Assembly: GCF_000196175.1 (NCBI RefSeq)
Contig: NC_005363.1
Location: 3,100,001 to 3,164,000 of the forward strand
Direction: 5' to 3'
Length of the DNA: 64,000 nucleotides
Source: Bdellovibrio bacteriovorus HD100
Lineage (GTDB): Bacteria; Bdellovibrionota; Bdellovibrionia; Bdellovibrionales; Bdellovibrionaceae
A program made the position numbers and the translations under genes. The notes beneath the pieces are model-generated. The model was not told the DNA's origin. It did no database searches and worked only from the letters and a program-made list of their open reading frames with translations. Below, in pieces: positions 1 through 64,000 of the stretch (position 1 is its first letter; each line of letters starts with the position of its first letter).

Positions 1-364
1 CAATGTGCTCGTTGGAATAACCAATGACAGGATGGATTGTGGTCAGGAACTTCCAGTCTTTGGCTTCATAGCCGGTCTCTTCGAGCAGTTCTCTTTTTGC
101 CGTCAGAAGGGTTTCTTCGTTGTGGTCTCGTTTTCCGGCAGGAAACTCGAGAAAAACTTTTTTAACCGCGTGACGGTACTGATGAATCATCACCACATTC
201 CCATTTGGCAAAAGCGGAATCATCATCGCGGCGCCGGGATGCAGAATGTACTCACGGGTGTAGGTGCGCCCGTCGGGAGCCTGCACCTGATCCTGTTCAA
301 TTTTGAGGTATCGTCCTTTAAAAATCTGACGCGTGGACAGCGTCTTTTCTTCCAAATGCTTCAT
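1..364 (-). CDS. Nudix hydrolase, ADP-ribose pyrophosphatase-like (3' end off the window)
   Basis: The reverse strand encodes about 121 residues starting MKHLEEKTLSTRQ and running off the left edge. A complete Nudix box is visible (G-x5-E-x7-RELLEETGY, about residues 75-97), the Mg-binding helix that hydrolyses nucleoside diphosphate-X compounds. The preceding sheet (IPLLPNGNVVMIHQYRHAV) and the FLEFPAGK turn resemble ADP-ribose pyrophosphatases (NudF/YffH type), so ADP-ribose or another nucleoside diphosphate sugar is the likely substrate. That substrate is inferred from family resemblance. It is divergent from the outer-membrane protein gene that follows. Confidence 0.85.
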   Translation of the reverse strand, partial: MKHLEEKTLSTRQIFKGRYLKIEQDQVQAPDGRTYTREYILHPGAAMMIPLLPNGNVVMIHQYRHAVKKVFLEFPAGKRDHNEETLLTAKRELLEETGYEAKDWKFLTTIHPVIGYSNEHI

Positions 365-533
365 GGTATTCAGAGTCTCATACCGACACGCTGAAGTCGC
401 TCCATTTCGTCTGGACCAAAGATGGTCCCGCCTTTTGTCCAAAAGGTGTAGAATGGGTGTGGCTCATAGGTGTTGAAATAGTGAGTGTTGTATAGAATGT
501 GTTAAATCAAATTGAAAGATCAGGAGGATCACT

Positions 534-1292
534 ATGAGAGCTTTGAATAAGGTGGGACTGTTCATGTCCACCGCTCTTCTTGTTTCAGTTATGTTTGCCC
601 AGGACGCAAATGCACAACGCCGCCTCAGCCGTGGCCCCAGCCTTTCAGGCGACATGGCTTTGGGTATTGGTATTTCCACAGTCTCTGCCGGACAAAATGA
701 CATGGACTCCCTGATTGATGCGGCTCGCGCCAGCGCGGCCAACGCCGACACCAAAGCCATGGGCAGCGCCTGGGAATTTTATGCCAACTGGTCTTATCGT
801 TTCAGCGGCACCTCTTACGCTTTTGTATTCCGTCCGTCTTACTTCATGCAGGGCACAGAAGGTTCAGGCACTGACGGAAGCTACGACTACAAGTTGACGG
901 GCTACACAGTGTTCCCGATCTTCCGTATCTATCCGCTGGAAAACTCCTTCATCAAGTTCTACATGCAGACAGGCCTGGGTTACGGCAGCCTCAGTGGTGA
1001 AATCACCGCCGGCACCAAGAATCTGGATTTCAAAGGCAGTGCCTTTGGTGCGATGGGTGGTATCGGTGTCGACTTCTGCTTCACCGAAGCCCACTGCCTG
1101 ACAGTGGAAGGGAATCTGCGCTATATGCCGATTGAAAGAAATCTGACGACGGGTGGTAATTGTACCGGGGCCAGCGATATTCCTGGGGTAAGTCAGTGCG
1201 GCGGGGACTCGGAAGTGGAGCGCAATGGAAAAGACCTTGCGACCACTATGTCAGGTATTCAGGGCCTGATTGGCTACACCATGAACTTCTAG
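534..1292 (+). CDS. Predicted outer-membrane beta-barrel protein
   Basis: This 252-residue protein has a cleavable signal peptide (about residues 1-27, ending DANAQ). It then has alternating aromatic/hydrophobic strands such as WEFYANWSYRFSG, YAFVFRPSYFMQG and FIKFYMQTGLGYGSL, and ends in phenylalanine (YTMNF), as barrels recognised by the Bam machinery do. It resembles OmpW/OmpA-like eight-stranded porins in size, but I cannot name a family. A strong Shine-Dalgarno (caggagg) lies 5-11 bases before the ATG, and a terminator follows, so it is probably monocistronic. Confidence 0.75.
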   Translation: MRALNKVGLFMSTALLVSVMFAQDANAQRRLSRGPSLSGDMALGIGISTVSAGQNDMDSLIDAARASAANADTKAMGSAWEFYANWSYRFSGTSYAFVFRPSYFMQGTEGSGTDGSYDYKLTGYTVFPIFRIYPLENSFIKFYMQTGLGYGSLSGEITAGTKNLDFKGSAFGAMGGIGVDFCFTEAHCLTVEGNLRYMPIERNLTTGGNCTGASDIPGVSQCGGDSEVERNGKDLATTMSGIQGLIGYTMNF

Positions 1293-1330
1293 TAAAGATC
1301 CTGTCTTATTTCCGGACTCGTTCCGTCAAA

Positions 1331-1358
1331 AGCCGCCTCATCGAGGTGGCTTTTTTTA
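1331..1358 (+). terminator. Rho-independent terminator after the outer-membrane protein gene
   Basis: A hairpin GCCGCCTC/GAGGTGGC (one G-U pair) with a three-base loop is followed by seven T residues. Confidence 0.8.
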
Positions 1359-1410
1359 TTCCCACTATGAGACTTAAGAAGTGCCCGTTTATTGCCGATA
1401 TTCTAACAGC

Positions 1411-1977
1411 ATGAACACACGGGACGTGAGTAAAATCGCCATATTAGGGATGATCGTGATGATCCTCTCCGCCTGCTCGGACGCCAGTCCCGAGGTCTCT
1501 GTTTTGCGTTCTATGGAAAGCCTGGAATTCAATCCCAACCACGTGGTCACCTCCAGTCTGACCAGCGTGCCCCTGCAGGCCACTTGCGCCAACTTCATCG
1601 GAAAAATTGAAATGAGTCTGGACGGCGGCGCCACCTGGATCACTCCGACCAGCTATGACGGTACGGCTGCCTCAGCTTGTGTCAACGGCAAGTTCAATGT
1701 CAGTCTTTCAAACTTAAAGGCCCCATGGAGTTCTTTGGCCATTGCCGCCGGCCAAACCTTGAAAGTGAAATTCCGCGCGCAACCGCGTCCCAATAATTTT
1801 TTCTATAAAGAAGTGACCGTGCTTTATTCACCTTCTTCCACCCGCAGTCAGGAAGTCCTGATTGGCAGCGCCGAACAGGCCGGCGGTGGATACCGAGTGA
1901 AAAGCCGTCTCCGTCATCAGCAGCAACACGTCGCTGCCGGTGGCAACTTCAAAATCAAAGGGAGAATCACTGAATGA
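1411..1977 (+). CDS. Lipoprotein paired with the fibre gene
   Basis: From ATG 1411 the protein is 188 residues with a lipoprotein signal: a hydrophobic helix followed by the lipobox LSAC (Cys about residue 22), so it should be lipidated after LspA cleavage. A GTG ten codons upstream is possible, but would place charged and polar residues before the signal helix. Neither start has a good Shine-Dalgarno. The mature part has short beta-rich stretches (IEMSLDGGATW, LKVKFRAQPRP) and no family I recognise. Its stop overlaps the ATG of the fibre gene (ATGA), so the two are probably translationally coupled. A role in anchoring or exporting the fibre is inference from this coupling. Confidence 0.7.
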   Translation: MNTRDVSKIAILGMIVMILSACSDASPEVSVLRSMESLEFNPNHVVTSSLTSVPLQATCANFIGKIEMSLDGGATWITPTSYDGTAASACVNGKFNVSLSNLKAPWSSLAIAAGQTLKVKFRAQPRPNNFFYKEVTVLYSPSSTRSQEVLIGSAEQAGGGYRVKSRLRHQQQHVAAGGNFKIKGRITE

Positions 1978-4742
1978 AAAATCTGATTCCCTCCCTCTTT
2001 CTGATTTTGTCAGGTGTTGCCGTTCAGGCTGCGTCCCCTTCACCGGGACCGCTGTTCACCTATGAAGGTCTTTTGACCGACGCCGGCAGCACAGCCATCA
2101 CCACAACCCAGACAGTGCAGTTGCAGATCATCTATCCAGCCAGCTGCGTGGTCTTTGAAGAAACCCACAGCATCACGCCCGGCTCCAGCGGCGAGTTCAG
2201 TGTGATTGTCGGCAGCGGAACCCGCACCGACTCCACTGGCAACACCGCCGATCGCATTTTTGCCTCTTCAGGCAATGTGACCTGTGCCGACACCAGCTCT
2301 GTCGTGGCTTCCGGGTTCACGACACGCTCTTTGCGCGTGCGAGTCGGCGGAACAGATCTGACTCCGGACGTGGCGATCAACACGGTTCCTTTTGCCATCA
2401 ATGCGGCACGCCTGGCCGACAAGACGGCGACGGACTTTGTGCAGATCAGTGCCTCCACGACACAAGCCAATGCCGACAGTGTGTTCAGCCGTTACAACAC
2501 TCTTAACAGCGTTCTGAATTTGTTTGCCACACCTGGCACCAACGGTCAGCTTTTGATCGGAACAGGCACAGGCTACACGCCCGCGACACTGACTGCGGGT
2601 TCGGGGATCAATATCACCAACGGCTCTGGCAGCATCACGATTTCTGCCAGCGGTGGTGGTGGATCCGTGACCTCCGTCACGGCTTTGTCGCCGTTGGTTG
2701 TGGGCGGCACCGCTGCTGTTCCCGAAATTGCCTTGCCACAGGCAAATTCCACCACAAACGGTTTCCTCAGCTCGACCGATTGGCAGGCTTTCAATAACAA
2801 ACAAAACAAAACCCTTTCCAGCGGCAACATCTGGGTGGGCAATGTGGTTGGCTCTGCTGCAGAAGTTTCCGTCAGCGGCGATGCCACCTTGAATTCTTCA
2901 GGCGTTCTAAGCCTTGCCAATGTCGGCACTGCGGGAACTTACGCCAAGGTCACCACTGATGCCAAGGGCCGCGTGACATCGGGCTCGGCCCTGACGGCGG
3001 CGGATATTCCCTCTCTGGACTGGAGTAAAATCACTTCGGGACTGCCGGCCACTCTGGGTGGGTACGGGATCAGTGATGCGGTAAAGAACATGGGTGGTTC
3101 TCCAAGCATCCAGTCAGGAACTGATGCCGCCCGTCCGGCTCCGGGCACAGCAGGCAGAATCTATATTTCTTCTGACACCAATCAGATCTATCGCGACACC
3201 GGCTCTGCCTGGAACACTCTGGGCGGCGGCGGAGGTGCGGCTCTGCCTATCAGCCTGACCACCGAAGTCACTGGCATCTTGCCAATTGCAAATGGCGGTA
3301 CCGGCTCTTCTTCCGTTGCCGGGGCCATGTCTGCCCTTTCCCCGCTTTCGACCAAAGGGGATCTTCTTGTTCACAATGGCACTGCCAACGTCCGCCTGCC
3401 CGCGGGAGCCTCGGGTCAGGTACTGGCTGCTGACACCACAGATGCAAACGGTGTGAAGTGGGTCACGGCCCCTGCGGGTACCGTGACTGCTGTGACTGGA
3501 AACGCCCCGGTTATGGTTTCAAACAACACAACGACTCCATTGATATCAGTCAGTGATGCCACGACCAGCACCAAGGGTGTTGTGCAAATCGGAAACGGCC
3601 TGAATGTCACTTCCGGCACTGTCAGTGTCAATCCAGGCTCATTCCCGTCAGTGGTTCCAGTCACCAAGGGTGGTACCGGGACGGGCACCTTCAACGCCAA
3701 CAAACTGGTTTACACCAACGCCTCAGGCTCAGCCTTTACCGAGTTTGCCTGCGGCATTGGCATGGCCATCGCCTTTGATGGCACAGGTATCGCAGGCTGT
3801 TCAAGTTACAGCTCTTTGGGAGTCATCGTGAACTCTGGAAACTCGCTTGGCATCCCTATGGCTGTCGGTACGAACGATGCTTTCAGTCTGTCTTTTGAAA
3901 CCAACAACACCCCACGGATGACGATTGATGACGTCGGTCGTGTCGGTGTGGGCACAACCGCACCGACGAGCGCGTTGCACGTGATCGGCACCGGAGAAGT
4001 TGCGCGCTTTGTGACGTCGGCGACCGGTGGGGTCGTGATTGACTCCACGGCACTGAACTACAATCCCTCTCTGATCTATAGAAAAACCAACATCAACCGC
4101 TGGTCGATGATGGTGAATGCCGCCTCTGAAACGGGAGGCAACGCCGGCTCCAACCTGAGCATTCTGCGCTATGACGACACCGGCGCCACCCTGGGCGCGG
4201 CAGTGACCATTGATCGCGCTTCAGGCTTTTTTGGTATTAACACGGCGGCGCCAGCCTACAACATTCATGTCACGGGAACTGCCGGCTTAAGCACAGGCTC
4301 TGCGTGGACTGTCGCATCTGATGCGCGCCTCAAGGACGTGCATGGCGACTATGAGTTCGGCTTGAGTGAAATCCTGAAGCTGCACACTGTTCGCTATAAC
4401 TACAAAAAAGACAATGCCGCAAAAATCCCGTCGGATGTTCCGATGGTGGGTTTCATCGCGCAGGAAGTTCAGCAGGTCATCCCGGATGCGGTGAAAACCC
4501 GTGCGGACGGCTATCTGGAACTGAACGTGGATCCGATTCACTGGGCGACAGTCAATGCCGTCAAAGAACTTCACGGCATGTGCAAAGCCACTGAGGAACA
4601 GCTGAACACCATCACTCGCCGTGTGTCTTCTTTGGAAGAAGACGCTGCTGTGAAAGACCTGCGCATCAAAGCTCTGGAAGACGAAAACAAAAATCTCAAA
4701 AAAGATCTCGAACTGATCAAAGCCAAACTCGGCCTTCAGTAA
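1974..4742 (+). CDS. Trimeric fibre/adhesin with C-terminal S74 intramolecular chaperone
   Basis: This 922-residue exported protein has a signal peptide (about 1-19), an N-terminal head (about 25-150) and a long Ser/Thr/Gly-rich body with phage-tail-fibre-like blocks (SVTSVTALSPLVVGG, STTNGFLSSTDW, ILPIANGGTGSS). The C-terminal endosialidase-type chaperone (peptidase S74) shows the Ser/Lys pair in ASDARLKD (S782, K787), five residues apart as in the family. A predicted coiled coil (about 860-920) follows. S74 domains trimerise the fibre and then cut themselves off. Fibres of this design are known in Bdellovibrio as mosaic adhesive trimers used in prey recognition. From memory this locus may correspond to Bd3182 of strain HD100, which I cannot confirm here. 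Confidence 0.85.
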   Translation: MKNLIPSLFLILSGVAVQAASPSPGPLFTYEGLLTDAGSTAITTTQTVQLQIIYPASCVVFEETHSITPGSSGEFSVIVGSGTRTDSTGNTADRIFASSGNVTCADTSSVVASGFTTRSLRVRVGGTDLTPDVAINTVPFAINAARLADKTATDFVQISASTTQANADSVFSRYNTLNSVLNLFATPGTNGQLLIGTGTGYTPATLTAGSGINITNGSGSITISASGGGGSVTSVTALSPLVVGGTAAVPEIALPQANSTTNGFLSSTDWQAFNNKQNKTLSSGNIWVGNVVGSAAEVSVSGDATLNSSGVLSLANVGTAGTYAKVTTDAKGRVTSGSALTAADIPSLDWSKITSGLPATLGGYGISDAVKNMGGSPSIQSGTDAARPAPGTAGRIYISSDTNQIYRDTGSAWNTLGGGGGAALPISLTTEVTGILPIANGGTGSSSVAGAMSALSPLSTKGDLLVHNGTANVRLPAGASGQVLAADTTDANGVKWVTAPAGTVTAVTGNAPVMVSNNTTTPLISVSDATTSTKGVVQIGNGLNVTSGTVSVNPGSFPSVVPVTKGGTGTGTFNANKLVYTNASGSAFTEFACGIGMAIAFDGTGIAGCSSYSSLGVIVNSGNSLGIPMAVGTNDAFSLSFETNNTPRMTIDDVGRVGVGTTAPTSALHVIGTGEVARFVTSATGGVVIDSTALNYNPSLIYRKTNINRWSMMVNAASETGGNAGSNLSILRYDDTGATLGAAVTIDRASGFFGINTAAPAYNIHVTGTAGLSTGSAWTVASDARLKDVHGDYEFGLSEILKLHTVRYNYKKDNAAKIPSDVPMVGFIAQEVQQVIPDAVKTRADGYLELNVDPIHWATVNAVKELHGMCKATEEQLNTITRRVSSLEEDAAVKDLRIKALEDENKNLKKDLELIKAKLGLQ

Positions 4743-4852
4743 TCTCATATCGAAACTGCAAAACATACCAATATCATACGACGTGTGGGTGATACTTCCA
4801 CAGTTCTTACAATTTTGTTAATCTTGTGGATAGCTGATTGTTGAGGTACGTA

Positions 4853-6031
4853 ATGACTAAATCACTGTTCTTGGCTGTGCTGTTGGTGTCCCCATTTGCA
4901 CTGGCAAAAAAACAAAATGAACCCAATATTCACACGCGTGGTCTGCTTAAGAAAATCACGTGCAGCTATCACGGAAGCGGAAAAACCCCAACTGGGGAAA
5001 GCATCGGCTCGGTGGATTTTGCCGATCCGGAAAAAACTGTTTGTGATCCCCTGGGAAGCGGCTCTGCCAACAACAGCGAAAACGGACTGTTTGCGAAATT
5101 GTTCGTAAAAAGCCCGGAAATGTCCAGCCCCGTTAAAAGTGTGATGGACTATTACAACCAAGGTGTGAAGCTGGATCAGGATCTTTATTTTTCGGATGTG
5201 AATGTCCCGACCCGTATTTTTACAGATGGCTTTGCCACCAAAAACGGCGAAGTGCTCGTGGATGCCAGCGGCAACAAGCTGATCGAAAACTTTGCCATCG
5301 AATACACCTCTGTTCTGAAGCTTTCAGACCAGGATCGCGAAGGCCACTACGAGATTTCACTGCTGTCGGATGACGGCGCCCGCCTGTTTGTGAAAGAGGC
5401 TGGTGTGTGGAATGAACTGGTGAACAACGATGGTGTGCACCCGACCCGCCTGGGCTGCCCTTATCGCACAGTGGAAATGAAGAAAGACACCGAACTGCCG
5501 ATCCGTATTCTGTACTATCAGGGGCCCCGCTATCACATCGCCAACGTAATGCTGTGGAAGCACCACAAGAAAGCGCAAAGCTGGAAAAAACCCTCTTCCC
5601 ATTCACTGTGTGGCATTCAGAGCAATAGTTTCTTCTATAACCCCAAAACCGGAAAAAAACAGGCCGCGGTGAAGGTTCTGGAGGCCACCGGCTGGGATGT
5701 GGTTGCTCCGGCAAACTTCCACATGCCTCCTTTGAAACCCAATCCATGCGTCGAACCTGACTTCGCCATCAGCGACTTTAAAGTGGCCTCCCTGGCGGCT
5801 CCAAATGCAGAGATCACCTGGTCGACAAACTTCCCGTCTACCAGCCAGATCTATATCGTCAATATCTTCACGGGTGAGGAAATGTACACGACTGTTGATA
5901 CCGAGATGGTCACAAGCCACAAAGCTGTCTTAAGCGGCCTGATCCACGGTTTGCAGTATCAGATCCAGGCCATCAGTGTGGACGCCAAGGGCAAAGAGGT
6001 CCGCAGCCCTGCTGTCATGCTTCTGCCCTAG
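4853..6031 (+). CDS. Exported protein with PA14-like and fibronectin III-like domains
   Basis: From ATG 4853, preceded by TTGAGGT, the protein is 392 residues; a TTG five codons upstream is less likely. It has a signal peptide (ending PFALAKK). A region at about 75-250 with the hallmarks of a PA14 beta-barrel follows: LFAKLF at its start, then YEISLLSDDGARLFV, followed by W and NNDGVHPTR. PA14 domains bind glycans or act as scaffolds in toxins and adhesins. The last ~90 residues (ISDFKVASLAAPNAEITWST to the end) look like one fibronectin III module. Its place directly after the fibre gene suggests a surface or prey-contact role, but that is inference. Confidence 0.65.
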   Translation: MTKSLFLAVLLVSPFALAKKQNEPNIHTRGLLKKITCSYHGSGKTPTGESIGSVDFADPEKTVCDPLGSGSANNSENGLFAKLFVKSPEMSSPVKSVMDYYNQGVKLDQDLYFSDVNVPTRIFTDGFATKNGEVLVDASGNKLIENFAIEYTSVLKLSDQDREGHYEISLLSDDGARLFVKEAGVWNELVNNDGVHPTRLGCPYRTVEMKKDTELPIRILYYQGPRYHIANVMLWKHHKKAQSWKKPSSHSLCGIQSNSFFYNPKTGKKQAAVKVLEATGWDVVAPANFHMPPLKPNPCVEPDFAISDFKVASLAAPNAEITWSTNFPSTSQIYIVNIFTGEEMYTTVDTEMVTSHKAVLSGLIHGLQYQIQAISVDAKGKEVRSPAVMLLP

Positions 6032-6072
6032 GCATGAACCGGGCTCGCCGACAATGCCCGCATTGAGCCCTT

Positions 6073-6089
6073 GTTGACGCGCTGTCAAC
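6073..6089. promoter_or_regulatory. Interrupted palindrome upstream of hmgA
   Basis: GTTGAC-gcgct-GTCAAC is a perfect 6-bp inverted repeat about 75 bases before the hmgA ATG. Size and position suit a repressor operator, but no regulator gene is adjacent. Confidence 0.3.
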
Positions 6090-6164
6090 ACGTCATTTAT
6101 CAGCCCCCGCGGTTGAGGGGCATCCCTGTTGATTTTTTACCTGGGACCTGATTATCTGTCCCAT

Positions 6165-7454
6165 ATGGAAACAAAATACTTATCAGGTTTCGGAAATCAT
6201 TTTTCCACAGAAGCTCGCCCGAACTCTTTGCCTCAGGACCAGAACTCTCCGCAAAAGGCCCCGGCGGGTCTTTATCCTGAACAGCTGAGCGGAACCGCTT
6301 TCACAGCTCCTCGCCATTCCAATATGTTCTCCTGGCTTTACCGGATCCGTCCGTCCGTGATGCACAAACCTTTTGCCCCGCTGAAGGATCTGACGGCGAA
6401 GACCTTCTTCAAACCTCAGCACATCAACCCCAATCAAATGCGCTGGAATCCGCTGGCAGACACTTCCGCGAAACAGGATTTCGTGGAAGGCATCCGCACC
6501 GTGTGTGGTACAGGTTCTGTGCACGAACAACGTGGTTTGAATGCGCACCTTTATTCTTTCAACAAGTCCATGGACACGCGTTACTTCATGAATGCGGATG
6601 GTGACTTCCTGCTGGTTCCGCAAAAAGGTGCTTTGCATGTAAAAACCGAAATGGGCTTTATGGAAGTTGAACCCGGCGAAATCGCCCTGGTTCCCCGCGG
6701 AGTGAAGTTCCAGGTGAATCCGCTGAAAGACGGCACCACTTGCACCGGCTATATCGGTGAAAACTTTGGTGCAGCTTTCAGACTGCCGGACCTGGGCCCG
6801 ATTGGCGCCAATGGTTTGGCGCACCGTCGTCACTTCCTGACTCCGGTGGCGGCGTTTGAAGACAAAGAAGGAAAGTTTGAACTGGTCGGCAAATTTGCCG
6901 GCGAACTGTGGGGCGCTGAAATCGGTCACTCGCCACTGGATGTGGTGGCATGGCACGGAAACTTTGTGCCGTTCAAGTATGACCTGCGCAAATTCAACAC
7001 CATCAACACCGTCAGCTACGATCATCCAGATCCATCCATCTTCACCGTGCTGACTTCACCAAGTGAAGTGCCGGGCACCGCGAACGTGGACTTTGCGATC
7101 TTCCCACCGCGCTGGATGGTGGGTGAACACACCTTCCGCCCACCGTACTTCCACCGCAACTGCATGAGCGAATACATGGGTTTGATCTATGGCGAATACG
7201 ACGCGAAAACCGCTGGGGGTTTTGTTCCTGGGGGCGGCAGCTTGCACAACTTCTATTCCGCCCACGGACCGGATGTCGATGCCTTTGAAAAAGCCAGCAA
7301 TGTGGATTTGAAACCACACAAGATTGAAGCCACCATGGCCTTTATGTTTGAATCCCGTTCGCCGTATATGGTGACAGACTTCGCGATGGGGAAAGACTTC
7401 CTACAGGGCGATTATCAAAACTGCTGGCAGGGTTTTAAAAAGTACTTCAAATAA
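6165..7454 (+). CDS. hmgA: Homogentisate 1,2-dioxygenase
   Basis: The enzyme opens the ring of homogentisate to maleylacetoacetate in tyrosine/phenylalanine breakdown. From ATG 6165 it has 429 residues, the usual length, beginning [13 protein letters not shown] as in the family. The ferrous-iron ligands are present: H330 and E336 in [11 protein letters not shown], and H367 in SAHGPD. A TTG at 6129 has the better Shine-Dalgarno (gagggg, 8 bases away) and would add 12 residues, while the ATG has only a small hairpin before it; the start is therefore uncertain. No maleylacetoacetate isomerase or fumarylacetoacetase lies beside it, so the rest of the pathway must be elsewhere. Confidence 0.97.
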
Positions 7455-7456
7455 AG

Positions 7457-7485
7457 AAAAAGCCGGGGCAGCCCGGCTTTTTTTA
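7457..7485. terminator. Bidirectional terminator between hmgA and the methyltransferase gene
   Basis: AGCCGGG-gcag-CCCGGCT is flanked by A residues on the left and seven T residues on the right, so it can serve both convergent genes. It overlaps the stop codon region of the methyltransferase. Confidence 0.85.
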
Positions 7486-8241
7486 TTTCATTCGTGCGTG
7501 GAAAATACGAGTGTCATATTCAATCCGCACCATTCCGTTTTTTTGATACTTGTCGAACAAAGCCTGCAGCTCCGCTTTCATGGCCGGATAAACTTCGCTG
7601 TCCGCCTGAGGCATATATGACGAAGACAACAGACGCCCTAACAAGCCATCAAAATCCAGATCCTGATAATTGAAGATCACATGTTCGTTGTAGGCCCCCA
7701 GAAAACTTTCAATCTGCTTCTGATCAATGTTGTTGTGACGAACCTGCTTATAGTCTGAACCGTACTTCGCAATCAGCGCTTCATAGTCCACGTTAAATCC
7801 CGTGCCCGTCATGCGACGATCATTCCAGATCAACGCCGCGGTTCCCGGCGATTTCAGAATGCGTTTGAATTCTTTCTGCGTCGCCACTGGCTCAAACCAG
7901 TGAAAGGCCTGAGCGGCAATCACGAAATCCACGCTGTCGGCAGGCAGCCCGGTGTTTTCCGATGAACCATTCACACTGCGAAAGTCAGGATAACCCACCA
8001 GGTTCTTTTCGGCAGCAGCCCGCATTTTGGCGTTGGGTTCAACCCCGTACACGGTGTTGCCATGGTTTAGAAAGATCTCGGCGGAAATCCCAGTTCCCGA
8101 ACCCACATCGGCAACCGCACTTGCCGCGGTCAGCCCCAATTGGTCGGTGAAAAACTTAAGAAGTTCAGAAGGATACGAGGGTCGAAACTTGACGTAGTTA
8201 TCAACCCGGTCGCTGAATCGTTGAGTCGGTTTGAAATCCAT
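7483..8241 (-). CDS. SAM-dependent methyltransferase (class I, Methyltransf_11 type)
   Basis: The 252-residue protein shows the Rossmann SAM-binding motif I VADVGSGTGISAEIF (about residues 40-54), an acidic motif II (VYGVEPNAKM) and motif IV FVIAAQAFHWF. The N-terminal RFSDRVDNYVKFRPSYP is typical of the small-molecule methyltransferases often annotated with UbiE/COQ5 or trans-aconitate families. The substrate is unknown. It is convergent with hmgA, and a dispersed repeat element begins about 20 bases upstream of its start. Confidence 0.85.
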   Translation of the reverse strand: MDFKPTQRFSDRVDNYVKFRPSYPSELLKFFTDQLGLTAASAVADVGSGTGISAEIFLNHGNTVYGVEPNAKMRAAAEKNLVGYPDFRSVNGSSENTGLPADSVDFVIAAQAFHWFEPVATQKEFKRILKSPGTAALIWNDRRMTGTGFNVDYEALIAKYGSDYKQVRHNNIDQKQIESFLGAYNEHVIFNYQDLDFDGLLGRLLSSSYMPQADSEVYPAMKAELQALFDKYQKNGMVRIEYDTRIFHARMK

Positions 8242-8259
8242 ATCCAGATTCTGTCGCAG

Positions 8260-8335
8260 CGCTTCGGAAAAAGTAAGCAGGTACCTTTTAGTTGGCCCTC
8301 CTGCGGAGGGTGCCCCAGCAGGTACCTTTTAGTTT
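8260..8335. repeat. Dispersed intergenic repeat, copy 1 (with hairpin)
   Basis: A unit beginning cgcttcggaaaaagtaagca and continuing ggtaccttttagtt spans 8260-8293. A shorter copy, agcaggtaccttttagtt, begins at 8317. Between them CCCTCC-tgc-GGAGGG forms a hairpin (8296-8310). The same sequence occurs inverted at 35751-35825, so this is a genome-level repeat family. The shorter copy supplies the TAA stop of the exported protein gene on the minus strand. Confidence 0.85.
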
Positions 8336-8808
8336 ATGATGTCCATTTTCTTTTGGATTTTAATTGGGGTCAGGTGGCCGTTGCCGGATTCGGTGTGCCC
8401 GATCAGCTCGACAGTGGCTGTGACTTTTTCGGGGCTGCCAATTGGCAATCCGCCGCACTTGATCGGACAAGTCAGATCCAGAATTTCGTTATTGGTCATG
8501 CGCACCGGGATGCCAATGGCATCCAACTGATAATCAGAATAGGTGCAGGTGTAAGAACGCACGGAAGATTTGAATGTCACCTGAATCATCGCCGGAGCAA
8601 AGAATTCACCACTGCGGTTGGCGATGCGAATCTGAGGAATATCAATATACGGCGAAGCGATGTCACGACGGTTGGAACCATCCTGATAAGACATGCAGCT
8701 GATGGAGGTGGAGTGAATGACGAAGGCCTCTTTTTGCACTGTCATTTCCACAGATGCCTGAGTTGTCACAGCGAACAATAGTACCAAAGCGCTGACGGTT
8801 AATCTCAT
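8329..8808 (-). CDS. Small exported protein of unknown function
   Basis: The protein is 159 residues with a signal peptide (about 1-18, ending TQAS). Four cysteines lie in the mature part (SISCMSY, YTCTYSD, LTCPIKCGG), which suggests disulphides in the periplasm or outside the cell. It is beta-rich, with no family I recognise. It lies immediately downstream of the LpxH-like gene, with a 4-base overlap (8805-8808), so it is probably in the ftsZ transcript. Its stop codon falls inside a dispersed repeat, so insertion of the repeat may have trimmed or remade its C-terminus. Confidence 0.6.
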   Translation of the reverse strand: MRLTVSALVLLFAVTTQASVEMTVQKEAFVIHSTSISCMSYQDGSNRRDIASPYIDIPQIRIANRSGEFFAPAMIQVTFKSSVRSYTCTYSDYQLDAIGIPVRMTNNEILDLTCPIKCGGLPIGSPEKVTATVELIGHTESGNGHLTPIKIQKKMDIIN

Positions 8809-9566
8809 AAATCCTCCTCAGAAGGCAGATACACCCATTCGCCCACGCCATTTTTCAGGCAGAAGACTTTCACACGCTCTTCAAACCACGAACCCAGATT
8901 CACCGAACGCACCGAGTGGCCGTTGATGGTTTCCGTGTGATCATCAAAGACGTGCATGTGTCCAGAGACAATCAGATCAAAAGGCTTTTCCGCATAGGCC
9001 ACTGGTGTGTGCTTGCGGATCATTGAGATTAGCTCCCCTTCGTTGGAAACACGATAGTGTCCACTGCGCTCCCGGCTTTTTTTGCTGGCTTTGTTCCCGA
9101 TATGATCCCAGAACTTGCCCGGTAAAATATTGCCCAAAGGTTTGATGTAAGGATTGCGGATGATGCTGCGGTATTTGAGGTACTTTTCGTCATTCAGATT
9201 GATCAGATCCCCGTGCTCACAGCGCACGCGAACCCCATCAATCAGATAGTACTGAGCCTCGACAAAAACTTCGATCCCCAGATGCTTTTGGAAGTAACCT
9301 TCCACATGCACGTCGTGATTGCCTTCAATGAAGGTGATGCGGGCCCCGGCTTTGCGAAGGTCCCCCAGTGTCTGCATCAAAGGCTCGAACTTTTTGGCGA
9401 AATAAGTGTGCCCACCGACCCACAGATCGAAGATGTCCCCGAGCATGAAAAGGTGAACTTGCCGGGGATTGCCCGCCAGCAAAGAACGCAAAAAGCGCAA
9501 CAGGATTTTCCCATTGCGCTCTTCAGCGGTTTTCAAGTGAATGTCGGATATGAACCAGGCTTCCAC
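8805..9566 (-). CDS. lpxH: LpxH-like metallophosphoesterase (UDP-2,3-diacylglucosamine hydrolase family)
   Basis: The 253-residue calcineurin-type phosphoesterase shows all the metal motifs: DIH (D8, H10), GD (D44), GNHD (83-85), EHGD (H118) and GHMH (H203, H205). The length and the insert between motifs match LpxH, which releases lipid X and UMP in lipid A synthesis at the inner membrane. The start is GTG and shares its G with the TAG stop of ftsZ, so translation is probably coupled to ftsZ. A second LpxH-like protein is encoded at 32.3 kb, so which one serves lipid A is open. Confidence 0.75.
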   Translation of the reverse strand: MEAWFISDIHLKTAEERNGKILLRFLRSLLAGNPRQVHLFMLGDIFDLWVGGHTYFAKKFEPLMQTLGDLRKAGARITFIEGNHDVHVEGYFQKHLGIEVFVEAQYYLIDGVRVRCEHGDLINLNDEKYLKYRSIIRNPYIKPLGNILPGKFWDHIGNKASKKSRERSGHYRVSNEGELISMIRKHTPVAYAEKPFDLIVSGHMHVFDDHTETINGHSVRSVNLGSWFEERVKVFCLKNGVGEWVYLPSEEDL

Positions 9567-11224
9567 TATTCTTTATTCAGATCGAATCCTTGTTTCTTGC
9601 GGATGAAGGCAGGAACTTCAAGATTCTGGCTGGAGAACGGAGAGCTCAGGACTTCACGAGCCATGCGGCGCGCTTCTTCCAAAGACTGCTGTTCGTGATC
9701 CACGTTCATGGATAGTTGTTCCGGGTTCGCGTGCTTGGATTTCAAGTCCTGGCTTTCTTTGAAAGCGCGGGCTTTAGCCAGCAACATGTCACGCGGAGAC
9801 AAAGATGATTCCACTTGCGGCTGGATCGGGGTTGCAACTTCCTGTTGTACAGGAACCTGCTGAGCCTGAACCGGCATCTGAGGCATCATGTTTTGTGCTG
9901 CCTGCTGAGCCATTTGTGGAGTCACGGCAGCTACAGGGGGAACAACCACAGTCTCAGTAACCTGAGGAGCTGCCTCTGTCTGCTGTGGTTGATGCGTAAA
10001 AGACTGAACCTGAGTTTGAACCGCAGTGATCGGCGGAAGTTCAACCGCTGGCATCTGAGGCATAACAGGCATTTGTGGCATAGTCGGCATCACCGGCATT
10101 TGCGGGAACTGAGGCATTTGTGGCATCTGCGTCATCTGTGGCATTTGAGCCATCTGTTGCGGCATTTGCGGCATCTGCATGTTCATGCCACCGAAGTGAG
10201 CTGCGTTCTGGTTCAGGAAATTCTGCATTTGATTTACCTGAGCCATGTCGTTCACAAGTTTCACTTCGTGAGAGTCGAAACCAGTTGCGATCACAGTCAC
10301 ACGAACTTCATCGCCCATGCTTTCATCGATAACCGCACCGAAGATGATTTCTGCATCTTCATGAGCCGCTTCAGTGATCAGAGTGGAAGCTTCGTTCACT
10401 TCGTACAGGGACAGGTCAGAACCACCCGTTACGTTGATGATGATGCCTGTCGCGCCATCGATCTTAACATTTTCCAGCAACGGAGAAGAGATCGCCGCTG
10501 TGGCAGCTTCAACCGCACGGTTGTCACCTTTCGCAGCGCCAGTACCCATGATTGCAATGCCTTTGGAAGACATAACAGTGCGGATATCAGCGAAGTCCAG
10601 ATTGATAAGACCGCGGATGTTGATCAGATCAGAGATACCTTTAACTGCCTGAAGAAGAACTTCATCAGCTTTTTTGAAGGTTTCCAGAAGCGGCGTTCTT
10701 TCCGCAGCGATGGAAAGAAGTTTCTGATTCGGGATCACGATCAGAGTGTCCACGTTTTCTTTCAGATCCGCCAGGCCGCCCTCTGCGTGCTTGCCGCGTT
10801 TTTTACCTTCGAACAGGAACGGCTTGGTAACCACACCGATAGTCAAAGCGCCAAGTTCACGCGCAATCTTCGCGACGATCGGCGCGCCACCCGTACCAGT
10901 TCCGCCACCCATACCTGCAGTGACGAACACCATGTCCGCGCCTTCCAATTTTTCAACGATCTCATTGTAGGATTCGATCGCAGCTCTGCGACCCACATCC
11001 GGATTTGCACCTGCACCAAGACCTTTTGTAAGGTCAAGACCCAGCTGGATCTTATTCGGAGACTTGCTGGCGTTCAGGGCCTGGATGTCTGTATTGGCAA
11101 CGATGAACTCAACACCGTTCATGCCGGATTCGATCATTGTGGCCACCGCGTTGCTACCGCCACCGCCGACGCCCACTACTTTAATATTTGCACCGATATT
11201 GATATTTTCTTCCAACTCAAACAT
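9566..11224 (-). CDS. ftsZ: Cell division GTPase FtsZ with extended M-P-Q linker
   Basis: FtsZ polymerises into the division ring. The globular part (about 1-325) has the tubulin signature GMGGGTGTG and an N-terminal [10 protein letters not shown] nucleotide loop. The protein is 552 residues against about 380 in E. coli. The excess is a disordered linker: residues ~345-392 are MPQ/MPV/MPT triplets, followed by Q/P/V-rich sequence. The conserved C-terminal peptide ([10 protein letters not shown]) that binds FtsA and other partners is intact near the end. It follows ftsA by 61 bp and precedes lpxH with overlapping codons. Confidence 0.98.
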
Positions 11225-11285
11225 TTGATCCTCCCCACAGAATCATCCGCCGTCGCCGAGGCTTGGGCGAACTCAGGCTATAAAT

Positions 11286-12542
11286 TTAAAAAATCTGTCC
11301 AAAAAATTCTTTGATCTTCTTGGTGATACCGTCCAGCGATTCACCAATGTTCACTTCCTGTTGCTGTTGGTGCGTCTGAAGCAGGTCTTTTCTCTGCCCC
11401 AATGCATACTGCAACAGTCCGACAGCGGCGGAGAATTCTCCAGACTTCACCACATCCGTCAGACCACCGATTTCACGAGGAGCCCCTCTGCGAACCGGAA
11501 TATCAAAGATAAACTCTCCCATTTCGATCAGACCATCCAGGTTGCTTGCGCCACCTGTAAGAACGATCCCGCCACCAAGCATTGGCATCAGGCCGCTCAT
11601 ACGAATGTCATTGGCAATCAGGTTCAGAGTTTCCTCTGCACGAGCTTCAATAACATCCGCAAGGTCCTTGCGAGGAATCACGCGGGATTTTCTGCCGCCG
11701 ACACCCTCGACCTCAACAGTTTCATTTTCATTCACCATGGAAGCCATGGCACAGCCATGCTTCTTTTTCAACTCTTCCGCCGCGAACTGCGGAGTTCTCA
11801 ACCCCACCGCCACGTCGTGAGTGAAGTGCTGGCCACCCACTGGAATTACAGAGGAGTGAGCCACACTGCCGTTGACGAAGTAAAGGGCGTTACAAGCGCC
11901 GCCACCCATATCAACCACGCACACACCCAGATTCTTTTCATCGTTGGACATCACCGCCGTTGCGGATGCCAGCTGGGAAAGAACCAGGCCTGCGATTTTC
12001 AAACCGGCTTTTTCAACACATTTTACAGTATTATTGATGGCACTCTGACCGCCGGTCACGATGTGCACATTGGCTTCCAAGCGGATGCCGGACATGCCGA
12101 TAGGATCCGTGATCCCGTCCTGGCCGTCGACTTTGAATTCTCTTGGAAGTACGTGAAGAACAGAACGATCCGTTGGAACCGCCACTGCCTTGGCAGCTTC
12201 GATCACGCGGTCAATTTCAGAGGCCGTGACTTCGCGGTTCTTGATCGCGACCATGCCCTTGGAATCAAATGAAGAAATGTGCGAACCAGCAACACCCACC
12301 CACACTTCGGAGACGGTGTAACCGGACATCAATTCTGCTTCTTCTTTGGCTTTTCTGATGGAATCAGTCGTGGCTTCGATATTGACTACGACACCCTGGC
12401 GGATCCCAGTATTGGGAGCGGTGCCTACGCCTGCGACTTCGATTTTTCCTTCGGGATTAACTGTGCCGATGACAAAAGAGACCTTGGTAGAACCAATGTC
12501 CAAGCCAGCCAATACCGGAGCTTTGGGTTTTGATGTACTCAT
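11286..12542 (-). CDS. ftsA: Cell division protein FtsA
   Basis: This actin-like ATPase tethers FtsZ to the membrane. The 418 residues contain the phosphate-1 loop GLDIGSTKVSFVIG, the SHS2 insert (about 85-170), phosphate-2 VVDMGGGACNAL and the adenosine motif GGGIVLTGGASNL. The C-terminal amphipathic helix for membrane binding is present (GITKKIKEFFGQIF). It lies between ftsQ and ftsZ, as in most bacteria. A 121-bp gap before it holds an AT-rich palindrome and may contain a promoter. Confidence 0.97.
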   Translation of the reverse strand: MSTSKPKAPVLAGLDIGSTKVSFVIGTVNPEGKIEVAGVGTAPNTGIRQGVVVNIEATTDSIRKAKEEAELMSGYTVSEVWVGVAGSHISSFDSKGMVAIKNREVTASEIDRVIEAAKAVAVPTDRSVLHVLPREFKVDGQDGITDPIGMSGIRLEANVHIVTGGQSAINNTVKCVEKAGLKIAGLVLSQLASATAVMSNDEKNLGVCVVDMGGGACNALYFVNGSVAHSSVIPVGGQHFTHDVAVGLRTPQFAAEELKKKHGCAMASMVNENETVEVEGVGGRKSRVIPRKDLADVIEARAEETLNLIANDIRMSGLMPMLGGGIVLTGGASNLDGLIEMGEFIFDIPVRRGAPREIGGLTDVVKSGEFSAAVGLLQYALGQRKDLLQTHQQQQEVNIGESLDGITKKIKEFFGQIF

Positions 12543-12595
12543 CCTTAAGTCCTCACGGATGCCTAAACTATAAAAGTTTCAGGAAAGACCACCCG

Positions 12596-12610
12596 TTAAA
12601 ATCATTTTAA
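12596..12610. promoter_or_regulatory. AT-rich palindrome between ftsQ and ftsA
   Basis: TTAAAAT-c-ATTTTAA is a perfect 15-bp palindrome, extended by ccc/ggg on its outer sides. It sits about 55 bases upstream of ftsA and could be an operator or a weak hairpin. Confidence 0.3.
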
Positions 12611-12663
12611 GGGGCTTCTAAGGGGGCATCTACCCGACTTTGATCGGTCTTCCAGACTTAAGC

Positions 12664-13410
12664 TTAGGGATCCTTACGCAACCTGACAAGGACTTTCTTT
12701 GACAGATTCGCGTCTATGACGCGCGCGTCAAACTGGCGGGATTCGAGATAATCGACGACTTGGCTGACTCGTGCAGACTTCAAAGATACTTGGTCTTCGC
12801 CCATCTTCACCTGGATTCCCGTTTTGATCATGGTCATCCAGAAACCTTCTTTATTGTCGTAACGAATTTCAGAAATTGTTTTTCGGCTGAATGATCCTTC
12901 GGCAGGAATCTGCTCAACCACATCAACAGCCTTCTTGCGAAGTTCTGTTTTTTTCACAAAGCTTTCACCGTCAAGCAACACAACATCCGGAGCCTGTTTG
13001 CTTTCGACCGGATCCAGGAACGTTCCATCTTTGATAATAGGAACAAGCTTCCCACCCTTGGCCATGAACAGAAGCTTCACTTCGTGCGGGCGCACGCGCA
13101 CCGACAACGTCGTCGGCCAGCTTCTTTTAATGTTCAAACCCTCCACCCAGTTCAGGGCATCAACTTCACGGGATACTTTTTTTAGTTTGATATTCCAAAG
13201 GGACACTCCCTTGTAACGGGCAAGACTTGCTTCCAGTCGATCCACGTGAGGTCGCAAAAACTGCTCCTGCCCCGCAGGTGGATTTTCAAGCACAACCTCG
13301 ACTGTACGAATGTTGAAGAATCCGTTTTCATTCAGATAAAAAAGCGTCCCCGCAAGAGCTGCAGGCAGAACAATGAATCCAAAGATGAGTTTAAAAACGA
13401 GCTTCTTCAC
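12664..13410 (-). CDS. ftsQ: Cell division protein FtsQ
   Basis: The 248-residue protein has a short cytoplasmic tail and one transmembrane helix (about 5-26). A POTRA-like domain follows (FFNIRTVEVVLENPP onward) and then the FtsQ domain with VEGLNIKRSWPTTLSVRVRPHE (about 92-112, split by one break in my reading). FtsQ links the cytoplasmic ring to FtsB/FtsL and the septal synthase in the periplasm. Position directly before ftsA supports the call. murB and ddl, which often precede ftsQ, are absent here. Confidence 0.92.
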   Translation of the reverse strand: MKKLVFKLIFGFIVLPAALAGTLFYLNENGFFNIRTVEVVLENPPAGQEQFLRPHVDRLEASLARYKGVSLWNIKLKKVSREVDALNWVEGLNIKRSWPTTLSVRVRPHEVKLLFMAKGGKLVPIIKDGTFLDPVESKQAPDVVLLDGESFVKKTELRKKAVDVVEQIPAEGSFSRKTISEIRYDNKEGFWMTMIKTGIQVKMGEDQVSLKSARVSQVVDYLESRQFDARVIDANLSKKVLVRLRKDP

Positions 13411-13556
13411 AGTCGGAAATCCTCTGCTGTCGTGAATTTTAGATTAGCAACAAGATCGCCAACAATGAAACGCTGTCCGCAAAACAAGACCAAGGTCTTT
13501 GACTGGACCTTTGGGCACTTTGCTTTTCGATCAGTAACAAAACGAGCTTTCGTCTA

Positions 13557-13583
13557 TATTGTTTTCCACCTCTTCTCCGATAG
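13557..13583 (+). promoter_or_regulatory. Candidate sigma-28 (FliA) promoter of the chemoreceptor gene
   Basis: TATTGTTT, an 11-base spacer and TCCGATAG match the flagellar consensus TAAAGTTT-N11-GCCGATAA at 6 of 8 positions in each box with the exact spacing. The implied start site leaves a leader of roughly 15 bases with a gaagga Shine-Dalgarno. Confidence 0.5.
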
Positions 13584-13604
13584 ATAGCAGGCGAAGGAGA
13601 CTCT

Positions 13605-15143
13605 ATGAAATTTGGCAGCAAGGTAATTCTGAATGTGGCGATATCCTGTGTGGTCTGCACACTGGCTGCGGTTGGCATCTCTTCTTCCAAAATACATGAG
13701 CAAGGACGTGAGCAGCTGGTCGACAAATCCCAGGCCATCCTGTCCCGTCTTGAATCCATGCGCAGTTATGTCGCCACCTCCGGAAATCTGAAAGAAGACT
13801 TCGCCGCAGCGGTTGAAAAATATCCGGACGGCAATCTGCCTGAAGACGTGCGCAAACAATTGCTGCGCAAAGTTCCCATCGTGGCTTCCATGGCTGTGGG
13901 TTTTGAAAACGCGGAAAAGGACGGATACAAATTCCGCGTGTTCACCGCGGCTCCGCGCCGCGAATCAAACAAGGCCACCGCATCAGAACTTGAGATCCTG
14001 AAACGCTTCGAAGCAGATCCAAATCTGAAAGAAGTTGTCGAAGGGGACGACCGACAGGTGGTGGTTTACCGTCCTGTGCGCCTGTCCGAAGCCCAAGGCT
14101 GCCTGCTGTGCCACGGACACCCTTCCAAGAGCCCGTGGGGCAATGGCAAGGACATCCTGGGTTTCCCAATGGAAAACTGGGGCGACAACAAACTGCATGG
14201 TGTCTTTGCTGTGACCTCCTCCACCGACCGTGTGGCGGAAGCCGCCATCAACACGACTTATTCAATCCTGTTATGGGCCCTGCTGATCACCGTGGTGATT
14301 CTGGCCGTGTCCTACGTGCTGCTGCGCTCACCTCTGGGCGCACTGATGGAAGCCATCGGCACTCTTAATCGCGCCGGCACTCAGGTCTCCACCACCGGCA
14401 ATGAAATCTTCAGCTCCAGCCAGAGCCTGAGCAATTCTGCCGTCAAAGCCGCGGCTTCCATCGAAGAAACCTCGGCGTCAACTGAAGAAGTGTCCAGCAT
14501 GGTCAAGATGAATTCCCAGCACGCCTCCAAGGCCCGTGATCTGGCACACACCGCTCAGGAAAAAGCGCGCATCGGAGAACGAGAGGTTCAGAAACTGACC
14601 ACTTCGATGGATGAAATCACCTCCAGCTCCAAAAAGATCGAAGAAATCATCACCGTGATCGACGACATCGCCTTCCAGACCAACCTGCTGGCCCTGAATG
14701 CCTCGGTCGAGGCCGCCCGTGCCGGTGAGCATGGAAAAGGTTTTGCCGTCGTCGCCGACGCGGTTCGCAGCCTGGCACAACGAAGCGCCACTTCCGCCAA
14801 AGAGATCTCCAATCTGATCAACGACAGCGTTGAAAAGATTGAATCCGGCCACGAGGTCGTTCGATCCAGTGCGGAATCTTTGAAAGAAATTGTGACAACC
14901 ATTGAAAAGCTGTCGGCCCTGAACACAGAAATTTCCGGAGCCAGCTCGGAGCAGGAACAAGGGATCCTACAAATCAACAAAGCACTGACAGACATGGATA
15001 AGATCACGCAAGCCAATGCCGCCTCGGCTGAAGAATGCGCCGCCGCTTCAGAAGAGCTGACACGTCAATCATCCGTCATGGAAGAAGCAGTCCAGCAACT
15101 AAATGTTATTATTAGCGGAAACACAGACAAGTCCGCATCCTGA
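13605..15143 (+). CDS. Methyl-accepting chemotaxis protein with haem-type DUF3365 sensor
   Basis: The 512-residue receptor has a transmembrane helix at ~7-27 and a periplasmic domain (~30-210) of the DUF3365/Tll0287 type with a c-type haem site CLLCHG (C166, C169, H170). A second transmembrane helix lies at ~220-240, and a long cytoplasmic coiled coil carries the signalling hairpin ([20 protein letters not shown], ~355-375). A covalent haem would let it sense redox state, oxygen or NO. No clear HAMP consensus is visible after the second helix. No chemotaxis kinase genes lie nearby. A sigma-28-like promoter precedes it. Confidence 0.9.
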
Positions 15144-15221
15144 TACAAAAATAAACAAATGATGACGGGAATCATAGACCCGCAGATTTAAAGTGCTATC
15201 CTTCGAAGCAAGGAGGATAGC

Positions 15222-16148
15222 ATGACCACTCATTCACTTCTTATTGCCGACGAACTGGAACACAAGGATGAAGCATCTTTAAAAAGATCCCAGGTAAACC
15301 GTCGCTTCGCCTCGGACCTGTCTGTCCGCCTGAATTGCCCAGTGTCATTGTTGTACGTCAAAACTCTCAAGGACATCCCGGGACGCCTGGCGCTTTCCTA
15401 TGCGGAAAAAGCCAAGGTCATCAGTCACAAGCACCATCAGTTGGCTCCGGTCATGAAAAACTTTGCTTTACCAGGAAAACTGATTGTGAAGTTCGGCTCG
15501 CCGGTAAAAGAGATTTCCGGTGCATCGAAAGACACTAACACCATTGAAGCTTTGATTCTGGGGTCCCGCGCACTGAAGGGCATGGATCGTTTCTTCCTGG
15601 GAAGTGTCGCTGAAGAAGTCGTGCGCAATGTAAAACGCCCGGTTTATATCCTGGGTCCCGGCACTCAGCGTGACGACTACTCTCTGCCCACAAAAAAAGA
15701 ACTGCGCATTGCCATCGTCACCGATCTGACGAAAAAGTGCCGTGCCTCGGAAACTTATGGCGTCAGCCTTGCCAAGCGTCTGGGCGCCCACGTGGTGCTT
15801 TATCATTCGGTCGCAGAAACCCTGCGCTCTGTCGAACAGTACATGTTCGCCGCCGGTGAAGCCACTCCCAGCATCGACACTATCTATGCCGATATCAAAA
15901 GAGATGCACAAAACTCGATGGAAAAGAAACTGGAACGACTGCGCAGCAAAGGCATTTCCTGTGAAGGAATCATCGAACAGGAAAAGACTCCTCTGGTGAA
16001 GGTCTTCCTGGAAGGCCCGGCAGGCAACTGCGACTTGATCTGCATGGGCGACGAAAGCCAGGGCGGACTTTTAGGCGCACTTCTGGGCTCAAATCTTCGC
16101 GACATGATCGCAAACGCCCCCGTTCCGGTCATTGTTGTCCGCTCTTAA
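15222..16148 (+). CDS. Tandem universal stress protein (two Usp domains)
   Basis: The 308 residues form two UspA-type domains. The ATP-loop pattern G-x2-G-x9-G-S/T is seen in each half, in ILGSRALKGMDRFFLGSVA (~108-126) and in CMGDESQGGLLGALLGSN (~277-294), each followed by the PVxVxxxx end strand. Such proteins bind ATP or AMP and are induced in stress or starvation. The exact role is unknown. An aaggagg Shine-Dalgarno precedes the ATG and a terminator follows, so it is a single-gene unit. Confidence 0.88.
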   Translation: MTTHSLLIADELEHKDEASLKRSQVNRRFASDLSVRLNCPVSLLYVKTLKDIPGRLALSYAEKAKVISHKHHQLAPVMKNFALPGKLIVKFGSPVKEISGASKDTNTIEALILGSRALKGMDRFFLGSVAEEVVRNVKRPVYILGPGTQRDDYSLPTKKELRIAIVTDLTKKCRASETYGVSLAKRLGAHVVLYHSVAETLRSVEQYMFAAGEATPSIDTIYADIKRDAQNSMEKKLERLRSKGISCEGIIEQEKTPLVKVFLEGPAGNCDLICMGDESQGGLLGALLGSNLRDMIANAPVPVIVVRS

Positions 16149-16151
16149 CGA

Positions 16152-16181
16152 GGGTGTCTCAGCATGAGACACCCTTTTTTC
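16152..16181 (+). terminator. Rho-independent terminator after the stress protein gene
   Basis: GGGTGTCTC-agcat-GAGACACCC forms a perfect 9-bp stem followed by six T residues. Confidence 0.9.
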
Positions 16182-16275
16182 GTCTTCCCCATTTTGTCAT
16201 GTGCGCAAGCTGTGGACGCCCTTCCTTGCCTGATTCTTAACTGGCGCTGGACGGCACTTTGCAGTTTTTGCGAGT

Positions 16276-18099
16276 ATGAAACTCAAAGCCCTTTTCTGCC
16301 TTGGCCTGCTGGTTATGTTTGGGAGCCCTTCAGTTGAAGCGGCCACCAAACGCATTTGCACCATGACCCTGAACTCCGCCGACGAAAAAGAGGCGCTAAG
16401 GCAGCTTTATGCGTCCGAGGACGTGGTGATCACCGAGCTGGTTCCTGCCGAAGGCAAGAACCCCCGCTGGCTGCAAAACGCCTGCGAATCCGGCATCCAG
16501 TGCGACGTGCTTTTGATTTCCGGCCACTTTGGCGGCGTGTTCTTTGGTGAAGGCAACAGCACCACTTTGGATTTAAAAGAAATCGAACGACTGAGCTGCG
16601 AAAACTCCTGCCCGGGGATCTTAAGCAAACCCAAGGATGTCTTCCTGATGGGTTGCAACACCTTATCCAGCAAAACACCGGACAAACGCTCGATCGAAGA
16701 ATATGTGGAAGTTCTGATCAAAAACGGCTTCCCCCGTGACCTGGCAGAGCGCGTGGCTTTTTCCCGCTATTCGGAATATGGCATGAGCATCAGTCAAATC
16801 TTCTCTTCCGCCTTCAACAACGTCGAACGCCTGCACGGCTTCACCAGCACCGGCCCCCTGGGGAAGGTCGCGGCTCCGCTTTTGAAAAAAGCCCTGCGCG
16901 ACACCAGTGCTCAGACCCTGTTTAGCAAAGGCCCGGACACCAAGAAACTCAATCAGCTTTTCGCCGGCAGCAGCTATCGCATTGTCTCTCCGAAAACCGA
17001 GTCTGATCCAAACTACAAAGCCCTGACTTGCAACGCATATTCCGATAGCATCAACGAAAACCGCGAGGCCATCCATTTCCTGTCCAAAAAACTGCATCTG
17101 AAAAAATACTATGAGCCTCTTTTGGAGGCGACTCAAAACCCGCTGTTCATGTCGCTGTTGCAGGACACCCTGCGCGCGTCTCCGGAGGCAACCCGCAATT
17201 TTGAAAACTTCTTCCTGGAAATCGGCGCGGCCCGCTCTTTGCCGCTGAAGATGAAAATGCAATTCCTGGATCTGCAGGCGCAACTGGGTCTTTTGCCCGC
17301 CACGGTGAAGGCCGAACAGCAGGAACGGCTGATCCGCCAGCGCTTGGGGGATGGTTTGAACTTTATCGTCACCGATCAGTTCTGCGCCATGAAGGATCTG
17401 CTTAAAAGCACCGAACTGAAAGCCGGCTGGTTGCCTTACACCTCCAATGCCTGGCAGTTTATTCCCCGTCTGTCGCAGTGTTTCGGCAGCTATGACATGG
17501 GCATCGAAGGACTGCTGAAAGAGATGATGTACAGTAACGAATCTCCGATTCGTCGCGAGGCCCTGCGTGCCCTCAAAGGCCGTTTGTATTCCCATGACTT
17601 CAGTCAGTTGCTGAAAGCCTCTGCTCAATGGCCCCAGCGCGACCGCCTGGACATGAGCTACAGTATCGGCTTGAAAGCTCCGACGGAAATGCTGCCACCG
17701 ATAGTTGAAACTTGTCTGGCAAAAGCCGCCACCGGTGACAATGCCGAATCCCGCGATGGTTATCGCTGGTACTGCCTCAACCAGTTCGAGCAGCTGATTG
17801 ACAATCCTTTGAAATGTCATCTTGTTGCACGCAGCTTTGAAACACAAAGCGTGACCGGTTTGGACTGGAACTGTTTGACCCGATTTAACCACGAAATCCA
17901 CCTGGGGTCGTGCCTTGAAGCGGCCGATCGCAACGCCGATATTGAGAGTTCCGACAATGTTCGCTGGTACTGCTGGTCCAAATTGTCTGAACAAAAACAA
18001 TTGAGCCGGTCCGAATGTCTTGCTTTGGCCTCTTCAATGAAAATTCAAGGAAATCGCTTCAAGGCCAACTGGAACTGCATGAATCGTATCGCAAATTGA
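16276..18099 (+). CDS. Exported caspase-like (clan CD) candidate with C-terminal cysteine repeats
   Basis: The 607-residue protein has a signal peptide (~1-23). The N-terminal part has a His motif (LLISGHFGGVFFGEG, H84) at the end of one strand and a Cys motif (DVFLMGCNTLSS, C127) at the end of the next, 43 residues apart. This is the arrangement of caspases, CHAT and gingipain-type peptidases. The middle is helical and unrecognised. The last ~140 residues are cysteine repeats with spacings C-x19-C-x13-C-x18-C-x12-C-x19-C-x14-C-x19-C. The same repeat makes up the small protein at 56958-57407. Peptidase activity is inference from motifs. Confidence 0.6.
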   Translation: MKLKALFCLGLLVMFGSPSVEAATKRICTMTLNSADEKEALRQLYASEDVVITELVPAEGKNPRWLQNACESGIQCDVLLISGHFGGVFFGEGNSTTLDLKEIERLSCENSCPGILSKPKDVFLMGCNTLSSKTPDKRSIEEYVEVLIKNGFPRDLAERVAFSRYSEYGMSISQIFSSAFNNVERLHGFTSTGPLGKVAAPLLKKALRDTSAQTLFSKGPDTKKLNQLFAGSSYRIVSPKTESDPNYKALTCNAYSDSINENREAIHFLSKKLHLKKYYEPLLEATQNPLFMSLLQDTLRASPEATRNFENFFLEIGAARSLPLKMKMQFLDLQAQLGLLPATVKAEQQERLIRQRLGDGLNFIVTDQFCAMKDLLKSTELKAGWLPYTSNAWQFIPRLSQCFGSYDMGIEGLLKEMMYSNESPIRREALRALKGRLYSHDFSQLLKASAQWPQRDRLDMSYSIGLKAPTEMLPPIVETCLAKAATGDNAESRDGYRWYCLNQFEQLIDNPLKCHLVARSFETQSVTGLDWNCLTRFNHEIHLGSCLEAADRNADIESSDNVRWYCWSKLSEQKQLSRSECLALASSMKIQGNRFKANWNCMNRIAN

Positions 18100-18104
18100 C
18101 CTCG

Positions 18105-18140
18105 GGGCCCGCCAGGTTTACAAAGTAAACTCTGGAGGCC
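18105..18140 (+). promoter_or_regulatory. Hairpin covering the ribosome binding site of the dehydrogenase gene
   Basis: CCAG-GTTTAC-aaa-GTAAAC-t-CTGG (18112-18135), with an outer GGCC/GGCC pairing, includes part of the only Shine-Dalgarno (GGAGG, 18134-18138). It could limit translation when folded. Confidence 0.4.
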
Positions 18141-18144
18141 ACGC

Positions 18145-19104
18145 ATGAAAAACACCCTGCTCTTTTCTTTTTTGCCACCGGCTTCGGTCCTTGAACGTGC
18201 ACTTAGCCAGTTCAAGGCCACCATTTCCGCCAAAGAACTTTCCGTCGAAGAAATGCTGGATCAGGTTCACAAGATCCAACCAGCCGCCATCGTCGTGGTC
18301 CCGCGCCAGAAAATCACCGCTGAAGTTATCAAAGCCCTGCCGGATTCCGTAAAGATCATCGCCACCTCCAGTGTGGGTTTTGATCATCTGGATATCGCGG
18401 CCGCCAAAGAGCGCGGCATCCTTCTGAGCAACACCCCGGATGTGCTGACGGAATGCACGGCGGATCTGGGTATGATGCTGCTTTTGAATGCCTGCCGTCG
18501 CGGCCGTGAATATCTTTCCATCATGCAAGAGGGCTGGAGAAAAACCTACAGCCAGACCGACATGCTGGGCCTGCAAGTCAGCGGGAGAACTTTGGGCATT
18601 CTGGGCATGGGTCGCATCGGCCGGGCCCTGGCAGACCGCGCCCGCGGCTTTGGTATGAAGATCATCTATTGCAACAACAAACGCCTGCCGCCGGAACTGG
18701 AAAAAGATGCGGTGTATTTCAAAAACTTCCACGACATGCTTCCGCATTGTCAGATCATTTCTTTAAATGCACCCAACACACCGGAAACCAAAGGTATCAT
18801 GAACAGCAAAAGTTTTTCCCTGCTGCCTAAAAACGCCGTGCTGGTGAATGTGGCTCGCGGAACTTTAGTGGATGAAGACGCATTGATCAAAGCCCTTGAA
18901 AGCGGACACCTGTTCGCGGCCGGACTTGATGTGTTCTGCCACGAACCGGACTACAATCTGCGCTTGCGGGATTTTCCGAATGTGTTCTTAACTCCGCACA
19001 TGGGAAGTGCGACGGTGGAAACCCGATCCGCCATGGGTCACCGGGCCTTGGACAATGTCACCGCGGCGCTGGAAGGCCAACGCCCCGGGGATTTTTTGTA
19101 TTAA
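18145..19104 (+). CDS. D-2-hydroxyacid dehydrogenase (NAD-dependent)
   Basis: The 319 residues show the family's NAD site LGILGMGRIGRALADRA (~150-166), the signature with the catalytic Arg (NVARGTLVDEDALIKAL) and the catalytic His in TPHMGSAT (~290). The Glu is probably in CHEPDYN. Substrates could be glyoxylate/hydroxypyruvate or another 2-oxoacid; sequence alone does not settle this. It is inserted in the dcw region on the opposite strand, and its stop overlaps the stop of murC. Confidence 0.92.
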   Translation: MKNTLLFSFLPPASVLERALSQFKATISAKELSVEEMLDQVHKIQPAAIVVVPRQKITAEVIKALPDSVKIIATSSVGFDHLDIAAAKERGILLSNTPDVLTECTADLGMMLLLNACRRGREYLSIMQEGWRKTYSQTDMLGLQVSGRTLGILGMGRIGRALADRARGFGMKIIYCNNKRLPPELEKDAVYFKNFHDMLPHCQIISLNAPNTPETKGIMNSKSFSLLPKNAVLVNVARGTLVDEDALIKALESGHLFAAGLDVFCHEPDYNLRLRDFPNVFLTPHMGSATVETRSAMGHRALDNVTAALEGQRPGDFLY

Positions 19105-20462
19105 AGCTGATTCAGGACTTCCAGTCCCAGTTTCCAGCCGTCTCCGGCACCGAGGGTGACAAACACGTCGCCCTCTTTCAGCATGCCCAGAATTTTCTGA
19201 GTCGCTTTATCATCGCGCACAAAGTACTGGGCATGTTCGTGCTTCATCTCGGAAGCCAGTTTTTCACTGGTCACCCCCGGGATTGGCGCTTCACCTGCAG
19301 GATAGATATCTGTCAACAGAACCTGATCAGCCTCCATAAAGGCCGTGGTAAAGTCATGCCAGCAGTGCTGTGTGCGGGAATAACGATGTGGCTGGAAGAA
19401 CACCACCAGTCTTTGCTTCGGATACTTTTCCCGGAAGGCCTGCAGAACCGCGCGCACTTCTGTCGGATGGTGACCATAGTCATCATAGACTTTGATGCCT
19501 TTTTTCTCGCCTTTGAAGTGGAAACGACGATCCACCCCTTCATAGCGCTGAAGACCCTTGGCACAAGTTGCAAACGGAATCCCGGCTGCCACACCCGCAC
19601 AGATTGCCGCCACGGCGTTCAGGGCATTGTGACGACCTGGAACTTTCAAATCAAATTCGCCCACCAGGTGTTTGGTGCCCAGCAACCGGTCATTGCGGTG
19701 AACGGCATAGTGACCATGTTCGCCCGTCACCACCAGGTCATTTTTTTCGTCAAAGCCATAGAACAGGATTCTTTTCGGGAAGTTTTCAAAGATCTGACGA
19801 ACCAACGGATCATCCCCGCACACGATGACTTTGCCATAGAACGGAACTTTCAGGGCAAAATCGTGGAAGGACTTCTGCACATTTTCAAAGGTCTTGAAGT
19901 GCTCCAGATGGTCCGAGTCAATATTGGTGATGATCGCGATTTCCGGAGACAGCTTGTGGAAGCTGCCGTCGGATTCGTCGGCTTCCGCCACCAGCCATTC
20001 ACCAGAACCCAGCATCGCCGTGGATTTGATCAACTCAAAGCGGCCGCCGATCACAATCGTCGGACTTAAGTTCGCTTCCAGGAAAATCGCAGACGTCATG
20101 GAAGTGGTTGTCGTCTTGCCGTGAGTTCCGGCCACCGCGATACCGCGTTTCAGGCGCATGATTTCCGCCAACGCCTCGGCACGCGGGATCAGCGGGATCT
20201 GACGGGCGCGGGCTTCTGAAATCTCGGGATTTCCGTACTGAATCGCACTGGAGTATACCACCACGTCAGCGTCACCCACGTTGCTGGAGGCGTGGCCTTT
20301 GAAGACCTTCACACCCAGTTCTTTCAGTCTTTCGGTGTTGGCGTTTTCCGCCTGATCACTGCCCGACACTTTCGCGCCGATATTGTGCAACAGCTCCGCG
20401 AGGCCGCACATACCGATGCCTCCAACACCTACGAAATGGAATTTGGCGTGCTGTAACTTCAT
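19101..20462 (-). CDS. murC: UDP-N-acetylmuramate--L-alanine ligase MurC
   Basis: It adds L-Ala to UDP-MurNAc in the cytoplasm. The 453 residues have the N-terminal GVGGIGMCGLAELL fold, the ATP loop GTHGKTTTTSM (~110-120), the VAEADESDGSF motif, and HHPTEVRAVL with FQPHRYSRT in the C-terminal domain. Its ATG overlaps the murG stop by four bases (ATGA), so it is coupled in the ftsW-murG-murC unit. It is convergent with the hydroxyacid dehydrogenase, with overlapping stop codons. Confidence 0.98.
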   Translation of the reverse strand: MKLQHAKFHFVGVGGIGMCGLAELLHNIGAKVSGSDQAENANTERLKELGVKVFKGHASSNVGDADVVVYSSAIQYGNPEISEARARQIPLIPRAEALAEIMRLKRGIAVAGTHGKTTTTSMTSAIFLEANLSPTIVIGGRFELIKSTAMLGSGEWLVAEADESDGSFHKLSPEIAIITNIDSDHLEHFKTFENVQKSFHDFALKVPFYGKVIVCGDDPLVRQIFENFPKRILFYGFDEKNDLVVTGEHGHYAVHRNDRLLGTKHLVGEFDLKVPGRHNALNAVAAICAGVAAGIPFATCAKGLQRYEGVDRRFHFKGEKKGIKVYDDYGHHPTEVRAVLQAFREKYPKQRLVVFFQPHRYSRTQHCWHDFTTAFMEADQVLLTDIYPAGEAPIPGVTSEKLASEMKHEHAQYFVRDDKATQKILGMLKEGDVFVTLGAGDGWKLGLEVLNQL

Positions 20463-21532
20463 TGCAGGATTTCCTTTGCGATCACGGTCGCAGATTGAGG
20501 GATGTAGAAGTTCTTTATATTCCGAACCATTTGTTCACGCAAAGCTTTATCGGCCCGCAAAGATTGGACTTCTGAAATCAACCTTTCCGGCGTTAAATCT
20601 TTCTGCAAGATCATGCGACCGGCATTCTTTTCGACCAGACTTTCTGCATTCTTTTGCTGGTGATTGTCCGCAGCTGGCAGCGGGACAATGATGGGAATGA
20701 TACCAAAGGCCGCCGCCTCGGCAATAGAGCTCGCCCCACCTCGGCAGACAATAATGTCCGCCCACTGATAGTACTTGGCCATGTCATAAATGAATTCAAA
20801 CGGCTGCACTTCACATGGCGCGTTCTTGTATTTTTCAGACACCGCCTGGAAGTCGGCACTGCCCAATTGGTGAACGACAGAAAGATCCTTCACCCAGTCC
20901 CCGCCGCCCAGAACCGCATCGCTCAGGCAGTTGTTGATGATGCGGGAGCCCTGGCTGCCGCCAAAGGCCAACAGGTGAAACTTTTGATTCTCCGAAGAAT
21001 CATGCACCGCCGCTTCGATCTCGGCACGAACCGGCATCCCGGTTTGAATGATGCTGTCACCCTTCAGATGCTTTTTGGCTTCGTTGAACACCACAAAACA
21101 TTTGTCGACGAAGCGGGACAAAATGCGATTGGCCATTCCTGGCATCGCATTGGGTTCCCACACCGCCGTGTTAAAACCAATAATGCTGGCGGCCAGCACA
21201 AACGGGCCGGAAGCGTAACCACCCACACCGATCACATACAAAGGCTTCAGTTGCCCCAGTAAACGGATGGACTGCCACAGACCCACGGGGATCTTCAGCA
21301 GGGTTTTCATTTTTTGAATCGGACTTTTTACATTCAATTGACCGGATTCGATCAGATGCAGAGGGAAACCCTCGCGGGGAACAATCTTGCTTTCAAGACC
21401 CCGGGCCGTGCCGACAAAGTGCACTTCGATGCTGGGATCGAGCTTTTGCAAAGCCCGGGCGATGGCAATACCCGGATAGATGTGTCCGCCAGTGCCTCCG
21501 CCGGCGATCACGATATTTTTCTTAACAGTCAT
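20459..21532 (-). CDS. murG: MurG glycosyltransferase (lipid I to lipid II)
   Basis: This GT28 enzyme adds GlcNAc to lipid I at the inner face of the membrane. The 357 residues begin with the G-loop GGGTGGHIYPGIAIA. They also have GVGGYASGPFVLAA, the second G-loop LAFGGSQGSRIINN and the UDP-binding CRGGASSIAEAAAFG motif. It begins one base after the ftsW stop and overlaps murC by four bases. Confidence 0.98.
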   Translation of the reverse strand: MTVKKNIVIAGGGTGGHIYPGIAIARALQKLDPSIEVHFVGTARGLESKIVPREGFPLHLIESGQLNVKSPIQKMKTLLKIPVGLWQSIRLLGQLKPLYVIGVGGYASGPFVLAASIIGFNTAVWEPNAMPGMANRILSRFVDKCFVVFNEAKKHLKGDSIIQTGMPVRAEIEAAVHDSSENQKFHLLAFGGSQGSRIINNCLSDAVLGGGDWVKDLSVVHQLGSADFQAVSEKYKNAPCEVQPFEFIYDMAKYYQWADIIVCRGGASSIAEAAAFGIIPIIVPLPAADNHQQKNAESLVEKNAGRMILQKDLTPERLISEVQSLRADKALREQMVRNIKNFYIPQSATVIAKEILQ

Positions 21533-21533
21533 T

Positions 21534-22676
21534 TTAATTTTTCACCTTTGAAGCTGTCCAACGGGAACCAAAGCGACGGGAAAACTTGTCTTCTTCGAAA
21601 GAGTTCTCGATGTTCAGAATAAGACCAAACATAAAGCACAAGGACACCAGGGAGCTTCCACCGTAACTCAAGAACGGCAGAGTCAAACCTTTGGTGGGAA
21701 GAAGCCCCATCACCACCCCTGCATTGATAAAGACACTCAAGCCAAATGTCACTGACAAACCCAGAGCCAATGCTCTTTTGAATGGCTCCTCAGCTTTGAC
21801 CGCAATCTGCATTCCGCGGAAAACAACAAAGCCGTACAGGGCCAAAATCAATACGAAACCGACAAAGCCCATCTCTTCCCCCAGCACGGCCAGGGTGAAG
21901 TCTGTGTGCGCTTCAGGAAGGAAGAACAGTTTTCCCTGCCCCTGACCCAAACCCGCTCCGGTCAATCCCCCCGAGTGGAAGCTCAGCATGCTTTGAATCA
22001 CCTGGAAACCTTTTTGCGCCGGGTCCGCCCAAGGATCCAGGAAAGCCAACACACGCGCACGACGGTAAGGCACTGTCATCACCAGGAAATAGAACGCCGG
22101 GACCATCACCGCCACTGCGCCGATGATGTATTTCCACTGCAGACCGAACGCAAACAGCAACGTGACTGCCACCATCACGATGATGGCAAAGGTTCCAAAG
22201 TCAGGCTGTTTCAGCAACAAAGCCATCGGGGCCACCAGGGCCACAAAAATCCAGTGCCACTTCACACGCCCCAGGAAGTTTTCCTGACGGCACAGCAAAC
22301 TTGCAAACCACACACTGAAGGCAATCTTCAGAAGCTCGCCCGGCTCAAAGCGCACACCCAATGGCAATTGAATCCAGCGGGTCGCACCACCCACTCGCAC
22401 ACCCAGGCCCGGAACAAAGGTCGCGAGAACTCCCAGCGTGGCCACGAACCACAAAGCCCAGCCATACTTTTCGATATAGCGAAAAGGAATGTGGATGGTT
22501 GCCACCAGAATACCCATGGCCAGAACCGTAAAGATCAATTGTCGTTTGAAGAAGAACAGACCGTCGCCGTAGGATTCGATCGCGAAGATGAAACTGGAGG
22601 AATAAACTTGAACCAGCCCGATTCCCAAAAGAGTGATGATAGCAAGAAACAGGCTGCTGGACAGATATCTCAACAT
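21534..22676 (-). CDS. ftsW: FtsW septal peptidoglycan polymerase (SEDS family)
   Basis: The 380 residues form about ten transmembrane helices. SEDS landmarks are present: GATRWIQLPLG, FEPGELLKIAFSVWFAS, KQPDFGT, the large periplasmic loop with FQVIQSMLSFHSGG and FFLPEAHTDF, and LPTKGLTLPFLSYGGSSL near the end. It polymerises lipid II together with FtsI. The protein starts MLRYLSSSLFLAI, without the longer cytoplasmic tail seen in some homologues. Confidence 0.97.
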   Translation of the reverse strand: MLRYLSSSLFLAIITLLGIGLVQVYSSSFIFAIESYGDGLFFFKRQLIFTVLAMGILVATIHIPFRYIEKYGWALWFVATLGVLATFVPGLGVRVGGATRWIQLPLGVRFEPGELLKIAFSVWFASLLCRQENFLGRVKWHWIFVALVAPMALLLKQPDFGTFAIIVMVAVTLLFAFGLQWKYIIGAVAVMVPAFYFLVMTVPYRRARVLAFLDPWADPAQKGFQVIQSMLSFHSGGLTGAGLGQGQGKLFFLPEAHTDFTLAVLGEEMGFVGFVLILALYGFVVFRGMQIAVKAEEPFKRALALGLSVTFGLSVFINAGVVMGLLPTKGLTLPFLSYGGSSLVSLCFMFGLILNIENSFEEDKFSRRFGSRWTASKVKN

Positions 22677-22775
22677 AAACGTGGACTCCCCGAGAAAGTG
22701 GCTTCACGAGCCACTTTCTAAGTTAATCAGAAGTCCAGTTTAAGGTCTATCGGGACGGAAAAAAGCTGGACCCGA

Positions 22776-23150
22776 TTACTCGGAGATCACTTCGGCGTCA
22801 GACTGCTCAGCTTCCTGCTTGGAAGGAGTCGTCACCGGCGCTTTTTTTACAGCCGCTTTTTTCTCCGCACGTCCGGACGTAGCGCAGCAATAGATCACAC
22901 CGTTCTGATCGGAAGTGTTTTTGTAGTTGGTGATGGAGAAGTTGCGGTTGGCGTCGCAGCGGTTGGCCATTTTCATGCTCAGCTCGACATCAAGATCGTG
23001 GTAAACGTCGCCACTTAGGAATTCACAGAACATGCCTGTGCTGGCTGCCATCTTTTCACGCTGTTCCTGGCGGGCTTTGAAAGATCCGGAAGCACAACCG
23101 GAAAGAATAAGTGCTGATGTGGATAATGCAAAAAGCAGACGACGAGACAC
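22776..23150 (-). CDS. Small lipoprotein inside the dcw cluster
   Basis: From GTG 23150, with AGGAGG seven bases upstream, the protein has 124 residues: MSRRLLFALSTSALILSGC, with the lipobox LSGC (Cys about 19). An ATG 30 bases further up would include this Shine-Dalgarno in its coding sequence, so it is less likely. The mature part has conserved-looking cysteines (MFCEFLSG, ANRCDANRN, VIYCCATSG) and a charged K/A/E/P-rich tail. I recognise no family. It lies between murD and ftsW, in the same direction, so a division or wall role is possible but unproved. Confidence 0.7.
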   Translation of the reverse strand: MSRRLLFALSTSALILSGCASGSFKARQEQREKMAASTGMFCEFLSGDVYHDLDVELSMKMANRCDANRNFSITNYKNTSDQNGVIYCCATSGRAEKKAAVKKAPVTTPSKQEAEQSDAEVISE

Positions 23151-23177
23151 GGGAGCCCTCCTGGCAATGTTAATACT

Positions 23178-23205
23178 CAAAGGGCCTCATCCTCGAGGCC
23201 CTTTG
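23178..23205. terminator. Perfect 11-bp hairpin between murD and the lipoprotein gene
   Basis: CAAAGGGCCTC-atcctc-GAGGCCCTTTG has a stable stem but only weak T tracts on either side. It may terminate or attenuate the murD transcript, or protect the downstream mRNA end. Confidence 0.5.
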
Positions 23206-23227
23206 CTTGTTTCTTGATTGTAAATTA

Positions 23228-24616
23228 TCAGTGAAACTTTCTCACGATTTCTTTGAAATAATCGCCGCGTTCTTCGAAACTGTCAAACATGTCAAAGCTT
23301 GAGCAACCCGGAGAAAGCAGGACAACGTCCCCGATTCTCGACTTTTGGTAAGCGATCAAAACCGCCTCCTCAAATGTACCGATCAGGAAGGTTTCAGAGA
23401 AGTCACCAAGGTCGCGATTGATACGTTCTTTGGCTTCCCCGACCAAGATCAGGGTTTTCACCTTGCGTTTCACGGACGTGCGCAAAGGCTCATAATTCAG
23501 ATTCGTATCTTTACCACCGGCGATCAGGATCACGTTTTCATCAAAAGTGTCCAAAGCGCGCAGGACCGCGTGCACGTTGGTGGCTTTGGAGTCGTTGTAG
23601 AACATCACTCCGCCCACTTTGCGCACGTACTCGATACGGTGAGGAAGACCGGTGAAAGTGTTGATCACTTTCTGAACCGCTTCACGGGTTGCACCATGTT
23701 CACGGGATGCCAGGATCGCCGCCATGATGTTTTCCACGGAATGTTTACCGCGCATTTTCATGCCCTTGATGTTGAAGCTTTCGATCTCTGGACCGGTGCG
23801 AACACGGATTTCGTCGCCGATATTCACAGCGCCACCGATGTTCATGATTTGAGGCTCCAAAGCCGGTTTGCGCGAGAAGTAGAAGATACGACCGCGCTGA
23901 ACCGCCGGATCACGAGCCAGTTCAACAACCGCGTTGTCATCCGCATTCAAAATGCTGGTGGTCGCCTGGTTGGTGTTTTTGAAGATACGGCGTTTTGCGT
24001 TTACGTATTCTTCCATGGAACGGTAACGATCCAGGTGGTTTTCAGCCAAGTTCGTGAACACGATGTTGCCCGGATTGAAAGTGTCACAGTGTTCAAGCAT
24101 GAAGCTTGATACTTCCGCGATCACCACTTGCGCTTTGTCATCCAGACGCAGGTAATCCACCAGCGGCTTTTCATTCGCTCCGCCAACCCAGGTTTTTACG
24201 CCGGATTCAGTCAGAATCGCCTCAGTGATTTTCGCCACTGTGGTTTTACCGTTGGTCCCGGTCAGGCCGATGATCGGCTCTTTGATGAAGCCGGCAGAGA
24301 ATTCGAATTCACCGGTGATCTTGATGCCTTGGGAACGGGCATAATCAAAGATCTTCAGATTGCTTGGAACACCCGGGGAAAGAATCACCAGATCCTGTGC
24401 AATGAAGGTTTTCGGACTGTGGCCGCCCAGTTCAAACTTGATTGGCAGCTCACCCAGTTGCTCCAGCTGAACAGAAAGCTCCGGCTTGGATTTGTGGTCT
24501 GTCACTGTCACTTGTGCGCCATGTTTGGTCAGGAAGTGAGCCAGGGAAACCCCTGTCTTGCCCAATCCCACAACCAAAATGCGTTTGTCTTTTAAATCAC
24601 TATACTCTTTATACAT
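23228..24616 (-). CDS. murD: UDP-MurNAc-L-alanine--D-glutamate ligase MurD
   Basis: It adds D-Glu to the stem peptide. The 462 residues show the N-terminal Rossmann ILVVGLGKTGVSLAHFL, the ATP loop GLTGTNGKTTVAKI (~112-125), the NLAENHLDRYRSMEEY metal/carbamate region, and NDSKATNVHAVLRAL with LIAGGKDTNLNY in the C-terminal domain. It lies four bases downstream of mraY. Confidence 0.98.
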   Translation of the reverse strand: MYKEYSDLKDKRILVVGLGKTGVSLAHFLTKHGAQVTVTDHKSKPELSVQLEQLGELPIKFELGGHSPKTFIAQDLVILSPGVPSNLKIFDYARSQGIKITGEFEFSAGFIKEPIIGLTGTNGKTTVAKITEAILTESGVKTWVGGANEKPLVDYLRLDDKAQVVIAEVSSFMLEHCDTFNPGNIVFTNLAENHLDRYRSMEEYVNAKRRIFKNTNQATTSILNADDNAVVELARDPAVQRGRIFYFSRKPALEPQIMNIGGAVNIGDEIRVRTGPEIESFNIKGMKMRGKHSVENIMAAILASREHGATREAVQKVINTFTGLPHRIEYVRKVGGVMFYNDSKATNVHAVLRALDTFDENVILIAGGKDTNLNYEPLRTSVKRKVKTLILVGEAKERINRDLGDFSETFLIGTFEEAVLIAYQKSRIGDVVLLSPGCSSFDMFDSFEERGDYFKEIVRKFH

Positions 24617-24620
24617 CTTC

Positions 24621-25697
24621 TTACCTCAACTTCAGAGTGGCCAAACTTAATACTGCAAGCAAAATGGAAATGATCCAGAAACGAACAATGATCTTGGTTT
24701 CGGTCAATCCGCCCAATTCAAAGTGGTGATGAATCGGCGCCATTTTGAAAACTCTTTTACCGGTCATTTTGAAAGAGATCACCTGAGTGATCACTGACAA
24801 TGCTTCGACCACGAAAACCCCGCCCAGGACAAGCATCAACAACTCATTTTGAGTGATGACAGCCATCGAGCCAAGGAAACCGCCCAGGGACAACGAACCC
24901 ACGTCCCCCATGAAGACTTGCGCCGGATACGCATTGAACCACAGGAAGCCCATGCCCGCAGCGACGATGGTCGCCGCCACAATGCTCAACTCCCCGGCAC
25001 CCACCACGTGGGGGATTTGCAGATAGTTCGCGATCGAGAAATGGCCCGTGACGTAAGCAAACAGACCCAAAGTCGCCGCCGAAATCATCACCGGAACAAT
25101 CGCCAGTCCATCCAGACCGTCGGTCAGATTCACAGCGTTCGCGGTACCGACAACAACCAGGGCTGCGAAGATCACATAGAAGTAACCCAGATCAATGGAA
25201 ACAGATTTCATGAATGGAATGGTCACTGCGGTGCTCAGACCGTGGAAGTGAACCAGGGCCGCCACCACAAGTCCGCTGATCAAAAACTCGCCAGCCAGAC
25301 GGATTTTACCGGACAGACCTTTGGAGTTCTTTTTGCTGACTTTCAACCAGTCATCCATGTAACCGATCAAGCCGAAGCCCCAAGTGACAATCAGAACACC
25401 CCATACCAGCGGGTTCATCATATCCACCCACAACAGGCACGGAATCAAAGTGGAAAGAAGAATCAGACCACCACCCATGGTAGGTGTGCCGGCTTTCTTT
25501 TTATGGGTCTGAGGACCGTCGTCGCGGATCGCCTGGCCAAAGTGCTTCAACTGAAGACGTTTGATAAAATGCGGACCCCAAATCCAGCACAGCAAGAAGG
25601 CTGTGAAAAAGGCAATGAAGGTTCTGACCGTGATGTACCTGAATACGTTCAGTGGCGAGAACTCATCTGCCATTGAATAAAGCCATTGGTAAAGCAT
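24621..25697 (-). CDS. mraY: Phospho-MurNAc-pentapeptide transferase MraY (lipid I synthase)
   Basis: This integral membrane enzyme attaches phospho-MurNAc-pentapeptide to undecaprenyl phosphate. The 358 residues have ten predicted helices and the family's catalytic loops: [10 protein letters not shown] near the start, [13 protein letters not shown] in the middle, [12 protein letters not shown], and [11 protein letters not shown] near the end. It is separated from murF by a plus-strand CBS gene, so it probably needs a promoter of its own in the AT-rich 200 bp upstream. Confidence 0.98.
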
Positions 25698-25898
25698 GCT
25701 GCGCTGATCCCCTGTTGTGACCTAAAAATTTAAATTTGCTAGGAACTTAAAGGGTTTAGCATATTCGCTGGACAAAAATCAAGCGGAAGTTCATAAGTAT
25801 ATGTAATCATTGATGTTTAATAAATTATCTGAGATATGACAGGGCTCATGTTTACGGCCCCCGAAAGTGCTAAGATGAAGGCATGCAAGGAGGTCGTT

Positions 25899-26369
25899 GT
25901 GAAAATTGCGTTGAAAGACCATATGTCCCGAAAGCTCATCACTGTCAGCAAAGACGCCACAGCTGCGGAGGCATTGCGCCTGATGAACAACTATTGGATT
26001 CGCCATCTTCCCGTGCTGGATGAAGAAGAGGACTATATCGTCGGCATGCTGTCGGAGCGGGATCTGCTGCGCTCGCCACACTCTGAAACTCCCGTTGAAA
26101 AACTTATGAGTTCCCCGCTGAAAACTTTCCCTGTCGAAGCGCCCATGAAAGCCGTGGTCGATGCGATGATCGAAGAAAAGGTTTCAGCCTTTCTGATCAC
26201 AAAAGATGATGAAGTGGTGGGCATTGTGACTTCGGAAGACATGCTGGTGCTGCTGGATCAGATCCTGAAAAAAGATGAATCCTCAGACGCCCCCTGGGTC
26301 CTGGGAGATCTTTTCGCAAACCCACTCCTGCAAAGAACCGCCTACCTGGTAGGCCAAGCCGGCGTCTGA
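25899..26369 (+). CDS. CBS-domain protein
   Basis: GTG 25899 is chosen because aaggagg lies just before it; an ATG 21 codons upstream lacks a site. The 156 residues contain two CBS motifs, DHMSRKLITVSKDATAAEAL with HLPVLDEEEDYIVGMLSERD, and EKLMSSPLKTFPVEAPMKAV with AFLITKDDEVVGIVTSEDML. These would form one Bateman module for binding an adenine nucleotide. The C-terminal ~30 residues are unique. It sits on the plus strand between mraY and murF and ends three bases from the murF stop. Confidence 0.88.
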   Translation: MKIALKDHMSRKLITVSKDATAAEALRLMNNYWIRHLPVLDEEEDYIVGMLSERDLLRSPHSETPVEKLMSSPLKTFPVEAPMKAVVDAMIEEKVSAFLITKDDEVVGIVTSEDMLVLLDQILKKDESSDAPWVLGDLFANPLLQRTAYLVGQAGV

Positions 26370-26372
26370 TTT

Positions 26373-27794
26373 TTATTGTTTTTCGGCGAAGTCGAGAGGC
26401 TCGCACGGGAAAACGAAGCGTTCCAGCTTTGTCCCGCGCGAGGCTTTGACGACGGCGATATCACCAGTTTTTAGGAAACCTGCCAGATCCTGGCCGGAAG
26501 AATCTTTATAGTCTTTTTCGATCAGCGCCAGGTTTTTGTATCCGGCGCTGCTCAAACCCTTGGCGAAGGCATCAGCGTCATCGCCGATAAAATAAACTTT
26601 ATCAAAGCCGGCTTGTCCGACCCAGGTGCCCAGCTCTTCATGCAGATTTGCGGATGCAGATCCCAGTTCCCGCATCTGACCGAAGACACCGACTTTGCGG
26701 CCCGGAACTGTCAGAAGTTTCATGTTGTCGATCAACGCCTTCATGCTGTCGGGATTGGCGTTGTAAGCATCAAAGATCATCTGCGCACCGGACTTCAGGT
26801 GCACCAGTTGATTGCGACCCCAGTTGGTCTTGCACGCAGGAAGCCCCGCCCACACCTGTGCCGGAGTCATGCCGACCGCCAAACCCACACTGGCTGCCGC
26901 CATCAGGTTCGTCAGATTCTGCGCACCGAAGACCTGAACACGCGCGGTGCCCGCCTCCCCGCCGATAGAACCCTTGATGGAGATCTCACTCATGTTCATG
27001 GACGAAATCATCAGATGCACATCGGCACGAGGATCTTCGGAAGAGAATGTCAGGATGCGCGCCTTCGGGAACTTGTCGCGCGCTTTGACGTACATGTTGT
27101 GAGTCTGGGTGTTGTCGAGGTTATAAATGCGCACCGTCTGATCACCGGCGGCTTCATAAATTTCCTCTTTGGCTTCCGCCACCTTTTCAATGGTGCCGAA
27201 GAATTCCATGTGCGCACGACCCACCATGGTGCAGACCACCACATCGGGCTCTGCAATATGCACCAGCTCGGTGATTTCACCGGCGTGATTCATGCCCATC
27301 TCGATGATCGCCACGTCTTTATTCGGCGGCAGTTGCAACAACGTGAAAGGAACACCCCAGTGATTGTTAAAGCTTCCTTTGTTGTAGTGAACATCCATGG
27401 AAGAACCCACCAGCGCTGCGGTAAATTCTTTGGTCGTCGTTTTACCGTTGGAGCCGGTGATCCCGACAATGCGGGCGCTGGATTCATGACGGGCCCAGTT
27501 GCCAAGTTTTTGCAAAGCTTTGAGGGTGTCGGGAACCAACAGGATGGTGGCTTTGTCTTTCAGTTTTTCTATCAGCGCATTTTCTTCATGCACCAGCAAA
27601 CCGGAAGCGCCTTGTTCAACGGCTTTATCCAGGAAATTGTGAGCGTCAAAGGCCTCGCCTTTAAGGGCGATGAAAAGCTGACCCTGCAACTGCGCACGGG
27701 TGTCGGTGCCTATGCCGGCGAAATTGGTTTCTTTCTGGCTCAGGATTTTTGCACCTGTGACTTTGACGATGGTTTGCAGGTCCATGGCTCTCAT
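26373..27794 (-). CDS. murF: UDP-MurNAc-tripeptide--D-alanyl-D-alanine ligase MurF
   Basis: It adds D-Ala-D-Ala to complete the pentapeptide precursor. The 473 residues show TDTRAQLQGQLFIALKG in the N-terminal UDP-binding domain, the ATP loop GITGSNGKTTTKEF (~108-121), MGMNHAGEI, and FDAYNANPDSMKAL in the third domain. The first ATG, preceded by aagggag at a good distance, is the start. It follows murE with two bases between. The gene supplying D-Ala-D-Ala (ddl) is not in the window. Confidence 0.97.
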   Translation of the reverse strand: MRAMDLQTIVKVTGAKILSQKETNFAGIGTDTRAQLQGQLFIALKGEAFDAHNFLDKAVEQGASGLLVHEENALIEKLKDKATILLVPDTLKALQKLGNWARHESSARIVGITGSNGKTTTKEFTAALVGSSMDVHYNKGSFNNHWGVPFTLLQLPPNKDVAIIEMGMNHAGEITELVHIAEPDVVVCTMVGRAHMEFFGTIEKVAEAKEEIYEAAGDQTVRIYNLDNTQTHNMYVKARDKFPKARILTFSSEDPRADVHLMISSMNMSEISIKGSIGGEAGTARVQVFGAQNLTNLMAAASVGLAVGMTPAQVWAGLPACKTNWGRNQLVHLKSGAQMIFDAYNANPDSMKALIDNMKLLTVPGRKVGVFGQMRELGSASANLHEELGTWVGQAGFDKVYFIGDDADAFAKGLSSAGYKNLALIEKDYKDSSGQDLAGFLKTGDIAVVKASRGTKLERFVFPCEPLDFAEKQ

Positions 27795-27796
27795 GT

Positions 27797-29287
27797 TTAT
27801 CTCCCTTGCAAGGCCTCTTCGGCCACCTTCACATCACTGAAGGGGAACTTCTGGGTTCCGATAATTTGATAATCTTCGTGGCCTTTGCCGGCGATCAGAA
27901 TCACGTCGCCTTCCTGGGCTCGCTTCAGGGTCTGGGTGATGGCATCCTTGCGGTCCACCACCGTTGTGGCTTTGGCTTTGTTGGCTCCGCCCACTCCCGC
28001 CAGAATGTCCTGGATGATGGTTTGCGGGTCTTCTGTGCGCGGATTGTCCGAGGTGATCACGACTTCGTCTGAATACTTCAAAGCCATTTCAGCCATCAAA
28101 GGCCGTTTGCCTTTGTCACGATCCCCGCCGCAGCCAAAGATCGTCCAGATGCGGGATTGCGACTGCAGGTTTTCGCGAACCTTGGTCAAAGCCATCAGTA
28201 CATTTTCCAGAGCGTCCGGCGTATGGGCATAATCCACAAAGACAGAAAGATTTTTATCATTCGGCACGGACTGCAAACGCCCCGGCACGCCGGTGAAACG
28301 ATCCAAAGCTTCAATGCAGATATTCAGCGGAAGTCCTGCCGACAGTCCGGCCCCCAAGGCCGCCAAAGCATTCATCACATTGTGAGTGCCCGACATCGGC
28401 AGACGCACTTCCCCTTCCCCGACCGGAGTCCACACTTTGAAGTGAGTCAGGGCAAAGTCCATCTTCAGAATTTCATAACGAATGTCAGAATCTTTTTCAC
28501 CGTAAGTCCACAGCACCGCCGGATCCGCCACACGCAAACGGCGACCGAACTTGTCAGCGGTGTTGACGATGGCAAAACACGGACGCTTGTGAGTCTTCCA
28601 CAACAAGTCCGTGAACAGGCGTTGTTTCGCCTCCAGATAGCTTTCCATCGTGTTGTGATAATCCAGATGATCGCGGGTCAGGTTCGTGAAAATCACAGTG
28701 TTGAAAGGAACGCTGTCCACACGGCGCTGATCCAGAGCGTGCGAGGAAACCTCCATCGCTACCGCCAAGGCCCCTGCCGAGCGGAATTCACGCAGGCGCT
28801 TTTGCAGAAAGACCGGATCCGGCGTGGTCATTTCTGAAGGCCACACCTGATCGCCCAGATGATGATTGACCGTGCCGATCACGCCAGTTGGAATTTTGCC
28901 GTGGTTCAAAATGGCTTCGGTCATGTAAGTGACAGAAGTTTTGCCGTTAGTGCCGGTCACCCCGACACAGAATAATTCCTGCCCTGGATCCCAGTAAAAA
29001 CGACTGGCCAGAACATCCAGCACTTCGCGGGAGTTTGGCACCTGTACCACGACCCCTTCATAACCCTCAGGGATTTTCGCTTTGTCTTCCACCACCAGGG
29101 CCGCAGCCCCTTTTGCGACGGCATCAGGAATAAAAGTGTGCCCGTCCAGTTTGTTACCGCGAATCGCGACAAACACCGAACCCGGCACCACAAGGCGTGC
29201 GTCGTTGAAGACCCCTGTCACTTCAATATGAGAGAATGCGTTTTCAGGAATCCCCGGCAGAATGGAAAAGAGATGTTGCAGTTTCAC
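27797..29287 (-). CDS. murE: UDP-MurNAc-L-Ala-D-Glu--meso-diaminopimelate ligase MurE
   Basis: The 496 residues include the ATP loop GVTGTNGKTSVTYM, the carbamylated-lysine region and the motif SDNPRTEDP. DNPR is typical of enzymes that add meso-diaminopimelate rather than lysine, so the peptidoglycan is of the DAP type. It starts 28 bases from the divergent esterase gene and is followed directly by murF. It is separated from ftsI by six unrelated genes (28-36 kb), unlike the usual ftsI-murE order. Confidence 0.98.
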   Translation of the reverse strand: MKLQHLFSILPGIPENAFSHIEVTGVFNDARLVVPGSVFVAIRGNKLDGHTFIPDAVAKGAAALVVEDKAKIPEGYEGVVVQVPNSREVLDVLASRFYWDPGQELFCVGVTGTNGKTSVTYMTEAILNHGKIPTGVIGTVNHHLGDQVWPSEMTTPDPVFLQKRLREFRSAGALAVAMEVSSHALDQRRVDSVPFNTVIFTNLTRDHLDYHNTMESYLEAKQRLFTDLLWKTHKRPCFAIVNTADKFGRRLRVADPAVLWTYGEKDSDIRYEILKMDFALTHFKVWTPVGEGEVRLPMSGTHNVMNALAALGAGLSAGLPLNICIEALDRFTGVPGRLQSVPNDKNLSVFVDYAHTPDALENVLMALTKVRENLQSQSRIWTIFGCGGDRDKGKRPLMAEMALKYSDEVVITSDNPRTEDPQTIIQDILAGVGGANKAKATTVVDRKDAITQTLKRAQEGDVILIAGKGHEDYQIIGTQKFPFSDVKVAEEALQGR

Positions 29288-29314
29288 GCACTAAGAGTAA
29301 CTTAGGTCTCAGAT

Positions 29315-29995
29315 ATGAGACAACTCGGAAAACTACATTGCCAAGAAATAAATCATAACGACGATGCGCCATGGGTCATCTTCTTCCATGGTTATGGCGC
29401 TGATGCCAACGACCTGTTTTCTCTAGGGGAAATCATTCCCACAAAGAAGACATACAACTGGTTATTTCCAAATGGAAATCTGGAAGTGCCCATCGGCCCG
29501 GCCTGGACGGGACGCGCCTGGTGGACAATTGACATGATGGAAATTCAGCGCGCCCAAGAGCGCGGCGAACACCGTGACTTCAGCAACGACACACCGAAAG
29601 GCATGAGCAAAGCCTATGACCTGGCCATGGAGATGATCCGCCAGATGAAAGTTCCATGGAACAAAATCGTGCTGGGTGGATTCAGCCAGGGCGCGATGCT
29701 GGCGACAGAGATCTATCTGCGCGCCCCGGAAACTCCGAAGGGTCTTGTGATCATGTCCGGAACACTGGTTCATCAGGACGAATGGAAACAGTACGTTCCC
29801 AATCGCGCCGGCCAGCGATTCTATCAAAGCCATGGCATCAACGATGCGGTTCTGGGCTACAAACAGGCTCAAAAGCTTGAGACCCTGCTAACCCAAAACG
29901 GCATGAAAGGATCCCTGCAAGGGTTCCGGGGCGGTCATGAAATTCCAATGCCGGTGATCACCCAAATCGGGGAATATCTGAACACGATTCCGTAA
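29315..29995 (+). CDS. Alpha/beta hydrolase, carboxylesterase/phospholipase type
   Basis: The 226-residue cytoplasmic-looking enzyme has the oxyanion strand VIFFHGYGADANDL (~21-34), the nucleophile elbow GGFSQGAM (Ser about 126), an acid in HGINDAVL and the catalytic His in RGGHEIPMP near the end. This is the Abhydrolase_2 set that includes bacterial carboxylesterases and acyl-protein thioesterases. The substrate is unknown. It is divergent from murE across only 27 bp. Confidence 0.88.
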   Translation: MRQLGKLHCQEINHNDDAPWVIFFHGYGADANDLFSLGEIIPTKKTYNWLFPNGNLEVPIGPAWTGRAWWTIDMMEIQRAQERGEHRDFSNDTPKGMSKAYDLAMEMIRQMKVPWNKIVLGGFSQGAMLATEIYLRAPETPKGLVIMSGTLVHQDEWKQYVPNRAGQRFYQSHGINDAVLGYKQAQKLETLLTQNGMKGSLQGFRGGHEIPMPVITQIGEYLNTIP

Positions 29996-30036
29996 TTGCA
30001 ACGTGACTTCGCAACAGCCACGGTGAAAATAAGAGC

Positions 30037-31779
30037 ATGAAAACTCTGATCACCCTGGCTTTTCTTTTGACGTCCTTTTCTGCCTTTGCTCACCGCCTAG
30101 TCCTGGAGGACCCTTCTGAAATTCAAACTTTGGAAGAAGCTGATTTCAATCTGGGCCGCGTGCTGTTTTCCCTTCCCGGCGCCGATAATAAAAAGCTGCT
30201 GGAACATCCCGCTTACAACTCTTTGGTGGCTGATCTGGAAAAGGATCTGGAAGCCTTAAAAACTCAGGATTCAAAACTGGGTGTGGGAATGAACTATGTT
30301 CACCGTCTGTTTGATATTCGCTGGCTGAAATCACCGGCGGCAAGATTTGAGCTGGTGGGTGTCGTCAATCGCATGGATCGCGCGGTCTTTAATCCCGGCA
30401 CTTGTGGCGAGGTCCGTTTGATCTATCGCCTGGCCTATACCAAAACTCAGAATCAAACCCTGATACAGTCCCGCCTGCCAATGACCCTGAACGCCGTCTT
30501 TAAACTTCCGGCCACCCCGAACTGCCAGGCCGTCGCCAAACAGTGGTCCTCTCAACAAAAACCGCCACTGAAACCCTGGGTGACTTTGGCAAATCTGAAG
30601 TCCCTGGAGGTCAATCTGCAAGCCGTGCGCTGGCCATCGACCATCCGTGGTGACATGGGCGGACATGCTGAATACTTCCTGCGGGTGTACCGCCTGCAAA
30701 ACAATGTCTTTGTGGCTTCCGCGATGGAAAACACTCCGGATGTAGCCCGCCTGCAAAGCAATTCCGCTTTGCGCGCAGAACTGCTGGCTTGGATCTCCAC
30801 TCCGGAAAACATCAAAGCCCTGGATGCCGGGATTTTGAATATTCCGGAAAAGTTTCTGACCACCAAAAGCTCTTCCTTCGCTTTGCACGGGATGAACCGC
30901 CTGGCCAACCGCCCGTTTGATCAGATCTTCAAAAAAGAGGACTTTAAGAATCTGAAGCTGACTGATCTGGAAAATATTTATGGCCCTTCTTCCTTCCGTC
31001 GCCGCCTGAATGACCTTTCCTGTGCTGGCTGCCATCAGGGGCGCACGATTGCGGGCTTCCATTTTCTGGGGAAAGATCCAGAGTCGACGATCTTTGCCAA
31101 TTCTGTCTTTTCTTCCCAGTCCCCGCACATGATGCAGGAACAAAAGCGCCGTCAGGTCTATTTCCAAAATATCTTCCAGGGAAAGGCGGCCGACAACTCC
31201 AGGCCGTTTTCCGAGCGGGACCCGAAGACCCCGGGAGCCATGAATGCTCACTGCGGCTTGCCGGGTTCAGAGTATCAGGCATGGACTTGCGCCGCAGGTC
31301 TGAAGTGCATGGCGGTGGTGACACCGGAAGGTTCGAAAGAAATCGGCGAATGCCTGCCCGAACAGCCAATGGCGGGAAATCCCTGCGAGCCCGGCACCGT
31401 TTCACAAACGGCGAACTCTCACGGCGATAAGATGAAGGCCGGAACCAGAACATCCTGCCCCTCCCACCAATACTGCCAGACCACTAAAGTAGGATTCCCT
31501 GGTGGGATGTGTTCCGGAGGCTGCGAGCAACTGACCTCGGGTGAAGCGTGCGGAGCCATTGCGGTTCTTCAGGGATTCAATGACTGCCTGGCCCGTCATC
31601 GTCCTTTCGGAGAGTGCCTGGCGCAGAACACCCGACCAGCGGGATTGCAGGCTTGCGATGACACGATTTCATGCCGTGCCGATTACATCTGCAACAAGAC
31701 CCAATCAGGAAAAGGCGTCTGTATTCCACCCTACTTCCTGTTCCAACTGCGCGTGGACGGCCACCCCAAACCGATCTAA
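30037..31779 (+). CDS. Exported protein with one c-type haem motif and cysteine-rich tail
   Basis: The 580-residue protein has a signal peptide (ending AFAHR). It has an unrecognised ~310-residue domain with recurring motifs (GVVNRMDRAVFNPGTCGEVR, GHAEYFLRVYRL), and then CAGCHQGR (C329, C332, H333), a haem-attachment motif. The last ~160 residues have about 20 cysteines, suggesting a disulphide-rich module. A single CxxCH is not proof of haem, but its position after LNDLS and before a helical stretch is cytochrome-like. The function is unknown; it lies 40 bases downstream of the esterase gene. Confidence 0.6.
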   Translation: MKTLITLAFLLTSFSAFAHRLVLEDPSEIQTLEEADFNLGRVLFSLPGADNKKLLEHPAYNSLVADLEKDLEALKTQDSKLGVGMNYVHRLFDIRWLKSPAARFELVGVVNRMDRAVFNPGTCGEVRLIYRLAYTKTQNQTLIQSRLPMTLNAVFKLPATPNCQAVAKQWSSQQKPPLKPWVTLANLKSLEVNLQAVRWPSTIRGDMGGHAEYFLRVYRLQNNVFVASAMENTPDVARLQSNSALRAELLAWISTPENIKALDAGILNIPEKFLTTKSSSFALHGMNRLANRPFDQIFKKEDFKNLKLTDLENIYGPSSFRRRLNDLSCAGCHQGRTIAGFHFLGKDPESTIFANSVFSSQSPHMMQEQKRRQVYFQNIFQGKAADNSRPFSERDPKTPGAMNAHCGLPGSEYQAWTCAAGLKCMAVVTPEGSKEIGECLPEQPMAGNPCEPGTVSQTANSHGDKMKAGTRTSCPSHQYCQTTKVGFPGGMCSGGCEQLTSGEACGAIAVLQGFNDCLARHRPFGECLAQNTRPAGLQACDDTISCRADYICNKTQSGKGVCIPPYFLFQLRVDGHPKPI

Positions 31780-31901
31780 GTTTCTTTTCACAGACGAAGG
31801 GCCCATTGCGGCCCCACTGTCTGCACCCTCATGCGGTACCTACGACCAGACCGATTCTTGCTCGGTGGAATGGTCAAAAATCCTTGATAATCTATGACCC
31901 T

Positions 31902-32348
31902 ATGTTCAATTCAAAAGCTTCCAAGGGCAAAAAATTTATCGACCAGCAGATTGTCAAACTGGCCGACGGCGAAATCCTTTTCCGCGAAGGGGATCTCAGT
32001 CGCGAAATGTACATCGTGCAAAAAGGCGCCGTCGAAGTCTTTAAAAGAGTCGAAGGTCAGACGATGATTTTAGGTCGCGTCGACCGCGGCAGCATGGTGG
32101 GTGAAATGTCCCTGCTGGAGTCCCTGCCTCGATCCGCTTCAGCTCAGGCTGTGGGCGAAACCACACTGCTGATGTTTGATCCGGGCAGCTTTCTGCTAAA
32201 AATCCGTCGTGATCCGACATTTGCTTTTGAGCTTATGAAACAACTGAGCGGTCGCATCCGTTCGACGAATGAAAAGCTGATTACACTGATGGCCGCTGAG
32301 CAGTTATCCAGGAACGATCTGCAAGAAATCGCGGAATCCACCTTATGA
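31902..32348 (+). CDS. Cyclic nucleotide-binding domain protein (CRP-like, no DNA-binding domain)
   Basis: From ATG 31902 the protein has 148 residues and is essentially one CNMP domain. It has LADGEILFREGDLSREMYIV (~20-39) and the phosphate-binding cassette GEMSLLESLPRSASA (~73-87) with its Arg. There is no helix-turn-helix. No Shine-Dalgarno precedes the ATG, and a tgataat box about 12 bases before it raises the chance of a leaderless transcript. Its stop overlaps the start of the next gene (ATGA), a phosphoesterase that it may regulate or partner. Confidence 0.85.
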   Translation: MFNSKASKGKKFIDQQIVKLADGEILFREGDLSREMYIVQKGAVEVFKRVEGQTMILGRVDRGSMVGEMSLLESLPRSASAQAVGETTLLMFDPGSFLLKIRRDPTFAFELMKQLSGRIRSTNEKLITLMAAEQLSRNDLQEIAESTL

Positions 32349-33100
32349 TTATTGATGTCACCACAGAAAAGATGGTGGTCATTTCAGATCTGCATCTGGG
32401 GAATCCTTTTTCTGAAGCGAAAAAATCCCTGATTGAATTTCTGTACTGGGCGGCTGAAAACAAATATGACGTCTGTATCAACGGCGACGGACTGGAAATC
32501 GCGCAAGTGTCCTTCCGCAAGATGGCAGAGGACGTGCCCGAGGTCTTTCGCGCCGTCAAAGCCATCACCAAGGCTGGCAACCGCGTATTTTACGTTGTGG
32601 GAAACCACGACATCGTCCTTGAAAACTTTCTGGAAGACTGGGGTCCTTTGACCCTGGCGCCTTTTTTGAACGTTCGGTGCGGCAAGCAGCGCATCCGGAT
32701 CGAACACGGTCATCTGTATGACCCGTTTTTTGTCAAGCGCCCGGACCTGTACGAGTTTCTGACCTGGCTGGGCGGCTTTGCCCTGATGGTCAGCCCTAGA
32801 ATTTATAAAGCCTGGATCAAATTTGAAGAACTGAAATCCCGCCTGCGCCGTCGCTTCCGTGGCAGCAGCGAGGTTCCGTGCCTGCCCGGGGAACATCCGG
32901 ATTTTGTGATTGCAGCTGAAGAAATCTGCTCGCGTGGTTTTGATGCGATCATCTTTGGTCACACTCACCATCCGGGCACCATTGATCTTCCACAAGGAAG
33001 GTACTTCAACAGCGGTTCCTGGATGATTTCACCAACCTATATTGGCATCACCAGCCAAGATGTGGTTCTGAGTCAGTTTGAAGCCGACAAGGGTGCTTAG
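32345..33100 (+). CDS. Calcineurin-like metallophosphoesterase, LpxH-related
   Basis: The 251 residues show VISDLHLG (D15, H17), NGDGLE (D48), VVGNHD (N87, H88), IEHGHLYD and IFGHTHHPG. The layout (short first loop, helical insert rich in aromatic and basic residues at ~125-185) resembles UDP-2,3-diacylglucosamine hydrolases and their uncharacterised relatives. EHGHLYD in place of EHGD sets it apart from the LpxH at 9 kb. It is translationally coupled to the cyclic-nucleotide-binding gene. The true substrate is unknown. Confidence 0.85.
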   Translation: MIIDVTTEKMVVISDLHLGNPFSEAKKSLIEFLYWAAENKYDVCINGDGLEIAQVSFRKMAEDVPEVFRAVKAITKAGNRVFYVVGNHDIVLENFLEDWGPLTLAPFLNVRCGKQRIRIEHGHLYDPFFVKRPDLYEFLTWLGGFALMVSPRIYKAWIKFEELKSRLRRRFRGSSEVPCLPGEHPDFVIAAEEICSRGFDAIIFGHTHHPGTIDLPQGRYFNSGSWMISPTYIGITSQDVVLSQFEADKGA

Positions 33101-33106
33101 CCGCTT

Positions 33107-34699
33107 TTAAAGGCGGCGTGCAGGATCGCCCAGCTCTGCCAGCACATCCCAGCCGAACTTTTCCAGTTTGGAATCACCGATGCCATAGATGTTTTTCATC
33201 TCGTCCAGGGTGCGCGGATTTTTCACCGCCAACTGCCGCAGGGTCAGATCTCCAAAGACCACGAAGGCGGGCACATCCAGCTCTTTCGCTTTTTCACGTC
33301 TCCAGCGTTTAAGAACTTCCATGCGTTTTTCCTGCATCTCATCCAGCACGATATCGTCGGTGTTGATGATCTTTTTGGACTTGCTGGAGGCTTTTTTCAG
33401 CTTGGTGACAACCTGATCCACCTTCGCCAGCGGAGTCACAGATTTCTGGATACGACGGGCTGATTTCGGGTCACAGCTGTCACAGTGCCCGCAACGCTCA
33501 ATACGCTGGGAGTCTTTGTAATAGGTCAGGATCTCGGCGTGACGGCACTCACCACCTTCGGAATAGTTCACCAGGGCGTCCAAGTTTCTCCAGCGCGCGT
33601 CTTTGATTTCATCCGGCGCTTCGGAACTGTGAATGAAGAAGGACTGCAAACCCTTGTCTTTCTTTGAATACAACGTCAGACAGGTCGAATGCTCGCCATC
33701 ACGGCCCGCACGCCCCATTTCCTGATAAAGAGCATCGATATTGGCGGGAATCTGGAAATGCACCACCAGGCGCACATCCGGTTGATCGATTCCCATGCCG
33801 AAAGCATTGGTCGCCACCAGAATGCGCAGCTCCCCTTTGGCATAAGCTTCCTGGGTGCTGGTGCGAACTTCGGAAGTCAGGCCAGCATGGTAGTAGCCAA
33901 CGCTTTTACCGAACTTCTTCTGCAGAAAGGCCGCAATACTTTCAGTCACTTTACGAGTACCGCAGTAAACGATGATCCGGCCTTCAGGGGTTTGTTTGAT
34001 ACTTTGAAGCAGCAGCAGAAGTTTTGCGTCTTCGTCTTCACAAAGCTCTACCTGATAATACAAATTGGAGCGATAGAACCCGTGGACCATGCGCTCGGGC
34101 TTTTGCAGTTTCAGATGTTTAGAGATGTCATCCAAAACAGTCGGAGTCGCCGAGGCGGTCAGCGCCAGCACCGGTACATCCGGGCACAGTTTTTTCAAAA
34201 CATTGAGCTGCGCATATTCCTCGCGGAAGTCATGCCCCCACTGAGAAACGCAGTGAGCTTCATCAATTGCAAAAAGTCCGACGGTGCGGTTTTGCACCCA
34301 GCGATGGAAACCTTCTTTTTGCGCACGCTCCGGGGAAAGATATAAAACAAAGGCGCCGCCCTTGTTGATTTCGGCGAACACCTCGCGTTTGTCATCATCA
34401 CTTTGTCCGGAATGCAGGGCGCCTGCCGGAATGCCGTATCGACGCAGCGATGCCACTTGATCCTTCATCAGAGCAATCAGCGGGGAAATAACGATGACAA
34501 GTTTTTGCGTGGCCACGGCAGGATACTGATAACACAGCGATTTACCGCCGCCGGTCGGAAGGACCGCCAACACATCACGGCCGCCCATCACCGATTCGAT
34601 GATCTCTTTTTGCCCGCGTCGGAAACCGGAAAGATTGAAGTATTTTTTTAGCTGGTTTTCCTGCGGGCTGACGGCGATTTCCATAAACGACACTTTCAT
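33107..34699 (-). CDS. recQ: ATP-dependent DNA helicase RecQ, short form
   Basis: The 530 residues have Walker A (PTGGGKSLCYQYP), the DEAHCVSQWGHDFR box and helicase motifs V-VI (GMGIDQPDVR, QEMGRAGRDGE). A zinc site (CRHAEILTYY with CGHCDSC) and a C-terminal HRDC domain follow (VPAFVVFGDLTLRQLA, IYGIGDSKLEKFG). Only ~40 residues lie between zinc site and HRDC, so the winged-helix RQC domain of E. coli RecQ (about 610 residues) is missing. It acts in recombinational repair. It is the only non-dcw minus-strand gene between ftsI and murE. Confidence 0.95.
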   Translation of the reverse strand: MKVSFMEIAVSPQENQLKKYFNLSGFRRGQKEIIESVMGGRDVLAVLPTGGGKSLCYQYPAVATQKLVIVISPLIALMKDQVASLRRYGIPAGALHSGQSDDDKREVFAEINKGGAFVLYLSPERAQKEGFHRWVQNRTVGLFAIDEAHCVSQWGHDFREEYAQLNVLKKLCPDVPVLALTASATPTVLDDISKHLKLQKPERMVHGFYRSNLYYQVELCEDEDAKLLLLLQSIKQTPEGRIIVYCGTRKVTESIAAFLQKKFGKSVGYYHAGLTSEVRTSTQEAYAKGELRILVATNAFGMGIDQPDVRLVVHFQIPANIDALYQEMGRAGRDGEHSTCLTLYSKKDKGLQSFFIHSSEAPDEIKDARWRNLDALVNYSEGGECRHAEILTYYKDSQRIERCGHCDSCDPKSARRIQKSVTPLAKVDQVVTKLKKASSKSKKIINTDDIVLDEMQEKRMEVLKRWRREKAKELDVPAFVVFGDLTLRQLAVKNPRTLDEMKNIYGIGDSKLEKFGWDVLAELGDPARRL

Positions 34700-34758
34700 T
34701 CAAAGACCCCTTGATTTCAACAAGATTGCACGGCTTCTTGTGCTGCCGCGCAAACAGG

Positions 34759-34819
34759 CAGCAATTTCCAGGCAGGGCTGTAAGTGCCCTGAATCCCTCA
34801 GGAGTTTCCAGCAATTTCC
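34759..34819. repeat. Direct repeat upstream of the class D beta-lactamase gene
   Basis: cagcaatttcc occurs at 34759-34769 and again at 34809-34819, exactly 50 bp apart (close to five helical turns). Between them cagggc-tgtaagt-gccctg forms a hairpin. This could be a two-site operator in the recQ/beta-lactamase intergenic region. Confidence 0.35.
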
Positions 34820-34892
34820 GAAATCCAGTCGGAAAAATTTTGCAAGACCTCTCCGGCTATTTATGCGAACCTATAAAGCCGAAGGAGTTTTT

Positions 34893-35747
34893 ATGAAGGC
34901 ACTCTCAATTCTACTGATTCCTGCGCTTTTTTTGGGTTGCACCTCCCCTTCCCCGAAAGAGGCTCCAGCAGCGGCTGTTAAGGCCGCCCCCGCAGAACCT
35001 TATCCGGACAAAGCCGTCTGTTTTCTGCTGATTGATGCCCAAACCGGACAAATTCAAAAATCCGTGAACGAGGAAAACTGCCAGGTGCAACGACCGGCCT
35101 GTTCGACTTTCAAGGTTCCTTTGGCGGTGATGGGGTTTGATTCCGGCATCCTGAAAAACGAAAGCACGAAGTTCAAATGGAACGGCAAGAAGCATTCGAT
35201 TGCGGAATGGAACAAAGACCAAACCGCCGCTTCGTGGATGAAAAACTCGACCGTTTGGTATTCCCAAATGCTGACCGGAAAAATGGGCTTTCAAAAGCTG
35301 AAGACTTACCTTCGCAAATTTGACTATGGCAACCAGGACATTTCTGGCGGGATTAAAACGGCGTGGCTGACGCCGGCGTCGTTCACCCCGGAGGAAAAGG
35401 GTTTCTCTTTGCGCATTTCCGGATTTGAGCAAACTGATTTCCTGAAAAAACTTCTGTACGACAAGCTGCCGGCCACCAAACGCTCGCAGGAACTGACCAA
35501 GAAAATCATGTTCCTTGAAAAGACCCCGAAGGGTTACGACTTCAGCGGAAAAACAGGATCCGGCTATACAGATGAAACCTTAAAACGCCGCATCGGCTGG
35601 TTCGTGGGAACTTTGACAACCGCCGACCGCCAGTATGTCTTTGCAACCAACTACATCGACACTGTCGACGTAGAAAACGCCGAATACGGCAGCCGCTTCG
35701 CCAAACAACTAACCATCGACCTGCTAAAAGAAGAAAACCTCTGGTAA
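34893..35747 (+). CDS. Class D (OXA-type) beta-lactamase, predicted lipoprotein
   Basis: From ATG 34893 (gaaggag upstream) the protein has 284 residues. It has a lipobox LFLGC (Cys 16), then the class D motifs: S71-T-F-K74, S119-T-V121, Y145-G-N and K220-T-G, with GWFVG after it. All catalytic positions are present, so it probably hydrolyses beta-lactams; K74 would be carboxylated in active enzymes. It would be membrane anchored, which is unusual but known for some OXA enzymes. It lies convergent to ftsI, the penicillin target. A long inverted repeat follows its stop. Confidence 0.92.
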   Translation: MKALSILLIPALFLGCTSPSPKEAPAAAVKAAPAEPYPDKAVCFLLIDAQTGQIQKSVNEENCQVQRPACSTFKVPLAVMGFDSGILKNESTKFKWNGKKHSIAEWNKDQTAASWMKNSTVWYSQMLTGKMGFQKLKTYLRKFDYGNQDISGGIKTAWLTPASFTPEEKGFSLRISGFEQTDFLKKLLYDKLPATKRSQELTKKIMFLEKTPKGYDFSGKTGSGYTDETLKRRIGWFVGTLTTADRQYVFATNYIDTVDVENAEYGSRFAKQLTIDLLKEENLW

Positions 35748-35750
35748 AAA

Positions 35751-35825
35751 AAAAGGTACCTGCTTACTTTTTCCGAAGCGGCGCATCTGGCGCAATGCTT
35801 CTGCAAAAGTAAGCAGGTACCTTTT
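35751..35825. repeat. Dispersed repeat, copy 2: perfect 21-bp inverted repeat acting as likely bidirectional terminator
   Basis: Arms aaaaggtacctgcttacttt+t (35751-35771) and its exact complement (35805-35825) flank a 33-base centre containing gaagc/gcttc and gcgc/gcgc pairings, so the whole element folds into one long hairpin. The arms start with AAAA and end with TTTT, and the element fills the gap between two convergent genes. The same sequence occurs at 8260-8335. Confidence 0.88.
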
Positions 35826-35827
35826 GG

Positions 35828-37810
35828 TTATTTCATGATGACGGTGATTTCTTTGCTTTCGGGGACTTGGGAGCCGGCGGTGGGGAAGACTTCACTGACG
35901 GTGCCTTGGCCCACAAACTTCACTTTCAAATCCTGGCCGCTGACTTTGCGAAGAACTTCGCGGGTGGTCAGGTTCATCAGGTTTGGAACTGTGTCGCCAG
36001 TCTCTACGTTTGTGACTTTGTCCAGTTCGGTCGCTGTCAGGATCGCTCTTGGAGCTTCGGCTTTCTTAACAATTTTAGGTTCGGAAGCCACTCGGCGAAC
36101 TTTCGGATTCACCGTGGATTCTTCAGCCAACTGCAAAGGGGCAATGCCTTCTTTGCGAACAGCATAAGAGGCAATTCGAGAAAACACCGGAGCTGCCACT
36201 GTGGCCGCGTAATACGATTTGCGCGGGGAATCGACCGCCACATAGATCACAAACTTCGGATCGTTGGCTGGGATGAATCCGCCAAAGCTGGAGATATAGG
36301 CGCCACGCAGGTAGCCGCGCCCGTTCGGATTTACTTTCTGGGCCGTTCCAGTTTTGCCCGCAACCATGAAACCATCCACACGCGCATTGCCACCAGTGCC
36401 ACCCTTTGTGGTTACGCCCACCAACATGGCACGCATTTGCGCCGCCTGCTCTGCGGAAAGAATACGACGGATGGGTTTTGGCTGGACTTCAACCAGCTCG
36501 CCGGTTTCCGCATCGCGCATGCTTTGCACGATGTACGGCGTATTCAGGACACCCCCGTTGGCAATCGCCGCAAAAGCGTTGGCAATCTGCAAAGGTGTTG
36601 TTGAAATCCCGTGACCGAAAGAGATATTGGAAAGCAAGTGCTGTCTCCAAGGCAGAGACTGCACCATCCCGCGGGCTTCACCCGGCAGATCCACACCCAA
36701 GCGCTGACCAAAACCGAAATCAAGCAGGCCCTGGCGCAAACGCTCCTGACCCATTTTGAAAGCGATCTTGGTTGTACCCACATTCGAGGACACCGCAAGA
36801 ATTTCGGAAACAGTCAGGTCTTCGAACTTCTCTCTGGTTTCCGCTTCTTTGATGATGCGATCACCCACCCGGAAGCTTCCTTTTTCACAATAGAACTTGG
36901 TGTTGGGCTGAATCAGTCCATCACGCAAAGCTGCGGCGATCACAAAAGCTTTCATCGTGGACCCGGGCTCAAACGCGTCGGTCACAATCTTGTTGCGACG
37001 ATATTCTGAAGGGGATTTTGCAGCCTTGTTCACATCAAACGTCGGAGCAGATGCCAGTGCCAGAATTTTGGAAGTCTTTGCATCCAGAATCACACCCACC
37101 GCATGATCAGCTTCAAACTGGGAAACCGCATTGGCAAGTTCACTTTCCAGACGGTACTGCAAATCGGAATCCACGGTCAGTTTCAGCTCAGTTCCTTCCG
37201 GATTTTCGATGAACATCAAACCGTCGTTGATCAATGGACGCCCACGGGCATCCCGCTTCACCAGGACTTTTTTCTTGTTCCCCATCAAAGCCTGATTGTA
37301 GCCAAGCTCCAGTCCTTCAAGCCCCTGCCCTTCACTGCCCAGGAAACCCAGAGTTTGTGCCAGCAAAGTTTCATTCGGATAAACACGGCGCCATTCCTCA
37401 ACAAAAGAAAGACCACGGATGTCCCAGGATTTGATTTCGTCGGCCTTGTCCTGCTCCAGCATGCGCTGAATCCACACAAAGCGGCGGTTGCCATCCTTGA
37501 TTTTGGCATACACAGATTCCGGAGACTGATTCAAAACTTTCGCGAGCTTTTTGGCGACCTGTTTGCGGTTTTCCAAAAGTTTCGGATCGGCATACAGTGA
37601 ATAAGCCGCCGCCGACATGGCAAGGTCACGGCCATTGCTGTCAACAATCGCCCCACGGCGTGCCGGCAAAGAAACCTTGGTTTGGAACTGACGGTTCTGC
37701 AAAGCATTCAAACGGTCATTGGGAAGAAATTGAAGATAGGCTGCGCGCATCGCCAAAGCGGACCACAACACCAGAATTCCGACGAAGATGACAACAATAC
37801 GTGATTTCAA
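35828..37810 (-). CDS. ftsI: Septal transpeptidase FtsI/PBP3 with C-terminal PASTA domain
   Basis: The 660 residues have an N-terminal transmembrane helix, a PBP dimerisation domain and a transpeptidase domain. The motifs are EPGSTMKAFV (SxxK), VSSNVGT (SxN) and MVAGKTGTAQKV (KTG). A single PASTA module covers the last ~55 residues (VPNLMNLTTREVLRKV onward), as in some division PBPs of deltaproteobacteria and Gram-positives but not E. coli. It cross-links septal peptidoglycan with FtsW. It starts one base after ftsL. Confidence 0.95.
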   Translation of the reverse strand: MKSRIVVIFVGILVLWSALAMRAAYLQFLPNDRLNALQNRQFQTKVSLPARRGAIVDSNGRDLAMSAAAYSLYADPKLLENRKQVAKKLAKVLNQSPESVYAKIKDGNRRFVWIQRMLEQDKADEIKSWDIRGLSFVEEWRRVYPNETLLAQTLGFLGSEGQGLEGLELGYNQALMGNKKKVLVKRDARGRPLINDGLMFIENPEGTELKLTVDSDLQYRLESELANAVSQFEADHAVGVILDAKTSKILALASAPTFDVNKAAKSPSEYRRNKIVTDAFEPGSTMKAFVIAAALRDGLIQPNTKFYCEKGSFRVGDRIIKEAETREKFEDLTVSEILAVSSNVGTTKIAFKMGQERLRQGLLDFGFGQRLGVDLPGEARGMVQSLPWRQHLLSNISFGHGISTTPLQIANAFAAIANGGVLNTPYIVQSMRDAETGELVEVQPKPIRRILSAEQAAQMRAMLVGVTTKGGTGGNARVDGFMVAGKTGTAQKVNPNGRGYLRGAYISSFGGFIPANDPKFVIYVAVDSPRKSYYAATVAAPVFSRIASYAVRKEGIAPLQLAEESTVNPKVRRVASEPKIVKKAEAPRAILTATELDKVTNVETGDTVPNLMNLTTREVLRKVSGQDLKVKFVGQGTVSEVFPTAGSQVPESKEITVIMK

Positions 37811-37811
37811 C

Positions 37812-38147
37812 TTACAGATCCTTTTTTGCGATGCCTTTTTCAGCCACAGTGTTCATCTCAGAAGCCAGTGGACCGGTCAGATGAATGATCTGATTGGCCT
37901 GAACCTTTTTAAGAGTGAATTTTTGCTGAGCCACGGAATCCAAAAGCTGAGGACGCGTGATTTTTGCCAAAGAGATTTCCTTGGTGCGTTTTTCTTCCCA
38001 GACTTTTTTGTGTTCGCGGGTCAGCTTCAGAACGCTGTAACCCATACGGCGTTCTTCCATCTGCAGGAACACGATTGAAAACAAAGTAAAGATGACAATA
38101 AGAATACTGAAGAAAGGTTTTAGCTGCTTAAAGTTTTGTGAGCTCAT
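37812..38147 (-). CDS. ftsL: FtsL-like division protein
   Basis: From ATG 38147 (aggag eight bases upstream) the protein has 111 residues; a GTG nine bases earlier overlaps that Shine-Dalgarno. It has a short cytoplasmic tail, one transmembrane helix (FFSILIVIFTLFSIVFLQM, ~12-30) and a predicted coiled coil (~30-80). This is the bitopic leucine-zipper-like layout of FtsL, which bridges FtsQ/FtsB to FtsW/FtsI. Sequence identity in this family is low, so the call rests on layout and position between rsmH and ftsI. It overlaps the end of rsmH by 20 bases. Confidence 0.85.
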   Translation of the reverse strand: MSSQNFKQLKPFFSILIVIFTLFSIVFLQMEERRMGYSVLKLTREHKKVWEEKRTKEISLAKITRPQLLDSVAQQKFTLKKVQANQIIHLTGPLASEMNTVAEKGIAKKDL

Positions 38148-39114
38148 CCTGAGCACTCCTCTCGAATATTCTCAGCTTCGCAGAGCGTGAGCGAGAATTT
38201 CTGTCACACTCTTCCTGAGTGGGAACAATTACTTTCTTAGTCACCGTGCGGCCCAAATCCTCGGACTCACGGAAAATATTTTTTACAATACGGTCTTCCA
38301 GAGAGTGGAAAGAGATCACCGCCAGTCGCCCGCCGGGATTCAGCGCGCGAATCATTTTCGGAATCGCCTCTGCCACCACTTCCAGTTCGGAATTCACCGC
38401 CAGTCGCAAAGCCATGAAATACTTCGTGGCCGGGTGATGGCCTTTAACCTGCCATCCGTCCACGCGTTCAATCAGCCCTGCCAGGGCGCCTGTTGTCTGG
38501 AATGCTTTTGTTTTGCGGTCATTGACGATCGCACGCACGACTCGGGAAGGGCGATAGACCTCGCCGTATTCCTTGAAGATTCGAATGAGCTCATCCTCAG
38601 AAGCCGTATTAATAAGCACCTCAGCCGTCAGTCCCTGCTGCTGGTTCATTCTCATATCCAGGGGGCCGTCGTTATAAAAACTAAAGCCTCGTTCTCCCTG
38701 GTCCAATTGCGGAGAACTCACACCTAGATCTAAGAGCATCATATCAAAGTTATTTAGATTGTGTTCTGAAAACTGCGTGAAATTACCATGGATTACGTTT
38801 AACTGGCCCTTCTCGACTTCAGTCTGGAAGCGGCTTTGCGCAAAGGCAATCGCTGCCAGATCTTGGTCCATGACCGTGGCTTTCATCTGGGGGTAAGCAT
38901 ACTTTAGCGCCATGTAGTGACCGCCCCGGCCAAAAGTCCCGTCGAAGTAGCTCAGTTCTTTTTTGTCTCGCAGAGGATAAAACGCCGCCAGCACTTCCTG
39001 AAGCAGAACAGGATAATGTTCAGGAGAGAATTCAAAGGGAAGCTCGACCTTCGGCGGGATGACTTCTTCCTGACGTTCAATTCGTTCACCGGATTTGGGC
39101 TTGTACTTCTTCAT
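38128..39114 (-). CDS. rsmH: 16S rRNA m4C1402 methyltransferase RsmH (MraW)
   Basis: The 328 residues show YFDGTFGRGGHYMAL (SAM site, ~58-72), VMDQDLAAIAFAQ, MLLDLGVSSPQLDQGERGFSF and the C-terminal ISFHSLEDRIVKN motif. It methylates C1402 in the ribosomal P site. It is the first gene of the minus-strand dcw run; mraZ, which normally precedes it, is not seen, and a divergent zinc-ribbon gene lies upstream instead. The N-terminus carries a ~30-residue charged extension. Confidence 0.97.
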   Translation of the reverse strand: MKKYKPKSGERIERQEEVIPPKVELPFEFSPEHYPVLLQEVLAAFYPLRDKKELSYFDGTFGRGGHYMALKYAYPQMKATVMDQDLAAIAFAQSRFQTEVEKGQLNVIHGNFTQFSEHNLNNFDMMLLDLGVSSPQLDQGERGFSFYNDGPLDMRMNQQQGLTAEVLINTASEDELIRIFKEYGEVYRPSRVVRAIVNDRKTKAFQTTGALAGLIERVDGWQVKGHHPATKYFMALRLAVNSELEVVAEAIPKMIRALNPGGRLAVISFHSLEDRIVKNIFRESEDLGRTVTKKVIVPTQEECDRNSRSRSAKLRIFERSAQDELTKL

Positions 39115-39157
39115 GGGCGCGCGCTTTCGCTATAGTTTTCGGGCTATTAGATGATTC

Positions 39158-39186
39158 AAGGTATGAATTATTCTATTGAGCGTCAA
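39158..39186 (-). promoter_or_regulatory. Candidate sigma-70 promoter of the rsmH-ftsL-ftsI operon
   Basis: On the minus strand TTGACG, 17 bases and TACCTT lie about 45 bases before the rsmH start. The -35 box is good; the -10 box matches only 3 of 6. Confidence 0.3.
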
Positions 39187-39239
39187 GTCGCTTTGCCTTA
39201 ACCTGTTTTTAAGGCTTCTTCGTATTGAAAAGGATTTCG

Positions 39240-40268
39240 ATGCTTATCAACTGCCCCCGCTGTGGTTTTCAACAACCTAAAGACAAGTACTGCGCGCAGT
39301 GTGGCGTTGATATGGAAAGCTTTAAGCCCGCAACTCCACCGGCGTGGAAGCGCTTTTTTGGCAATCCCCTGATTCAATTGTCTTTGGTGGTCGTTGTTGC
39401 CGGCGGTGTTGGCATCACTCTTTATAAAAAAGGCCAGCAAAACCTGGAGCGCCGGGTGAGCTATCTGAAATCCACAGTTCAAATTAATTCCGCTGGCGGC
39501 CCGGTGGATGTGCCACCGCCAGAGGACACCGCAAACTTTGCCCAACAGGAAACTCAGGAAGCGACACAATCTTCTGAAGCTGCTGACGGCACCATCGATG
39601 CTTATAAAGTGGAACCAACCCCTGCCGCTGTCACCGCGGTGGCTGCACCTGCCGCTCCGGAACAGACAGATCGCACGGGCCGCGCAGTCGCCAAGGCCGG
39701 AGCCCACCTGATTGTCTATTACACCGAAGTTTCTCGTGGCCGCCTGAATGCCATCTTTGGCGCCAGCCGCTCCACCGGGCAGTTCATGAATTTCAACGAG
39801 TATTCCGCAGGCATTCTGCCGGACTTTGAGAAAAACGTGATGAACCGCCCTGACATCAAAATCCTGCACAAGGAAGACCGCCCTCTGACCGCCTCCAGAA
39901 CTTTGCAGTGGTCTTACACACTGAAAGACCGCAGAAATCCAGCCATTGAAATCGGCCTGACCACGTTCTTTGAACTGAACGACTTTGATAACAACAACCT
40001 GCGCGGCAATCTGGAGATTCAAAGAAACTGGCGTGAGCCGGCTCCCGGCGGCGGATTTGAACTGCAGCGCAAGTCCTTCCCGGCGATCTTTGAAATCGGC
40101 GGCGAGACTGGTTTCTTCATGTCTGGCGTGATGCCTCCGATGTCCAACATGGGCCCGGAAGAAGACCAGCTGATGAGTTTTGATATCTACAAGATCCTGC
40201 GCTCCCCCCAATTCCGTTCCGGCGAGAGTGACTTTGTGATCTTTGTTGAGTTCGAAAAAGGCAACTGA
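39240..40268 (+). CDS. Zinc-ribbon membrane protein of unknown function
   Basis: From ATG 39240 (aaaagg seven bases upstream) the protein has 342 residues. A zinc ribbon opens it: C5-P-R-C8 and C18-A-Q-C21. A transmembrane helix (~44-64, LIQLSLVVVVAGGVGITLY) and an Ala/Pro/Glu-rich linker follow. The C-terminal ~200 residues form a globular domain (LIVYYTEVSRGRLNAIFGAS onward). This layout of a cytoplasmic zinc ribbon and an external domain is common in predatory bacteria, but I cannot name the function. It is divergent from rsmH. Confidence 0.7.
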   Translation: MLINCPRCGFQQPKDKYCAQCGVDMESFKPATPPAWKRFFGNPLIQLSLVVVVAGGVGITLYKKGQQNLERRVSYLKSTVQINSAGGPVDVPPPEDTANFAQQETQEATQSSEAADGTIDAYKVEPTPAAVTAVAAPAAPEQTDRTGRAVAKAGAHLIVYYTEVSRGRLNAIFGASRSTGQFMNFNEYSAGILPDFEKNVMNRPDIKILHKEDRPLTASRTLQWSYTLKDRRNPAIEIGLTTFFELNDFDNNNLRGNLEIQRNWREPAPGGGFELQRKSFPAIFEIGGETGFFMSGVMPPMSNMGPEEDQLMSFDIYKILRSPQFRSGESDFVIFVEFEKGN

Positions 40269-40286
40269 TTCACCAAAGGCAGTAGC

Positions 40287-41075
40287 ATGGCATTTCAACA
40301 GGAGCTGAGGCACCACTATGGCCCTCAAGTACACATCATTGACAGCCCTTTCCTTAACGGTCTTTTAGCCAAACTCTGCCACCCCGACACCTATCAGCCC
40401 GAAATCAATCGCATCGTGGAAGTGCTTTACACCCACATGATCTCCATCACGATCAACAACGAATTTGCGATGGAAAAATTTGAGCAGGAAACCCGCATGA
40501 CCGCGATGCACCCGGATAAAAAGCTGTCGGGTTCCCGCATCAACCCGGGGCAGAAGGCTGTCAGTGTGAATCTGGCCCGCGCCGGAACTTATCCCAGCCA
40601 CATCTGTTACAACTTCCTGCATTTTTCCCTGCCGGGACAAAACGTGCGTCAGGACCATATCTTTGCCGCCCGGGTGACAAACAGCAAAGATGCGGTCACT
40701 GGAGCTGAGTTCGGCGGCATGAAAATCGGCGGCGACGTAAAAGACGCTCATGTGATCTTCCCGGACCCCATGGGGGCCACGGGCAATACCATGGTGACAG
40801 CCATTGACCACTATAAGACCCATATTGAAGGTCCAGCCCGCAAATTTATAGCCCTTAATTTGATTGTGACGCCTGAGTATTTGAAGAATGTACTTGCCGC
40901 GCACCCCGAGGTCGTAATCTATGCCTTAAGACTTGACCGGGGACTGTCCCCTCAGGCAGTTTTAGATGCAACTCCGGGACAGTATTGGGACCAGGAACGC
41001 GGCTTGAACGACAAACAGTATATCGTTCCAGGCGGCGGTGGCTTTGGCGAAATCATGAACAACTCCTTCGTGTGA
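40287..41075 (+). CDS. Uracil phosphoribosyltransferase-like protein
   Basis: The 262 residues contain a PRPP-binding loop like that of uracil phosphoribosyltransferases (FPDPMGATGNTM, ~166-177), preceded by IGGDVKDAHVI. The end has the Gly-rich uracil-binding type sequence VPGGGGFGEIMN. It is longer than typical Upp (about 208 residues) and the N-terminal ~90 residues diverge, so the base specificity is uncertain. It is followed after 12 bases by the hypoxanthine enzyme, suggesting a purine/pyrimidine salvage unit, useful for a cell living on prey nucleotides. Confidence 0.75.
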   Translation: MAFQQELRHHYGPQVHIIDSPFLNGLLAKLCHPDTYQPEINRIVEVLYTHMISITINNEFAMEKFEQETRMTAMHPDKKLSGSRINPGQKAVSVNLARAGTYPSHICYNFLHFSLPGQNVRQDHIFAARVTNSKDAVTGAEFGGMKIGGDVKDAHVIFPDPMGATGNTMVTAIDHYKTHIEGPARKFIALNLIVTPEYLKNVLAAHPEVVIYALRLDRGLSPQAVLDATPGQYWDQERGLNDKQYIVPGGGGFGEIMNNSFV

Positions 41076-41087
41076 GTTGGAGAAAGG

Positions 41088-41624
41088 ATGACCATGACTA
41101 ATCTTTCATTGAAACCTTACATCACTGAAGAGCAGATTCAGCAAAAAGTGAAAGAGCTTGGAGCGACCCTTTCCAAGAAATACAAAAACGAAAAGGTCGT
41201 AGCGATCTGCGTTTTGAAGGGTTCTTTCATGTTCTATTCTGATCTGGTTCGTAACATCGAAGCAGACATCACTTGTGAATTCTTCGGCGTGGCTTCTTAC
41301 CACGGTGGCACTTCTTCTTCTGGCGAAGTGAAAGTGACTTTGGATCTGGCGGGTCCGGTTGAAAACTGCCACGTGATTCTGGTGGAGGACATCGTCGATA
41401 CAGGTCTGACCATGAACTATCTGAAAAACGCGATCCAGTCCCGCAAACCAAAGTCTTTGACGACGGTGGCGTTGTTAGAAAAGCCGGATGCGTTGAAAGT
41501 AAAATGCGATATCGACCACGTTGGTTTCAAAATCGCCAACGACTTTGTGGTGGGTTATGGTTTGGATTACCAGGGTTACTACAGAAACCTGCCTTACATC
41601 GCACAAGTTCAAAACTTCCAGTAA
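41088..41624 (+). CDS. hpt: Hypoxanthine phosphoribosyltransferase
   Basis: It converts hypoxanthine/guanine and PRPP to IMP/GMP. The 178 residues show the PRPP loop VILVEDIVDTGLTMNYL (~98-114), CVLKGSFMFYSDLVRNI near the N-terminus and the purine-contact strand VGFKIANDFVVGYGLDY (~146-162). Two ATG codons six bases apart are possible starts; ggag and aaagg serve either. A terminator follows, closing the unit with the uracil-type enzyme. Confidence 0.96.
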   Translation: MTMTNLSLKPYITEEQIQQKVKELGATLSKKYKNEKVVAICVLKGSFMFYSDLVRNIEADITCEFFGVASYHGGTSSSGEVKVTLDLAGPVENCHVILVEDIVDTGLTMNYLKNAIQSRKPKSLTTVALLEKPDALKVKCDIDHVGFKIANDFVVGYGLDYQGYYRNLPYIAQVQNFQ

Positions 41625-41645
41625 GCAAGACGACTGCACAAATGA

Positions 41646-41672
41646 AAAAGGAGCCCGCAAGGCTCCTTTTTT
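41646..41672 (+). terminator. Rho-independent terminator after hpt
   Basis: AAAAGGAGCC-cgcaa-GGCTCCTTTT is followed by further T residues. It also lies near the end of the convergent trypsin gene and may serve both. Confidence 0.85.
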
Positions 41673-41693
41673 CGTTTCAGCAACATTTCTCCC

Positions 41694-42536
41694 TCAGGGA
41701 CAGAGGTCCTTTTGAATCAGAGGGTCGGGAATTTGGCGGCTGATTTCACAAATTCTCTGGTCAAGAATTCCGAAGACATCCCAGTTTGAAAACAGGTTTT
41801 GAGCTCGCCCCTTGACCACACCAATTTGCTTCCACTGATTCCCGGTTCTCACAAACAACGGAGCCCCGGAATCCCCCGGCTGAACTCGTGCCCGTGATTT
41901 GGACTCCAGATACCCACTCCAGGTTTTGCTGATGTTATTCAGAGGGGCCATTCTTCGGGTGTCATTAGTGGAAATCTCCTCAAACGGGTTGATGGTAACC
42001 ACCGTAGGCACGTAATCATTCAACTTACTCAATACGGAACCCACTTGCTGCTGAGAAAACAAACCAGCAAAAACAGTCCCGGGAATCACCCGCAGGTCCT
42101 GCTCAAAAACAACAACGGCAATGTCTTCGGCGGGCCCAATTTTCAAGCGAACCTTTTCAGTCTTCAAGCGACTGGTGAGCTGATGGGGAAGGTATATCTT
42201 CCCGTGAATACGTTCCCTGATTTTAGAGCCGTAACCGACACGACGACGCTCGCCATCCGGACGTGTGACATAGAGATACTCTCCGATCTGAACGTCAAAC
42301 TCCCGCTTTTGCAAAGCTTCGGCTTGAAAAACGCAATGAGCGGCCGTGATCATCACACGAGGACTGACCAGGTTGCCGTTACAAAATCCACTGAGTTCTT
42401 CACGGGCTTTTTCATCATATTGGGTGACACTATAGAATACGACGGAATCAAAATCCGGACTGATGGCAGGTTCTGCATGAGTCAACGCCCACCCATTCAG
42501 TCCCATTAACAATGATAAAAGAACAGACCCCATCAT
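41694..42536 (-). CDS. Exported trypsin-like serine protease (S1 family)
   Basis: From ATG 42536 (agagggg upstream) the protein has 280 residues with a signal peptide. The catalytic triad is complete: H67 in ITAAHC, D138 in AEDIAVV and S223 in QPGDSGAPLF. Cysteines flank the triad as in S1 enzymes. A TTG start five codons upstream is possible. Extra loops (KLNDYVPTVVTINPFEE) differ from classical trypsin, so specificity cannot be given; the pocket residue before the nucleophile region is unclear. It is probably used on prey or extracellular protein. It follows the small exported protein gene closely. Confidence 0.9.
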   Translation of the reverse strand: MMGSVLLSLLMGLNGWALTHAEPAISPDFDSVVFYSVTQYDEKAREELSGFCNGNLVSPRVMITAAHCVFQAEALQKREFDVQIGEYLYVTRPDGERRRVGYGSKIRERIHGKIYLPHQLTSRLKTEKVRLKIGPAEDIAVVVFEQDLRVIPGTVFAGLFSQQQVGSVLSKLNDYVPTVVTINPFEEISTNDTRRMAPLNNISKTWSGYLESKSRARVQPGDSGAPLFVRTGNQWKQIGVVKGRAQNLFSNWDVFGILDQRICEISRQIPDPLIQKDLCP

Positions 42537-42552
42537 CCCCCCTCTGCGCAAA

Positions 42553-43035
42553 TCAGAACTTGCAGTTCATTTCAGCCAGAACCTTTTCCTTAAAAATGGT
42601 CTTCACTGAATCCAGTGCATACCCCAAAGAAATGTCCTTCAGATCCGGGGACACCTTCAGCATCAGCACCTGGTAGTCCTGACCTTCCGGCCCCATCGCC
42701 GCCAGCTTTTCCTTTTTCGTCAGAACACCATCACGGTAAGTGATACTAAGACCCGGACGCGCCACCAGAACGCCTTCTTTCAACGGCAACTGAGTCGCTG
42801 CGATTCGGATGGAGTCCTGAATGCCGGTTTCTTTATCCGAACGCAAGGAAACAACCACGGCACCCTTGCCGTCTTTTTGCCTTTCCACGGAGTAGTCACA
42901 AGACGTTGCATCCGTGTTCAGAAGATTGGAAAAACCCAGAACTTCTTTGGTCGATTTGGACACTTCCGTCGCGGCGAAAGTCACGGTCCCAAAAAACAGA
43001 ATAACGGCGCTAATGGCAAAGAGGTGCTTTTTCAT
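42553..43035 (-). CDS. Small exported protein of unknown function
   Basis: The 160 residues have a signal peptide (~1-21, ending TFAAT) and a beta-rich mature domain with two cysteines (TSCDYSV and the C-terminal MNCKF) that could pair. I recognise no family. It is upstream of, and in the same direction as, the trypsin gene with a gap of about 16 bases, so it may be co-transcribed and could be an inhibitor or chaperone, but that is speculation. Confidence 0.6.
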   Translation of the reverse strand: MKKHLFAISAVILFFGTVTFAATEVSKSTKEVLGFSNLLNTDATSCDYSVERQKDGKGAVVVSLRSDKETGIQDSIRIAATQLPLKEGVLVARPGLSITYRDGVLTKKEKLAAMGPEGQDYQVLMLKVSPDLKDISLGYALDSVKTIFKEKVLAEMNCKF

Positions 43036-43135
43036 AGGGCGCAGTATAGGGGGGCTTTTTCCCCCTTGAAAGAGGCAATAAACGGCCCTTCGAAAATCCC
43101 AAAGAGCCTTCTAATTTCATACACTTAGCCACCAT

Positions 43136-43167
43136 GAAAAAGCTGCCTGTCAAAACTTCACACAGGC
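43136..43167 (-). terminator. Terminator after the manganese exporter gene
   Basis: On the minus strand GCCTGT-gtgaagttttg-ACAGGC is followed by AGC and five T residues. Confidence 0.6.
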
Positions 43168-43180
43168 CTTTTCAAAGCTT

Positions 43181-43732
43181 TTAGCGCATCAGAATGCCGA
43201 CACCGAAAAGTACGTACAAAAGCGAGGACCCGTAGTTGATCCACTTCATCGAAATCTTCTGTGTGAGTTTTTCACCAAACACCACCGCCAAACCATCAGC
43301 AAACATCATCCCGGCCGTGGTACCCAAGGTGACCAGCAGAATGTTTTGATACTTCGCTGCCAAGGCCACCGTGCTGAGCTGGGTTTTGTCGCCGATTTCA
43401 GCGAAGAAGAATAAAATGGTCGTTGTCCAGAAGGCTCCCCATTTCATATTGTCAGCATTGGAGTCATCTTTGTCCGGAATCAGAATCCACAGGGCAAAAC
43501 CAAAGAACGTCAAAGCCAGGGCCCAGTTCAACCACTGACCTGGAACGGTGGCCGCGATCCACTCCCCGGCCCAAGCCGCCAGGGCGTGGTTTAAAACTGT
43601 CGCGGTGAAAATCCCAGCCATTACATGCCATGGCTTTTTGAACTTTGATGCCAAAACCAGCGCCAACAACTGAGTTTTATCGCCCATTTCTGTGGCGGCG
43701 ACCAGTAAGAATGAATTGATGATTGCTTCCAT
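43181..43732 (-). CDS. UPF0016/GDT1-family manganese exporter
   Basis: The 183 residues form six transmembrane helices in two halves, each with the family's E-x-G-D-K-T/S motif: ATEMGDKTQLLAL (~13-25) and FAEIGDKTQLSTV. Relatives (TMEM165, Gdt1, bacterial MneA) export Mn2+ or exchange Ca2+/Mn2+ for protons. The leader upstream carries a manganese riboswitch-type structure, which strongly supports Mn2+ as substrate. It prevents manganese toxicity. Confidence 0.92.
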   Translation of the reverse strand: MEAIINSFLLVAATEMGDKTQLLALVLASKFKKPWHVMAGIFTATVLNHALAAWAGEWIAATVPGQWLNWALALTFFGFALWILIPDKDDSNADNMKWGAFWTTTILFFFAEIGDKTQLSTVALAAKYQNILLVTLGTTAGMMFADGLAVVFGEKLTQKISMKWINYGSSLLYVLFGVGILMR

Positions 43733-43770
43733 GTGCCCTCGATACGGTTATGACCGTGGGGGCTTGCTTC

Positions 43771-43925
43771 AAAAAGAAAACGAGACCACACGGTGCTTTG
43801 TTAAAAACACTCGTGTCAGTCTCGTCAACAGAAGGACTTTTGGGGTCCTTAGGCATTTAAACCGGAGTTCATCACTCAGTATGTCGGTTTAAATCAAATC
43901 TTGGGAAAGATTGCGACTACTCCCT
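43771..43925 (-). promoter_or_regulatory. yybP-ykoY-type manganese riboswitch with overlapping terminator
   Basis: On the minus strand the leader contains GGGAGTAG (complement 43917-43924), CGACATACTGAG within an AAACCG/CGGTTT stem, an AAGGAC/GTCCTT hairpin, and GACGAGAC, all landmarks of the yybP-ykoY aptamer. The 3' part (ACGAGAC-x2-ACACG) can instead pair with CGTGT-x-GTCTCGT, giving a terminator stem followed by TTTTCTTTTT (complement 43771-43779). Mn2+ binding would favour the aptamer and let transcription continue into the exporter gene. I judged the fold by eye. Confidence 0.75.
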
Positions 43926-44047
43926 AACTACCCGGCCAACTTACGAAGACGGCAATTGAAAGTCAAAAGAAAACTCCCCGCAACTTGATGTTGCGGCTGA
44001 CATTCTACACCTTGGCGAATCGGACCGAAAACTCTATAACTGGGGGG

Positions 44048-44629
44048 ATGAAGACATCAATAAAAACGCAGTTGATTCGCTCGCTTGTCGCGGCCCTGAC
44101 GGCCTTGGGCCTTTTGGCTTTTTTACTTTGGTACACTCAGCGTCCGCCGACGTTGGGTGGTGACTTTAAACTAAACCACAACGGCAAGACTTGGCAGTTT
44201 TCTGAAAACGCAAAAAAACTGAATCTTCTTTATGTTGGCTACGCGAAATGCCCGGACGTGTGCCCGATGGCGCTCAGCTATTCCGCCCAAGCCTTCAAAC
44301 AACTCACTGAAAAAGAGCGTGAAAATGTGCAACTGATCTTTATCAGTGTGGATGCAGAAAACGACACGGCAGAGTCGGTGTCAGTCTACGCTCACCAATT
44401 CAATCCGGAGTTCATCGGTCTGACCGGCACCACCGCTGAAATCGATGCCGCGATCAAACCGTTTGGCGCCAGCTACATCGTGGAAAAAGATCCGAAGTCC
44501 TATCTGGGTTATTCGATCTCGCACACCGACCGTGTATTTGTTTTGAATAAAAAAGGCATTGTTGTCGAAAGCATCCAAAGCCCGCGCTCTGCCGATGAAA
44601 TTATAACTAAAATTAAGGAGAACCTATGA
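44048..44629 (+). CDS. SCO1/SenC-family copper protein
   Basis: From ATG 44048 (ggggg upstream) the 193 residues have one N-terminal membrane anchor (~10-28) and a thioredoxin-like domain with the copper ligands C68-P-D-V-C72 and H159 (ISHTDRVFV). SCO proteins deliver copper to the CuA site of cytochrome c oxidase or keep its cysteines reduced. Its stop overlaps the start of the PCuAC gene by four bases, a classic copper-delivery pair. Confidence 0.95.
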   Translation: MKTSIKTQLIRSLVAALTALGLLAFLLWYTQRPPTLGGDFKLNHNGKTWQFSENAKKLNLLYVGYAKCPDVCPMALSYSAQAFKQLTEKERENVQLIFISVDAENDTAESVSVYAHQFNPEFIGLTGTTAEIDAAIKPFGASYIVEKDPKSYLGYSISHTDRVFVLNKKGIVVESIQSPRSADEIITKIKENL

Positions 44630-45084
44630 AAGCCATCGTACTTGCAGTCCTGACAGTGGCCTTGAGCCCTGTGACATTTGCCGCAAAATCCGTAGTTACT
44701 ATTTCTGATGCCCGCATCTTTGCGCCAATCAAAGGCACCAATGCGACAGCCGGTTATGGCGTAATCACGAACACGACCGACAAGGAAGTGACTGTCACAG
44801 TTGAAAAGATCGAGCCATTCAAGGCAGTTGAAATGCACGAAACCGTGGAAAAAGACGGTCGCATGGCCATGCAGAAGGTGGAAAAGCTGACCATCCCGGC
44901 GAAGAAATCCGCGGAACTAAAACCCGGCGGCAACCACATCATGCTGTTTGACCCCACCCGCGAAGTCAAAGCCGACGAGACACTGAAAGTGTCCCTGAAG
45001 GTGAACGGCAAGACTGAATCCTTCGACTTCAAAGTCATCCCCCGCGTGGAGACCAAAAAAGAAGAACATCACCACCATCACTAG
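44626..45084 (+). CDS. PCuAC periplasmic copper chaperone
   Basis: The 152 residues have a signal peptide (~1-19) and a cupredoxin-like PCuAC domain with the Cu(I) motif: H71 in EMHETV, M80/M82 in GRMAMQK, H104 and M106 in GGNHIMLF. It hands Cu(I) to cytochrome oxidase together with SCO1. The protein ends in five consecutive histidines (KKEEHHHHH), encoded by the genome itself, which may bind additional Cu or Zn; similar His/Met-rich tails are known in some PCuAC proteins. Confidence 0.93.
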   Translation: MKAIVLAVLTVALSPVTFAAKSVVTISDARIFAPIKGTNATAGYGVITNTTDKEVTVTVEKIEPFKAVEMHETVEKDGRMAMQKVEKLTIPAKKSAELKPGGNHIMLFDPTREVKADETLKVSLKVNGKTESFDFKVIPRVETKKEEHHHHH

Positions 45085-45106
45085 TCCCAACAGTGATTGA
45101 AATAGA

Positions 45107-45137
45107 AAAAGGCGGAGCATTCACTCCGCCTTTTTTC
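45107..45137 (+). terminator. Terminator after the copper pair
   Basis: GGCGGAG-cattca-CTCCGCC is flanked by five A and six T residues. An almost identical hairpin lies at 46175-46205. Confidence 0.88.
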
Positions 45138-45235
45138 TTGTATTGGACCTCGACGTTGGGACTAAACCAATTCAAATTAACTTAACAATCTAAAGTATGT
45201 TTATTATTCATCCGAACTATGTGGCCGGAGGAATA

Positions 45236-46153
45236 ATGCCAGCACGCCACTTTATATTTACCAGTATCTTCATCTTCTCCTCGTCCGTCTTTGCGCAAGA
45301 GCCAACTTCTCCTGAGGTCACAAGTGAACCTGTTGCAATTTCGGAAGTAAAAGAAGTGGCCCCGCAGACAACGGTTCCGGCAGTACAAGCCGAACCTATT
45401 GCCGCACCAGTTCCAGTTGCTCCAACTCCGGCACAAGCTCCTGCTCCAGCTGTCGACCCAAAAGTCGAAGCTATGCAAAAGCAGATCGAAGAAATGCAGA
45501 AGCAACTTCAAACTCTTTCCGCGCCAAAAACAGAGTCTCCGACACCCCCGCGGCCTTTAGAGAGCTCAAAATCACCTCAAATCTCTGGAGAAAAGGCACT
45601 AACAACTCCGCCACTGACTTTCCCGGAATTTGAAGTGCTACGACCAAGAGACGTATCTTTAAGTTGGCTATATAGGAACGACTCCATCGAAAGAGACGAA
45701 TCCCAAGGCGGTTCCACGAGCAGCTCCAAAATCAAAATGACGAAGCTACAAATAGAGTTCACAAGAAACTTCTCAAAGTTCGAACTGGGTGCTTTTTTGA
45801 GCACTGAATATGCAGAAAATGATGACTTAAACGTAAGTACGGCTATCGGAGGCCCACTCATTAAGATCAACTTCATCGAGAACGCTCCAGGGCACAACTT
45901 CATTCCATACTTTGCCGGATACTACTGCCTTGCCGGCTACGAACGTAACAGTTCAACATCCTCAAAACTGGAGCTGTCTGGAAATGGCTTGGCTTTTGGC
46001 TTTGGTTTTAACTGGTTCCCCTTCGGCGAACTCTTCGCGCTGAATGCTGAGCTAAGCCAGCTAAAGGGCGAAATCGACAACGATGCGAATCCAAAACTAA
46101 CAGTCGAGGAAGAACAAACCTCTCTGCAACTTGGCTGGAGAATCTACTTCTAA
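45236..46153 (+). CDS. Predicted outer-membrane barrel with Pro/Ala-rich N-terminal linker
   Basis: From ATG 45236 (ggagg upstream) the protein has 305 residues. It has a signal peptide (ending SSVFAQ), a Pro/Ala/Val-rich stretch (~20-70) and a short coiled coil (VEAMQKQIEEMQKQLQTL). A beta-barrel-like domain follows with strands such as LSWLYRNDS, FELGAFLSTEY and LAFGFGFNWFP, and ends in phenylalanine (GWRIYF). Codon use is unlike its neighbours (frequent AGA, AGG, CTA, ATA-type codons and lower GC), so recent transfer is possible. Function unknown. Confidence 0.65.
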   Translation: MPARHFIFTSIFIFSSSVFAQEPTSPEVTSEPVAISEVKEVAPQTTVPAVQAEPIAAPVPVAPTPAQAPAPAVDPKVEAMQKQIEEMQKQLQTLSAPKTESPTPPRPLESSKSPQISGEKALTTPPLTFPEFEVLRPRDVSLSWLYRNDSIERDESQGGSTSSSKIKMTKLQIEFTRNFSKFELGAFLSTEYAENDDLNVSTAIGGPLIKINFIENAPGHNFIPYFAGYYCLAGYERNSSTSSKLELSGNGLAFGFGFNWFPFGELFALNAELSQLKGEIDNDANPKLTVEEEQTSLQLGWRIYF

Positions 46154-46174
46154 AGAAAATCCAATAAAGAATAA

Positions 46175-46205
46175 AAAAAGGCGGAGCAATCACTCCGCCT
46201 TTTTT
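46175..46205. terminator. Terminator between the barrel gene and the pirin gene
   Basis: GGCGGAG-caatca-CTCCGCC has A and T runs on its two sides and can serve both convergent genes. It differs from the 45107 copy only in the loop. Confidence 0.88.
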
Positions 46206-46215
46206 CGTTTTAGAC

Positions 46216-46914
46216 CTAGCGCAAGTCAAATAGTAGGAATTCGGTTTCCTTCAAGGCTTTGATCTTCAGGTTCTCTTCCTCGACGACCAGGGCATCCCCT
46301 GATTTCAGAATTTGACCGTTCACGTCCAGTTCACCTTCGGCCAATTGCAGCCAGGCTCCCCGTTTGGAACGCAAAGCGAATTCCTGCTCATACCCTTCGG
46401 TAAAGACCGACGCATACAGATCCGCATCCTGGTTGATCTTCTGACTGCCCTCGCGGCCGTCTTTGGAAACGATCAGTTTGAACTGATTCAGTTTCTGTTC
46501 ACGGGTGAAGGACTGCTGGGTGTAACCCGGAGTCGCTCCAACCACGTCAGGCATGATCCAGATCTGGAACAGCTGAAGATCCTCCGTCTCGGACGGATTG
46601 TATTCGCTGTGGCGCATACCGGTTCCGGCGTGCATCGTTTGAATTTCTCCGGCTTTAATCTGACCGACGTTGCCCAGACTGTCTCTGTGCTCCACGGCGC
46701 CTTTCAGCACATAAGTGATGATCTCCATGTCACGGTGCGGGTGCGCAGGGAATCCGGAGGATTTGGCAATCCAGTCCTGATTGATCACACGCAAGTCCCG
46801 GTAACCCATGAACTTTGGATCGTAGTAGTCGGCGAAAGAAAACGTGTGCATGGATTTCAGCCAGCCACCGAACTCTGCATAGCCTCTGTCCTCGGATTTG
46901 CGTTGATACATCAT
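46216..46914 (-). CDS. Pirin-family protein (YhhW-like)
   Basis: The 232-residue bicupin has the pirin metal site in the N-terminal cupin: GFPAHPHRDMEIITYV (His ligands), VEHRDSLG and MHAGTGMRHSEYN. Some relatives act as quercetin 2,3-dioxygenase in vitro, and the cell role is unknown. The N-terminal GYAEFGGWLKSMHTFSF is also typical. It is divergent from a LysR-type regulator across an AT-rich region, a common pirin/LysR arrangement. Confidence 0.92.
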   Translation of the reverse strand: MMYQRKSEDRGYAEFGGWLKSMHTFSFADYYDPKFMGYRDLRVINQDWIAKSSGFPAHPHRDMEIITYVLKGAVEHRDSLGNVGQIKAGEIQTMHAGTGMRHSEYNPSETEDLQLFQIWIMPDVVGATPGYTQQSFTREQKLNQFKLIVSKDGREGSQKINQDADLYASVFTEGYEQEFALRSKRGAWLQLAEGELDVNGQILKSGDALVVEEENLKIKALKETEFLLFDLR

Positions 46915-47018
46915 AATGACCTCCCACTTGAAACGGAGACTTGGTTGATTGTTGTCTGCTTTAGCTTGGGCAGGAACTCCATTTCTTCGTAAATAATATT
47001 ACACAACTAGACGATCTA

Positions 47019-47036
47019 AAAAAATTATAATTTTTT
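47019..47036. promoter_or_regulatory. Palindrome in the pirin/LysR intergenic region
   Basis: AAAAAATTATAATTTTTT is a perfect 18-bp palindrome. gatctaa and ttttttgat elements occur around it and again at about 47047-47061. It is a candidate binding site for the LysR regulator. Confidence 0.45.
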
Positions 47037-47075
47037 GATTAACATGATCTAATTTTTTGATATACTTTTTGAGGT

Positions 47076-47948
47076 ATGACACTGGATCAACTGCAAGTAC
47101 TTCAAACCATAGTTAAATCGGGAAGCTTCCGGGCCGCTTCCCAGGAACTGCATCGCGCGCAAAGTGCGGTCAGCTATGCCATGCGCACTCTTGAAGGTGA
47201 GCTGGGCTTTAAAATTTTCAGCCGTGACCAGTACCGCCCGACATTGACCCCGCAGGGCCGCGCTTTCTTAAAGAAAGCCGACGACCTGATCCTTCAGTTC
47301 ACTGAGCTGGGGGAAACTGCAGAATTATTGAAAAGAGGACATGAACCGATCATCCGTCTGGCCGTCAGCGCTCTGTGGCCCCTCCCGAACTTGGTCAGTG
47401 CGCTGAAGGAATTCTCCTCCCGTTTCCCCCAGACGGAGATCAAAATTATCCACGATGTTCTGAGTGCCGATGAACATCTGCTGGAGGATCATGCCGACAT
47501 TTCCTTAGGCACAATTTTCAACGACAAAGGGCTTCTCATCACTGAGGAGCTTTTCACTGTGAACATGGTGATGGTGTGTTCGGCCAAGCATCCGCTGGCG
47601 AAGCTGAAAAAAACCACCACCGAGGATCTGAAGAAATATCCTCAGATTGTTCTTTCCAGCACAGTGAAAAGCTCCAATCGCTCGGGAGGTGTCGTGAATC
47701 CCGCCAACACCATCAGCGTTCAGGATCTGCAAACGAAGAAGGCCTTCTTAGAGGGCGGCTTGGGTTACGGACGCATGCCAGATTTCGCAGTTAAAGAGGA
47801 AATCAAGCAAAAATCCCTCGTGACACTGGGGCAAAAAGCGATCCCGCTTCACGCCAGCATCGGTCGACACTCCGCGAAGGAGCTTGGCCCGTGCGGCAAA
47901 TTCCTCTGGGACTATTTTTCACGTGGACAAGGCAAGAAGCTAAAATAG
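47076..47948 (+). CDS. LysR-family transcriptional regulator
   Basis: The 290 residues start with the winged helix-turn-helix DQLQVLQTIVKSGSFRAASQ... with LHRAQSAVSYAMRTLE as recognition helix, then a periplasmic-binding-like effector domain (~90-285). The coinducer is unknown. Divergent placement suggests it controls the pirin gene and its own expression through the intervening palindrome. It has few identity marks for a named subfamily. Confidence 0.93.
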   Translation: MTLDQLQVLQTIVKSGSFRAASQELHRAQSAVSYAMRTLEGELGFKIFSRDQYRPTLTPQGRAFLKKADDLILQFTELGETAELLKRGHEPIIRLAVSALWPLPNLVSALKEFSSRFPQTEIKIIHDVLSADEHLLEDHADISLGTIFNDKGLLITEELFTVNMVMVCSAKHPLAKLKKTTTEDLKKYPQIVLSSTVKSSNRSGGVVNPANTISVQDLQTKKAFLEGGLGYGRMPDFAVKEEIKQKSLVTLGQKAIPLHASIGRHSAKELGPCGKFLWDYFSRGQGKKLK

Positions 47949-48008
47949 AATGTTCAGCGACACAGGGACCATAACTTTCCCACAGTACGGTACCCGCAAG
48001 GAGGCAGA

Positions 48009-48803
48009 ATGAAGCAGTATCACGATCTCATCAAAACAGTTCTAGAACATGGCGTGAAAAAAGAGGACCGCACAGGCACCGGCACTATTTCCATGTTCGG
48101 TTATCAGATGCGCTACAATCTGCAAGAGGGCTTCCCTCTGCTGACCACCAAAAAACTGCACACGCGCTCGATCTTTCATGAACTGCTGTGGTTCCTGAAG
48201 GGTGAAACCAACATCAAGTATCTTCACGACAACAAAGTGACGATCTGGGATGAATGGGCTGATGAAAACGGCAACCTGGGCCCGGTGTACGGAAAACAAT
48301 GGCGCTCCTGGGAAACGGCCGACGGCCGCACCATCGATCAGATCACCAACGTCGTAGAGCAAATCAAAAAGAATCCGAACTCCCGCCGCATGCTGGTGGT
48401 GGCGTTCAATCCGGGCGACGTTGACAAGATGGCTTTGCCGCCATGTCACGCCTTCTTCCAGTTCTATGTGGCGAACGGAAAGCTTTCCTGCCAGCTGTAT
48501 CAGCGCAGTGCTGATATCTTCCTGGGCGTGCCGTTCAATATCGCCAGCTACGCTTTGCTGACCCATATGATCGCGCAAGTTTGTGATCTTGAAGTGGGTG
48601 ACTTTGTTCACACCCTGGGTGATGCGCATCTTTACCTGAATCACCTTGAACAGGCGAACCTGCAACTGACCCGTGAATTCCGTCCACTGCCTCAGTTGAA
48701 ACTGAACCCGGCAAAGAAGGATCTTTTCGACTTCACTTACGAAGACATCGAAATCATCGGTTACGATCCGCACCCGGCCATCAAGGCTGAGGTGGCAGTA
48801 TGA
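48009..48803 (+). CDS. thyA: Thymidylate synthase
   Basis: It methylates dUMP to dTMP using methylenetetrahydrofolate. The 264 residues have [16 protein letters not shown] (~20-35) at the phosphate-binding end, the catalytic Cys146 in [30 protein letters not shown] and HLYLNHLEQ, the same length as the E. coli enzyme. It overlaps folA by four bases, so the dTMP synthase and the enzyme recycling its dihydrofolate are coupled. A gcaaggaggc Shine-Dalgarno precedes it. Confidence 0.98.
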
Positions 48804-49309
48804 TTTTGACTCATGTGGTGGCCTGTTCGCAGAACCGTGTGATTGGCGCGCAAGGGGGCCTTCCCTGGAGTCTGCCCGAGGACATGAAGTTCTTCCGCGA
48901 AACCACCAAGGGTCATATCATGATCATGGGGCGCAAGACGTTTGATTCTTTCAACGGCCGCGCCCTTCCCAACCGCTACCACATAGTGGTGACACGCGAC
49001 CCGTCCAAACAAAGCTTCAACTCCACCGAATCCAGCCCCGTGGTTTTCGTTGCTTCCATCGAAGAAGCGGTGAAACACGCCGAACCTTTGACTGCAAAAT
49101 GGGGCGACGAGGTTTTCATTATTGGCGGCGGCGAAATCTACAAACAGGCAATGCCGATCACGGACAAAATCTATCTGACGCTGATCCACCGCGAGTTTCC
49201 GGGGGACACTTATTACCCTGAAATTGACGAAAAGGTGTTCACTCAGACTGAGCGACGTGACATCGAAACGCCTATTCCTTTTTCGTTTCTGACTTACTTG
49301 CGCAAGTAG
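48800..49309 (+). CDS. folA: Dihydrofolate reductase
   Basis: The 169 residues begin [19 protein letters not shown], with [16 protein letters not shown] (substrate Asp/Glu region), [10 protein letters not shown] for NADPH binding and [12 protein letters not shown]. It restores tetrahydrofolate after the ThyA reaction. The start overlaps the thyA stop (ATGA). Confidence 0.97.
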
Positions 49310-49411
49310 GGTCCAGAATCAAGTCTCATGTTGAGACTGATTCAATTTGGACTCTACCAACGCGATATTTTTTCCGAGAATAGAGGTAAGACGCTAATCC
49401 CGGAGTGCCTT

Positions 49412-49723
49412 ATGAGCTCAACAACCGCAAAACGATTCAGAACCAAAGAGATGGCTTCGATCGAAGTGTACGGCCACATCGGCATCCTGGTGGCGAAGCT
49501 CAGAAACATCTCCCAGACCGGCGCTTTCCTGGAAGTTTCCCAAGGGGACTATGTCCCACAAAAAGGCGACCTGCTGAACCTTACAGTCAAGTTAGACACT
49601 GTCGATCGTACGCACAACGTGGCGGCCGAAGTGATCTGGAGCAAAGGACTGGGACTGGGTATTTGCTTTATCAACAAGGATCAAATCCTTGAAAGAATGA
49701 TGGCCAAAGCCGGCTCCTTCTAA
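49412..49723 (+). CDS. PilZ-domain protein
   Basis: ATG 49412, with cggag six bases upstream, gives 103 residues. A PilZ-like barrel is seen: RFRTKEMASIEVYG, the (D/N)xSxxG motif as NISQTGAFLE (~33-42) and AEVIWSKGLGLGICFIN. The N-terminal RxxxR half of the c-di-GMP site is poorly conserved (KRFRTKE), so c-di-GMP binding is uncertain. Bdellovibrio has many PilZ proteins in motility and predation signalling. It may be co-transcribed with murB 15 bases downstream. Confidence 0.8.
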   Translation: MSSTTAKRFRTKEMASIEVYGHIGILVAKLRNISQTGAFLEVSQGDYVPQKGDLLNLTVKLDTVDRTHNVAAEVIWSKGLGLGICFINKDQILERMMAKAGSF

Positions 49724-49738
49724 TAAGATCTCTGCAAC

Positions 49739-50749
49739 ATGCAGATCCAAAACTCTCACGACCTCAGCTCTTCCAACACCCTTCAGTTGCGCTCATTAGC
49801 AGAGCGTTTTGTCGAGCTGTACACGCCTGCGGATCTGTCCACCCTGCTGATGAATCCTGAACTGAAGAACCTGCCTTGGAAAATCCTGGGTGGCGGCAGC
49901 AATCTGGTATTGCCTTCACAGATCGAGGGACTGGTTCTGAAAGTATCTAACCTCGGACGCAAGCTGATTCACGAAGATCCGGATTACTGGTTCGTCAAAG
50001 CCCAGGCCGGAGAAGTCTGGAACGACTTCGTTCAGTGGACCCTGGAAGAAGGCTATTGGGGCCTTGAGAATCTGTCTTTGATTCCTGGCACAGTGGGTGC
50101 GGCCCCGATCCAAAATATCGGCGCCTACGGCGTAGAGGTTAAAGACACCCTGTGGGAAGTCCACGCCCTGGATTTGCAGACTGGTGAACCCAGAGTCTTC
50201 AGTAATAAAGAATGTCAGTTTTCGTACCGCGACAGCTACTTCAAACAAGAAGGTGCGGGCCGCTATCTGATCTGGGATGTGACCTTCCGTCTGCCAAAGA
50301 AAAATGTGCTGCACTTGGAATACGGCGACATCCGCAAAGAAGTTGAGCGCAACAACTGGCCTCAGGATCCCCGTCACGTGGCCCAGGCCGTGATCAACAT
50401 CCGCCAAAGCAAACTGCCGGATCCAAAAGTGATCGGCAATGCCGGAAGCTTCTTCAAAAACCCCATCGTCAGCAAAGAACTGCGCGATGGCTTGCTTTCC
50501 AAACACAACGACCTGGTCAGCTTCCCGTACGAAGACCGCTACAAACTTGCGGCCGGTTGGCTGATTGATCGCGCGGGCTGGAAGGGCAAAAAGCTGGGCC
50601 CTGTGGGCATGTATGAAAAGCAGGCGCTGGTTCTTGTAAACCACGGCGGTGCGACCGCAGATGACGTGTGGAAGCTGGCTCGCCAGGTGTCTTCTGACGT
50701 TCACACCCAATTCGGCGTCGAAATCGAAGCCGAACCCATCCGCTGGTAA
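49739..50749 (+). CDS. murB: UDP-N-acetylenolpyruvoylglucosamine reductase MurB (type I)
   Basis: This FAD enzyme makes UDP-MurNAc. The 336 residues have the FAD site ILGGGSNLVLPSQIEG (~50-65), GLENLSLIPGTVGAAPIQNIGAYG (in two parts, ~116-138), FSYRDSYFKQE with the type I Tyr loop, NAGSFFKNPIVS carrying the catalytic Ser, and a C-terminal Glu-containing VEIEAEPIRW. It is split from the rest of the mur genes by about 10 kb, whereas murB is often inside the dcw cluster next to murC. Confidence 0.97.
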   Translation: MQIQNSHDLSSSNTLQLRSLAERFVELYTPADLSTLLMNPELKNLPWKILGGGSNLVLPSQIEGLVLKVSNLGRKLIHEDPDYWFVKAQAGEVWNDFVQWTLEEGYWGLENLSLIPGTVGAAPIQNIGAYGVEVKDTLWEVHALDLQTGEPRVFSNKECQFSYRDSYFKQEGAGRYLIWDVTFRLPKKNVLHLEYGDIRKEVERNNWPQDPRHVAQAVINIRQSKLPDPKVIGNAGSFFKNPIVSKELRDGLLSKHNDLVSFPYEDRYKLAAGWLIDRAGWKGKKLGPVGMYEKQALVLVNHGGATADDVWKLARQVSSDVHTQFGVEIEAEPIRW

Positions 50750-50869
50750 CAGACACTGCTCACGACAACATCAGTGCATGTATTTTTCTGCGATAGTGGC
50801 GACAGATCCTCGTGGACCGCTTCTGCGGTCCTGAACCTAGACTTTAGTCTCAGCTCCCCTACCAAAGCC

Positions 50870-50923
50870 TTGTACCCTAACACATAAACCTCTCACAATA
50901 TGGTATCTGAGTTCTGTCTCAGA
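50870..50923 (+). promoter_or_regulatory. Candidate promoter and leader hairpin of the M14 carboxypeptidase gene
   Basis: TTGTAC, 18 bases and CACAAT form a plausible sigma-70 promoter. The leader then has TCTGAG-ttctgt-CTCAGA (50906-50923) just before the aaggagg Shine-Dalgarno, a possible mRNA-stabilising stem. Confidence 0.35.
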
Positions 50924-50939
50924 AACCCAAGGAGGGGTT

Positions 50940-52178
50940 ATGAAGAAGACCACCATGTGGATGGCGGCCGTTGCCATTTCCGCTATCAGCTTTTTGCCGC
51001 TGCAAAACGCACAATCTGTAGATACCACTCAATATTGGATGAAGGTTCGCGCGGAAGACAAATTCCAGCGAAGCCTGGTTGCCAATACCGGTGCTTCCAT
51101 TGAAGCGACTCGTGAAGACTATGTGATCGCCGTCGGCAGTCTGGAAGAAAAAAACGCCGTCGAAGACCTGGGACTTCTTGAAGTCAGCTTCCCGATGACC
51201 GACGCCATGGACTTCCCGGCGAAAGACGCCGCCTTCCACAACTATGCGGAAATGACCGAGAAACTTAGAACTCTGACGTCCCGGCACACCGACATTTCCC
51301 AAATGAATTCCATCGGAAAGTCCCTGGAGGGCCGTGATATCTGGGCCATCCGCATTTCCGGCGATCTTGCCAATGCGGACACTTTGCCAGCGGCGATCTT
51401 TATGGGTGGTCACCACGCGCGTGAACATCTGTCCATCGAGCTGCCACTGTACTATGTGGAATACCTGCTGACCGAATACGCCAACGGCAATCCACGCATT
51501 CAGCGTTTGGTGAATGCCCGCGATCTGCACTTCATCCCGATGGTCAATCCGGACGGAGCTGAATTTGACATTTCCACGGGCAGCTATAAATCCTGGAGAA
51601 AAAACCGCAGACAAAACAGCAACGGAACTTACGGTGTGGATCTGAACCGCAACTACGGTTACGGCTGGGGCGGCGGTGGAGCCAGCACCAACCCGAGCAG
51701 CGACACCTTCCGTGGACCATCGGCCTTCAGCGAACCCGAAACTCAGGCAATTAAAAACTATGTTGAGTCCCACGAGAACATCACAAGCCTGCTTTCCTTC
51801 CACACGTTCTCGCAGCTGATCCTTTATCCTTGGGGTCACCAGTACGAAGGGATCTCCAACACTCGTGACAAACAGGTTCACGAAGTGATGGCAAAGAAGA
51901 TGGCGGAGTGGAATGGCTATGAGCCCAAACAAGCCTCTGGCTTGTACATCGCCAGCGGGGACACGACGGACTGGGCTTACGGGGAACACAAGATCATTTC
52001 ATTCACTTTCGAACTGGATCCGGCCAACAGCGGCTGGGGCTCGGGCGGTTTCTATCCAGGCGCGCAGATCATCCCGGAAGTGCAAAGAAAGAATCTAGAA
52101 CCGGTTCTTTACATGATCGAACACGCTGACAATCCCTATCGCGTGCTTGATGGCAATGGTCCGATCTTCAAACCCTAG
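50940..52178 (+). CDS. Exported zinc carboxypeptidase (M14 family)
   Basis: The 412 residues have a signal peptide (~1-24), a propeptide-like region (~25-100) and the M14 domain. The zinc ligands are H159 and E162 in GGHHAREHLSIE and H288 in LLSFHTFSQ. The catalytic Glu is E358 in FTFELDP. GVDLNRNYGYGWGG and the SYKSWRKNRR substrate-carboxylate Arg region are present. It removes C-terminal amino acids from peptides, probably outside the cell or in prey. A terminator follows. Confidence 0.95.
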   Translation: MKKTTMWMAAVAISAISFLPLQNAQSVDTTQYWMKVRAEDKFQRSLVANTGASIEATREDYVIAVGSLEEKNAVEDLGLLEVSFPMTDAMDFPAKDAAFHNYAEMTEKLRTLTSRHTDISQMNSIGKSLEGRDIWAIRISGDLANADTLPAAIFMGGHHAREHLSIELPLYYVEYLLTEYANGNPRIQRLVNARDLHFIPMVNPDGAEFDISTGSYKSWRKNRRQNSNGTYGVDLNRNYGYGWGGGGASTNPSSDTFRGPSAFSEPETQAIKNYVESHENITSLLSFHTFSQLILYPWGHQYEGISNTRDKQVHEVMAKKMAEWNGYEPKQASGLYIASGDTTDWAYGEHKIISFTFELDPANSGWGSGGFYPGAQIIPEVQRKNLEPVLYMIEHADNPYRVLDGNGPIFKP

Positions 52179-52202
52179 TTTAGCGAATCAAAATTAACTC
52201 TG

Positions 52203-52229
52203 AAAAAGGCGGCGCAAGTCGCCTTTTTT
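52203..52229 (+). terminator. Terminator after the carboxypeptidase gene
   Basis: AAAAAGGCG-gcgcaagt-CGCCTTTTTT forms a stem with A and T tracts at its base. Confidence 0.8.
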
Positions 52230-52329
52230 ATTGCTGTTCGACATGGAATCCGTGACATAAACTTAGCGAAGGTCCAAAAAAATTCAATTGGACTGTCAGA
52301 ATATGCCAGACCGACTTCATGCTTGATGT

Positions 52330-53061
52330 ATGCCAAATATCAGCTATCAAATCATCCCGCTTCACCACGTGTGCGAAACGCAAAAAGATCTTCTGAACGA
52401 TGTATATGGCCTGTGGGAGGACACCTTCGGTCGTGTTCTTACCCGTGCCGGAGTCGAACTGGATCACGACGATTTCTTCCGCTGTCATGCTGCGGGAGTG
52501 CTGTTGTATAAGAATGAAATAGTCGGCTTCAACCTGTTCACCACATTCGATCTGAATCTGCGTGCTCATCAAAATCACAACTATTTCAAAGAACTCGATC
52601 CGCAGTTTGTGAAGTCGGTCACCAAGCAGGGCAACAAAATCATGACTATGGAATACTTCACCCTGGCACCACTGTGGCGCAAGCAGTCCCAGGAAATACC
52701 CTGGGGCGAGATTCTGACCGGGCTGGGTTTGTTCTATATGGATCAGTCCCCGGCGGACTTTGTCGTGGGCACACCAAGGGTGGATCTGAAGGTCGACACC
52801 ATGTGCGAACGACTGGGGGCGAGCATTCAGGGGCACATCGAAAAGATGAACTACAAGTGCGCGATCGCGGTGTTTGAGAAAAAAGAGGCACGAAGCTTTG
52901 AAAACCCGCTGACCCATCACTGGGTGCGCAAGCTGTGGGCTAAATACACACACCACAAGGCTGAAAAACACGCAAAACAGCAACAGAAAGAGGCGACAGC
53001 CGAAGAAACCTCTGCCTCACCGCCTCCATTTGAGCTGACCCTTGCCGAGGCGGCAGCCTGA
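52330..53061 (+). CDS. Hypothetical protein, possibly GNAT-like acyltransferase
   Basis: The 243 residues have no signal peptide. An N-terminal domain (NDVYGLWEDTFGRVLTRAG, GVLLYKNEIVGFNLFTTFD, then TMEYFTLAPLWRKQS, IPWGEILTGLGLFY) has the strand/helix order of N-acyl amino acid synthase or GNAT proteins. There is no clear acetyl-CoA loop. The C-terminal tail is basic, then Glu/Ala/Pro-rich and probably disordered. I cannot assign a function. It precedes the glutathione-transferase-like gene by 40 bases. Confidence 0.5.
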   Translation: MPNISYQIIPLHHVCETQKDLLNDVYGLWEDTFGRVLTRAGVELDHDDFFRCHAAGVLLYKNEIVGFNLFTTFDLNLRAHQNHNYFKELDPQFVKSVTKQGNKIMTMEYFTLAPLWRKQSQEIPWGEILTGLGLFYMDQSPADFVVGTPRVDLKVDTMCERLGASIQGHIEKMNYKCAIAVFEKKEARSFENPLTHHWVRKLWAKYTHHKAEKHAKQQQKEATAEETSASPPPFELTLAEAAA

Positions 53062-53101
53062 TAATAGACTCTAGGCCATCCCAATACCCGGAGGTATTCA
53101 A

Positions 53102-53770
53102 GTGGCCTATCACGTTCACAGCGACAAACCGTATTTTGACCTGATCATCGGAGACAAAACCTTTTCATCCTGGTCCATGCGTGCGTGGCTGGTGGCGGTG
53201 CAATCCGGTTTGCCATTCCGTGAAATCAACATCACTTTGGATCAGCCAAAAACGGCGGCACAGATCGCAAAATTCTCTCCATCCGGAAAAGTGCCGGCTC
53301 TGAAACAAGGCAAAATTGTCCTGTGGGATTCTTTGGCGATTGCGGAATACCTGAATGAACTTTCTCCAGAAGCAAAATTGTGGCCTGAAGACATCGGTGC
53401 CCGCGCGCTGGCCCGCACCTACGCGGCAGAAGTGCATTCCGGTTTTGCGTCCCTGCGATCCCAACTGAGCATGGATCTGAAACACTCGGAAGAAATCCGC
53501 CATTTGACTCCGGCAACCATCAGTGACATCAACCGCGTCCTGGAAATGTGGACCACCGCTTTGAAAGTCAGCGAAGGGCCTTACCTGTTCGGGGACTTCT
53601 GCATCGCCGATGCCTTCTTTGCGCCGATTGTCTTCCGCTTCCTGTCTTACAAAATTCAGATCAAAGACAAGATGGCCAAAGCCTATATGAAGAACATCCA
53701 GGACCACCACGGAGTGCAATTCTGGGTCGAGGAAGCTTTAAAAGAGAAAACTCCCCGTAAAGTCTTTTGA
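53102..53770 (+). CDS. Glutathione S-transferase-like protein
   Basis: The GTG start has ggaggt before it and gives 222 residues. The N-terminal thioredoxin-like domain has a Ser in TFSSWSMRAWLVAVQSG at the glutathione-activating position and SPSGKVPALKQG with the cis-Pro, followed by WDSLAIAEYL. The C-terminal helical domain includes GPYLFGDFCIADAFFAP, the N-capping box of GSTs. It belongs to the zeta/maleylacetoacetate isomerase-like bacterial set. If it isomerised maleylacetoacetate it would complement hmgA 46 kb away, which is speculation. Confidence 0.88.
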   Translation: MAYHVHSDKPYFDLIIGDKTFSSWSMRAWLVAVQSGLPFREINITLDQPKTAAQIAKFSPSGKVPALKQGKIVLWDSLAIAEYLNELSPEAKLWPEDIGARALARTYAAEVHSGFASLRSQLSMDLKHSEEIRHLTPATISDINRVLEMWTTALKVSEGPYLFGDFCIADAFFAPIVFRFLSYKIQIKDKMAKAYMKNIQDHHGVQFWVEEALKEKTPRKVF

Positions 53771-53844
53771 CACCCGGGAAAAGCTTTCAACAAGCCCCCA
53801 CAGCCCCTTTACATATAGACGCGAAAAGGTGAACTTCTGATCCC

Positions 53845-55425
53845 ATGAAGTTCACCTTTTTTTCTTTTCTGCTAGTTCTTTCCACATGCTCCCAGGCCCT
53901 GGCAGCGCGCGCGATTGTGATGATGAAGGATGCTTCCGCTTTCCAGCGCACGCTGAACACCCGCGGCACCTGGTCCCAGTCCCTGCCGGGCAAAATCGAA
54001 AAAAGCCTGCCACAACTTCACACTTTCATCGTCGACACTGAAAACCCCGCCGACATCGAACGCCTGAAGTCCGCTCCGGGTGTGGCCTATGTCGAAAAGG
54101 AATACTTCCACCCGGCTCCCCCACGAGTCAGTGAGGGCGCCGTTCTTGCCAATATCGATGTCGTTACCCCCGGCAGCCCTTGGGGCATTGAAGCGGTGAA
54201 AGCCCCGCAAGCGTGGAGCAAATCCAACAAAGGTGATGGCATCCGCGTTCTGGTTTTGGACAGCGGAATGAATGCGTCTCATCCTTCGCTGGCTCCGAAC
54301 TTTGAACGAGGCCGCAACTTCACGGGCGAAGATGGGATCTATGATTTCTATGATCGCACAGGTCACGGCACCCATGTGGGCGGCACCATTGCAGCTGCTG
54401 AAGATGGCAATGGCTTTTCCGGTGTTGCACCGAAAGCAAAACTGCTGGCCGCCAAAGTCTGTGTGGATTCAGGTTGTTCCAACACCGCTATCGTCGCCGG
54501 GATTTCCTGGGGGATTGATCAAGGTGTGGACGTGATGAATCTTTCATTGGGAAGCTCGGGTGGGTCCCCGGCTGAAAAAGCCGCTTTGTTGCGTGCGGAT
54601 CAGGCCGGGATCACCGTCGTGGCGGCCACGGGGAACTATGGCATCAACGAAGTCTTCTTCCCCGCCTCCGCCCCGTCGGTGATCGCGGTGGGCGCTGTAG
54701 ACAAAAATTTGAATCACGCGGTGTTTTCACAGTACGGCCCGGAAGTGTCTGTGGTGGCTCCGGGGGTTCAGATCGTGTCGACCATTCCCGTGGGCTCGGG
54801 TCGATCCAGCACTGTGACCCTTGCGGAGGCCACGGGACCACAAACACTGAAGGCCTATCACTTTAAGGGCACGGCGGTTCCTTATACTGAGCAAACACGT
54901 GCTGTCGTGGACTGCGGCTTGGGTGATCCGGCGGACTTTGCCGGGAAAGACGTCAAAGACAAACATGTGCTGGTCACTTTAAACCGCGTCACTCCGATCG
55001 AAGACCAGATCCGCAATGCCATGCGCGCCGGCGCCACCAGCGTGATTGTCGCCAACGACAGACCGGGCCTGATAGAAACGCGCTTGTTTGAAAAAGACAA
55101 TGTGTTGTTTGCAGTGGGCTTTTTCGTAGAGCAGGCCGTGGGTGAAAAGATCCGCGCCTTGGTTAAAACATCGCCTGAAACTTTGGTCAGCCTGAAGTCT
55201 GAGCTTACAAGTTACAAAGAAACCTTCGGGACGTCGATGGCCACTCCGCACGTGGCCGGTGTAGCCGCTTTAGTGAAGGCTGCGAACAAAAAACTAAAGC
55301 CCTCAGAGGTGAAGGCTTTATTGATGAAAACCGCCACACCGATGCCGCCCAACGAAGACAATCGTTATGGCTCGGGCCTGGTCAATGCCGAGGCCGCGGT
55401 GGAGGCGGCTCTGGAAATCAAATAA
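53845..55425 (+). CDS. Exported subtilisin-like protease (S8) with PA-domain insert
   Basis: The 526 residues have a signal peptide (~1-20), an I9 inhibitor-like propeptide (~22-90) and the catalytic domain: D139 in VLVLDSGMN, H174 in GHGTHVGGT, N264 in ATGNYG and S464 in FGTSMATPHVAG. Between Asn and Ser, about 120 residues (~330-450) form a protease-associated domain (VDCGLGDPADF, MRAGATSVIVAND) that affects access or specificity. It is likely secreted for protein breakdown. Its last 8 bases overlap the convergent downstream gene. Confidence 0.95.
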   Translation: MKFTFFSFLLVLSTCSQALAARAIVMMKDASAFQRTLNTRGTWSQSLPGKIEKSLPQLHTFIVDTENPADIERLKSAPGVAYVEKEYFHPAPPRVSEGAVLANIDVVTPGSPWGIEAVKAPQAWSKSNKGDGIRVLVLDSGMNASHPSLAPNFERGRNFTGEDGIYDFYDRTGHGTHVGGTIAAAEDGNGFSGVAPKAKLLAAKVCVDSGCSNTAIVAGISWGIDQGVDVMNLSLGSSGGSPAEKAALLRADQAGITVVAATGNYGINEVFFPASAPSVIAVGAVDKNLNHAVFSQYGPEVSVVAPGVQIVSTIPVGSGRSSTVTLAEATGPQTLKAYHFKGTAVPYTEQTRAVVDCGLGDPADFAGKDVKDKHVLVTLNRVTPIEDQIRNAMRAGATSVIVANDRPGLIETRLFEKDNVLFAVGFFVEQAVGEKIRALVKTSPETLVSLKSELTSYKETFGTSMATPHVAGVAALVKAANKKLKPSEVKALLMKTATPMPPNEDNRYGSGLVNAEAAVEAALEIK

Positions 55426-56728
55426 CTCTTTTCACAGCCATTTTAACCAGCGACTTGTCTGTCATGCGCTTTTTCACTGCGCGCAGCAGACTGTCCAGAT
55501 TCACCTGAACATTGTCATTAGTGTCGACACAGACACCGCCCACCCATGTCTGATCATTCACAACATGAATGTCCTGATGGCTGGCCGCAGTCACATCGAC
55601 TTTGTCACCGTCAACTTTGATTTCAGCCTGAACTGATTCGCTGGCACCCTCGCCGAATTCCGATTCATCCCAGTCTACTTTGATCACGTGGCTGTTGCTG
55701 ACCTTGATCAGGCACAGGCCTGTTTTGCGGTTGATGATGCTGATATCCCCACTGCCAGAGGACTTTTTATCGCTGAACAGGCTGTCCAAAGCACCGGCAT
55801 ACACGTCGGACGAATTCAGTGATGCCAGGACCAGGCCCTTCAGATCGCCGGTCTCCTGCTGAATTTGCTCTTGCGGCATCAGTTCCTGAATCCAGGATTT
55901 AAACTGCGAATCCGGCAGTTTCTGCAGCTTCTGAATCAAAGTTTTTGAATGGCCGTGATAAAGCGCTGCCAACTGCACCCGGAAATCAGAAATCGGGTTA
56001 AAGAAGCTCCAGTTTTCCAGCACCTTCATGCCCATCTTGTCTGTCTGGCTGCCGAAGTGAGCAAAGATTTTCATAATCGCCCGTGGAGTGCTGGCCTGGG
56101 ACTGTGTCAGCAGCACGTCACCGGAATTCCAAAGCTTCAGCAGATCCTTGGCCTGAATTTCACGGTCTTCCGGCAGATTGATTCTCAGGGTTTGCCCGTC
56201 CAGGGCCAGAACGCCTTCACTGCCCTCAACATTCAGAGCGCTGATTTCCACGCGGTTGAAGTTGAACAGCATGCCGTTCTTTTTTCCGAAATTGCGGGCA
56301 TGGAAATAAGCCACGAATTGCAAAGCCTCGTGAGTGTTTCGGCGCAGAAGCTTTTCCGCTTTGCGTTTTCCCACCAGGAAGTAAGAATCTTTGACTATGC
56401 GGAAAGTTTTTCCCGAGCCATCAAGGCGGGTGCCCACCATTTCGATGGCCGGCAGCTGATCCTGCGGGAAGTACTTCGTGCGGAAGGACGCCAGATCTTC
56501 CGCCGAAGTCGGCAACTGATAACTTTGGCTGAGACGCTGGAAATAGTCCTTGAAAGTCTTCTCTGCCGACGGGGCCAGGGAAGGAATCAAGGTGGAGTTC
56601 AGGCACGACAGCATCTGCTGCTCATCGGGTAAAATGCAGGAGTCCTTATCCGCAGCCGCCGCCACAGAACCTGACGTCATCACAAAACCCGCCACCAATA
56701 GTTTTATAAGACCTGACTTTGCGCCCAT
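55418..56728 (-). CDS. Exported protein of unknown function
   Basis: The 436 residues have a signal peptide (~1-25, ending VAAAAD) and a mature part without a recognised fold. A helical region is rich in leucine (LLKLWNSGDVLLTQSQAS). Near the C-terminus is a beta-rich part (GDISIINRKTGLCLIKVSN, HVIKVDWDESEFG) and VGGVCVDTN. Few cysteines are present (about 4). It ends inside the 3' end of the convergent subtilisin gene. Its promoter region has a 10-bp perfect inverted repeat. Confidence 0.6.
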   Translation of the reverse strand: MGAKSGLIKLLVAGFVMTSGSVAAAADKDSCILPDEQQMLSCLNSTLIPSLAPSAEKTFKDYFQRLSQSYQLPTSAEDLASFRTKYFPQDQLPAIEMVGTRLDGSGKTFRIVKDSYFLVGKRKAEKLLRRNTHEALQFVAYFHARNFGKKNGMLFNFNRVEISALNVEGSEGVLALDGQTLRINLPEDREIQAKDLLKLWNSGDVLLTQSQASTPRAIMKIFAHFGSQTDKMGMKVLENWSFFNPISDFRVQLAALYHGHSKTLIQKLQKLPDSQFKSWIQELMPQEQIQQETGDLKGLVLASLNSSDVYAGALDSLFSDKKSSGSGDISIINRKTGLCLIKVSNSHVIKVDWDESEFGEGASESVQAEIKVDGDKVDVTAASHQDIHVVNDQTWVGGVCVDTNDNVQVNLDSLLRAVKKRMTDKSLVKMAVKRVI

Positions 56729-56773
56729 GATCCGACCTCTCTTTATATATGAGTCTTAACAGAGCAAAGCCTG

Positions 56774-56800
56774 TGCCCTTTAATGGCGGTTTAAAGGGCA
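56774..56800. promoter_or_regulatory. Inverted repeat in the divergent region before the cysteine-repeat gene
   Basis: TGCCCTTTAA-tggcggt-TTAAAGGGCA is a perfect 10-bp inverted repeat between two divergent exported-protein genes. A second one, GACTGTC-x9-GACAGTC, lies at 56853-56875. Either may be an operator. Confidence 0.35.
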
Positions 56801-56957
56801 GCCAAGGACACTCCCTTTGTGCACCTGACTATTTGCGCTTCCAAAGAATGTCGACTGTCAAATTATGAGACAGTCATTTGATTTCAGGCGGCTCTTATTT
56901 GCATATAAATCTGGCCGGAACCTTGCTTTAATGCCCAGTGCTTATTGGAGTGCGAAC

Positions 56958-57407
56958 ATGATGAAGCTCTTGTTGGTTGTAGCTGCGATGATTGGATTGG
57001 GTGCTTTCCGTGCGGAAGCCACCCCGCTTTGCCATGTGGCGAAGTCCACCAAACTTGCCATGGATCAGCGCGATGACCTGCGCTTGAAATGTCTGAAACA
57101 AAAAAAGAACCAGATCAAAGTTTCCCAGTGCCTGGGTGTGGCTGCCTCCATGGAATATTCCACCAATGCGGAAGAAGCCCGCCTGGTGTGCCTGTATGAT
57201 CTGCGCCAACAACCCAACCTTAAAGAATGCCACTCGATCACCAAGTTGATGGAGTTCCCGGACTCGGGGGATGAAGCCCGTTGGGAGTGCCTGCGCAAGT
57301 TCAATCGCACCATCACCAAAAAGCAATGCCAGAAACTGGCTCAATCCATGAGTTATCCGGCCAACGAACAGCGTGCACAAATTTACTGCGAGCAAGAACT
57401 GCAGTAG
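56958..57407 (+). CDS. Small exported cysteine-repeat protein
   Basis: ATG 56958 with ggag seven bases upstream gives 149 residues; a longer upstream frame lacks a Shine-Dalgarno. It has a signal peptide (ending RAEATP). The mature protein is a repeat: one half unit, then three full units of exactly 33 residues with spacing C-x12-C-x19-C, sharing a Met/Ala-Glu-Ala signature before the third Cys (MEYSTNAEEAR, MEFPDSGDEAR, MSYPANEQRAQ). The same spacing and signature form the tail of the caspase-like protein at 16.3 kb. Function unknown, no family recognised. Confidence 0.75.
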   Translation: MMKLLLVVAAMIGLGAFRAEATPLCHVAKSTKLAMDQRDDLRLKCLKQKKNQIKVSQCLGVAASMEYSTNAEEARLVCLYDLRQQPNLKECHSITKLMEFPDSGDEARWECLRKFNRTITKKQCQKLAQSMSYPANEQRAQIYCEQELQ

Positions 57408-57467
57408 ATTTGTCCGGTTTTGAAACGAGATCTAGGCAACATCACTGACCCGGTCTAACATGGATAT

Positions 57468-58268
57468 GTGGTAAAGACGTTGCTGGGATCTCTTGTTTCA
57501 ATCTGTTTTATTCTGACCGCTGGCTGCAGCGGCAGTTCCAGCACGGAATCCAGCTTTCCGCACTCAAACTCCCGAACGTATTTCAAAAGCACGGCAAAGA
57601 TCTCGATGGAAGTTTATTATGAAACGGGGTCTGAACCCTTCACGGGAACCACCCTCAGTGGAATGAACTACTGGCAGATTCTGGAAGACAATCTGACGGC
57701 GATCTTCCAGTATCGCAGTGCTGCTCCGACCATTGCCGTTCCAAAAACTCTGGCCGAAATGACGGCGATCCCGGCTCAAGGCAAGACAGAGTGGACTGGC
57801 ATCGATATCGTCAATCTGCACAAGCAGTATCACAGTCAGCTTCCCACCCGTGCAGATTCCCGTTTCTATCTTTATTTCCTGGACGGCAACTACAGCACCG
57901 GATCCGGCCCTGAAACCGGAGTCATAGGCGTCAGCCTTGGCGGGACCCCGATCATTGCGATCTTTAAAGATGTCGTGCGAAGCTCGGGGGCAAATCCCAA
58001 CGGCGTGGTTCCCAAATACGTGGAGCAAAGCACGCTGGTGCACGAAATGGGGCACGCCCTGGGATTTGTGAACAACGGCGTTCCGATGGTCACAGTTCAT
58101 CAGGACACGGCTCATGGAGCTCATACAACCAATTCGGATTGTGTGATGTATTGGATGAACGAAGGCGCTTCGGATCTATCGAACTTTCTTCAGAACTACA
58201 TCAACTCGGGCGACACAGTGATGTGGGGTCCTGAAGTTCTTCAAGACGCCCAAGCCTATAGTGAATAA
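57468..58268 (+). CDS. Lipoprotein zinc metalloprotease (metzincin-like)
   Basis: The GTG start gives 266 residues with a lipobox (LTAGC, Cys 20). A zinc-protease motif HEMGHALGF (H192, E193, H196) is followed by a Met-turn-like CVMYWM (~225-230), as in metzincins. The usual third His ten residues after the first is Asn here (N202), but a cluster HQDTAHGAH (~211-219) could supply it. The enzyme would be on the cell envelope. The fold is beta-rich before the site (RFYLYFLDG, VIGVSLGG). Substrate unknown. Confidence 0.75.
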   Translation: MVKTLLGSLVSICFILTAGCSGSSSTESSFPHSNSRTYFKSTAKISMEVYYETGSEPFTGTTLSGMNYWQILEDNLTAIFQYRSAAPTIAVPKTLAEMTAIPAQGKTEWTGIDIVNLHKQYHSQLPTRADSRFYLYFLDGNYSTGSGPETGVIGVSLGGTPIIAIFKDVVRSSGANPNGVVPKYVEQSTLVHEMGHALGFVNNGVPMVTVHQDTAHGAHTTNSDCVMYWMNEGASDLSNFLQNYINSGDTVMWGPEVLQDAQAYSE

Positions 58269-58363
58269 AACCTCGCATAAATCTTCATTATTTATTTACA
58301 AACATTACAGAATTGCAAAAAACCAGACTTGCCCCCGCGTCCAGTCAATCCTATTCTGTCCAC

Positions 58364-59071
58364 ATGGAACTAGGTCCGCAGAAAGGCTTTTCGTTGAACA
58401 TGATGTCATCTGAAGAAAAAACGAAGAAAACTAAGATTATTGTAAAGGCTCCCACACAAGAACGTTCTCGCCAGACAGTAGCAACAATCCTGGATGCCTG
58501 CTCCCGCCTCTTGGTCAGTGAAGGATTCTATTCCATCACGACCGATAAAATTGCCAAAGAAGCCGGTGTCAGCATCGGTTCACTGTATCAGTTCTTTGGT
58601 AACAAAGAGTCCGTTGTTCAAGCTGTTGTGAAAAACATTCTTGAAGAAGACAAACGCATCTTCAGTGAGAAAATGCGTGCCATTTCCCCATTGCCACCTG
58701 AGCAGCGTGTGAAGGGCATGATTGAACTGGCTGTTGAAACCACTCGTCGCAACTCGGAACTTCGCTCTAAACTGACCACCATTCAGTACTATGTTGCCGA
58801 AGCTGCTTACATGTCCGAGACGATCCGTTTCTTCCAGGAGGTTGTTCGTTACAATCTTCCGCAGATCCCGGGCCGCGACATGGAAAAGATCTCTTACATC
58901 ATGGTGAACGCCTTCATCGGCCTGACCAACACGATGGCGATCGACAATCCAACTGCCATCCACGATACAGCCGTTGTGGAAGAGATCTATCAGCTCTTCC
59001 ACAAATACCTGGATCTAAGCGGCCCCGCTCCGGTGGCAGCTGTGAATCGCAATAAAGGTGATTTTATCTAA
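58364..59071 (+). CDS. TetR-family transcriptional regulator
   Basis: Starting at ATG 58364 the protein has 235 residues; ATGs at 58400/58403 are alternatives, and none has a clear Shine-Dalgarno. The N-terminal helix-turn-helix is typical: ATILDACSRLLVSEGFYSIT, TDKIAKEAGVSIGSLYQFFG and NKESVVQAVV. The C-terminal ligand domain is AcrR-like (TetR_C), ligand unknown. A terminator follows directly. No obvious target gene is adjacent; the metalloprotease gene upstream lies in the same direction. Confidence 0.92.
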   Translation: MELGPQKGFSLNMMSSEEKTKKTKIIVKAPTQERSRQTVATILDACSRLLVSEGFYSITTDKIAKEAGVSIGSLYQFFGNKESVVQAVVKNILEEDKRIFSEKMRAISPLPPEQRVKGMIELAVETTRRNSELRSKLTTIQYYVAEAAYMSETIRFFQEVVRYNLPQIPGRDMEKISYIMVNAFIGLTNTMAIDNPTAIHDTAVVEEIYQLFHKYLDLSGPAPVAAVNRNKGDFI

Positions 59072-59092
59072 GCCATCCGCACATTCGAAAAT

Positions 59093-59125
59093 AAAAAAGC
59101 CGGGAGACAATCCCGGCTTTTTTTA
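59093..59125. terminator. Bidirectional terminator between the TetR and lytic transglycosylase genes
   Basis: GCCGGGA-gacaa-TCCCGGC has six A residues on the left and seven T residues on the right, serving the convergent genes. Confidence 0.88.
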
Positions 59126-59149
59126 TTTCCAATTTCCAATCTCTAATTT

Positions 59150-60334
59150 CTATTTTCTTTTATCTTCCATCGCCACCATGCGGTCGCGGCGGGCCAGGGT
59201 GATCAAAGCGACATTGTATTTGTCCTTTGGAACCGCGATCACCGTCTTAGCCGGGATCGGGTGGCCTTTGCGGGCCTTGAAGGTCAGGTGGGGATTGAAG
59301 ACCTGGGCCTTGCGATCATCACCATCAAACCAGGCCACAATCTCTTTGTACTTCACAGACACCGGCAGCTTCAGATCCTGGGAATCCAGCGGCTTGGACC
59401 ACACCACAGAACCGAAATACTTGCCCGCGTTCTTTTCCACTTCCAATGCCGCCAGGAAGCTTGCATAGAAGTTGCGGGACGCAAAACCAAAGGTCTTGCT
59501 GGATTTCACATCCGTCACCAACTGCCCCAGCTCACGGGTGCCGTACTTTTCAGTCAGCTTGCGCACACCGGTTGGACCGTGATTGTAACCTGTCACCGCC
59601 AGCGGCCAGGAGTTCAGCATGGAATAGTTCTGACGAAGAAGTTTCGCCGCCAGTTTTGTTGCTTCCATCGGATGATTGCGGTTGTCCACCGCAGTTGAAA
59701 TCATCTTATAAGGACGAGCCGTGTAAGGCATGATCTGCCACAGACCACTGGCCCCCACTTTGGAGCGCGCCATGATGTTGAAAGAACTTTCAACAAACGC
59801 CAGACGCGTCAGTTCCACCGGAACTTTGGCATCACGGAAGATTTTTTCCATATCCTCGATATAACGACCGGAATAGAAGATCGCCTCCTGCATGCGGTCC
59901 TTTTGACCCAGCTGGAAACGCAGGCGCTCCGCCGCTTCCGGGGAATTCAGCTTCAGCGCAATTTCCTTTTTAACTTCATCAACGCGCTTTTGCTTCGCAC
60001 GCTCTGTTGTCAGGCCCGTCAGATCAACGATCTCGTAAACCTTCTCAACGTTTTCAGAATCGTGAATCACACCCTGGTTGGTGGAATATTTAGTATAGAT
60101 ATCAATCCAGAACTGAACTTGCTTGTCCATGCCTTTGGGAATGGAGAATGCGGTCTCATGGTAACCCAGTGACGCGGTTTGATCGGAAAAGACCGGAGCA
60201 CGCCAAGGACGGCTTTCTTCCGGGCTGCGACCCAAAACCTGCGGCACCACCTGCTCAGCAATATTTCCCTGTGCCATTGCCACAGGAGCGCCTAGCATAA
60301 AAACGTATAGAACTGAGACACTAAGTTTCATCAT
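59150..60334 (-). CDS. Exported lytic transglycosylase (SLT/MltD-like)
   Basis: From ATG 60334 (aggtgg upstream) the protein has 394 residues with a signal peptide (ending VAMAQ). The SLT domain (~165-310) has the catalytic Glu182 in AFVESSFN, ASGLWQIMPYTA and AVTGYNHGPTGV with the active-site Tyr. It cleaves the glycan strand between MurNAc and GlcNAc, leaving 1,6-anhydroMurNAc. A small C-terminal domain (~330-394) may bind peptidoglycan, but no LysM motif is obvious. It lies downstream of dacB on the same strand. Confidence 0.9.
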   Translation of the reverse strand: MMKLSVSVLYVFMLGAPVAMAQGNIAEQVVPQVLGRSPEESRPWRAPVFSDQTASLGYHETAFSIPKGMDKQVQFWIDIYTKYSTNQGVIHDSENVEKVYEIVDLTGLTTERAKQKRVDEVKKEIALKLNSPEAAERLRFQLGQKDRMQEAIFYSGRYIEDMEKIFRDAKVPVELTRLAFVESSFNIMARSKVGASGLWQIMPYTARPYKMISTAVDNRNHPMEATKLAAKLLRQNYSMLNSWPLAVTGYNHGPTGVRKLTEKYGTRELGQLVTDVKSSKTFGFASRNFYASFLAALEVEKNAGKYFGSVVWSKPLDSQDLKLPVSVKYKEIVAWFDGDDRKAQVFNPHLTFKARKGHPIPAKTVIAVPKDKYNVALITLARRDRMVAMEDKRK

Positions 60335-60365
60335 GGGAGGTCCACCTTCCACCTTTTCAATCGGC

Positions 60366-61790
60366 TTATTTTACAAGATAGATAAGTAAATTATCAAAAA
60401 ACGCGCGAATCTTCGTCTCATCCGTGGAACCGTTGTAAACGAAAGAGAAAGTCACAACTCGCCCGTCTTCCAAACCCGCATAACCCGCTAATGAGACCAC
60501 GCCTGTCAGGAATCCCGTTTTCGCACGCACCCAGCGTTCTGCCGGAGAATTCTTCATGCGTTTTTTAAGCGTGCCATCAACCCCGGCGATCGGCAAGGAG
60601 GTCAGGAACTCGGGCTGGACCCGGAAATCGTTGCGTAAATGCTGCAGGACCTTCCACATCGCGAAAGAGGACAGCTTGTTCTGGCGCGACAAACCTGAAG
60701 GAGACTGCAGATTGTATTGCTCTGCCGGCACACCCAGACTTTGCATGTGCTCATTGATAACAAGCACGCCGTCGGCCAGCGTCGCCCCTTTTGTTTTTTT
60801 CACCGCCCCCAAATTCTTGGTCAGCATCTCGGCAACATAGTTGTTTGAAAACTTGTTCATGTCGGCAACCATCTGCTCAATCGGTTTGCTTTCCGATTCA
60901 GCCACCAGTTCGGCCTTCTCTGGTGTGACACCGTTCCTGATCGTACCGGTGAGTTGAATTCCTCTTTGCGCCAGGAAAGCTTTCAAATTGTATCCTGCCC
61001 AAAGGTCCGGCTGCGTGATGTTCTTAAAGACCACCACTTCCTTCAAACCCTGACCAATGCTGCCACCCACGTGAATCACATCACCTGGGAATTTCTTGTC
61101 TTCATCGCGGTCCGCCAGCAGATTGTTCGCGGAACCGCTCACCGTCTTGGCCTTGTTCACCAGGCGGATATAGTCATTTTCCGGATCAATCGTCACTTCA
61201 GCACCGTTACCGGCCCCGTTGGCACGCACAAAGATATTCACCGAATTCCAGTTGAAACTCATCGCCCCGACCGGCGCATCGTAAGCGCGATCCACACGCT
61301 CTTTCTGACGGCTCAAGTCGTAACGGACTCTGTCAAACAGAGAGTCGTCCACGACAATATCGCCTTCAATCTTTTTGATTTTGGTACGGGTAAAGGCATT
61401 CACCAAATACCACATATTTTCAGAGACAAAAGAAGGATCCCCGCCGCCTTTAAGATACAAAGTCCCCTTCAAGGTCCCGCTTTTAAGATCCCCGCTGGTC
61501 AAAAGCTGAGTTTTGAATTTAGTCCCCGGAGGAAATGAAGCCAAAACCGCGGAAGCCGTCGCAATTTTCGAAATGGACGCCGGGACCATCATCTTGTTCC
61601 CATTCACATCCAAAAGAGTCTTCAGCTCTTCCCCTTCACCGATGGTCGCATAAATACCCAAATCTTTGGTGTTCACGCCGTACTTCTTAGCCAGCCCCTC
61701 AAACTCTTTGGAAATATCCTTAAACTTATCATCCGCGTGAACATTGAAAGAAATCAGCGCAACGACCAAAGAAATCAATAAAGCTTTCAC
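60366..61790 (-). CDS. dacB: D-alanyl-D-alanine carboxypeptidase/endopeptidase DacB (PBP4, S13 family)
   Basis: The 474 residues have a signal peptide (ending VHADD) and the penicilloyl serine motifs S72-I-S-K75, SNNYVAEML (SxN) and RAKTGFLTG (KTG). The insert domain of class C PBPs is present (~90-270). PBP4 proteins trim D-Ala or cut cross-links. From memory, Bdellovibrio has three DacB-type enzymes, two of them used to round up prey cells, and this may be the third (Bd3244), but I cannot verify that from sequence. Confidence 0.94.
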   Translation of the reverse strand: MKALLISLVVALISFNVHADDKFKDISKEFEGLAKKYGVNTKDLGIYATIGEGEELKTLLDVNGNKMMVPASISKIATASAVLASFPPGTKFKTQLLTSGDLKSGTLKGTLYLKGGGDPSFVSENMWYLVNAFTRTKIKKIEGDIVVDDSLFDRVRYDLSRQKERVDRAYDAPVGAMSFNWNSVNIFVRANGAGNGAEVTIDPENDYIRLVNKAKTVSGSANNLLADRDEDKKFPGDVIHVGGSIGQGLKEVVVFKNITQPDLWAGYNLKAFLAQRGIQLTGTIRNGVTPEKAELVAESESKPIEQMVADMNKFSNNYVAEMLTKNLGAVKKTKGATLADGVLVINEHMQSLGVPAEQYNLQSPSGLSRQNKLSSFAMWKVLQHLRNDFRVQPEFLTSLPIAGVDGTLKKRMKNSPAERWVRAKTGFLTGVVSLAGYAGLEDGRVVTFSFVYNGSTDETKIRAFFDNLLIYLVK

Positions 61791-61955
61791 TCAACTCTCC
61801 CCATAAAAACCAATCCAGATAACCGTTCCAAATCACCTGCAGAAAACGCAAGTCCAACAACGCAGTCAGATGAGCCTTTTTCACGCGTTCTAGACGATGG
61901 TAATGTTGGTGTTTTTCTTTCGCAAGTCCTACGGTCACTTGTTAGACTGAAGTTC

Positions 61956-62888
61956 ATGAAAAAACGTGAATGGCTAATTGTGATTCTGCCACTTCTGGCG
62001 ACGTGGTCTTTGGACCGCATCACCAAGATCTGGGCCACGGGAATCACGCAGTTGAAATCCTATGGTCCCGTGCACTTCGTTCTTCATCATAACCATGGGG
62101 CTATGCTGGGGCTGTTCTCGGATCTGCCGTCTGTGCTGCGTATCGTGTCCCTTTCAACCGGCGGCGCGTTTTTGCTGGCGACTTATGCTTTGATTCAATA
62201 TCTGCTTCCGATTAAATCCCTCACTTTGCGCTCGGGCCTTTCCATCCTGATTGGCGGAATCATCGGCAATGTCACGGACCGCATCATCTGGGGTTATGTG
62301 GTGGATTTCATCGTGGTCGGCACTCCGTCCCTGTCCAGTCCGGCATTCAATATCGCCGATGCCCTGCAGTGGGTGGGATATGGTCTGATCGTCTATGCGA
62401 TCATCCGCGAGGGTGAATTGCTATGGCCCGAAAACAACGTGCGCAAACAGTACTGGGTGAACATGCCTTTCCAGCTGAAATACTGTTTTATTCTGATGGG
62501 TGTGGGTTTAAGTCTGACGCTGATCTGCTCGGTGTTTTCCTATACCTACATGCGTGTGACGATTCAGGAGCTGGTGGGCAACAACGCCTTTTTGCTGAAC
62601 AAGTTTCTGGTGCCCTTTGTGATCACCTTTATGATCATCTCGGTTGCGTTCTGTGCGATCTTGTTTGCGGTGGGCCGTCTGATTTCCCACCGTATTGCCG
62701 GTCCACTTTATGCCTTTGAGCGCTTCCTGAACCAGGCCCTGGAAGGCAAAGCCGAAGCCCATCTCAAGCTCCGCACCGGAGACGAATTCAAACATCTGGA
62801 AGAACTGGCTGACGAAATCAACAAACGCCTGCACCAGATTAAAAAAGAGCGTACCGTCAATGTGATCGAATACAAAGAAGAGGGCTAG
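61956..62888 (+). CDS. lspA: Lipoprotein signal peptidase II fused to two extra helices and a HAMP domain
   Basis: The N-terminal ~155 residues are LspA: four transmembrane helices and both catalytic aspartates, D117 in GYVVDFI and D135 in FNIADAL, with GGIIGNVTDRI before them. It cuts prolipoproteins after lipidation. Ordinary LspA stops near residue 160-170. Here the protein goes on to 310 residues, with two further transmembrane helices (~176-198 and ~214-240) and a HAMP-like segment (~241-295: ISHRIAGPLYAFERFLNQ, GDEFKHLEELADEINKRL). The reading frame is continuous. A signal input into lipoprotein processing is possible but unproved. It is divergent from dacB. Confidence 0.88.
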   Translation: MKKREWLIVILPLLATWSLDRITKIWATGITQLKSYGPVHFVLHHNHGAMLGLFSDLPSVLRIVSLSTGGAFLLATYALIQYLLPIKSLTLRSGLSILIGGIIGNVTDRIIWGYVVDFIVVGTPSLSSPAFNIADALQWVGYGLIVYAIIREGELLWPENNVRKQYWVNMPFQLKYCFILMGVGLSLTLICSVFSYTYMRVTIQELVGNNAFLLNKFLVPFVITFMIISVAFCAILFAVGRLISHRIAGPLYAFERFLNQALEGKAEAHLKLRTGDEFKHLEELADEINKRLHQIKKERTVNVIEYKEEG

Positions 62889-62955
62889 CCCCTCTTTTGG
62901 TCCTGATTTCCGCGTAAATCCACAGGTTTTCCCTCTGAATTCCGATAAACAAACC

Positions 62956-64000
62956 ATGCGCAGTACATTGATCGCAATTCTATTTTTGACGGCCTTCCCT
63001 TTGGCAGAAGCTCTTGCCGAGAACTGCAGTATTTCCAGCATCCAAACACAGGCCAAGCAAATCGCTCTAGGCTATCAAAAATACGATATGTCGATGGAGA
63101 TCGACTCACTGACCAGCCGCATGCAGCGATGCAAGATTCCCAGCCGCAGACTGGGGGTGCCTGACACTTTCTATCCCACCCTGCGCACTCAAACCCTTCG
63201 TGCTGAATTCAACCGCATCCAGGTCGATATGGAACAATATGCCAACACCGGTCGCATTAATGAATTTGTCGAAGCCTACACGGCTTATGGTAAAGCCCTG
63301 GGTTTTCCTCCGAATATTCTGAAGTCCTTCACGAACGGTCTTAAAGCCAAGGCTGAAAAATCCTATGCCCGCGAAAAGAAATCCTGCAAACCCATGGACG
63401 TCAGCAAAGAAATGGGTCCGGTGCGAAATCAGGATTCCATCGGCTGGTGTTATGCATTTGCGGCCGCGGATATACTGTCTTTCAAACTGAAAAAGAAAAT
63501 CTCTGCGGCGGACATTGCCGTAAACTATAACGACAGCCTGTTCAACACCGGCGCCAAATACGTCGGAGTCAAAGCCGGCAGTCTTGAAGGCGGCTTCCCT
63601 TCCAGCGCCCTGGAAGGAGCCATCGAAAAGGGCCTGTGTCTGGAAAAAGATTTTCCAAGCGAAGACAACATCAACGGTGAATACCAGGAGCTGATCACCC
63701 AGATTGACAAACTGGGACGGGATGAAATCACGTCGTGGTCCGCCCCCAACTGTGAAAAGGTCTATCAAACCTCCCGCCGTCTGTTCCCGAATGTGAGCAC
63801 CAAGGACCTGGAACACATCCTGAAAACTTCTTCGCGCGCGGACTTCATCGACCAGATGGCCAACCGCACGTGCAAACAGCGTATCAAGACAAACTTGAAA
63901 GTGTCTTCCCCGTGGACCTTCCGTGAAAAATCCTTGGGTGATGAAATTGACGAGCAATTGAGCGCCAAAAATCCGGTAGTCCTTAGCTATGATGCCACTG
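62956..64000 (+). CDS. Exported papain-like cysteine protease (C1 family), 3' end off the window
   Basis: ATG 62956 opens a frame of 348 residues that continues past the right edge. It has a signal peptide (~1-21) and a propeptide-like region to ~145. Then comes MGPVRNQDSIGWCYAFAA with the catalytic Cys165, matching the papain PVxNQGxCGxCWAFA block, with Asn-Gln as oxyanion residue. The catalytic His and Asn lie beyond the window. Cysteines at 148 and 165 and later ones suggest disulphides. It starts 67 bases after lspA, in the same direction. Confidence 0.85.
   Translation, partial: MRSTLIAILFLTAFPLAEALAENCSISSIQTQAKQIALGYQKYDMSMEIDSLTSRMQRCKIPSRRLGVPDTFYPTLRTQTLRAEFNRIQVDMEQYANTGRINEFVEAYTAYGKALGFPPNILKSFTNGLKAKAEKSYAREKKSCKPMDVSKEMGPVRNQDSIGWCYAFAAADILSFKLKKKISAADIAVNYNDSLFNTGAKYVGVKAGSLEGGFPSSALEGAIEKGLCLEKDFPSEDNINGEYQELITQIDKLGRDEITSWSAPNCEKVYQTSRRLFPNVSTKDLEHILKTSSRADFIDQMANRTCKQRIKTNLKVSSPWTFREKSLGDEIDEQLSAKNPVVLSYDAT

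Follow-up and report, generated by a model that had tools for sequence, protein, structure and literature searches.

Sel1-like proteins and the Helicobacter cysteine-rich proteins (Hcp) are exported and consist of disulfide-stapled helical-hairpin repeats with two cysteines per unit, and the cysteines of Sel1-type repeats are closely spaced. Another kind of exported repeat protein operates in Bdellovibrio bacteriovorus itself, where the ankyrin-repeat protein Bd3460 serves as a self-protection protein for the endopeptidases Bd3459 and Bd0816 (PMC4686830).

In this work, we analysed a stretch of 64,000 nucleotides of the B. bacteriovorus HD100 genome (assembly GCF_000196175.1, contig NC_005363.1, positions 3,100,001 to 3,164,000 of the forward strand), referred to as the window, which encodes a 33-residue cysteine repeat in two forms, namely a small stand-alone protein and the C-terminal tail of a larger, caspase-like protein. 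The repeat resembles the Sel1-like and Hcp proteins in its predicted export, helical hairpins and two cysteines per unit, with putative disulfides, but it differs from them in its unit of 33 residues with the spacing C-x19-C and in its Pfam result, since even at E values as high as 1 the Sel1 profile hit neither the window proteins nor any of 21 members of the family. Like Bd3460, the small protein is a small repeat protein of the same bacterium, exported in this case by prediction, and Bd3460 illustrates in what way a scaffold of this kind might act (PMC4686830), whereas Bd3460 has ankyrin repeats, belongs to another sequence family and has a known partner.

A small protein composed of four repeat units

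The small gene has the following features.

56958..57407, + strand: small gene, coding for the 149-aa stand-alone repeat protein (open reading frame and translation)
56958..57020, + strand: predicted signal peptide MMKLLLVVAAMIGLGAFRAEA (sequence reading)
57030..57128, + strand: repeat unit 1, Cys25 and Cys45 (cysteine spacing)
57129..57227, + strand: repeat unit 2, Cys58 and Cys78 (cysteine spacing; helices predicted)
57228..57326, + strand: repeat unit 3, Cys91 and Cys111 (cysteine spacing; helices predicted)
57327..57404, + strand: repeat unit 4, Cys124 and Cys144 (cysteine spacing; helices predicted)

By eye, a GGAG is read directly 5′ of the ATG. The first-pass annotation had described a protein made only of the repeat with exact spacing, and this is true after the signal peptide: the mature protein is four 33-residue units and nothing else, and its eight cysteines are separated by gaps of exactly 19, 12, 19, 12, 19, 12 and 19 residues. 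When the mature sequence was shuffled 20,000 times, three exact C-x19-C-x12-C matches never arose. By counting genes from Bd3238, a serine protease (PMC7137782), and Bd3244, which is dacB (PMC3276566), the small gene would correspond to Bd3240, and a search of the literature did not find a published account of it.

The caspase-like protein and its repeat tail

The second form of the repeat lies about 39 kb away.

16276..18099, + strand: gene of the secreted caspase-like protein, 607 aa, with C-terminal repeat tail
16525..16527, + strand: His84, candidate catalytic histidine of the SGH(F/Y) motif (invariant in 12/12, alignment A4)
16654..16656, + strand: Cys127 in the GCNT motif, candidate catalytic cysteine (invariant in 12/12, alignment A4)
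17713..17814, + strand: tail repeat unit 1, Cys480 and Cys500
17815..17910, + strand: tail repeat unit 2, Cys514 and Cys533
17911..18015, + strand: tail repeat unit 3, Cys546 and Cys566
18016..18096, + strand: tail repeat unit 4, Cys581 and Cys601

Alignment A4 comprises 12 diverse members of the caspase-like N-terminal domain family, all of which carry the conserved His/Cys dyad of a clan CD peptidase. As in the clan CD cysteine peptidases, the two invariant residues stand in SGH and GC contexts, 43 residues apart, but the motif around the histidine is GH-F/Y and not HG. The top PDB sequence matches of the large protein are caspases at non-significant values (caspase-3 at E 0.41, with the histidine one column off), and its comparison with Pfam and the PDB sequences gave no significant match to any clan CD or caspase family. 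"Caspase-like" is used here as a reasonable working name and does not imply proven membership.

The caspase-like N-terminal domain (window 16276-17000) is without a Pfam match, is present in two to four copies in some genomes, and often carries long tails other than the cysteine repeat. It was detected in 94 of 369 Bdellovibrionota genomes, belonging to 47 genera, and because it mostly occurs without the cysteine tail across the phylum, the tail is dispensable for the domain. Those homologues in other genera of the same family whose whole sequence was read also end without the cysteine tail, save two in genus g3.

Common ancestry of the two forms

The eight tail cysteines are spaced by 19, 13, 18, 12, 19, 14 and 19 residues, so that the spacing earlier called the same as that of the small protein is a related but not an identical pattern. 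Likewise, the aromatic residue two positions before the second cysteine of the unit is a property of all four tail units (RWYC, DWNC, RWYC and NWNC), but in the small protein a single unit has it (RWEC) and the other three do not (RLKC, RLVC and QIYC), and the "seven or so units" count as eight over both proteins, four in each.

Single-sequence searches linking the two proteins were borderline (E 0.0066 and 3.8e-4); the profile of the small family matched the tail at E 5.7e-8 in its own genome and 1.5e-11 in a second one (G020), and the profile-profile comparison of the small family with the tail reached 97% and E 6e-11 over 124 columns. Two unrelated cysteine-rich sequences resembling each other by chance could have yielded a single-sequence match as weak as E 0.0066, but such a coincidence is refuted by the profile-profile statistics, by the recovery of the family across three bacterial families with a profile of both forms, and by the agreement of the predicted helix and cysteine positions between the small protein and the tail, and we assign it a practically negligible probability. 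Therefore, as judged from the sequence comparisons, the repeat is genuine and both proteins have it from a common ancestor, which bears out the original proposal of a repeat common to two distant genes.

Predicted fold and comparison with known families

AlphaFold modelling of the small protein together with eight close sequences gave a pLDDT of 95.1 and a pTM of 0.85, with seven helices arranged in hairpins (residues 13-26, 33-41, 46-58, 66-74, 79-92, 99-107 and 112-125 of the mature protein), and the small protein is confidently predicted to fold into helical hairpins that make up an alpha-solenoid. For the caspase tail, modelled apart from the rest of its protein and without an alignment, eight helices were obtained, with the cysteines at matching places (pLDDT 71). 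Since a Foldseek search against the PDB returned nothing below E 0.14, we claim no named fold. In VIA-align, designed helical repeats ranked top with a Z of about 10 and TPR-like chains reached about 7, values in the ordinary range for helical repeats. The model is similar to TPR and other alpha-solenoid repeats in its stacked antiparallel hairpins of about 33-34 residues, but differs from them in its two cysteines per unit, in the Foldseek result, and in lacking the TPR signature, as the TPR profile of Pfam did not match the repeat proteins. Sequence conservation is highest in the turn between helices A and B and at the start of helix B, which may mark a working face, or may merely reflect the capping of the hairpin.

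The repeat matched no family at cut-off in Pfam, NCBIfam or PHROGs and no PDB sequence, and its description as undescribed thus holds within the libraries searched. The known families once named as possible identities, Sel1 and CVNH, were both without a match, and Sel1, TPR, ankyrin and CVNH were all rejected for want of a Pfam match at cut-off, the ankyrin search giving none for the repeat proteins; the beta-rich CVNH fold is moreover ruled out by the all-helical model with its pLDDT of 95. Isolated weak matches in individual members, among them DUF7645 and DUF4476, fell well short of the cut-offs and were not common to the family. We conclude that the repeat family is genuine and undescribed, a probable variant of the disulfide-stapled helical repeats.

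Cysteine pairing

All eight cysteines are kept in 47 of 48 full-length matches. Where cysteines are lost they disappear pairwise within a unit, as in three units of two proteins (unit 3 of the G028 protein, where Phe and Tyr replace them, and units 1 and 3 of the G309 protein). The first and last cysteines are invariant in alignment A1, and shortened first units (C-x10-C) retain both of theirs. Because of these paired losses, the retained end cysteines and the intact C-x10-C units, we infer one disulfide per unit, linking its first and second cysteines (C-x19-C). The helix positions alone would be compatible with C-x12-C pairing across units too; that arrangement was judged less likely from the paired losses and the retained end cysteines, as it would leave the end and several other cysteines partnerless.

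Distribution and fusions of the repeat

The small gene is present in all 24 genomes of the genus, and four further genera of its family (g2, g3, g6 and g10) have it too. The tailed caspase is missing from eight of these 24 genomes, although all eight keep the small gene, and caspase tails were likewise not found in g2, g6 and g10. A wider profile built on both forms (A5) and run on 369 genomes of the phylum matched 61 of them, in 13 genera and three families, and so the repeat is not confined to the two window proteins, the outcome that had been named as fatal to the idea. The number of units per protein ranges from two (L104, L105) to about six (L099, L100). This sensitive profile search covered Bdellovibrionota only; plasmid and viral collections gave no repeat match, and conserved-peptide patterns run over 84,980 species matched Bdellovibrio only, with a strictness that leaves distant relatives beyond the phylum possible.

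A caspase-like domain near the N-terminus is combined with the repeat at the C-terminus in 25 distinct open reading frames, and an open reading frame cut by a contig end in G081 is very likely the 26th such fusion; the repeat is always C-terminal in these proteins. The first-pass annotation had suggested checking for paired occurrence with caspase-like domains, and these proteins show it. In the repeat tree, which has few columns and several long branches and is unsure in its details, all caspase tails form one clade with a support of 100, apart from and deeply diverged from the clade of the stand-alone forms, and a single caspase fusion event, whose product was afterwards inherited or transferred, would therefore suffice. 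The tails of two g3 genomes (L155 and L156, family f1) nest among those of family f12, which suggests that the whole caspase-plus-tail gene was transferred horizontally.

A papain-type protease in G107 (L149:552-2180) carries four C-terminal cysteine-repeat units after its Peptidase_C1 domain (Pfam E 2e-16). As the matches of related papain-type proteins in the family of G107 are confined to the N-terminal part, this tail would have been gained or kept in one lineage. A third architecture is found in a 368-aa protein of G188 (L150:1423-2526), in which divergent cysteine-repeat units are followed by a further C-terminal segment. The module had been called mobile, which applies in a restricted sense: the caspase tails are one clade and so count as one fusion, and one separate papain-type fusion was found. 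The homology, distribution and domain order of the repeat are direct results of the computation.

Genomic neighbourhood of the small gene

Two cell-wall enzyme genes are the conserved neighbours of the small gene.

59150..60352, − strand: SLT-type lytic transglycosylase (Pfam PF01464, E 1.9e-22; synteny)
60366..61790, − strand: S13 D,D-carboxypeptidase/endopeptidase, taken as Bd3244 dacB (Pfam PF02113, E 3.2e-90)

The small gene occupies one syntenic site in all 24 genus genomes, near cell-wall enzyme genes, and its place beside the SLT, S13 and LspA genes is kept in Bdellovibrio and four other genera, even where identity falls to 22-25%. To locate this site in other genera, and for that purpose only, a weak probe consisting of the N-terminal 70 residues of the SLT protein was used. 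In related genera without the small gene (G034, G195, G189 and G036), the SLT gene directly adjoins an M14 carboxypeptidase gene; because the site is empty in several genera that keep SLT and S13, the small gene is not required wherever these enzymes occur.

The gene at 55418-56728 (− strand) encodes an uncharacterised secreted protein and is absent beside the small gene in all relatives compared, and that at 57468-58268 (+ strand) encodes a weakly metalloprotease-like protein (NF038122, E 5e-4) kept there only in G023 among those relatives. Neither is conserved beside the small gene, and both were rejected as functional partners. Positions 62956-64002 of the window encode another exported protein, whose papain-family match is borderline and narrowly misses the Pfam cut-off (E 5e-4).

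Proposed role and alternatives

Based on these findings, we propose, with somewhat more confidence than doubt, that the repeat is a disulfide-stapled alpha-solenoid binding scaffold, which serves secreted cysteine proteases as a docking tail and acts as an adaptor in its free form. Each unit would begin with a short helix A and pass through a tight turn into a longer helix B, with one disulfide joining the first cysteine, in helix A, to the second, in helix B, and the units would stack into a rigid rod fit for the oxidising periplasm, the prey periplasm or the outside. Such a rod could serve as a binding scaffold: at the C-terminus of a caspase-like or papain-type protease it would most likely dock the enzyme to a substrate or partner, and the free small protein would most likely serve another protein as an adaptor, either in the periplasm or after secretion. 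The signal-like N-termini, the cysteine pairs, the variable unit number and the occurrence of both stand-alone and protease-fused forms fit the earlier suggestion of an extracellular module. Although the solenoid shape by itself does not demonstrate binding, we infer export and a binding role for the repeat proteins, and secreted enzymes probably employ the repeat as a binding module. A bolder reading, which we hold only tentatively and think rather unlikely as a whole, is that this new stapled alpha-solenoid family docks the secreted cysteine proteases of predatory bacteria and their relatives through its tails, and that its free counterpart, retained by all Bdellovibrio species sampled, guides secreted enzymes or keeps them in check during predation.

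The most interesting rival is that the small protein regulates the neighbouring SLT and S13 enzymes, as an inhibitor or in an immunity-like manner, by analogy with the action of Bd3460 on its endopeptidases. The site shared with SLT, S13 and LspA over five genera would agree with this, and B. bacteriovorus is known to export repeat proteins that inhibit S13 enzymes (PMC4686830), but the genes are convergent and form no single operon, Bd3244 is described as a constitutive housekeeping enzyme for which an immunity protein would be unneeded (PMC3276566), and the genera with an empty site argue against a required partnership; we consider such regulation unlikely. Still less probable is that the small protein would compete with the caspase-like protein or share its ligand, as suggested in the first pass, or would bind the caspase-like protein itself. 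Such a role could draw on the common descent of the module but finds no support in its distribution: because the small gene is present in all 24 genus genomes, including the eight without the tail, the small protein is no dedicated partner of the caspase-like protein, and the same is seen in the three other genera with the small gene and no detected tail, the two forms being deeply diverged and their genes far apart. A comparably slight chance is given to the cysteines serving redox or metal chemistry instead of structure. Eight near-invariant cysteines in a small, predicted-exported protein would be in keeping with such chemistry, but they vanish pairwise while the remainder of the unit is still recognisable, a CxxC or heme motif is lacking, and the confident model shows an ordinary solenoid.

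The undescribed repeat makes an unannotated gene, found in all Bdellovibrio genomes sampled, testable, and ties it to a caspase-like family widespread in Bdellovibrionota. Should secreted proteases or cell-wall enzymes be guided by the scaffold, this would offer a handle on how digestive enzymes are aimed or restrained in these bacteria. The unit is short, regular and easily modelled, and hence of some interest for the design of stable exported scaffolds.
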